DNA from: Gemmatimonadota bacterium
GTDB taxonomy: Bacteria; GCA-2686955
Length of the DNA stretch: 34,639 bases
Assembly (NCBI GenBank): GCA_002686955.1
Contig: NYZA01000170.1
Location: forward strand, 1 to 34,639
Direction: 5' to 3'
This document shows, in pieces, positions 1-34,639 of the stretch (position 1 is its first letter; the number at the start of each line of letters is the position of its first letter). The notes beneath the pieces are model-generated. The model ran no database searches and was not told the DNA's origin. It worked only from the letters and a program-made list of their open reading frames with translations. The translations under genes were made by a program, and so were the position numbers.

Positions 1-58
1 GGAAAGCCACAGAAGAGAGAGGAGGAGTTGGATCCTCAGGGTCATCATAGGCCTGGAA

Positions 59-2365
59 TCAGGATGCTCCGAAGGGATCGACACGGTAGGGCTTTTCGCG
101 CTCTTCGTGCTCGACCATCGCGGCCTGGAGGCTTCTACGAAACCTCATGATATGCCCTTTCCCCTGCGCGTGGTCGCTGATCTCGTCGAGGCGCCCCAAT
201 GCTCCCGAATAGTGTCCCTGGGCATAGAGCTCGCGTGCCTCGTCGAGCAAGATGCGCTCTCTCAGCGTCATCTTGTACGAGAGCAGATAGTCGTCGAAGC
301 GGGGCTTCTTCGTGTAATCGTCCAGCCCTTCAGGGCTCTCCAACTCCGCCAAGAAGCTCCGGGTCGCTTGCTCGAGCTCCGCCGGATCATCGCGCAAGAT
401 CACACGCACGCTGTCTTCGTCCAGCTCGACAACGGGCGCCTCGATCCGCTCGATGAAGCCGGCGGCGGCGGCGAAATCGAGGAACTGCTGATTGAATTTG
501 CGGAAGCGAAGTCGCACGGAAACCTCGATCTCTCCATCGGCTTGCTCCGGAATCGCGACGGAGAAGGGGGTTTCGTCGTATCCCTTCGCCGGGATGATGT
601 GAAGACGGTCCTGTCCGAATACCCAGTTGCGATGGCGATCGAGCTCGAGCGCGCGGCCCTCTTTGTCGTAGGGGCGCACGTTGTAGACGTAGGTTGCGTC
701 GTGATCGAGGTAGCCCCGCTCGTCGAGCCGCCCATAGGCGAGGAGCTCGCTGCCGTCTGAACCTCGGACCGTCACCTCGGGCCAGGCCTCGATCAGATCC
801 GATTCAGGCCCAGCGGGGAAGATATGTCCGGCGCCCTTGTTGACGACTCGCACCACGAAGTCGAGCGTGTCTCCGGGGCTGACGGCCGGCGGCGCCACCA
901 CCTGCACGACCTGATTGTCGTCTCTAATGAACTCGATGGTACGCGCGATCTGCTCATCGAGTCCGTAGAGCATCGGAGTCACGAGATTGGCGCCCAGTGT
1001 GCGGTGGTCGGCGATCGTTCCCTTCACATAAGCAGATACGTCGTCGTCGGTCTCGACCTGCTTCATGTGGCAATCCTGGCACTCTTTGTGGTCGGCGTGA
1101 TCTTCTTCGGCGTAGTCGCTGACCTTCCAATAAGTGTACTGAAGTCGATGGTGACAACCGACACAATACTCAGACTCATGGTACGATGGATCGAGAAACA
1201 TCTTTTTGTGATGTTCGGGCTTCGTATTGATCAGAGTCTTGTTCAACCAGATGCCGATCGGATCATCGGCGAATGCGAACAGATATCGATCCGGAGGGGC
1301 GGCGACACTATAATCGCCACCACCGCTGTGTCTATGCCTCCCGGTGCCCGTGATGCGGTGGCAGAATACGCAGGAGCTGCCTTCCCGCTCTTCGAAGCTC
1401 GGCAATCCCTCCCCCACGTCGATCTCTCCGGCCATCAGTGCGACCGGCGTGTGGCAGCCGGCGCAGAAGCGGAAGTTCTCTTCGCCCTCGTCGATTTGTC
1501 GCTCCGTGTCGACTTGCAGGATGTTGCGATCCATGAGGAACTCACCGGAGCGAGCCTCCTCCATGAAGAGCTGTTGCACGGCGGCGAATACAGGTGTCGG
1601 AGTCAGGTAGTGGACCGATTCCCGCCACTGTCGAAGGGTTTCGGTATGACAGCCCGAAATACCGCAGCTCTCGGAGCGCAAGAAGATCTCAGGATTGTAG
1701 AAAACGTTCGATTCGGTCCGTGCGCGACTGGGAAAGAATGGCTCATCGGGGTTGACGTAAGTGTAGTCGGGGACCTCGATCTCCCGGCTCGGCTCTAGGT
1801 AGACCCAGGCACCGGCAGCACATACCATGAAGGTCGCGGCGGCGCCGGCCCCTATACGTACCGCGAATCTGTTGAACGAGCGCCTGTAGAATCTGCCTGC
1901 CTTGGGCGTCGCGGGCAACGAAGTCTTGAAGGTCCGAAGAGCGATGCATACGTAGATCGTGAGGCCGGTGGCCGCGACGAGAGACACGATGACATGGGTG
2001 AGCCAGAGCCAGTAGACCCCGGTGATACCTCGGAAGACGATCCACACGCCGGTCGCGAGGGTGATGAGCATCGTGGCGATCGTTGCGTTTCCGAGTGCGG
2101 AGAAGTCCGCCCGCTCGAAGATCTTCCGATAACGAACATGGCGCTTCCACAACATTACGCAGGGAACCGCGAACAGGAACCCGCCCAGATCGTGAAAGAG
2201 GAGCAGGCTCATGTCGAAGTGGTCGAGATCGTCGATACAGAGCAGATAGATGCCCGTAGTCGTCAGAGCCAGGCTCAGTGCCAAGCCGATCCAGAAGGCG
2301 CTCGATTCGAAGCCTGCGCGGGTCTCGATCCTCCCCATCTCGCGGAGGAAGGCCCTCTTGTCCAT
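59..2365 (-). CDS. Membrane-anchored multiheme cytochrome c
   Basis: 768-aa ORF; N-terminal TM helices with His residues (LLLFHDLGG, WLWLTHVIV), then CX4CH (CGISGCH) plus four CXXCH (CAGCH, CVFCH, CVGCH, CQDCH) and a C-terminal beta-rich domain (GHIFPAGPESDLIEAWPEVTV). Confidence 0.9.
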   Translation of the reverse strand: MDKRAFLREMGRIETRAGFESSAFWIGLALSLALTTTGIYLLCIDDLDHFDMSLLLFHDLGGFLFAVPCVMLWKRHVRYRKIFERADFSALGNATIATMLITLATGVWIVFRGITGVYWLWLTHVIVSLVAATGLTIYVCIALRTFKTSLPATPKAGRFYRRSFNRFAVRIGAGAAATFMVCAAGAWVYLEPSREIEVPDYTYVNPDEPFFPSRARTESNVFYNPEIFLRSESCGISGCHTETLRQWRESVHYLTPTPVFAAVQQLFMEEARSGEFLMDRNILQVDTERQIDEGEENFRFCAGCHTPVALMAGEIDVGEGLPSFEEREGSSCVFCHRITGTGRHRHSGGGDYSVAAPPDRYLFAFADDPIGIWLNKTLINTKPEHHKKMFLDPSYHESEYCVGCHHRLQYTYWKVSDYAEEDHADHKECQDCHMKQVETDDDVSAYVKGTIADHRTLGANLVTPMLYGLDEQIARTIEFIRDDNQVVQVVAPPAVSPGDTLDFVVRVVNKGAGHIFPAGPESDLIEAWPEVTVRGSDGSELLAYGRLDERGYLDHDATYVYNVRPYDKEGRALELDRHRNWVFGQDRLHIIPAKGYDETPFSVAIPEQADGEIEVSVRLRFRKFNQQFLDFAAAAGFIERIEAPVVELDEDSVRVILRDDPAELEQATRSFLAELESPEGLDDYTKKPRFDDYLLSYKMTLRERILLDEARELYAQGHYSGALGRLDEISDHAQGKGHIMRFRRSLQAAMVEHEEREKPYRVDPFGAS

Positions 2366-2425
2366 GGAGCGTCTCCAAGTTGGAAGAATTCGGATCCAGT
2401 ATAGGACGACGGGAGACCCAGCCCG

Positions 2426-3862
2426 GTGACCCTATTTCAACAATTCTCGGGTGTCGCCCACGAAGCGGGAGCGCGGGACGCTGTGCTGGAGGTCGATTCC
2501 GGCAGGAAGACCAGCTACCGCGCCCTGCTTCGTGAAACGAACCGGAGAGCCGAAGGCCTCGTGTCGTCGGGAGTGCGTCCCGGGGACCGAGTCGGCATCG
2601 AGCTCCACAATCGATTGGAGGGACTCTACTCGATGTTGGCGGTTTGGCGCTGTGGGGCGGTCGTCGTGCCATTGGTTCCGACCCAATCGCGCCGTGAGCG
2701 AACGACCTTTCTCGAACACTCCGGCGCAGTGCTGCAAATGGGCGCCGATTCGGAAGATCGGGCGGTGGGTGGAGCGCCGCGCCGGAAGGCGATCGAGGTC
2801 GAAGTCGATCCAGGCGACACCGCGCTCATCCTCTACACATCCGGCACCACCGGTGCTCCCAAAGGTGTCGAGCTGACCCACGCCAACCTCTGCACCAGCG
2901 CGGAGCGCATCGGCGCCCGGTACGCCTTCGGCCCGGCCACTCGTTTCTTGGGAGTTTTGCCGCTATATCACGGCCACGGCCTGGTCGTCACCTGCCTCGC
3001 CCCACTCCTGGCGGGGGGGACCGTGGTGCTCGACCGCCCCTTCGATGCCTTCGCCGCCGCTCGCTTCTGGAAGAGCGTGGATCGATTCGGCATCACGGCA
3101 TTCAGCAGCGTGCCTCCGCTGCTGCGTTTGCTGGTCCAATTGACCGAGCCACGAGCTCTCCATTCCGAGAGCCCGCTCCGGTTCGGGCTCTGCGCATCGG
3201 CGCCGCTCTCCGAAGCGCTCCGCTCCGACTTCGAGGAACGTTTCCAATGCCGAGTGGGCAATTCGTACGGCATGACCGAAACGTCATCTTGGTGTGCCTA
3301 CGGGGCACCCGAACCGGATTGCCGCCTGAGCGGCTCCGTCGGCTCGCCGGCGGACGGCACCATCCGCATCCTCGAACCGTCGCCGGGTGGCGTGAGCGAG
3401 GGTCCCGTCGGCGAGATCGCCGTGCGAAGCCCCTGCGTCATGAAAGGCTACTATCGGGATGCCCGGGCGACGGCCGAGGTCTTCGAAGGGGAGTGGTTTC
3501 GGACGGGAGATCTGGGCTTTCTCGAGGGGGGGGAGCTATTTCTGAGCGGTCGGTTGCGCGATGTGATCAACCGGAGTGGCGCGACGATCTTCCCCGACGA
3601 AGTGGATCGGCTCCTGCGAGACCATCCGGGGGTGGCGGACGCGGCAACAGTAGCGCGGCCCTCCGAGGCTGAAGGGGAGATCCCTGTCTCTTTCGTCGTG
3701 CTCGATCCGGGTGTGGGTATGTCGCTGGCCGAGCTCGAGCGCTATCTGAGACGGGAGCTGGCCCCGTACAAGGTCCCTGCCGATTTGATCGAGCTCGACC
3801 ATCTTCCGGTGGGTGCGACGGGCAAGGTCGACAAGAAGGCGCTGCGAGCCCGGACCACGTAA
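2426..3862 (+). CDS. AMP-dependent acyl-CoA/acyl-ACP synthetase (ANL superfamily)
   Basis: 478 aa, GTG start; ILYTSGTTGAPKGVELTH P-loop-like motif, YGMTE, GEWFRTGDLG, C-terminal PxxxTGKVDKKALR lysine motif. Confidence 0.93.
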   Translation: MTLFQQFSGVAHEAGARDAVLEVDSGRKTSYRALLRETNRRAEGLVSSGVRPGDRVGIELHNRLEGLYSMLAVWRCGAVVVPLVPTQSRRERTTFLEHSGAVLQMGADSEDRAVGGAPRRKAIEVEVDPGDTALILYTSGTTGAPKGVELTHANLCTSAERIGARYAFGPATRFLGVLPLYHGHGLVVTCLAPLLAGGTVVLDRPFDAFAAARFWKSVDRFGITAFSSVPPLLRLLVQLTEPRALHSESPLRFGLCASAPLSEALRSDFEERFQCRVGNSYGMTETSSWCAYGAPEPDCRLSGSVGSPADGTIRILEPSPGGVSEGPVGEIAVRSPCVMKGYYRDARATAEVFEGEWFRTGDLGFLEGGELFLSGRLRDVINRSGATIFPDEVDRLLRDHPGVADAATVARPSEAEGEIPVSFVVLDPGVGMSLAELERYLRRELAPYKVPADLIELDHLPVGATGKVDKKALRARTT

Positions 3863-4192
3863 TCACCCGGGGCGGCGATGAAGGCGGTGGTATCTCCCGA
3901 GCTCTCGGGGACTAACGTGACCGTCCCGATCGGAGTCGAGTTCCTCGAACTCCCAGTCCTGCAGCTTCAGCTCGGTTCTGGAGAGGCGGCCGTCGCCGTC
4001 CAGATCTCGATTCTCGAACTCGCGAAGCGCGAGCTTGGCCCAACCCCAATGAATGGCCTGGCCGGTCCCGACGGGACGCACCGCGGCGGATGGGCGCTCG
4101 GCGAAGCTGTCTCGTCCGGCTGAGCTTCGCAGCTCCACGAAGACCGTCACCGCTATCAGTCCAATCCCCGCCGTCGCCATCAATACCCGCAT
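3863..4192 (-). CDS. Small EF-hand domain protein with N-terminal signal/anchor
   Basis: 109 aa; hydrophobic N-terminus; two EF-hand loops DLDGDGRLSRTE and DSDRDGHVSPRE. Confidence 0.8.
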   Translation of the reverse strand: MRVLMATAGIGLIAVTVFVELRSSAGRDSFAERPSAAVRPVGTGQAIHWGWAKLALREFENRDLDGDGRLSRTELKLQDWEFEELDSDRDGHVSPRELGRYHRLHRRPG

Positions 4193-4317
4193 ATCTCACT
4201 CCGCCTCAAGGCCGAATCCCGGCCGGTCGACGCCGACGTGGTACCATGATCGGTGGATGCCGCAACCATACGCGAGCGAGAGCGACGGCCGCCGGAGAAA
4301 CGCATGACCCCCTCGGA

Positions 4318-4590
4318 ATGTCTCACCCCATGAGCGTGCTGAAAGAGCGAATCCGAGAGTACATCCTGGAGCAGCTCGCTCCAGGGCTCGGTCCGGACGG
4401 GCTGGGTGGGCAGACCCCACTCTTCGGCCCCTACGGGGTCGTGACCTCGCTCTCGATCATCGACCTCGTCGCCTGGATGGAAGCGGAACTCTCCCTTCGG
4501 GTCGAGGCCCACGAAATCACCGTGGAGAATTTCGGCACCGTCGACGACCTGGTGCGTTTCATCGATGGGCGAAAGGGCGCGACTTCCTGA
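4318..4590 (+). CDS. Acyl carrier protein
   Basis: About 90 aa from ATG at 4318 (or 4330): MSVLKERIREYILEQLAPG...GVVTSLSIIDLVAWMEAELSLRVEAHEITVENFGTVDDLVRFI; carrier-protein fold pattern with candidate phosphopantetheine Ser in TSLSIIDL. Confidence 0.85.
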   Translation: MSHPMSVLKERIREYILEQLAPGLGPDGLGGQTPLFGPYGVVTSLSIIDLVAWMEAELSLRVEAHEITVENFGTVDDLVRFIDGRKGATS

Positions 4591-4593
4591 AGA

Positions 4594-5280
4594 TCAGGGC
4601 CACGGGGGAGCGGCTGCGTCATCGTCGCTGCTCCACTCCATGACCCCATCCTCCGCCGTCTCAGTCGCTCCCCGCGGCCATCGTCCTTCCCAAGGGTTCT
4701 GACCGGCCCGGCTCATGTCCCGGGCCTTCAATTCGTCGGGGTCGAGAAAGCCGCTGGAGTCGGTGTCGATCGCCTCGAAGGCCACCTCGGGTCCGGGGAA
4801 CTCGGTGGGCGAGAGCACTCCGTCGCCGTCCAGGTCGCGCCGCTGAAGGCTTCCGCCGGAGCGAGAAGCTCCGCCTGGTCCGCCCGCTCCTCCTCGGCTG
4901 CCCCCTCGCTCGTCACCCCGGAGCTGGCCCCCCCCTTGTCCGCCCCGCGCCGCGGCGGACACCTCTTCTTCATCCACGAAGCCGTCCAGATTCAGATCCA
5001 GTCGGTCGAAAAGGTCGAACTCCTTCCGCGAAACGCGCCTGTCCCCGTCGGTATCGTATCGATCGACGATCTGCGTCGGCGGGCCGAAAGGGTCGATCTG
5101 CGGCGGGCCGTTGGATGCGGACCCGTCCAACGGTCCAGTAACGGGCGGAGCATCCTCCGCTCCGAAAAGCAGGAGTGCTCCGGCGATCAGTCCGGCGCTC
5201 GCCAGCGCGACCAGCGCGATAACAGAGCTGCCGCGACCCGGTTCGGCCGTCGAATCAGATGCCGTCTTGCTCATCTTCAT
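4594..5280 (-). CDS. EF-hand repeat protein with N-terminal TM/signal segment
   Basis: ORF 4594..5301; loops DTDGDRRVSRKEF, DLNLDGFVDEEE, DLDGDGVLSPTEF, DTDSSGFLDPDEL; N-terminal hydrophobic segment; start placed at internal Met. Confidence 0.82.
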   Translation of the reverse strand: MKMSKTASDSTAEPGRGSSVIALVALASAGLIAGALLLFGAEDAPPVTGPLDGSASNGPPQIDPFGPPTQIVDRYDTDGDRRVSRKEFDLFDRLDLNLDGFVDEEEVSAAARGGQGGGQLRGDERGGSRGGAGGPGGASRSGGSLQRRDLDGDGVLSPTEFPGPEVAFEAIDTDSSGFLDPDELKARDMSRAGQNPWEGRWPRGATETAEDGVMEWSSDDDAAAPPWP

Positions 5281-6385
5281 CACCCTGGAAGTAACCCTCA
5301 CGCTTGAGCTGACTAACTATTCCGAACTCCAAGAGATCCTCTGCGCTGAGATTTTCGGCGGACAGATCGTCCCTTTGTCGGAACCGCGAAATCAACCACT
5401 GAATAGCCTTGCGACTTGGATCGGGGGGGTACGTGAATAGGTGCGGGCCGCCGGCGGCGTAGTGCTCTTCCGGCATGCCGGGAGCGATCGCCTTGGAGCC
5501 GGCCAGATGGGGCTTGAGAATCTCCAGGCTCTCTTCGCGGTGGTCGGCGTAGTAGCGCATGCCGTCGCAGATTGCGCGTGTCAGAGCGAGGGCCGTGCTG
5601 CGCTGCTCCAAGAGCCAGGTCCTGTCGGCGATCAGGTTGATAAAGGGGAAGGCGTGCTTCGGCTTGGGGATATCGGCTAGAACCCGCCCTCCGCGGCCTT
5701 CGATGAACTCCGGCGGTCGGGCCGAAGCGAGGGCGCTGATATCGCCGCGCTCGAGCTCACCGAGGAAATCACCCTCGTTCCCCAACGACCGAACCACCAG
5801 ATCCTGATAGTCGAGCCCCGATTGGTACATCAGCAATCGAAAGGCCCAATCCTGGGGGCTGCCGAGGACGGGGACGCCGACGGCTTTGCCCACGAGGTCT
5901 TCGGGAGTTTCGATGTTTTTCATGCTGAACACGCGAAGCGCGAGCCGATTGACGAGTCCCGCGAAGATGACGAGGTCTCCCCCGGCGAGATTCGCGTTGA
6001 TCACTCCGCTGGCGGCGCAGAGCGCAACATCGAGCTCTCCCTCCGTGATGTTGGAGGTGACGGCCCGGTCGCCTCGCAGCACCTGGATCGAGATGTCGAT
6101 TCCATGTTCATCGAAATAGCCCACTTCATCGGTGATCCAGACGACCCCGTGAAGATAGGAAGCGATCGGTAAGCCAAGCCGGATCGGCGTAGTCGCGGCT
6201 TCGGCCGGTGGCGCTCCTCCGGGACTGGCATCGCCGTCGGGACTCAGCTCGGGTGGGGCTTTCACCGGTTCGATCGGAACCGGAGGTGTGCTCGCCTTGT
6301 CGGGAATCGTCTCGGAGCCACAGGACATGCTGCCGAACGCCAGCGTCAGCAACAGCCATCTTGCTTTCCGTCTCTCGGCTTTCAT
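5255..6385 (-). CDS. ABC-type substrate-binding lipoprotein (SsuA/THI5/NMT1-like)
   Basis: Start reset to MKAERRKARWLLLTLAFGSMSCGSE (lipobox-like LAFGSMSC); PIRLGLPIASYLHGVVWITDEVGYFDEHGIDISI and DVALCAASGVINANLAGGDLVIFAGL are SBP-like. Confidence 0.85.
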   Translation of the reverse strand: MKAERRKARWLLLTLAFGSMSCGSETIPDKASTPPVPIEPVKAPPELSPDGDASPGGAPPAEAATTPIRLGLPIASYLHGVVWITDEVGYFDEHGIDISIQVLRGDRAVTSNITEGELDVALCAASGVINANLAGGDLVIFAGLVNRLALRVFSMKNIETPEDLVGKAVGVPVLGSPQDWAFRLLMYQSGLDYQDLVVRSLGNEGDFLGELERGDISALASARPPEFIEGRGGRVLADIPKPKHAFPFINLIADRTWLLEQRSTALALTRAICDGMRYYADHREESLEILKPHLAGSKAIAPGMPEEHYAAGGPHLFTYPPDPSRKAIQWLISRFRQRDDLSAENLSAEDLLEFGIVSQLKREGYFQGDEDEQDGI

Positions 6386-6665
6386 GATCTGAGCTCCTTT
6401 GAGTGTGCAAGGATGGGCGCCGATTCGGGCCACCCGCGAGAGGTATGTTCCCAAGGCGCACACTATCAAATCCTCCATTCAGGGGCCGCTCAGAAATGGC
6501 CGGCGACTTTGGCATCCCATCTCCGGCCGATCTTGAACCGATTGGATCGCTCATTGGCGGTATGCTCGCTGGCCGGTCATGCACCCATGTCTTGGAGCAC
6601 CGCCCACGACAATCTCCCGCGCCGTGAGAGACGCAGCGCGCGGTGAAGCCGGGCGATTCCCCGTG

Positions 6666-8018
6666 ATGATCGCCGTGCCGCGGTGGCGACGCCCCCTCGC
6701 TGCGGGACTGATCTCCGCTTCCTTGCTGGGACTCTCCTGCTCCGATTCGGAACCGCCGGCGGAGCATCCGACCGAAACGCGCGAGACGGTGCAGGGGATC
6801 GCTTCCGCGCAAGACCCTCCCCCGCCCCGGCGTTCCGGTCGTTGGCTGCGCGCCCGAACCCGGCCCGGGCGGGGGGAGAGGATCGAATCGGCGGCCGAGA
6901 AGATCAACGCAGTCGGCTATGTCGGTGGCTCTCGCCCGGCACCGGCGGCACGGGGCGTGGTGCGGCACGACCGGGCGCACGCGAGCCCGGGAATCAACTT
7001 CCTCACATCGGGGCACGCCCCCGAGGCGGCTTTGATCGACATGGACGGCAGCGTTATACACACTTGGCGCGCGGAGTTTTGGGATGTTTGGCCCGACTAC
7101 GAGATGAGAGACGCCCGCCCCGGCACCGAATACTGGCGCAGAGCTTGGCTCTTCGAGAATGGCGATATCTTGGCGATCGTCGCCGACCTGGGCATCATGA
7201 AGCTCGATCGTGACTCCTGTCTGATCTGGGCGAACGCCTGCCGGGCTCACCACGATCTCGAGGTCCTTCCGAACGGAGACATCTACCTGCTTGCCCGTGA
7301 GACCCGCCTCGTGGAGAGGATCGATAGCGAGACCCCGGTTTTCGACGACATCGTTCTGCTTTTCGATGCCGAGGGGCGCGAGAAATCCCGGATCTCTCTG
7401 ATGGCCTGTTTCGAGAAATCGAAGTTCTCCATTCCTCCGCCGGGCGATCGGCCGCCCAGAAATCGCGATCTCTTTCACACAAACAGCTTGAGAGTGCTCG
7501 ATGGAGTCTCGGCGCACAGGCTGCCCGCGTTCGCGTCCGGAAACATCCTGGTTTCGATCCTCAAGCTCGACACCGTCGCGATCGTGGACCCCGCTCGGCG
7601 CGAAGTGGTCTGGACGTTCCGGGGCGATTTCAGCCGACAGCACGACGCGCAAATGCTGTCGAACGGCCGATTGATGCTCTTCGACAATCAGGGGCGGACC
7701 GGGCGATCGGCCGTGCAGGAGTACGATCCGATCTCCGGGAGCAAAGAGTGGGAGTTTCGCGGCAGCGATGAAGAGCCCTTCTATTCGCACACATGCGGCG
7801 CCGCGCAACGACTTCCGAACGGAAACACATTGCTGATCGAATCGGACAACGGAAGAGCGTTGGAGATCGCTCCCGCTGGCGGAGTCGTGTGGGAGTACTA
7901 CAATCCCCATCGCGCAGGCCCCAACGATCAATTCATCGCGGCCCTTTTCGATCTGCGCCGGCTGCCGCTCGATTTTCCGATCGGGTGGACGGGGGAGGTG
8001 AGGACGTCGCATGAGTAG
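6666..8018 (+). CDS. Arylsulfotransferase (ASST)-like lipoprotein
   Basis: Start reset to MIAVPRWRRPLAAGLISASLLGLSCSDSE; SGHAPEAALIDMDGSVIHTW and repeated propeller motifs (NGDILAIVADLGIMKLD, HHDLEVLPNGDIYLLAR, HDAQMLSNGRLMLFDNQ). Confidence 0.75.
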   Translation: MIAVPRWRRPLAAGLISASLLGLSCSDSEPPAEHPTETRETVQGIASAQDPPPPRRSGRWLRARTRPGRGERIESAAEKINAVGYVGGSRPAPAARGVVRHDRAHASPGINFLTSGHAPEAALIDMDGSVIHTWRAEFWDVWPDYEMRDARPGTEYWRRAWLFENGDILAIVADLGIMKLDRDSCLIWANACRAHHDLEVLPNGDIYLLARETRLVERIDSETPVFDDIVLLFDAEGREKSRISLMACFEKSKFSIPPPGDRPPRNRDLFHTNSLRVLDGVSAHRLPAFASGNILVSILKLDTVAIVDPARREVVWTFRGDFSRQHDAQMLSNGRLMLFDNQGRTGRSAVQEYDPISGSKEWEFRGSDEEPFYSHTCGAAQRLPNGNTLLIESDNGRALEIAPAGGVVWEYYNPHRAGPNDQFIAALFDLRRLPLDFPIGWTGEVRTSHE

Positions 8019-10245
8019 GCGAATCCCCTCGCCGTTCACGACCACTGTGTCGCTCTTTCACATGGGGTTCGCGATCGGGATCACCCATCTGGCGATCTCA
8101 CTAGAAGTGTCCGCGACTCTGAGCTATCACCATTCGCTCATGCAGTCGCTCGTGCTGCTGATCTACCCGATCGCCTTCGTCGGCGTAGGCATCGGGGCGG
8201 TGATCGAGCAACGGTATTTTGTCCGGGAATCGACCCTCCCTCTACTGCGCTCAGCCGGGATCGCGCTCGGCCTGCTCCTTCTGGCGTCTCTGCGGGCGAA
8301 TTTTCTTGTGTCGAACCCGGCCGAGCTGGCGATGGCCGTCGCGACTCATGCGCTGGCGATGTCCGCCTGGTTCGGGCTGCTCGGAGCGGCGTTGTCTCGC
8401 GCTCTGCGGCGGGCAACGCGGCGGGGGAACAGCGGAATCGGATGGGCGGCGCATCTCGGCGGCCTCTTGGTTGGTTATGTCGCGGGCCCCACCGCGGTGT
8501 CGACGATCGGCGCCAATGCCGTTCTGGCGTCGACGGCGCTGTCGTTCACTCTACTGCCTCAAGTCGGAATTGTCGTCGTTATCGCGGTCTTCGCGCTGAG
8601 CAACACCTTGGCACTTGACAGCTCCATCGAAGATCTCAGAGATACTCGAAACTGGTCCGAGTTCCGATTGACGCGTCTGCTGGACGACCATGTCGGCAAG
8701 GTAACCGGGCTGCGTCCTTCGGGCATGCCCGCAAAGGCAACCCTATTTCGCGGATGGAGTCATTTGGCGCAGGTGCGGGTCACCGAGCGAGGAGGGCGCG
8801 AGGACGGACACGCCGTTTTCTACAATTTCAAGCTTCAGTATCCGGTGCAGTCACACTCTCTGCGATCGAGGGCCTTGGAAAAGGAAGAGTCGCTTTCCGC
8901 TGCGGAGCGGATTCAGGTGAGGCACAGAATGTCGCGAAGGGGGGTCTACGCCGCGGTGCCGGAGGGGGGGCGCGCGGTGATCTGCGGTGTGGGCGCGGGC
9001 TCTCCTCTGATCGAGTTTCCGACGGAGCTGCATCCGGGCATCGTCGCGGTCGAGCGAGATCCGCTGGTCGTGCAGTATTTCTCGCTCATGCGACCCGATC
9101 TGAACGGGCGGGCCTTCGCGGACCTCACCGTGCTCGCGGGCGATGGGCGCCGAGTCATCGAGATGATCGAGGAGCCGCTGGATGCGATCGTGCTCGAGTC
9201 GGCCCGCTTCCAGCCGCATCGCATAATGAGCGCCGCGATGGAGACGCAGTATCTCTACACCGAAGATGCCCTGCGAACCTATCTCGACAAGCTGGCCCCG
9301 GATGGCGTGCTGGTCATCGAGTTCAACCGCATGCACGCCCGGCCGACCCTGGAGTATCTGCCGACTCAGACGCTTCAGGCGCTGGAACGATTCGGCGTTC
9401 CTCATCGCACCGCCAATATCGATCTGAGCGACGCGGGACGGGTCTGCATTGTTGCTTCCCCGAGCGCGAAAGGGCTGGATGCGGCATTCGCCCGGATGAG
9501 CCGCGAGTGGCGGGAACTGCAGTGGCGCGGGTGGCAACCCTCTTTCAGTGACGACCCGATCCACGAGCACCGCTTCACCGACAGCCGGCCCTTTTCGGCT
9601 TGGTTCACGATGGGCGTCGATCGGCAGCACACCCTGATGGGGATCGCCTACCTGATCATATTCCTGGGCACGATCGCGGCGGTGCTCGTGGGCCTGGGCT
9701 CGAGATCCGCGGAATGGAATCCCTCGGGCTACACTTTCTGTATCGGTGTAGGGCATATCGCCATCCAGATCGCGACATTCATCACCTACCGTACTTATTT
9801 TGGCGACGAAGTGCTGACGATCATGCGATTGATCAGCTACTTCCTCTTCTATGGGGCGGTAGGAAGCTTGTTGAGCACCAGGCTCAGGCGGCTTCCGGGT
9901 GCGCCGCTCCGTGTCGGAATAGTCGTGACGGTATTCGCCCTGCACTTCGCTCTGCTGCGCGCGATCCCCTTCTCAGAGGCGAGCATAACGACCCGCGAGC
10001 TTTGGAGCGCCGCGACACTGCTCCCGGCCGGCGTGCTGATGGGTCTCTTCTTCCCCTTGGCGATCTCTCGGGCGGGGACCGGTCTCGTCGCGCGCGTGGT
10101 CCTGCTCGACGCCGTCGGCACGTTCGTCGGCTATGGGCTGCTCTTTCCGGCCTTGCTCGGCCACGGCGTCGGCGCGCTGGCCGCGCTCGGCGTGGCGGCA
10201 TACGCCGTGGCATCAGGCCTCTATCGCCCCGCCCGAGGTCAATGA
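8011..10245 (+). CDS. Integral membrane protein with spermidine synthase-like domain
   Basis: 744 aa; N- and C-terminal multi-TM blocks flanking a SAM-binding Rossmann-like region (VICGVGAGSPLIEFPTELHPGIVAVERDPLVVQYFS...DGRRVIEMIEEPLDAIVLES). Confidence 0.8.
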   Translation: MSRRIPSPFTTTVSLFHMGFAIGITHLAISLEVSATLSYHHSLMQSLVLLIYPIAFVGVGIGAVIEQRYFVRESTLPLLRSAGIALGLLLLASLRANFLVSNPAELAMAVATHALAMSAWFGLLGAALSRALRRATRRGNSGIGWAAHLGGLLVGYVAGPTAVSTIGANAVLASTALSFTLLPQVGIVVVIAVFALSNTLALDSSIEDLRDTRNWSEFRLTRLLDDHVGKVTGLRPSGMPAKATLFRGWSHLAQVRVTERGGREDGHAVFYNFKLQYPVQSHSLRSRALEKEESLSAAERIQVRHRMSRRGVYAAVPEGGRAVICGVGAGSPLIEFPTELHPGIVAVERDPLVVQYFSLMRPDLNGRAFADLTVLAGDGRRVIEMIEEPLDAIVLESARFQPHRIMSAAMETQYLYTEDALRTYLDKLAPDGVLVIEFNRMHARPTLEYLPTQTLQALERFGVPHRTANIDLSDAGRVCIVASPSAKGLDAAFARMSREWRELQWRGWQPSFSDDPIHEHRFTDSRPFSAWFTMGVDRQHTLMGIAYLIIFLGTIAAVLVGLGSRSAEWNPSGYTFCIGVGHIAIQIATFITYRTYFGDEVLTIMRLISYFLFYGAVGSLLSTRLRRLPGAPLRVGIVVTVFALHFALLRAIPFSEASITTRELWSAATLLPAGVLMGLFFPLAISRAGTGLVARVVLLDAVGTFVGYGLLFPALLGHGVGALAALGVAAYAVASGLYRPARGQ

Positions 10246-11595
10246 TCAGATCGCCTTCAGCTTCCACCGCCCGCGAAGAAACCATGTCGCCAGTATCGCC
10301 GCCTTGATGAGAGTCGTGATCGTCAGCGTCCACCAGACTCCGTTGACGCCCCATTCGAGCTCGAAACAGAAATAGTAGGCGAGAGGAATGCGCAGTGCCG
10401 AGCCGGGAATGCTCACCGCCATCGGCGGAATGGTGTCGCCGGCACCGCTGAACGCTCCCTCCAACACGATTTCGATCGCCATCGCCATCTGCGAGAGCCC
10501 AAGAATGATCAGATAATCGGTGGCGATCGCCAGCACATCGGGGTCGTCGCTGAATACCGACGCGATCGACTCCGGCGCCGCGATGAAGAGCACCGAGATC
10601 GCGAAGGTGATCACGATCGCCGAGCCGACCGATCCCCACGCGCATTTCGCGGCGCGTTCCGGCAGCTTGGCGCCAAGATTTTGTCCCACCATCGTCGACG
10701 CAGCCATCGAGAAACCGAAGCAGGTCAAAAAGGAGAACGACTCCATTCGATTGCCGATCCCCATCGCGGCGGCCGCGCTCTCTCCGTAGCTGTGCACGAT
10801 CTTGATCAGGAACCAGTAGACCGACACAAAAACGAAGGTCTGGCCGGCGATCGGCAGCCCGATGCGGGCGATCTTGAGCATGCTTCGAGCGTTCGGGAGC
10901 TCTTCCAGCAGACGTCCGAGCTCGTAGCCGAGCTTCCCCCGGAGCATGAGCGTGTGGATAACGATCGCCCCGCCCGCGACCGAGACCGTGGTGGCGATGC
11001 TCGCGCCGGTGACTCCGAATGCGGGGATCGGTCCCCATCCGAAGATCAGCAGGGGATCGAACGCCATGTTGAAGAGCACGACGCCGACACCGACCTTCAT
11101 CGGCGTGCGGGTGTCGCCCGAGGCGCGAAAGGTCGCGTAGCCGACCTCGGCCATGAAGAAGAAGACGGCACCGATGAAGAAGATGCGCAGGTAAGGGATC
11201 GCATGGACCAGCGTCGCCTCTCCGGTATCCATGAAGCTCAGCAGCGCCGGTGTGAGGCGGAATCCCAGAGTCGAGAAGAGAATGCCGACGCCTAGAGCGA
11301 AGAGCACGCCCTGGCGCACGTAGTGGGTGACCGAATCGATCTCACCGGCGCCGATGTGGCGCGAGACCAGGGCGGTGACACCGACCGTGATGATCGACAT
11401 CGCCGCAAAGATCGTCCAAACCACGACCATCGACGAAGTGACGGCGTCCTGGGCCGTGGCACCGAGCTTCCCCACCCAGAAGTAGTCGGTGCTCGATAGC
11501 GCGAACTCCATCAGGTTCCCGAGCACGACCGGGAGCGCGAGAGAGAAGATGGTGCGCGTGATCGGGCCGGTGGTGATGTGGTCGCGGTTGTTCAT
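10246..11595 (-). CDS. MATE family efflux transporter
   Basis: Start reset to MNNRDHITTGPITRTIFSLALPVVLGNLMEFALSSTDYFWVGKLG; 12-TM MATE pattern. Confidence 0.93.
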   Translation of the reverse strand: MNNRDHITTGPITRTIFSLALPVVLGNLMEFALSSTDYFWVGKLGATAQDAVTSSMVVVWTIFAAMSIITVGVTALVSRHIGAGEIDSVTHYVRQGVLFALGVGILFSTLGFRLTPALLSFMDTGEATLVHAIPYLRIFFIGAVFFFMAEVGYATFRASGDTRTPMKVGVGVVLFNMAFDPLLIFGWGPIPAFGVTGASIATTVSVAGGAIVIHTLMLRGKLGYELGRLLEELPNARSMLKIARIGLPIAGQTFVFVSVYWFLIKIVHSYGESAAAAMGIGNRMESFSFLTCFGFSMAASTMVGQNLGAKLPERAAKCAWGSVGSAIVITFAISVLFIAAPESIASVFSDDPDVLAIATDYLIILGLSQMAMAIEIVLEGAFSGAGDTIPPMAVSIPGSALRIPLAYYFCFELEWGVNGVWWTLTITTLIKAAILATWFLRGRWKLKAI

Positions 11596-11598
11596 CGG

Positions 11599-11634
11599 AA
11601 AAAAGGAAGCCCCCAAAACGAATTGGAGGCTTCC
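11599..11634 (-). terminator. Intrinsic (Rho-independent) terminator downstream of tRNA-Glu
   Basis: Minus strand GGAAGCCTCCaattcgttttGGGGGCTTCC followed by TTTTTT. Confidence 0.85.
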
Positions 11635-11667
11635 GTCGATGCCTTCGGATCTCTCCGGAGGAGAAGA

Positions 11668-11742
11668 TGGCATCCCCGGCGGGAATCGAACCCGCGCTGC
11701 CGGCGTGAAAGGCCGGTGTCCTAACCACTAGACGACGGGGAC
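11668..11742 (-). tRNA. tRNA-Glu (anticodon TTC), CCA encoded
   Basis: Minus strand GTCCCCGTCGTCTAGTGGTTAGGACACCGGCCTTTCACGCCGGCAGCGCGGGTTCGATTCCCGCCGGGGATGCCA; cloverleaf arms pair, CTTTCAC anticodon loop, TTCGATTC T-loop. Confidence 0.97.
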
Positions 11743-11837
11743 ATGGGGAATAGATCCCAGAAAAACAAGGTTAGCCGCGGCGGGAGGCCTTGTCTAGGAG
11801 CCATCGGCCGATCGCGCTAATCTCCTCACCTAGCACC

Positions 11838-13001
11838 ATGCACGATCCTAGCCAAGCTTCGTCCCCCTCTCCCCCCCGCGCCCCGGGTCGCCCCCCCCTG
11901 GTCATGCTCGTCGCGGGCGCGCGGCCGAACTTCATGAAGGTCGCGCCGGTCCACCGTGCAATCACCGCCGGTGGCCGGCTGAGGACCTCTCTGGTGCACA
12001 CGGGGCAGCACCACGATCCGGAGATGTCGGAAGTCTTCTTTCGCGATCTCGGCCTGCCCGAACCCGATGCCCACCTGGGGATTGCCGGCGGAAGCCACGC
12101 GGAGCTGACGGCGCGCGTCATGATGGCCCTCGACCGCGCGATCGAGGCGGAGCGGCCCGATCTGGTCGTTGTTGTCGGCGATGTCGACTCGACCCTCGCG
12201 GCCGCACTCGTCGCCTCGAAGCGCCGGCTGCCCCTGGCGCATATCGAGGCCGGGCTGCGCAGCCGCGATCGCACGATGCCAGAGGAGACCAACCGCATCT
12301 TGACCGACCGCGTCTCCGACCTGCTCTTCGTCACCGAGGCGGCCGCCGTCGAGAATCTGATGGCGGAAGGAGTGCCTCGCGAGGCGATCCATCTCGTCGG
12401 CAACGTGATGATCGACACCCTTTTCGCCTGCCGGGAGCGGATCGAGAACCGGCCTCCCCCGCCCATCGCGCGTGACCTCGTCGAAGGCGACTTCGCCCTC
12501 GCCACGCTCCATCGACCGGCGAATGTCGACGATCGAGAGCGCCTGCGCGAGATCCTGGCGGCGCTTTACGAGATCGCGGGGAGGATCCCGATCGTCCTCC
12601 CCCTTCACCCGCGCACCCGCGCCGGCCTGGAGCGATTCGGCTGGGGCGATCGGATCGACGGCGGCGGCCCGCTCCGCCTGACAGAGCCGATGGGCTACCT
12701 CGATTTCATGCACCTGATGCTGCGGTCGAGGCTGGTGCTGACCGATTCCGGCGGCATTCAAGAGGAGACCACGGCGATCGGCACCCCCTGCCTCACGATG
12801 CGCGAGAACACCGAGCGCCCGATCACGCTCCACTCCGGCACCAATCGTCTGGTCGGCTCATCGCGCGCCAAGATCGTCGAGGCGGCGGACGAGGCTCTGG
12901 CGGCACCCCGCACCGACCCCTCGATCCCCCCCCTTTGGGACGGCCGGGCAGCGGAGCGGATCGCCGCGGTGATCGAGCGTTTTCTGAGCTCCCACAAGTG
13001 A
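11838..13001 (+). CDS. wecB: UDP-N-acetylglucosamine 2-epimerase (non-hydrolyzing)
   Basis: GARPNFMKVAPVHRA, HTGQHHDPEMS, HIEAGLRSRDRTMPEETNR, LTDSGGIQEE are family hallmarks. Confidence 0.95.
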   Translation: MHDPSQASSPSPPRAPGRPPLVMLVAGARPNFMKVAPVHRAITAGGRLRTSLVHTGQHHDPEMSEVFFRDLGLPEPDAHLGIAGGSHAELTARVMMALDRAIEAERPDLVVVVGDVDSTLAAALVASKRRLPLAHIEAGLRSRDRTMPEETNRILTDRVSDLLFVTEAAAVENLMAEGVPREAIHLVGNVMIDTLFACRERIENRPPPPIARDLVEGDFALATLHRPANVDDRERLREILAALYEIAGRIPIVLPLHPRTRAGLERFGWGDRIDGGGPLRLTEPMGYLDFMHLMLRSRLVLTDSGGIQEETTAIGTPCLTMRENTERPITLHSGTNRLVGSSRAKIVEAADEALAAPRTDPSIPPLWDGRAAERIAAVIERFLSSHK

Positions 13002-13061
13002 TATCGTCGGCAATCTGAGCATCGACGGGGGGACGGGCGTGAAGCCCCGGAAAGGCCCGAG

Positions 13062-15797
13062 TTGCTTCGCCGAAAGTTTCTGGAGCTCTGCGTTCATCTG
13101 GCCCTCGAGGTGCGCGGCCGCACCCTCGCGGTGGGTCTGGCGCTCACCCTCGTCGCCCTCGCGGTATCGACCCAACTCGGCCTCAACTTCCAGTGGACCG
13201 AGATGCTCCCCGCCGACTCCCCTCTCGTCGTGGGCGTGGAACGGGTCCACTCCGAATTCACCACCGGCAACTCCTACATCGTCGCGATCACCGCCCCCGA
13301 CGCCGCGACACTCGAAGCCGCCGTCGACGATGCGGCGCGTGAAATCGAGAAGATCGACGAGCCCCTGCGTCAAGTGGTTCGCGGGATCGACGAGGAGTTC
13401 GCGCTCGATCACGGCCTCGGCTCGTTGGGCGCAACCGACCTGCGGCGCGCCGAGCGGCTCCTCTCCGACCCCGATCTGCTCCCCTTCCTTCGCCATCTGA
13501 ACGACACTTTCGAAGATGATTATGGGGACAGTACCGACCGCCTGAGCGACGACGAACGCAGCGTGGTCTCTATCCTGCAAGCGGTCGGCGGACTCACCGA
13601 CGGACTGATCGCCGCCGCCGATGGACGGGACGCGGCCCCTCTGATCGACCGCGCCGTCCGCGATCTCAGCAGCGGCGACCCCTACTTCCGCTCCCTCGAT
13701 GGCGAAATGGCGCTCATTTTCGTCTCTCCCCTCGGCGAGGTGGGCGACATGACGACGGTCATTCCGGTCGACTATGCGATCGAGGAGCTCTTCGAGGGGC
13801 TGGCCCAGCGCCACCCGAAGGCTACTTTCGAGCGCACCGGCGTGATTCCGGTCTCGCGCGATGAGCTCGATTCACTCGGCGGCATGACCTATCTGCTCAG
13901 CGGCCTGGCGCTGGCGCTGGCATATCTGTTGCTTGCGATTGCATTTCGCGACCTCACGACTCCGATACTCGCCGGTGCGCCCCTGCTCGCGGGCATCATC
14001 TGGTCGCTCGCTGTCTACACATTCACTGTGCGCGAGCTGAACATCATGACCGCCGTGATCATGATGGTCCTCACCGGGCTCGGCATCGACTTCTCGATCC
14101 ACTTGGTGGGTCGTTTTCAGGAAGAGCGACAGGGCGGAGGCACATCGGCCGATGCTCTCCGGCGCACGCTGAGTGAGACCGGCGGCGGCGTGGTGACCGG
14201 CGGGCTCACGACGGCGATCGCTTTCTTCGTCTTGATGGTGGCCGAGACAAAAGGGATACGGGAGTTCGGATTCTGCGCCGGAATCGGAGTGTTGCTGACT
14301 CTCTGCTCGGTGCTCACGCTGCTGCCGGCTCTGCTCATGTGGCGCGACGAACGACTTTCCAGCGCGGGACGTCGACTCGCCAGCCGCCCCCTCCCGGCGC
14401 TTGGCGCTCTGGCGCATGGGGCCGGCCGGCGCGCCCTCCCATTCTCGATCGTTGTTGTCGTCACCACGGCCGCGGGCATCTGGCTCGGCACCCAAAACCG
14501 ATATGAATACAATATGCTCGAGTTGGAGCCGGCGGGGCTCCGGTCGGTCGATCTGCAACCCGAAATCGTGGAGCGCTTCGGTCTTTCGATGGAAGTCGCC
14601 TTCGTAACGGCGCCCGATATCGAGACCTCGCGACATTTGGCGGAGGCGTTCAGAGATCTGGAATCGGTCGGCGATGTCGACGATATCTCGCTCTGGCTTC
14701 CCCCGCCGGACGAAGCGGCGCAAGCTGGAGAGACGATCCGCCGAATTCGCGCGGCCGCGGCGAGGGGAGAGCGACGATTCGATCCGGCCGACGAAGCCGA
14801 GCGCATTGCTCTCGCCGAGCAGGTCGGCCGCCTTCGCGACAACATAATCGAGATCGGCGATCTCGCTTACCTGAGCGGCCTCGATCGGATCGCCACCTCC
14901 GCGGCCCGCCTCACCGGCGCTGAGGAGCTCGACGGCAGACTCTCCCGCTTGGCCTATCGCCTGGAGAGCTCGGTGGCCGGCGCGCTCGGCGCGGAGGCGG
15001 AAGACGTGGTGAACTGGGAGCGCGTGCGCGGGCTGGCCGATCGCTTCGGAGAACGCCTGGCCGCGCGGGTCGAGCGGATGACTCGCATCGATCGCGCGGC
15101 GACGATCGACGATCTTCCCGGCGATGTGGTCGAACGGTACCGGTCGGCGGTGACGGGCGAGTTTCTCATCACTCTGATGCCGAAGGGCGATATCTACGAG
15201 CGGGAGCCGCTGGTGCGCTTCAGCGAAGAGGTGGCCCAGGTACACGGAGAAGCGGTCGGCACGCCGCAGCTGATCCTGGAGATGAACGAAGAGATGTTGC
15301 GAGAAGGGTTCATCGCCGTGCCGGCGGCCTTCGTCGCGATCGCGTTTCTGCTCTTCTGCGATTTTCGCCGGCCCCTGCCCACTCTGCTCGCGATGGTGCC
15401 TTTGATCGTCGCGACCGCCTGGTCGCTCGGAACAATGAAGCTGCTGGGTGTGAGCTACAATTTCGTCAACGTGATCGGCATTCCGATTTTGATCGGGATC
15501 GGGGTGGATGACGGCGTGCATCTGCTCCATCGACTGAGGCACGGTGGCGGACTGCGCGAGGCGGGGTCGGGCGTGGGCAGAGCGATGCTTTTGACCAGTC
15601 TGACGACAATGGCCGGTTTCGGCAGCATCGGTCTCTATTCCCATCGCGGAATGGCGTCGCTCGGAATCGCCCTGGCGATCGGTGTCGCGGCCTGCTTCCT
15701 GGCGACTATGTTGGCCCTTCCGCCTCTCTTGCAGTTCTGCGGCGTGATCGAAGAGCTCGAGGCGGAGCAGCGCGAGGCGGAGCTGGCGGGGCGATGA
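13062..15797 (+). CDS. RND/MMPL family hydrophobe exporter
   Basis: 911 aa, TTG start; two TM clusters with GLGIDFSIHLVGRFQEER and GIGVDDGVHLLHRLRHG motifs. Confidence 0.9.
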   Translation: MLRRKFLELCVHLALEVRGRTLAVGLALTLVALAVSTQLGLNFQWTEMLPADSPLVVGVERVHSEFTTGNSYIVAITAPDAATLEAAVDDAAREIEKIDEPLRQVVRGIDEEFALDHGLGSLGATDLRRAERLLSDPDLLPFLRHLNDTFEDDYGDSTDRLSDDERSVVSILQAVGGLTDGLIAAADGRDAAPLIDRAVRDLSSGDPYFRSLDGEMALIFVSPLGEVGDMTTVIPVDYAIEELFEGLAQRHPKATFERTGVIPVSRDELDSLGGMTYLLSGLALALAYLLLAIAFRDLTTPILAGAPLLAGIIWSLAVYTFTVRELNIMTAVIMMVLTGLGIDFSIHLVGRFQEERQGGGTSADALRRTLSETGGGVVTGGLTTAIAFFVLMVAETKGIREFGFCAGIGVLLTLCSVLTLLPALLMWRDERLSSAGRRLASRPLPALGALAHGAGRRALPFSIVVVVTTAAGIWLGTQNRYEYNMLELEPAGLRSVDLQPEIVERFGLSMEVAFVTAPDIETSRHLAEAFRDLESVGDVDDISLWLPPPDEAAQAGETIRRIRAAAARGERRFDPADEAERIALAEQVGRLRDNIIEIGDLAYLSGLDRIATSAARLTGAEELDGRLSRLAYRLESSVAGALGAEAEDVVNWERVRGLADRFGERLAARVERMTRIDRAATIDDLPGDVVERYRSAVTGEFLITLMPKGDIYEREPLVRFSEEVAQVHGEAVGTPQLILEMNEEMLREGFIAVPAAFVAIAFLLFCDFRRPLPTLLAMVPLIVATAWSLGTMKLLGVSYNFVNVIGIPILIGIGVDDGVHLLHRLRHGGGLREAGSGVGRAMLLTSLTTMAGFGSIGLYSHRGMASLGIALAIGVAACFLATMLALPPLLQFCGVIEELEAEQREAELAGR

Positions 15798-17152
15798 GAG
15801 AAGATGGGGGATTGGTCGAGCTGCACGCGCATCTCTACGGCTGCATTCGGCACGATGCCTTGCTGCAACATATTTTGGTGAGCGATCGAATCGACTGGAG
15901 CGCCTATCAGGGGAGCTATGAGGCCGCTTTCGGCGTGCGACCCGATCCGGAGGCGATCGTCGAAAGGGTGCGCCGCAAAGAGGCGGGGGCGGAGAACGAG
16001 TTCAAAGAGCTCTTCGTGTTCGGCGACGGGGACGGTGGGCGCTTCGAGCGCTTCCAGGCGAAGTTCGACCTGCTGATCGCGGCGAGCGAGCTGAGCCGGC
16101 CGCGCTCGGATCCGGGCTTCGAGGGGCGGCTCGAGAACGAGCTCGACCGTTTCATGCTGCGGATTCTGCGGGATTACGCGGAGATCGGTGTGCGGCACGC
16201 GGAGCTGCGGATGATGCCGCCCCCGACCGAGCCGCGGGAGCTCGCGAAGGGGCTGTTGACGCGCATGCTGGAGCGTGCGGCGCGTGGAGCGGAGCTCGGA
16301 GTGGACGCCCGGGTCGCGATCAGTCTCTCGAGGGAGGATCCCTGGTACTTGTGGGATCTGATGCGGGATCTCTCGCTGGGCCCGCATGGCGAGCTGCTGA
16401 CCGGTGTCGATTTCTGCGCGGTGGAGGAGGGGCATCCCCCGAAACGGAAAAGCGCATTCTTCGACGCGGTGCGGGAGCACAACCGCGCCGCACCACAACG
16501 GGCGTTGGCGATCCTCTACCACGTCGGGGAGAGCTTCGAGGACAAATCGCTGGAGAGCGCGCTTCGCTGGGTGCAGGAGGCCGCGGAGATGGGAGCGCAC
16601 CGGCTGGGGCATGCGATCGCGCTGGGGGTCGATCCCGAGAGCTTCGGCGTGCACACGCGGCTGGAGCGTGCGGGGGAGAGGGCCGATCAGCTTCGCTACG
16701 ATTTGAAGCACGCCCCGGGTCTGGAGCGATTCGGCGTGCGCGTCGACCGTGAGCGCGCGGCGCGGGAGCTCTCGAAGGTAGAGACCTTCGCGACCGATTC
16801 GATGCTCGAGCTATCGTACGATCGCGAGCGGCTCGAAGAGCTTCGCAAGCGACAAGACTATGCGATGTCGGCTATTCTGAAGACGGGGGCGATTATCGAG
16901 GTCTGCCCCACGTCGAACCGGCGGCTGGCCGGACTCACCGACGATGCCCACCACCCGGTGCACCGATTCGTCGAAGCGGGACTTCCGATCGCGGTGGCGT
17001 CCGACGATCCGGGCATCTTCGACACGACATTGCCCGATGAGCTCGAATGGGTGCGGCGCACGCTCCGGTGGTCGAAGGGGGAGATCGAGGCGCTGGCGCG
17101 GCGGAGCTGGGGCTATCGGAGCGAGGTACTGGTGGGGATGGAATCGGGTTAG
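15794..17152 (+). CDS. Adenosine deaminase-like metal-dependent hydrolase
   Basis: 452 aa; VELHAHLYG (HxH), RHAELRMMPPP, YHVGESFEDKS, HRLGHAIALG, EVCPTSNRRLAGL, PIAVASDDPGIFDTTL. Confidence 0.85.
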   Translation: MREDGGLVELHAHLYGCIRHDALLQHILVSDRIDWSAYQGSYEAAFGVRPDPEAIVERVRRKEAGAENEFKELFVFGDGDGGRFERFQAKFDLLIAASELSRPRSDPGFEGRLENELDRFMLRILRDYAEIGVRHAELRMMPPPTEPRELAKGLLTRMLERAARGAELGVDARVAISLSREDPWYLWDLMRDLSLGPHGELLTGVDFCAVEEGHPPKRKSAFFDAVREHNRAAPQRALAILYHVGESFEDKSLESALRWVQEAAEMGAHRLGHAIALGVDPESFGVHTRLERAGERADQLRYDLKHAPGLERFGVRVDRERAARELSKVETFATDSMLELSYDRERLEELRKRQDYAMSAILKTGAIIEVCPTSNRRLAGLTDDAHHPVHRFVEAGLPIAVASDDPGIFDTTLPDELEWVRRTLRWSKGEIEALARRSWGYRSEVLVGMESG

Positions 17153-17176
17153 GATGGCCGCAAAGGAACCGTCATT

Positions 17177-18463
17177 ATGAATCGATCCCTACGATTCGCG
17201 GGCTGGATCTTGGCCGCGACCGTCTTTTCAGGCGACGTGCTTGCGTCGGATATTCCCCTCAACACAATGGTCGTTCCGATCAACCGGTGGTGGTTGCCAA
17301 ACCACGGCCCCGAGGGGGACCACATCACGATCGACGAGGGCTCTTCGGAGAATCCGGGGGGCACCAACGAGGGGTTGATCTGGTACCTCGCCGCGGGCGA
17401 CGCGGCCGATCGAGCGAACCTGTACCGGCTATACAATCCCCCCTCACTGGACCACATGGATTCACGGACCGCGGGCGAAGGGGGCTACCAGACCGAGGGC
17501 ACGCTCGGCTTCACATGGAACGACCCCCGCGACGGCCTGGCCGAGGTTCGGCGCGCCCACAGGCCCTCCGACGGAGATCATATGACGACGCGCCAGGGGG
17601 AGAATCCTCCCGGCTACGATCTCGAGGGCCCCCTTGGCTGGGCCTTTCCCCGCTACGGCGAAGATCTGAGCTACGGCACCGGTCATCACACCGCTCTGCG
17701 CACCATCTCCAACGGCGCCATCACGATGCACTTCGATCGGGTTTGGGGTGGGGTCGCCTACGAGCTGTGGTGGGGAGGGCGACAGTTTCTGAACCACTGG
17801 GATTCAGGGCGCGAGCTGCAGACCGCTCTCTTCAAGCCCGGGCTCAGCGATGTGGGATTCGGCCCCACCGAGGCGGGCGATATGTGGGGACACGGCTCCC
17901 CGCTGATCGAAGAGCAGCAGTCCGCGAGAAGCTACTACACCCGCACATTGCCTCTGCAATGGGGGCCGCAATCGTACGGCGGCGGCGAGCATCGTCCGGT
18001 CGTCTACGGAGGGGAGTTCCAGCGCAGAGCGACACTCTTTAACCATCCCGTGTACGATGTCGTTCGCTGGGAGGTCGGCTACAGACCGGCTGAAAGCGAT
18101 ACATATACCCGCGAATGGGTCACCGCCTACGTTGAGCCTTATGTGAGCGAGCGGATCTTTGTCTACACCCAAGGCGTCGGCTTCGAGGAGCAGGCGATGC
18201 CGGAGTGCACGGAGAATCAGACGGTCACCGTGCAGCGCGGTGCGGTGGTCTTCGCTAGCGCCGATCTGCGCCACGCGATCGCGCTCTACACGCCGGAAAC
18301 TCTGTACGCGAGCTGGTGGAATTTCGACTGCCTCGGCGGCCAGAGCGCGACGAGAAAGATCAACCTCTGGGATGCGGAACAATCGATGAGCGCGGGTGCC
18401 TGGTACACGAAAACTCTCTACGTGGTGTTGGGGGATCTCTCGGCGATGATGGGGCCGCGATAG
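17177..18463 (+). CDS. Secreted protein of unknown function
   Basis: 428 aa with signal peptide MNRSLRFAGWILAATVFSGDVLAS; codon usage consistent with coding; no domain recognised. Confidence 0.7.
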   Translation: MNRSLRFAGWILAATVFSGDVLASDIPLNTMVVPINRWWLPNHGPEGDHITIDEGSSENPGGTNEGLIWYLAAGDAADRANLYRLYNPPSLDHMDSRTAGEGGYQTEGTLGFTWNDPRDGLAEVRRAHRPSDGDHMTTRQGENPPGYDLEGPLGWAFPRYGEDLSYGTGHHTALRTISNGAITMHFDRVWGGVAYELWWGGRQFLNHWDSGRELQTALFKPGLSDVGFGPTEAGDMWGHGSPLIEEQQSARSYYTRTLPLQWGPQSYGGGEHRPVVYGGEFQRRATLFNHPVYDVVRWEVGYRPAESDTYTREWVTAYVEPYVSERIFVYTQGVGFEEQAMPECTENQTVTVQRGAVVFASADLRHAIALYTPETLYASWWNFDCLGGQSATRKINLWDAEQSMSAGAWYTKTLYVVLGDLSAMMGPR

Positions 18464-18466
18464 ATC

Positions 18467-18648
18467 AGCCCGCGTTATTCACCGAAACGCTACTACGCCG
18501 GCGTATATCCGCGTGTGGCAGGCACTTCCCACCCTCGCCGCTTGTGCGACGTGGGTGCTACCACGCCTCCGCGTGGCGAGGGCACGAAGCACCTGCCACG
18601 TACGGATCTCCGCCGTCTCGCTACGCGTTTCGGTGAACAATGCGGGCT
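18467..18648. repeat. Long imperfect palindrome (about 76-bp arms), MITE-like or bidirectional hairpin
   Basis: AGCCCGCGTTATTCACCGAAACGCTACTACGCCGGCGTATATCCGCGTGTGGCAGGCACTTCCCACCCTCGCC pairs with reverse complement AGCCCGCATTGTTCACCGAAACGCGTAGCGAGACGGCGGAGATCCGTACGTGGCAGGTGCTTCGTGCCCTCGCC. Confidence 0.85.
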
Positions 18649-19508
18649 CAGAGCAGTCCCTCGAACCCCTGGCGACCGACCTTCTCACCCGCCAGGCGAC
18701 AGGCCCGGGAGAGAGCGTCGGGGAAGGTTGCACCACGCGCGAGCGCATCGATCAGGCCGGCGTTGAAGACATCGCCGGCACCGAGGGTGTCGACGACCTT
18801 CGGCGGCACGAACGCCGGCACGTGGAAGATCTCGTCTTCCAGTCCGAAGGCACCTTGTTCGCCCCAGGTGCAGACGAGATTGGCCTCCGGTGCCGAGCGC
18901 CGCACCCGGTACAAGAGGTCATCCGCATTCTCGAATCCACGGGCGTGGGCGAAGGCACGGGAGAACACTATCGTGCCCGAAATGGGCCACATCGTTTCGA
19001 TCGATGTCCTCTCCTTTTCGATTTCGAGTGAGATCTTGGCGGCTCCCGCGATGCCACGCGCCGCGGTCAACATCCGGAGCATCTCCGGCGATTCGCGCGC
19101 CTCGAAGTGGATCCAGTCCACATCCGAGATATCGATCCGCTCCAAATCGTCGAGCTCGAGCTCCGGGAGATCGCGGCTATGGACGATCGTGCGTGAACCG
19201 GTGGCGCGACTGAGAACGATGTGCGAGGTGGGCGTCGAGCCGCTCGCTACCTCGCGACAGTGGCGAATGTCGACACCGATCCCTTCGAGCTCACGGGCGA
19301 TCCGTCGACCCGCCTCATCTCGGCTCCAGAGTGAAAGCAGCGTCACTTCGTGACCAAGTCCCGCGAGCACACGCGCGGTATTGGCGCCGTTTCCCCCGAC
19401 TCGCTCCTCGCGGCGCGTGGCGCGCACCTCCTGGTCTTCGGCGGGGTACTGCGTCACCTCGCTCACGATGTCAAGTGTGCTCGCGCCGACGATGATGATC
19501 TTGGGCAT
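18648..19508 (-). CDS. PfkB/ribokinase family carbohydrate kinase
   Basis: Start reset to MPKIIIVGASTLDIVSEV; RVGGNGANTARVLAGLGHEVTLLS and DTLGAGDVFNAGLI (PfkB signatures). Confidence 0.92.
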   Translation of the reverse strand: MPKIIIVGASTLDIVSEVTQYPAEDQEVRATRREERVGGNGANTARVLAGLGHEVTLLSLWSRDEAGRRIARELEGIGVDIRHCREVASGSTPTSHIVLSRATGSRTIVHSRDLPELELDDLERIDISDVDWIHFEARESPEMLRMLTAARGIAGAAKISLEIEKERTSIETMWPISGTIVFSRAFAHARGFENADDLLYRVRRSAPEANLVCTWGEQGAFGLEDEIFHVPAFVPPKVVDTLGAGDVFNAGLIDALARGATFPDALSRACRLAGEKVGRQGFEGLL

Positions 19509-19516
19509 GTGGACCG

Positions 19517-21166
19517 CTACCGGTGCCGTCGTTCGGTGAGCGCCTTGGCCGCGGCGCTCATTCCGCCCACGTTGCTCGTACCCGGCGTCGGTGTGCTCAT
19601 CGTGGTCCAGTCGGAGCCCCCGTCCGGCAGCCGACCGTAGGAGATATCGGCGTTCTGGGCGCCGAAGCTCAGCCTGTCGATCGGAACGACGCCGTCCCTC
19701 TCGTCGAGACCGACGTACTCGCCGCCCGCGCTCAGTTTGAAGGCGGCGTGCAGAGCTCCCTGCGTCGTGTCTCCATCGGCCCAGATCAGCAGATGCCCAT
19801 GGCCGGCGATCTCGACCGAGGGGAGCTCCCACTTATCGGGTGTCTGAGGGTTGTCGGTCAGGAGCAGTCCTTCGAGGTTCACCGGCGAGGGGTTCGAGTT
19901 GTATATCTCGATCCAGTCACCGTACTCGCCCCATTCATCTTGAATCGTCGTGCGGTTCGACGCCATCAGCTCGTTCACGAAGAGCTCTGCTTCGTCGAAG
20001 TGCGTCTCCACGATATGTTGGTAGTCCATCAGATAGATGTCCCGATACTCCGGAATATCGAACATCTTGTTGACCAGAGGCCTGGGATGCTCCTGCGAAC
20101 GTTCCCAGAAGAGCGGAAGCTCCAGCAGATCGGGCCAAACGTAGGCCAGGCAAGCCGCGAATGCCTCGTTGCCGTCCCAGGGCAAGATCGTGAAGCGATC
20201 GGTATCGTCGCGATGGTAGAGATAGAAATTGTGCCCCTCGCCGATGTAGCTGTCGAGAGTGATGTAGAGGTTGTAGAGCGCCGAGAGGAAGAGGAAGTTC
20301 CGGATATGAAAGGCAGGTTCTAGCTCGTCCTGGAAGTCGAGAATCGATGAATTGTCGACTCGATCGATCAGATCGATCAGGTCGCTCCAGTCGTTCGCCG
20401 CTTCGTTGGTCACGAGTTTGTACTTGCTGTCGTACATCCACCACTCGGGACCGTACCAGACCAGCCAGCCCTGAGGATCCCCTTTGAAAAGGTTGCCGTC
20501 TTCGTTGCCGCCGAAGTGCCTCTGGATCTGGCGTTTGTCCACCTGCTTCACATTGGTGTACAAGCCCCAGTAGACGTCGTTTATGAAGAGCTTGGCGAAA
20601 TTGGCGCGGCCGCAGGGCAGGAACTCGCCGCCGGCGTCGTAGAAGAGCTTCTCTCGCAAGAAGGAAGGATCTCGAAAACCGTTGCTCAGGCTGAGCTTCG
20701 TCAGACCGAAAAAGGTCTGCTCCTCGTTGAACGCATCGATCTTGATCTTGAACGGCTTCTTCTCGGTGGGGAAGCCCCACATCGAAGATTCGCCCTTGAA
20801 ACGAACGCCGACATTCTCGTAGTCGCGGCCGTCGAAACTCAGAGTCGCGGAGAGGTACTCACCCTCTTGGTAGTTCTCGTGAAGGCTGTCCCAGAAGGCG
20901 GGCTGGGAGAAGCTCAAGCGCAGCTCGATCGGGTGCCGATCGTCGAACACCCAATCGGAGAGGTGCACTTCCCTCAAGGCGGTCGCGTCGGCCGGGGGCA
21001 GGGCCAATGCGAGCGTCGATAGGCCCGTCGCCAGCGCGATGGTGATCAGGATTCGCAGGGGGGCGTTTCTCCAAGAGCGGGGTGGGAGGGGCGAACAACC
21101 CGCCACAATGGTATACGCGCTTCGCCGCCCTCTATGACTGTATCCGCGAGAGTTCTGTGTAATCAT
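19517..21166 (-). CDS. CotH kinase-like protein with C-terminal lamin-tail domain
   Basis: VRFKGESSMWGFPTEKKPFKIKID, LSNGFRDPSFLREKLFYD, NFYLYHRDDTDRFTILPWDGNEAF (CotH); NELMASNRTTIQDEWGEYGDWIEIYNSNPSPVNLEGLLLTD (lamin-tail). Start uncertain. Confidence 0.9.
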   Translation of the reverse strand: MITQNSRGYSHRGRRSAYTIVAGCSPLPPRSWRNAPLRILITIALATGLSTLALALPPADATALREVHLSDWVFDDRHPIELRLSFSQPAFWDSLHENYQEGEYLSATLSFDGRDYENVGVRFKGESSMWGFPTEKKPFKIKIDAFNEEQTFFGLTKLSLSNGFRDPSFLREKLFYDAGGEFLPCGRANFAKLFINDVYWGLYTNVKQVDKRQIQRHFGGNEDGNLFKGDPQGWLVWYGPEWWMYDSKYKLVTNEAANDWSDLIDLIDRVDNSSILDFQDELEPAFHIRNFLFLSALYNLYITLDSYIGEGHNFYLYHRDDTDRFTILPWDGNEAFAACLAYVWPDLLELPLFWERSQEHPRPLVNKMFDIPEYRDIYLMDYQHIVETHFDEAELFVNELMASNRTTIQDEWGEYGDWIEIYNSNPSPVNLEGLLLTDNPQTPDKWELPSVEIAGHGHLLIWADGDTTQGALHAAFKLSAGGEYVGLDERDGVVPIDRLSFGAQNADISYGRLPDGGSDWTTMSTPTPGTSNVGGMSAAAKALTERRHR

Positions 21167-21209
21167 GATGTTGACGCGCATCAACGCTCCCCACAACACG
21201 GAATCGCGC

Positions 21210-23822
21210 ATGCTCCCCCCCATCCCCCGCGGGGCGCTTCCGCCGCTCTCCGCCGTTCTCGCTTCCGCGCTCTTGACCCTCGGCCTGGCTTCGCCCTCGG
21301 ACGCCGCCGTCCCCTCGAAGGCCATCGTCGGCTACTGGCACAACTGGCCCGGTGCCGGCGGGAACCTGACCCTGACCGGTGTGCCCGACGCCTACGACGT
21401 GGTCAACATCGCCTTCGCGGAGGCCGGCTCTTGGCTGGGCAGCGAGATGGTGTTCACCCCCCATCCCCAGATCTATCCGAACCCCGCCGACTTCACCACC
21501 GATGTCGCGGGCCTTCGATCGGCCGGCAAGACCGTCCTGATCTCGGTTGGCGGGGCCGCCTCTCCGGTCTACCTCGACACCGCGGCGGACGCCGATTCCT
21601 TCTTCAACTCGATGACGAGCATTATCGAGACCCACGCCTTCGACGGCCTCGACATCGATCTCGAGGGGCAGTCGCTTTTGCTCGAGCCCGGCGACACCGA
21701 TTTTCGCGCTCCGACGAGCCCGCGCATCGTCAATCTCATCGACGCCGTGCAGCGCCTGTTGGATCACTTCGGCCCTGGCTTCGTGCTCACCGCAGCGCCG
21801 GAAACGGCCTTCGTCCAGGGAGGTTACGGCTCCTATTCGAGCATCTGGGGCGCCTACCTGCCCTTCCTCCACGCCTTTCGAGACGAGCTGACCTATGTGC
21901 ACGTGCAGCACTACAACACCGGCTCGATGTACGGCCGAGACGGCAATATCTATCTGCCGGCGCAGGCCGATTTCCACGCCGCCATGGCCGATATGCTGCT
22001 GGCGGGCTTCGATGTCAACGCATTCGTCTCGCCGATCTTTTTCGAGCCTCTGCGGAGCGATCAGGTGATGATCGGTCTGCCCGCCTGCGCCGCGGCCGCC
22101 GGCTCGGGCTACACCACGCCGCCGGTGGTCCAGCAGGCGGTGGACTATCTCGTGCTGGGGCAGGGTTTCGGCGGGAGCTATCAGCTTGCGAATCCCGCGG
22201 GCTACCCCGAGTTTCGGGGACTCATGACCTGGTCGATCAATTGGGATCTCGACTGTGGCCTGGAGTTCTCAGGCTCCCACCGGCCCTACCTCGACGGCCT
22301 CTCCGGCGGCGGCGGCCTCGATCTCGCCCTCTCCGGCTATCAGAGTGCTTACGATCCGGGTGACACCGTCAGTCTCGATCTGCAAGTGAGCAACACCTCG
22401 CCCGATTCCGCCTCTCTGACGAAGGCGATCGTGTGGGCGTGGTCCGCGCCCTCGGTCGATTTCGAGCAGACGATTTACGATGGGCCCCCCTATGAGATCG
22501 CCGCCGGCGATTCTGTCACGGTCCATCTCGACATTCCGATCCCGCTCACGGCTCCATCGGGCTCCTACACCGCCGGGGCCACGATCTACGACGGCGAGAC
22601 CGAGCTTGATTCCGAGAGCTTCCTCTTCCAGATGAACGGCGACCCGCCTGACGAGAAGAAGATCGTCGCCTACTACATCGAATGGGGCATCTATGCCAGG
22701 AACTACCATCCCCTCGACATTCCGGCGGCAAAAGTCTCTCATATCAACTACGCCTTCGCCAACATCGGGGCCGATCTGAAGATCGCCATCGGCGACTACT
22801 ACGCGGCGGTCGACAAGTACTACCCCGGCGACAGTTGGGAGGACCCCTTCCGGGGCACCTACAAGCAACTGAATATCGTTCTGAAGGAGCAGTATCCCCA
22901 CTTGAAGACCTTCATTTCGGTGGGGGGGTGGACGTGGTCCGGTCGCTTCTCCGATGTCGCTCTGAGCTCGCAGTCGCGCACCGCCTTTGCGAGCTCCTGC
23001 ATCGATTTCATTCGACAGTACAGCTTCGACGGCGTCGATATCGATTGGGAGTATCCCGTGTGTTGCGGCCTCCCGGAAAACACGTACCGCCCCGAGGACA
23101 AGGAGAACTACACCCTGCTCATGGCGGAGCTCAGGCAGCAGCTCGACCAGGCCGCGGCGGAGGATGGGCGCCCTTATCTGCTCACCATCGCCGCCCCGGC
23201 CGGCTACGACAAGACGGAGAACTACGAGATGGCCGAGATCGCCGATCATCTCGACTGGATGAATCTCATGACCTACGACTACCACGGTGCATGGGATCTC
23301 TCGATGACGAACCATCACTCCAAGCTGCGCCCGAGCCCCGACGATCCGAATCCGAACGAGCTGATCCGTAACCGCTACAACACCGAATACGCGGTGCAGG
23401 CCTGGCTCGATGCGGGCGTAGCGCCGGAGAAGGTGGTGGTCGGGGCACCCTTCTACGGGCGGGCCTGGAGCGGAGTCCCGGCTACCGACCTGGGGCTCTT
23501 TCAGCCCGCCACCGATGTGCCGCCCGGAACCTGGGACGATTGGGCCTCGGGCGATACCGGCGTCAACGATTTCTTCGAGATCGAGACCTTCGAGCTCTCC
23601 GGGAGCTACACGAAGGCCTGGGATTCGAACTGCATGGTTCCCTATCTCTACTCCCCGAGCCAATACGGTGGCCATTTCATCAGCTACGATGACGCACAGT
23701 CGATCGGCCTGAAGGCGGCCATGGTGAGGAACAACGATCTCGCCGGAATGATGGTCTGGGAGATCACCGCCGATCGCAACCAGACTTTGCTGGATGCGAT
23801 CGTGAACGAGCTCGGTTTCTGA
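21210..23822 (+). CDS. Secreted chitinase with two GH18 domains
   Basis: Two catalytic DxxDxDxE motifs: FDGLDIDLEG and FDGVDIDWEY, separated by a beta-sandwich-like linker; signal peptide after MLPPIPRGALPPLSAVLASALLTLGLASPSDA. ORF track start 21165. Confidence 0.92.
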   Translation: MLPPIPRGALPPLSAVLASALLTLGLASPSDAAVPSKAIVGYWHNWPGAGGNLTLTGVPDAYDVVNIAFAEAGSWLGSEMVFTPHPQIYPNPADFTTDVAGLRSAGKTVLISVGGAASPVYLDTAADADSFFNSMTSIIETHAFDGLDIDLEGQSLLLEPGDTDFRAPTSPRIVNLIDAVQRLLDHFGPGFVLTAAPETAFVQGGYGSYSSIWGAYLPFLHAFRDELTYVHVQHYNTGSMYGRDGNIYLPAQADFHAAMADMLLAGFDVNAFVSPIFFEPLRSDQVMIGLPACAAAAGSGYTTPPVVQQAVDYLVLGQGFGGSYQLANPAGYPEFRGLMTWSINWDLDCGLEFSGSHRPYLDGLSGGGGLDLALSGYQSAYDPGDTVSLDLQVSNTSPDSASLTKAIVWAWSAPSVDFEQTIYDGPPYEIAAGDSVTVHLDIPIPLTAPSGSYTAGATIYDGETELDSESFLFQMNGDPPDEKKIVAYYIEWGIYARNYHPLDIPAAKVSHINYAFANIGADLKIAIGDYYAAVDKYYPGDSWEDPFRGTYKQLNIVLKEQYPHLKTFISVGGWTWSGRFSDVALSSQSRTAFASSCIDFIRQYSFDGVDIDWEYPVCCGLPENTYRPEDKENYTLLMAELRQQLDQAAAEDGRPYLLTIAAPAGYDKTENYEMAEIADHLDWMNLMTYDYHGAWDLSMTNHHSKLRPSPDDPNPNELIRNRYNTEYAVQAWLDAGVAPEKVVVGAPFYGRAWSGVPATDLGLFQPATDVPPGTWDDWASGDTGVNDFFEIETFELSGSYTKAWDSNCMVPYLYSPSQYGGHFISYDDAQSIGLKAAMVRNNDLAGMMVWEITADRNQTLLDAIVNELGF

Positions 23823-23843
23823 ACCACGCTGGAGTAGACGGAC

Positions 23844-25268
23844 TCAATCAGGTTCGCGAAGGTTGAAGCAGACCACTTTCGGTTCCGTCATCTCTTGCAG
23901 GGCGAAACGGATCCCTTCGCGCCCCAGGCCGCTCTTCTTGACCCCACCGAAGGGCATCAGATCAACCCGATAGTCGCTGGAATCGTTCACCATGATGCCA
24001 CCGACATCCATCCTCTTGATGGCGTAGAAGGCGCGGTTCAGATCGTTCGTGAAGATCGCCCCGTGGAGTCCGACATCGACCGAGTTGGCGATTTCGATCG
24101 CCTCATCGAGTGTGCCGTAGGGTTGTAGCGTAACCACGGGACCGAAAACCTCCTGGCAGCCCAGCTTGGCCCTCGCCGCAACCCCCTCCAGCACGGTCGG
24201 TCGCACCAATGTGCCCTCTCGGGTGCCTCCGGCGAGCAGCTTCGCACCCATCGCCACCGCTTCCTCGACCCAGTCGACGACCCGTTTCGCCTCGCTCTCG
24301 GTGATCATCGGCCCCATGTCGGTTTCTTCGTCTAGTTGATCGCCGACTTTGTAGCGATCGGTGCGCGCGGCGAAAGCGTCACGGAAGCGTTCGTAGATCG
24401 CTCCATGGATCAGCACCCGCTGCACGCCGATACAGTTCTGCCCCACGGCCCAGAATGCGCCGGAGACACACGACTCCACCGCTTCGTCGAGATCGCAATC
24501 CTCATCGACGATCACGGGAGCGTTTCCGCCCAGCTCCATTCCGATCTTTTTCAAGCCGGCGAGCTTTGCGATCCGTTCGCCCGCCTCGACGCCACCGGTG
24601 AACGAAACCATGCGCACACGCTCATCCCGCACCAGCGCTTCTCCGATCTCGCCCCCGGGGCCGGTGACGACATTCAGCACCTCGCCGGGCAGTCCCGCTT
24701 GCAGCAGGATTTCGGCCAGCTTGAGCGCGGAGAGAGGTGTGACGGTCGCCGGCTTCAGCACGACCGAGTTGCCGCCCGCGATCGCCGGCCCCAATTTGTG
24801 GGCGACCAGATTGAGCGGGTCGTTGAAGGGCGTGATCGCGGCGATCACGCCGATCGGAAAACGGAAGTAGTAGCCGACACGGTTTTCCGACCCTTCGGCA
24901 CTGTCGAAGGGCAGGGTCTCACCGTCGATGCGGCGGGCCTCCTCGGCCGAAATCGTCATCGTATTGATCGCGCGCCCGACCTCTTTTCTGGCCTCGGTGA
25001 TCGTCTTGGAGCCTTCGGTCGCGATGGTTCGCGCGAGCTCTTCGTAGCGCTCCCGCATCAGCTCGGCGGCCTTGAAGAGGATCGTGATCCTGCGGTGCGC
25101 GGGTAGATCTCGATTGATGTGGAAGCCCCGGACGGCGGACTCGATGGCCGCGTCGACATCTTCCGCGCTACCTCGGGGCACGGTGTCGACGAGCGAGCCG
25201 TCGAGAGGATTGAGGACATCGATCGTCTCTTTTTTGGCGATCCACTCGCCACTGATGAGCATCTTCAT
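23844..25268 (-). CDS. NAD(P)-dependent aldehyde dehydrogenase
   Basis: Start reset to MEMKMLISGEW-type N-terminus (ATG 25268 or 25262); ITPFNDPLNLVAHKLGPAIAGGNSVVLKPA, MELGGNAPVIVDEDCD, GQNCIGVQR. Confidence 0.93.
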   Translation of the reverse strand: MKMLISGEWIAKKETIDVLNPLDGSLVDTVPRGSAEDVDAAIESAVRGFHINRDLPAHRRITILFKAAELMRERYEELARTIATEGSKTITEARKEVGRAINTMTISAEEARRIDGETLPFDSAEGSENRVGYYFRFPIGVIAAITPFNDPLNLVAHKLGPAIAGGNSVVLKPATVTPLSALKLAEILLQAGLPGEVLNVVTGPGGEIGEALVRDERVRMVSFTGGVEAGERIAKLAGLKKIGMELGGNAPVIVDEDCDLDEAVESCVSGAFWAVGQNCIGVQRVLIHGAIYERFRDAFAARTDRYKVGDQLDEETDMGPMITESEAKRVVDWVEEAVAMGAKLLAGGTREGTLVRPTVLEGVAARAKLGCQEVFGPVVTLQPYGTLDEAIEIANSVDVGLHGAIFTNDLNRAFYAIKRMDVGGIMVNDSSDYRVDLMPFGGVKKSGLGREGIRFALQEMTEPKVVCFNLREPD

Positions 25269-26317
25269 CTCGATCCGCCTTCCGTGTCGCGGTGGATCTC
25301 CAGGATGTCGTTCAGAATCGAGAACCCTGTCTCTTTCTTCCCCGCTCCCGGGCCCACGACAGTGACATCGCCCAAGAGATCGGTTTCGAAGGTGAGGGCG
25401 TTCGTCGCTCCCATGACGCCGGCCAGTGGGTGGCTGAGGGGCACGCGCCCGGGCGCCACCGACGCCTTGATCCCTTCGGCGCCGCGCTCGACGCTTCCCA
25501 GGAGCTTCCATCGCGCCTTTTCGATGCGGGCCTCTTCGATCATCTCGGGCGTAATGCCAGCGATCCCGGTCCGTTCGACATCGGCCGGACCGATCGGCAC
25601 ACCGAGCACCACATTGGCCAGGATGACGACCTTGGCCATTGCGTCGAAGCCTTCAACGTCGCCGGTCGGATCCGCCTCGGCATAGCCGAGCTCCTGCGCC
25701 CGGGCCAGCACATCGTCGTACTCGGCTCCGCTCTCCATCTCGGAAAGGATGTAGTTGGTTGTGCCGTTGAGTATGCCCCGGGCCGATCGGATCTCGCAGC
25801 CGGCCAGAGGACCGCGCGCGAGATTCAGCACCGGCGTTCCGGCCATCACGGTGCCTTCGATCATGAAGCGAACCCCCTTTATCTTGGCGAGGGCGTCGAG
25901 CTCCGCGTAGCGGAGGGCCGCCGGGCCCTTGTTGCTGGTGACGATGTGCTTGCCGGCCTCGATAGCGGCGCGGCAATGGCCGATGGCGGGCTCACCGGTC
26001 GTCACGTCGGTGAACGAGAGCTCGCAGACCGTATGCGCGTTCGTCTCGCCGGCGGTCTTCAGAGCGTCCCAGCCTTTGTGGATCTCACCTGATCCGCCGT
26101 ACTCCTCGAGCGATCTCCCCGCCCGGGCCAGAGCCAGAAGCGCGTCGACATCGAGACCATCGGGACAGTAGACCGAGCCTTAGACGAAGTCGGAGACCGC
26201 CACCAGATTCCACTCGAATCCACGGCTCTCGAAGAGAGAGGAGCGTTTCGATTGGAGGATTTCACAGAGCCCTTGCCCGACCGTGCCGAAGCCGATGAGC
26301 GCGAGATTGCTTTTCAT
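25265..26317 (-). pseudogene. hom: Homoserine dehydrogenase interrupted by an in-frame TAA codon
   Basis: Manual translation from ATG 26317: MKSNLALIGFGTVGQGLCEILQSKRSSLFESRGFEWNLVAVSDFV-*-GSVYCPDGLDVDALLALARAGRSLEEYGGSGEIHKGWDALKTAGETNAHTVCELSFTDVTTGEPAIGHCRAAIEAGKHIVTSNKGPAAL... continuing in frame to 25265. Only the stop at 26180-26182 breaks it. Confidence 0.9.
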
Positions 26318-26337
26318 CAGGGTTCCCTTCGACGCCG

Positions 26338-27756
26338 TCAATCGATGGCGTCCAAAGCGCGATCCAGATCGGTGATCACGTCGTCTACGTGCTCGATTCC
26401 GATCGAAATGCGCACATAGTTCGGCTGGATCGCTGCTAGAGCGCGGCCCTCTTCACCTTGCTGCTGGTGTGTCGAGATGGCCGGCAGCGTCGCGACCGAT
26501 TTCACGCGCCCCAAATCGGTTGCGCGCCAGAACATATTCAGATTGTCGTAGAAGGAGCGGGTGTTGATCGGAGCGAAGGCATCTCTCTCCGCCACCTCGA
26601 AGACCATCATGTAGCCGTAGAGATGCTCTAGCCCGCCCGCGTCGTACTCGCTGTCGACAAGGGTCAGGTACTTGTCGGCGATCGATGCCTGCGTGTGGTT
26701 CGGCAAGCCCGGGTAGTTCACGCGGGCCACCTTGGGATGCTCGTCGAGAAAACGTGCGACCTGCTGCGCCGATCGGCTCATCTGCGCGACACGCGTGCGC
26801 AACGATCGAAGCTCGTTCAGGGCGAGAACGGCGGTCATCGGGCTCATCGCGGGACCGTTGTCGCGGTAGGGGAGGAGCTTGACCCAGGTCGCGAAATCCT
26901 CTCTCATCTCGTCGGGACCGACTCGGCTGGGGATCCCCTTCTTCGCGGTCATCGTACCCGCGATCGCCATGCCGCTCGCCACCATCACTTTCGATGCGGA
27001 CTGAACTACGATGTCGGCACCGAAGGCCAAGGGTCTGAGCAGCGCCGGCGACGCGCACGTGCTGTCCACGATCAGCGGAATGCCGTGGGCATGGGCGAGC
27101 TCGGCGACCTTCTCGATATCGAAGAGCGCAACCGCCGGATTCGACGGCATCTCGCCATAGAGGAACCTCGTGCCGGAGTCGATCTTCGATGCCCATTCGT
27201 CGATGTCGAGATTGTCGGTGACCCAACGCACTTCGATGTTTCGATCGTGCATCTGTCGCTGAGAAAACTGCTGGAATGTCCCTCCGTAGACGCGCGATGT
27301 GGAGACGAAATTGGCGGGTGGCGCGGAGCGGTCGTTCACGAGGAAAGGCTCGATCGCGGTTCGAATCGCGCTCATACCGCTCGAGCAAGCGACACATCCG
27401 GCCTCGAGATTGGTGCCGTAGCTCTCGAGAAGCGCGACCGTTTCTTCGAGGAAGAAGGTGGAGGGGTTGGCGATTCGGGTGTAGGTCCACGAGGGCATCT
27501 GGTAGGCCAGAGCGACTTCCATCTCGTCGTAGTCGTGGAAGGCCTGCGCCGGGCTCATGTAGATCGGCTCCATGATCGAGCCGTTGTTGAGGCTCGATGC
27601 CTGCTCGAAATCGTAGAGGCCGTGTGTCGCAACCGTGTCGAACTTCCATTTCCTCGTGCGCCCGATGCGCCGGCTGCGATCCGAGGCGATCTTCTTCCCC
27701 TCCTGGATCCAGTGCCTCAGGCCGCGTTCGTGATCGGAGTTCCCTTGCATGCTCAT
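26338..27756 (-). CDS. Cys/Met metabolism PLP-dependent enzyme (methionine gamma-lyase / cystathionine lyase-like)
   Basis: 472 aa; TYTRIANPSTFFLEETVALLE, SGMSAIRTAI, VDSTCASPALLRPLAFGADIVVQSASKVMVASG (PLP-Lys region). Confidence 0.9.
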   Translation of the reverse strand: MSMQGNSDHERGLRHWIQEGKKIASDRSRRIGRTRKWKFDTVATHGLYDFEQASSLNNGSIMEPIYMSPAQAFHDYDEMEVALAYQMPSWTYTRIANPSTFFLEETVALLESYGTNLEAGCVACSSGMSAIRTAIEPFLVNDRSAPPANFVSTSRVYGGTFQQFSQRQMHDRNIEVRWVTDNLDIDEWASKIDSGTRFLYGEMPSNPAVALFDIEKVAELAHAHGIPLIVDSTCASPALLRPLAFGADIVVQSASKVMVASGMAIAGTMTAKKGIPSRVGPDEMREDFATWVKLLPYRDNGPAMSPMTAVLALNELRSLRTRVAQMSRSAQQVARFLDEHPKVARVNYPGLPNHTQASIADKYLTLVDSEYDAGGLEHLYGYMMVFEVAERDAFAPINTRSFYDNLNMFWRATDLGRVKSVATLPAISTHQQQGEEGRALAAIQPNYVRISIGIEHVDDVITDLDRALDAID

Positions 27757-28262
27757 GCCTCATCATCCTTTGCGATTGGGAGAGCGGTTTCTTGCTTCAT
27801 GGTCGAGAGGACCACGAGCGTCTTCAGGTTCTGCACGTCGGGCAGCGCGGTGAGGCGGTGGAGGATCAGCTCTTCGTACGCGGGGATGTCACGCGTGGCG
27901 ATCTTGAGCAGAAAATCGGCCTCGCCGGTTATGTGGTGACACTCGAGCACCTCGTCCATCCGGGTGATCTGGTGGACGAAGCGCTGCACCGCTTCGTTGC
28001 CATGCCGAGCAAGCGACACTTCGACGTAGGTGAAGCAGCGCAGGCCGACCAAGTCCGGCTCCAGGAGAGCCACGTAACCGCGAATCACGCCGCCCCGCTC
28101 CATCTTCTTGACGCGCTCCAGAACCGAAGGGGGCGATAGCCCGACCCGCTGCGCGAGCTCGGCGTTGGTCATGCGCCCTTCGGCCTGGAGGGAGAGGAGG
28201 ATCTTTCGATCGGTGGCGTCCATGCGGACGGGGGCCTTTGGAGGGTTTGCGGGGGTGGGCAT
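27753..28262 (-). CDS. Lrp/AsnC family transcriptional regulator
   Basis: MDATDRKILLSLQAEGRMTNAELAQRVGLSPPSVLERVKKMERGGVIRGYVALLEPDLVG plus ligand domain; start at 28262 or 28223. Stop overlaps next start (ATGA). Confidence 0.93.
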   Translation of the reverse strand: MPTPANPPKAPVRMDATDRKILLSLQAEGRMTNAELAQRVGLSPPSVLERVKKMERGGVIRGYVALLEPDLVGLRCFTYVEVSLARHGNEAVQRFVHQITRMDEVLECHHITGEADFLLKIATRDIPAYEELILHRLTALPDVQNLKTLVVLSTMKQETALPIAKDDEA

Positions 28263-28284
28263 CGGGGCCGACCTTATAAAGTTA

Positions 28285-28296
28285 GGTAAAAATACC
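28285..28296. promoter_or_regulatory. Dyad GGTAAAAATACC in AT-rich leader upstream of the Lrp-type regulator
   Basis: GGTA-N4-TACC inverted repeat inside a locally AT-rich stretch (28272-28320). Confidence 0.3.
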
Positions 28297-28579
28297 ATAT
28301 ACGTGGGTACACATGGAGTAAAATCGCTAAGAGCCGATGAATATTCTGCACGCGGATGCATTCGAAGACCCGCCCATCAGGGCTGGCATCCACGAAGGCC
28401 GAACGCAACTCGCGAAACCGGCACCACGGAAGATCGCCGAGGGGTTGGGACTGCGCCTCGACAGATGAAGCGCCACGCAGCGGCTTTTCGCTCTGCCCGA
28501 TCGTCGGGCGGGCCGCGGATCGTTGAGGGTCCGGGCTCTCGGTTCATGAGCGCGTCGTTGCGCACAGTTGGGGCTGCAC

Positions 28580-28746
28580 TTGACACTCCACCCACACAGT
28601 GGGGGGTGAACTTGACGAATCTCGGCGGCAAGGGGGCCAAGACCGGTGAAAACAGTGCTTAGGGGGCGACTTGGCGGTTTCTCGAAGCAAGTTGTCAGGT
28701 TGACCCCCATCTCCGCGCACCAGGTGTCAATTTCGCCCCCCACTGC
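28580..28746. mobile_element. Cluster of IS21-end-like repeats (remnant or MITE-like element)
   Basis: Inverted pair CAGTGGGGGGTGAACTTGACGA (28597-28618) and CAGTGGGGGGCGAAATTGACAC (reverse strand, 28724-28745), plus GATGGGGGTCAACCTGACAACTT (reverse strand, ~28688-28710) and CACTTGACACTCCACCCACACAG. No transposase ORF. Confidence 0.5.
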
Positions 28747-28974
28747 GCGCGGGAACCGGCCGGATCACCCGCGAGTCGCGCCGCCGCGGGCCCCTCAGCG
28801 ATCGACAACCCGCACGTCGCGCGGTATCGGCGCTCGGCACCGGCGCACGCGTTCAAAAGCACGTGCGATCCAGCCCCAATCGTGTCCGCGGCTCGGCGCG
28901 GGATTGCGTCGTTTTCAGAGTCTGGGGTCGAGGTCGCGTATCGCCTCAATCCCCTGGCTTCTCCGCCGGCGTAT

Positions 28975-29457
28975 TTACTTGTGCCGCTTCCCTTTGCGCT
29001 TGCGGGCACTTCCGCGGGGCGGGGCGTGAAAGACGATTCGCTCGCTGTGTCGCTTCATGATCCAGTAGGCGACCACGATTCCGACGCCGAGGGTGGCGAG
29101 GCCGGTGAGGAGGATTCCGATGAGCTGGACGACGCCCGATGCTCGGTAGAGGGGGTAGCCGGCGGGGCGGCGGCCGGTTTGCTGCCAATGACGCAGCACG
29201 CGGGTGTCGGAGGAGCCGCGCAAGTGGGTGCCGGCCAATACGATGCCTGGGATCAGGGCGAGGGTGAGCTGCAGGGCGGCGTCGGCGCGGATCGAGGTGG
29301 CGTCGTCGTCCGGGGAGTGCGCGACGGAGCTCCAGACGCGGCGGCGGGCTCGATCGGCGGCTTGATCGTGGAGTCTGCCCGGGTGTTTGCCCCGATAGGC
29401 GGCCCGCAGGAGCTTCGTTCGGGCCTCGATGCTCTTCGATGAGGTGGACGCCGGCAT
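28975..29457 (-). CDS. Small membrane protein, two predicted TM helices
   Basis: ALQLTLALIPGIVLAGTHL and GVVQLIGILLTGLATLGVGIVVAYWIM; starts 7 nt after the methyltransferase stop. Confidence 0.65.
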   Translation of the reverse strand: MPASTSSKSIEARTKLLRAAYRGKHPGRLHDQAADRARRRVWSSVAHSPDDDATSIRADAALQLTLALIPGIVLAGTHLRGSSDTRVLRHWQQTGRRPAGYPLYRASGVVQLIGILLTGLATLGVGIVVAYWIMKRHSERIVFHAPPRGSARKRKGKRHK

Positions 29458-29464
29458 GCAATGG

Positions 29465-30256
29465 CTATCGGCATTCGCGGGCGGCCACTGCATAGCGGTT
29501 CAAATGTCCGCCTTCGCCGTCCGACTCGAATTGGGCCGTGGCGCGGAGGCCGGCTCTTTCGAGCAGCGCGGTCTGTTCGTCGGGCGAGAGGTGGTGACAG
29601 TAGCGGTAGCGGTGGGGGGGCGGTCCCCAGCGCAGGATCGCGTCCCCTTCTTCGAGATCGTCCGGGTCGATCCCGAGCTCGCGGCCGGTGGGGGTGGCGA
29701 CGAATTCGTTCCAGGGGACGGTGCGGCGCGCGAAACGGGGCGCGTGCGCGAAGCGCCAGAAGGTGAGGGCGATCCGTCCGCCGGGCGAGGGTTGGCGAGC
29801 GAGGAGCGGGGCGAGGGTGCGCAGGAGCGCGAGGCGTGTATCGAAGCCGGGGATGTGATGCATCACTCCGAAGAGGGCGATGAGGTCGTAGCGGCGGCGG
29901 GCGATGGGTGGCGGGATCGCGGCTTCGATGAAGTCGCACTTTTCGAAGCGAAAGTGCGATTCGTCTGGGGTGGGGACGGTGGAGCATTCGCGTATGAGAG
30001 GCTCGCTCGCGTCGGCTCCGGTGTAGTCGAGCGCGGTTTCCGTGTTTTGTTGGAGGAAACGCGCGAATCGCCCGTTTCCGCAGCCGAGGTCGAGGACGCG
30101 CAGGGGGGATGCGAACGATCGATCCTGGAGCAGGATCGGCATGAGGCGGCTCCAGCCCGGCCAGGGCCTGGCGCGGCTCGCCGAGAACTCCGCCGCGGCT
30201 TCGTCGTAGAAGCGGCGGTTGAGTCGATTCAGGGCGTCTGCCGTGGCGGGTTTCAT
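29465..30256 (-). CDS. Class I SAM methyltransferase, Trm9/ABH8-like
   Basis: LNRRFYDEAAAEFSASRARPWPGWSRL N-terminus, VLDLGCGNGRFARFL, LIALFGVMHHI, and EGDAILRWGPPPHRYRYCHHLSPDEQTALLERAG resembling the Trm9 YRYYHLYREGEL tail. Confidence 0.85.
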   Translation of the reverse strand: MKPATADALNRLNRRFYDEAAAEFSASRARPWPGWSRLMPILLQDRSFASPLRVLDLGCGNGRFARFLQQNTETALDYTGADASEPLIRECSTVPTPDESHFRFEKCDFIEAAIPPPIARRRYDLIALFGVMHHIPGFDTRLALLRTLAPLLARQPSPGGRIALTFWRFAHAPRFARRTVPWNEFVATPTGRELGIDPDDLEEGDAILRWGPPPHRYRYCHHLSPDEQTALLERAGLRATAQFESDGEGGHLNRYAVAARECR

Positions 30257-30507
30257 CCGGGCCGGTGGCCGCCGGAGCCGCAATCGGGGGGAGGCGATTT
30301 CTCTGCGTTCGGCAGAGCGGAGCGGCGAGCCAGCTCCGCATCGACAACACTCCGGTAGCGATACAGACCGCTTTTCATCGTTCTAGGAGCTAGGAGGGTC
30401 GCGCGGCTCCAGAGCGAGGCGAGCCGTCTGATATGTGCGGGGCTACCCTGCTCACAATGGGGAGGGGGCGGCATTTCTTCGACCGAGCGATACTTGCGAA
30501 CCGGCAT
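30253..30507 (-). CDS. Small conserved-looking protein (PVRKYRSVEEM type)
   Basis: 84 aa between nucleotidyltransferase (6-nt gap) and methyltransferase (ATGA overlap); internal HRY/YRYRS pattern. Confidence 0.75.
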   Translation of the reverse strand: MPVRKYRSVEEMPPPPHCEQGSPAHIRRLASLWSRATLLAPRTMKSGLYRYRSVVDAELARRSALPNAEKSPPPDCGSGGHRPG

Positions 30508-30513
30508 TTCCGA

Positions 30514-30990
30514 TCAGTCCTCGGGATCATCGATGTCGAAACGCCGTCGCAAGGCGCTGGCATCCGCGCGATCGACCTCTCTGACCGTGTCCTTCTTCAT
30601 ACGGTAGAGGGCGAGCGGGGTCGCGACGGTCATGGCGACGCGCCCCAATTCCATGCGTTGACTTTCGATGTCATCGAAGCCGAATGCGTCACCGAAACGG
30701 GCTACGATGTCGAGATAGAGTTCTCCCTCGGGAGGGACATAGCGCAACGCGGGGTACTCTCCGGCCAGCTCCTCGGCCCTGATCTCATCGATCGAAGGGT
30801 CATCCCAGATCGACCGGAGCGATCGGCGCAGTCGGTCGACGTTCTCCGCAGTGGGGCGGATCATCACGTCGATGTCTTCGGTCGCGCGAATCAGTCCGTG
30901 GGCGTTCACGGCCGCTCCACCGATCACGACGTACTCGACTTCCTCCTCTTCAAAGGCTGCGAGTATTTGTTCCAGCTCGTCCAGCGTCAC
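30514..30990 (-). CDS. Nucleotidyltransferase (DUF6036/AbiEii-like)
   Basis: VEYVVIGGAAVNAHGLIRATEDIDVMIRPTAENVDRL nucleotidyltransferase motif. Confidence 0.85.
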   Translation of the reverse strand: MTLDELEQILAAFEEEEVEYVVIGGAAVNAHGLIRATEDIDVMIRPTAENVDRLRRSLRSIWDDPSIDEIRAEELAGEYPALRYVPPEGELYLDIVARFGDAFGFDDIESQRMELGRVAMTVATPLALYRMKKDTVREVDRADASALRRRFDIDDPED

Positions 30991-31018
30991 GGCTTGCCTC
31001 CAATCCGCGGCTCCCTCT

Positions 31019-31039
31019 CCACGGTATCATCTATCGTGG
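31019..31039. promoter_or_regulatory. Dyad CCACGGTATCATCTATCGTGG in the divergent promoter region
   Basis: CCACGgTA...TAtCGTGG inverted repeat in the 83-bp gap between nucleotidyltransferase and Elp3 starts. Confidence 0.35.
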
Positions 31040-31073
31040 CGGGTTGCATGGGGAGCGAATACGATGGTGGATT

Positions 31074-32762
31074 ATGGACCGCGAGCGACACCGAGAGTTC
31101 GAGAGCTTCGAGCCGAGGGCCTACGAGAACGAGCTGGCTTCGATTCTGCGGGCGGTCGGTGCGTTGCCGGAGGTCGATTCTCGATCGTTGGATAAGATTC
31201 TGCGGGCGAATCCGAAGGATGGGAAGGGGTTCTTCTCACGATCGGAACTCATCGCGGGGGTGCGGGCGCTCGGCGATCGGCACGATTTCGGGCTTGGTGA
31301 GCGGCAACTGATTGGGCGTCTGCTTCGAAAGCCGACGCGAACCTGGAGCGGTGTCGCGCCGGTTACCGTACTGACTGAGCCTCATCCCTGCCCTGGAAAA
31401 TGTGTTTTTTGCCCGAGCGATGAGGGGATGCCGAAGAGCTATCTGGCGAGCGAGCCGGGGGCGCAGCGGGCGGTTGCCAACAGTTTCGATCCTTTTCGGC
31501 AGACCTGGAATCGGGTGGTTGCGCTTCATCGTCTGGGTCACGCGGTGGACAAGGTCGAGCTGTTGATCTTAGGCGGCACGTGGACGGCGTATCCGCAGGC
31601 ATACAGGGTTTGGTTCGTGCGGCGCTGTATCGATGCTCTGAACGAGGTCGGCGATTCTCGCTGGGACGTGCGCCGCGGCGGGGACGATGGGGGCGCTGAG
31701 TGGGTAGCGGGGGCGGGGGATGCGGATTGGAAGCGCTTGGTGGCGACGCAGGATCGCAATCGGCGCGCGAGGTGTCGCTGTGTCGGGTTGGTGGTGGAGA
31801 CGCGGCCCGATCATGTGGACGAAGAGTCGGTGGTGCGGATGCGTCGCTTGGGGGCGACGAAGGTCCAGTTGGGAATCCAAAGCCTCAGCGACGATATTTT
31901 GCGGCGGAACGAGAGGGGTCACTCGGTCGAGCAGAGTCGGCGGGCCGTGAGGCTCTTGCGCCGAGCCGGGTTCAAGATCCATCTGCACTGGATGCCGAAT
32001 CTCGTTGGGGCGACGCCGGAAAGCGATACCGAGGATTTCGGGCGCCTCTTCGGCGACGAGTCGATCCGTCCAGATGAGCTGAAGATCTATCCCTGTTCTT
32101 TGGTGCGGGGGACGGAGCTCATGCGGCTGCACTCGCGGGGGGATTGGAGGCCCTATTCGCATGAGGAGTTGATGGCGGTTCTCGTCCATGCTCTGGCCAA
32201 CACTCCGGAGTATTGCAGGGTGTCTCGTGTCGTTCGCGACATTCCCGGCAACGAGATCGTTGCCGGAAGCACCGTCACGAATCTCAGGCAGGAGCTCGAT
32301 CGTCGCCTTATCGAGCTGGGGGTAGAGACGAGGGAAATTCGGGGTCGGGAGATCCGCGGTGGAGTGTACGATGCGCGTTCGATTCGACGGGAGCGCTCCT
32401 TCTATGGGGCCGATGCGTGTGAGGAACACTTTTTGCAGCTTACGAGCGATGATGGACGTCTGTTGGCCTTTTTGCGTATGTCGCTTCCTTGGGAGCGGGG
32501 GTTCATCGAGGAGCTCGGCGGGGCCGCGATCGTTCGCGAGGTTCATGTCTATGGAGCCGCCGCTCGGCTGCACGAAAACGATGGGGCGAAGGCGCAACAT
32601 TCAGGGTTGGGGCGCCGCCTTGTCGAATGGGCTGTGAAGATCGCCCGGGCCGAGGGCTATGAGCGACTGGCCGTGATCTCGGCGGTGGGGACGAAGGAGT
32701 ATTACGAGAAGCTGGGGTTTGAGGATGGGGTGCTTTATCAGCATTGGGGGCGTGGCGGGTAG
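31074..32762 (+). CDS. elp3: Elp3-family tRNA wobble-uridine radical SAM/GNAT enzyme
   Basis: PHPCPGKCVFCPSDEGMPKSYLASEPGAQRA radical SAM motif, LGGTWTAYP, ETRPDHVDEESVVRMRRLGATKVQLGIQS, HLHWMPNL, C-terminal GNAT QHSGLGRRLVEWA...YYEKLGF. Confidence 0.95.
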   Translation: MDRERHREFESFEPRAYENELASILRAVGALPEVDSRSLDKILRANPKDGKGFFSRSELIAGVRALGDRHDFGLGERQLIGRLLRKPTRTWSGVAPVTVLTEPHPCPGKCVFCPSDEGMPKSYLASEPGAQRAVANSFDPFRQTWNRVVALHRLGHAVDKVELLILGGTWTAYPQAYRVWFVRRCIDALNEVGDSRWDVRRGGDDGGAEWVAGAGDADWKRLVATQDRNRRARCRCVGLVVETRPDHVDEESVVRMRRLGATKVQLGIQSLSDDILRRNERGHSVEQSRRAVRLLRRAGFKIHLHWMPNLVGATPESDTEDFGRLFGDESIRPDELKIYPCSLVRGTELMRLHSRGDWRPYSHEELMAVLVHALANTPEYCRVSRVVRDIPGNEIVAGSTVTNLRQELDRRLIELGVETREIRGREIRGGVYDARSIRRERSFYGADACEEHFLQLTSDDGRLLAFLRMSLPWERGFIEELGGAAIVREVHVYGAAARLHENDGAKAQHSGLGRRLVEWAVKIARAEGYERLAVISAVGTKEYYEKLGFEDGVLYQHWGRGG

Positions 32763-32793
32763 AGCGGCGCCGGATTCTGGCCCCAGCGCCCAT

Positions 32794-33222
32794 CTACTTC
32801 GCGGAATCCCGCCCATCCCGCTTCAAGATCGCCTGGGAGTAGTCCAAGAGATCATCCAGATGCTTGGTGATGATCGCCACGGCCACGGGGAGCTGCAAGG
32901 TCTGGTAGTCGTGCACGACGATGTTGCGAAAGCCCACCATCGATTTGAGCTTCGCCGCCAGATCTTCGCTGATCCAGCCACCGCGCGCCAAGAGATCGAA
33001 GACATTTCGTGCCCCTTGGGGAACTCCGAGTCGCTGGCGGCGGATGAGGTGCTGTCCCATGTCCAGCGCCGCCTCGCAAGCGCGTTGTATGTTGAGGATC
33101 GCGGCATCCTGACGAGTGAAGTCGGAATCGAAGGTCCCGGGGTCCTTGTCGTACTCCTCCCGGGCCCGGGCCACGCAACGTTCGATGGTGGCGGCCTTGT
33201 TCAAGAGCACGTCATCGCTCAT
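32794..33222 (-). CDS. hepT: HepT-like HEPN ribonuclease toxin (DUF86)
   Basis: MSDDVLLNKAATIERCVARAREEY...IQRACEAALDMGQHLI; RNIVVHDY matches RX4HXY. Confidence 0.92.
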   Translation of the reverse strand: MSDDVLLNKAATIERCVARAREEYDKDPGTFDSDFTRQDAAILNIQRACEAALDMGQHLIRRQRLGVPQGARNVFDLLARGGWISEDLAAKLKSMVGFRNIVVHDYQTLQLPVAVAIITKHLDDLLDYSQAILKRDGRDSAK

Positions 33223-33607
33223 GGATCCTCCCATCGCGTTGGATGAGCTCGAGAAGCGGCGCGCGGGCCTCGCCCAGGGCGGTCTTTTCACTCAAGACCA
33301 TGGTCTCGAAGAGCGCCGCCTGGTGGTCCTTGGCCCAGAGCTGCGTTCCGGTGATGATGACCTGATACTGCATGACCGTCGTGGCGGCTCTCAGGTCGAG
33401 CAGATCCACTGTGCAGGAGGCGCGCTCCGCGAGAGCGCCGGCCAGCTCCCAGAGGGCCAGAGGGGCGACCCTGCCTTCCACCAAAACCGCCATGTCCAGG
33501 TCGCTCTCCGGCCCGGCTTCGCCCGTGGCGCGGCTGCCGAAGGCGTAGATCGCCAGCAGGGTCGGCAGGCCTTGGCGCAGCTCATGAATCAGCGGATCCC
33601 AGGTCAC
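33212..33607 (-). CDS. mntA: MntA-like nucleotidyltransferase antitoxin
   Basis: GTG start VTWDPLIHELRQGLPTLLAIYAFGSRATGEAGPESDLDMAVL; GSX10DXD motif; overlaps hepT start by 11 nt. Confidence 0.9.
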   Translation of the reverse strand: MTWDPLIHELRQGLPTLLAIYAFGSRATGEAGPESDLDMAVLVEGRVAPLALWELAGALAERASCTVDLLDLRAATTVMQYQVIITGTQLWAKDHQAALFETMVLSEKTALGEARAPLLELIQRDGRIHER

Positions 33608-33767
33608 GGCACTGGCTCCTGATCGGTGTTCTCGTAGAGCATACCGCCTCCGTGACCGGACGGGAGTCCGCGTCGGGGTGGCAGTGTCGCCGGGAACCCC
33701 GGGGAACGTAACGGCTTGATCCGCCCGCGGCGGCCCTTCTCTTCGAAATGGCAGGCGAGCACCCGCA

Positions 33768-34457
33768 GCCGACTTCGGCCGTAAACGAGAAGGTCTTGGC
33801 CTTTCCGTTCCGCCGCTCCGCATACATGAAATCGTCCCACTCGCCGTTGGCGGTGTAGATCGCGCCCGATTTCGGATTCCCGGCGAGATAACCGTTGAAT
33901 CGCGTGGCCTCGTCGCCGAGGGCGTAGAAGAGAGAATGGTCGGGCGTGTCGGCCCGCGTGTAGCTCCACGTATAGAGGAAAAGGTCGCCGTAGGCGTCGG
34001 TCAGATCGTGGATCAGCTCCAGCGGGATCTCGACGGTGATCACCTCGCGGGCATGGGTGTTGCCGATGAAGAGCAGGGCGGGCTCATCCGCCTCTTCGAT
34101 ATCGGGCTGATCGGTGATCTTCACCGCCCAGATGCTCCGATCGGCACCCATGTTCACAGTTTCCCAGGTGGGACCGAGTTCGTAGACGCGCAATATATCG
34201 GAATGATCGAGGACCGCCCGATCGAGCTCGTCGAGCATCTCGTCGTAGGTGTGGTACGCGCCCATATCGCCGTCGGCGTCGACACGATCGTCGAACTCGG
34301 CCTGGACGTCTTCGATGAGCGTGAAGCCGTGGTAGCTGAGCCGACGGAGGCGCATCCGCTGCGCGGGAGTCACCAGAATATCGAGATCCCCCCAGGCGGT
34401 GGGCTTAGCGTCATGCTCCGGCTGGTTCGGTACGGAGCCGAGGATCGCCAAACCCAC
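33768..34457 (-). pseudogene. Decayed M14 zinc carboxypeptidase
   Basis: WGDLDILVTPAQRMRLRRL, LLFIGNTHAREVITVEIPLELIHDLTDAYG joined directly to DLFLYTWSYTRADTPDHSLF...SGAIYTANGEWDDFMYA...FSFTAEVG; the central NPDG/second zinc His block is absent, and no family-like sequence follows the catalytic Glu. Confidence 0.75.
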
Positions 34458-34489
34458 ACGCCGCGCCGTGAGCTACGCTCTATTCCGCG

Positions 34490-34639
34490 ATGCGTTATTT
34501 CAACACCACCGGCCCCTGCCGCGCCGATCAGCACTATATGCTCCCCGCGGAGCCGCGGCTGCCCGAGGCGCCGAAGCTGATCGATCGCGGACAGTACTTC
34601 GCGGTGCACGCGCCGCGCCAGGTGGGCAAGACGACGACC
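34490..34639 (+). CDS. N-terminus of AAA-type ATP-binding protein, runs off the window
   Basis: MRYFNTTGPCRADQHYMLPAEPRLPEAPKLIDRGQYFAVHAPRQVGKTTT; Walker A-like APRQVGKTT; not in the ORF track because no stop is in the window. Confidence 0.8.
   Translation, partial: MRYFNTTGPCRADQHYMLPAEPRLPEAPKLIDRGQYFAVHAPRQVGKTTT

Follow-up and report, generated by a model that had tools for sequence, protein, structure and literature searches.

A divergently encoded Elp3 and Trm9-like methyltransferase as a predicted bacterial pathway to mcm5U34

The chemistry at C5 of the wobble uridine is usually split between MnmE/MnmG in bacteria and Elp3 followed by Trm9 in eukaryotes and archaea. The window analysed here, a stretch of 34,639 nucleotides from a Gemmatimonadota bacterium, carries an Elp3 gene divergent from an operon that includes a Trm9-like methyltransferase, which raises the question of whether a bacterium may use the second chemistry and which of the neighboring genes would take part in it. 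The Elp3 gene (31074..32762, plus strand, ATG at 31074) encodes a 562-aa protein assigned as a radical-SAM and KAT tRNA U34 carboxymethyl transferase. A divergent intergenic region of 83 nt (30991..31073) separates it from the operon, which is led by an AbiEii/DUF6036-like nucleotidyltransferase (30514..30990, minus strand). An 84-aa protein (MPVRKYRSVEEM..., 30253..30507, minus strand) follows after a gap of 6 nt and overlaps by 4 nt the gene for the 263-aa Trm9-like SAM methyltransferase (29465..30256, minus strand), for which conversion of cm5U34 to mcm5U34 is predicted only. The start of the methyltransferase, ATG 30256, agrees with the conserved start in 56 relatives. Downstream of it lies a 2-TM protein (28975..29457, minus strand, ATG at 29457) with no family match in Pfam, NCBIfam or PADLOC and no homologue in the flanks of 80 other Elp3 loci, and thus not conserved with the Elp3-methyltransferase pair. 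The gene set, positions and spacings given in the original prediction were all reproduced, exact to the base.

The window Elp3 matches TIGR01211 over its full length, comprising the radical-SAM and KAT portions, with 461 bits (E=3.3e-138) against a curated cut-off of 350 bits, and contains the Pfam domains PF04055, PF16199 and PF00583. Its PDB matches are MinElp3, DmcElp3 and the human and yeast Elp3 proteins, with E-values from 1e-94 to 1e-76. In an alignment of the window protein with 80 relatives, the cluster cysteines C106, C110 and C113 and the KAT and radical-SAM residues K160, E242, K301, K337, Y339 and E489 are found in all 81 sequences, and position 543 is Tyr in 73, including the window, and Trp in the remaining 8. 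The catalytic residues mapped in MinElp3 and DmcElp3 are K150, E207, K266, K302, Y304, Q461/E386 and Y517 (PMC6367351, PMC13315578). On sequence grounds the window protein is a genuine Elp3 that keeps all of the mapped catalytic residues, and formation of cm5U34 is inferred. The Elp3 of Dehalococcoides mccartyi (DmcElp3, 5L7J) is likewise bacterial and has a domain composition identical to that of the window protein; it has been described as a rare bacterial case whose downstream step is not known (PMC6367351, PMC7663514).

The identity of the methyltransferase is less readily seen. Searches with the single sequence (Pfam, NCBIfam and phmmer against the PDB) returned only generic class I methyltransferases, and the AlphaFold2 model (pLDDT 87.6) has the class I methyltransferase fold. 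A generic label drawn from the single-sequence searches was overturned by a family profile built from 56 methyltransferase sequences of the bacterial family founded on the window gene, for which the top match among 177,635 PDB sequences is Trm9 (5cm2, E=3.4e-17), the next best reaching 2.5e-11. The alignment of the profile with Trm9 spans TRYKPWP to RYRYYHLYREGEI. The comparison with Trm9 and generic methyltransferases that had been proposed as a check was thus borne out by the profile but not by structure, as Foldseek places assorted methyltransferases on top, with METTL6 having the highest TM-score among the matches listed, and cannot tell Trm9 apart from the remaining class I enzymes. A reciprocal search with the single Yarrowia Trm9 sequence, which is a weak test, ranks the gene first in four genomes (G000, G031, G149 and G287), does not rank it first in G178 and finds nothing in G001. 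The name Trm9-like, given in the original prediction, is therefore right by way of the family profile, although it is invisible to single-sequence searches.

Numbering of the ScTrm9 residues discussed here (R29, H115, R241, Y243 and N271) was placed by means of the 5cm2 motifs. The window methyltransferase contains the motifs FSASRxxPW (R28, W32), VMHH (H133, H134), RYCH (R218, C220, H221) and LNRY (N253), in which R28, H133, R218 and H221 are invariant in all 56 sequences and N253 is present in 52 of them. Trm9 needs R29, H115, R241 and N271 for tRNA and cm5U binding (PMC5372719). The position aligned with Trm9 Y243 is occupied by Cys in 51/56 sequences (C220 in the window).

In eukaryotes Trm112 is the obligate partner of Trm9. 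The Trm112 domain PF03966 was detected in 10 of 14 genomes with Elp3 and the Trm9-like enzyme, including G000, with some of the matches lying inside longer proteins. It was not found in the other four, and the methyltransferase may therefore not use Trm112, with the reservation that such a short domain can be missed. This inconsistent presence, together with the Cys in place of Tyr, leaves room for the methyltransferase acting in the Elp3 pathway but yielding a product other than mcm5U, for instance if its substrate were another cm5U derivative or its target another tRNA position. We regard such a product as unlikely, though not negligible, as the Arg, His, Arg and Asn positions for tRNA and cm5U binding are retained and no other solved structure comes nearly as close as Trm9.

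Elp3 above the cut-off and the methyltransferase occur in the identical 6 genomes of 290 diverse bacterial genomes, so that the methyltransferase is present in 6/6 genomes with Elp3 and 0/284 without. Of 80 named Elp3 loci, 56 have the methyltransferase as a divergent upstream neighbor of Elp3, with linked loci in Acidobacteriota, Myxococcota/Deltaproteobacteria, Chloroflexi, Patescibacteria, Planctomycetota and others, and linkage and co-occurrence together span about 10 phylum-level labels. In the 24 remaining genomes the methyltransferase is encoded elsewhere (23/23 of those without the divergent neighbor, and likewise G001). Four further genomes have the methyltransferase itself next to Elp3, ~30-101 bp away, where the intergenic region lies in the window. 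The adjacency of the two genes is far beyond chance. An accidental adjacency with an ordinary small-molecule methyltransferase would fit the generic results of the single-sequence searches and the separation of the two genes in G001, the nearest relative, which at one stage suggested that there was no linkage. Wider sampling revealed G001 to be an exception, and a chance arrangement, already contradicted by the co-occurrence, by the linked loci over many phyla and by the presence of the gene in the other genomes as well, can be considered extremely improbable. The original prediction would have been refuted by a methyltransferase that clustered with small-molecule enzymes rather than with Trm9, or by the lack of conserved linkage to Elp3; the profile match to Trm9 and the conserved gene neighborhood show that neither is the case.

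The bacterial counterpart of the pathway is largely missing from these genomes. MnmG was found in 0/50 named Elp3 genomes and is absent from G000 and G001, which represent the family of the window, and from G149 and G287, but was detected in 14/14 control genomes without Elp3. No full-length MnmE was found in G000 or G001, where the model matches only ~120 residues of the GTPase domain. Completeness is only 83–85% for these two genomes, but Elp3 genomes of higher completeness show the same absence of MnmG. The proposed check of the host for mnmE and mnmG accordingly came out in favor of the original prediction. MnmE and MnmG together with the Elp3 system were seen only in G031 and G178. MnmA is present.

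The two genes between Elp3 and the methyltransferase had been suggested to be accessory or guard components. The nucleotidyltransferase matches AbiEii (PF08843) weakly (E=1.1e-4) and the 84-aa protein has no match in Pfam, NCBIfam or PADLOC; a defense-system assignment was rejected, the PADLOC match to AbiEii being marginal only. The tight packing of the minus-strand genes in the window could be taken to mean that all four form one module, in which the nucleotidyltransferase and its small partner guard or assist the pathway as a toxin-antitoxin-like monitor of U34, and a second such pair is located ~1.9 kb from another Elp3 gene (locus L101, with the 84-aa homologue at L101:3807-4058 directly following the nucleotidyltransferase homologue). 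However, the pair at L101 stands alone, with the methyltransferase elsewhere in the same genome, and, outside the window and L101, no Elp3 locus was found to have homologues of the pair. At none of the Elp3-methyltransferase loci outside the window does the pair lie between Elp3 and the methyltransferase, and in other lineages the same place is taken by unrelated genes, for example an SDR oxidoreductase or ZIP-like transporters. A four-gene module is hardly credible on this evidence, and membership of the pair in the pathway was rejected. As far as homology and gene order can tell, the nucleotidyltransferase and the 84-aa protein are an AbiEii-like pair inserted as passengers in the window genome and lying outside the pathway.

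The gene identities, the conserved catalytic residues, the linkage and co-occurrence and the absence of MnmG are direct observations, whereas the enzyme reactions, tRNA substrates and final nucleoside are inferred. The two-step, eukaryote-like pathway originally proposed is supported by the Trm9 profile match and the conserved linkage and co-occurrence with Elp3, and we consider it probable, in the absence of biochemical or nucleoside data, that Elp3 supplies cm5U34 for esterification to mcm5U34 by the methyltransferase, the two together replacing MnmE/MnmG. Elp3 would carboxymethylate U34 at C5, drawing on acetyl-CoA and a radical derived from SAM, and the Trm9-like enzyme would use SAM to esterify the carboxylate of cm5U34. 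In tRNAs also thiolated by MnmA the product would be mcm5s2U34. The pair would stand in for MnmE/MnmG in most of these bacteria. Those enzymes, with MnmC (cmnm5U, mnm5U), likewise act on the C5 position of U34 in tRNAs of the same kind but are unrelated to Elp3 and the Trm9-like enzyme.

The eukaryotic mcm5U34 pathway of Elongator (Elp3) and Trm9-Trm112/ALKBH8 employs, judged by sequence, the same two enzyme families, with shared Elp3 catalytic residues and with Trm9 ranking first for the methyltransferase profile. In contrast, the bacterial system consists of a stand-alone Elp3 in a divergent gene pair, has no consistent Trm112, carries Cys for Tyr in the RYYH motif and mostly substitutes for MnmE/MnmG. 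In archaea, Elp3 and Trm9 orthologues are clustered in Sulfolobus solfataricus and mcm5U34 occurs in Haloferax volcanii (PMC5372719, PMC7663514). The archaeal system likewise combines a stand-alone Elp3 with a Trm9-type methyltransferase, clustered in that one case, but with Trm112, and the position of the bacterial family relative to archaeal Trm9 has not been derived from a tree. In contrast to DmcElp3, the Elp3 described here has a methyltransferase partner across many phyla.

No paper describing the bacterial pair was found in the literature searched. We put it at slightly better than an even chance that, taken together, this is an undescribed and widespread bacterial mcm5U34 pathway of Elp3 and a Trm112-independent Trm9-like methyltransferase that replaces MnmE/MnmG in whole Chloroflexi, Acidobacteriota, Myxococcota, Patescibacteria and other lineages, and that a second bacterial Elp3 subtype has as its partner, in place of the methyltransferase, an asparagine-synthetase-like enzyme that could make ncm5U. 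Many uncultured bacteria seem to have swapped the usual wobble-base enzymes for an Elp3 and Trm9-like pair of the eukaryotic and archaeal style. The pair would account for the decoding of purine-ending codons in those bacteria and would name the missing second enzyme of bacterial Elp3. It is relevant to how the eukaryotic pathway arose and, with just two proteins, would serve as a simple model of a route for which yeast requires Elp1-6, Trm9 and Trm112.

The window is a single contig from the metagenome-assembled genome G000 (4.28 Mb, 84.5% complete), and G001 was the only same-family relative among the genomes sampled. Elp3 is encoded on the plus strand (ATG at 31074 to 32762). The minus-strand genes divergent from it follow the order AbiEii-like nucleotidyltransferase (30514-30990), 84-aa protein (30253-30507), Trm9-like methyltransferase (263 aa, ATG at 30256 to 29465), and 2-TM protein (28975-29457), and the gaps and overlaps between them in the original prediction were reproduced exactly on re-measurement. 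Judged from its sequence, the Elp3 is genuine, scoring 461 bits on the TIGR01211 model (cut-off 350) and matching solved Elp3 structures of archaea, Dehalococcoides, human, and yeast in a PDB search. Residues functionally important in MinElp3/DmcElp3, namely K150, K266, Q461/E386, and Y517 (PMC6367351) as well as E207, K302, and Y304 (PMC13315578), were transferred to the window Elp3 through the PDB-match alignment. The cluster cysteines C106/C110/C113 and residues K160, E242, K301, K337, Y339, and E489 are identical in this protein and 80 relatives; at position 543, 73 of these sequences have Tyr and 8 have Trp. Downstream of Elp3 and convergent with it lies a HepT/MntA type VII toxin-antitoxin pair (32794-33823, minus strand; 157 bits on the HepT model and 94 bits on the MntA model).

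The methyltransferase is classed as Trm9-like on profile evidence, although single-sequence tools overlook this kinship; searches with Pfam, NCBIfam, and phmmer against the PDB matched generic class I methyltransferases only. A profile built from six relatives ranked Yarrowia Trm9 (PDB ID 5cm2) first of 177,635 PDB sequences (E = 1.8e-11), and with 56 relatives 5cm2 remained first at 3.4e-17 compared with 2.5e-11 for the next entry, a margin of almost six orders of magnitude, which upholds the label originally given to this protein. The stretch aligned between the 56-sequence profile and 5cm2 is bounded by the motifs TRYKPWP and RYRYYHLYREGEI. Trm9 depends on R29, H115, R241, Y243, and N271 for tRNA binding and for orienting cm5U34 (PMC5372719). 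The bacterial family keeps R28, H133, and R218 in 56/56 sequences and N253 in 52/56, with Cys in 51/56 at the position aligned with Trm9 Y243. The yeast residue numbers assigned to the methyltransferase motifs rest partly on the yeast sequence as we presume it to be. The AlphaFold2 model was good (pLDDT 87.6, pTM 0.88), and Foldseek searches with it did not discriminate among class I methyltransferases. A Trm112 domain was found in G000 but, overall, in only 10 of 14 tested genomes of the Elp3/Trm9-like type.

Among 290 genomes spread over bacterial families, exactly six (G000, G001, G031, G149, G178, and G287) yielded the methyltransferase at E below 1e-29; an Elp3 above the TIGR01211 cut-off was found in these six and in no others. 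The naive chance of this co-occurrence is ~1e-12, a figure that overstates independence, as the six genomes represent three families only. The two genes are separated in G001; in G031, G149, G178, and G287 they adjoin divergently, about 30-101 bp apart. Conservation of the neighborhood, proposed earlier as a check, was borne out when named genomes were scanned with the Elp3 alignment: at 56 of 80 loci, chosen by Elp3 similarity and uncorrected for relatedness, the methyltransferase gene lies upstream of Elp3 and is read from the other strand. By record-title labels the divergent pair is found in Patescibacteria (9/9), Deltaproteobacteria (5/5), Acidobacteriota (14/19), Myxococcota (5/7), and Chloroflexi (15/30), and in single Verrucomicrobia and Planctomycetes records. 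One of the other 24 loci, L076, is that of G001, and for the rest a methyltransferase gene was located at a different site in each of the 23 genomes (best E 5e-34 or better); every Elp3 genome examined in the named-genome set therefore has the methyltransferase.

The neighboring genes do not share this linkage. No homologues of the 2-TM protein were found at other Elp3 loci, and none of the nucleotidyltransferase/84-aa pair except at L101; there the pair stands alone, ~1.9 kb from Elp3, and the methyltransferase lies elsewhere in the genome. The earlier suggestion that the nucleotidyltransferase and small protein act as accessory or guard components is therefore not supported, and both are passengers of the locus. 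In other lineages the space separating the methyltransferase gene from Elp3 is taken up by unrelated genes (assigned by eye), such as an SDR oxidoreductase in several Thermoanaerobaculia and related Acidobacteria genomes (L088, L089, L091, L103, L107, and L115) or ZIP-like transporters at L081. Window 30253-30990 and L101:3338-4058 share a two-gene unit, an AbiEii-like nucleotidyltransferase and, after it, a protein of 83-84 aa that begins MPVRKYR; the unit, whose function is unknown, recurs in genomes that are not related.

The host was also to be checked for mnmE and mnmG, the usual bacterial route. MnmG was not found in G000, G001, G149, or G287, whereas it was found in 14/14 Elp3-less control genomes, and a search of 50 named Elp3 genomes gave 0/50. 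MnmE matches in the same four genomes, the host included, are limited to ~120-residue stretches over the GTPase domain, as we infer would be expected of Der-type GTPases, whereas those in the controls are full-length. G031 and G178, of one family, carry MnmE/MnmG together with the Elp3/Trm9-like pair, and the two wobble systems are therefore able to coexist. MnmA is present in G000 and nearly all tested genomes, so 2-thiolation is probably retained.

A second, lower-scoring bacterial Elp3 subtype (~300 bits on TIGR01211) was observed at L058:1423-3692 (G069) and L059:680-2811 (G210). An asparagine-synthetase-like PP-loop gene (PF00733) overlaps this Elp3 gene or lies immediately before it, and its product could amidate cm5U to ncm5U. 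The two genomes belong to different families, and neither MnmG nor a strong Trm9-like match was found in them.

The bacterial Elp3 from Dehalococcoides has been treated as a rare case, with direct evidence of the modified nucleoside lacking (PMC6367351, PMC7663514), and a 2026 paper speaks of "numerous bacteria" with Elp3 (PMC13315578). A 2017 review stated that bacterial genes similar to Trm112-dependent methyltransferases were undetectable, and noted clustered Elp3 and Trm9 orthologues in the archaeon Sulfolobus solfataricus (PMC5372719). We found no description of a bacterial Elp3-Trm9 pair; subscription papers and preprints were outside our coverage, so an earlier one is not excluded.

Most likely, Elp3 would form cm5U34, as follows from its family, and the methyltransferase would convert this to the methyl ester mcm5U34, a step proposed because this enzyme is related to Trm9, shares conserved residues with it, and is linked to and co-occurs with Elp3; mcm5s2U34 would result where MnmA acts. 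The activity of the pair is inferred, with none shown. An Elp3 and Trm9 pathway is of a known kind, and what is new is its setting in bacteria, as a divergent gene pair instead of MnmE/MnmG, together with a divergent methyltransferase family.
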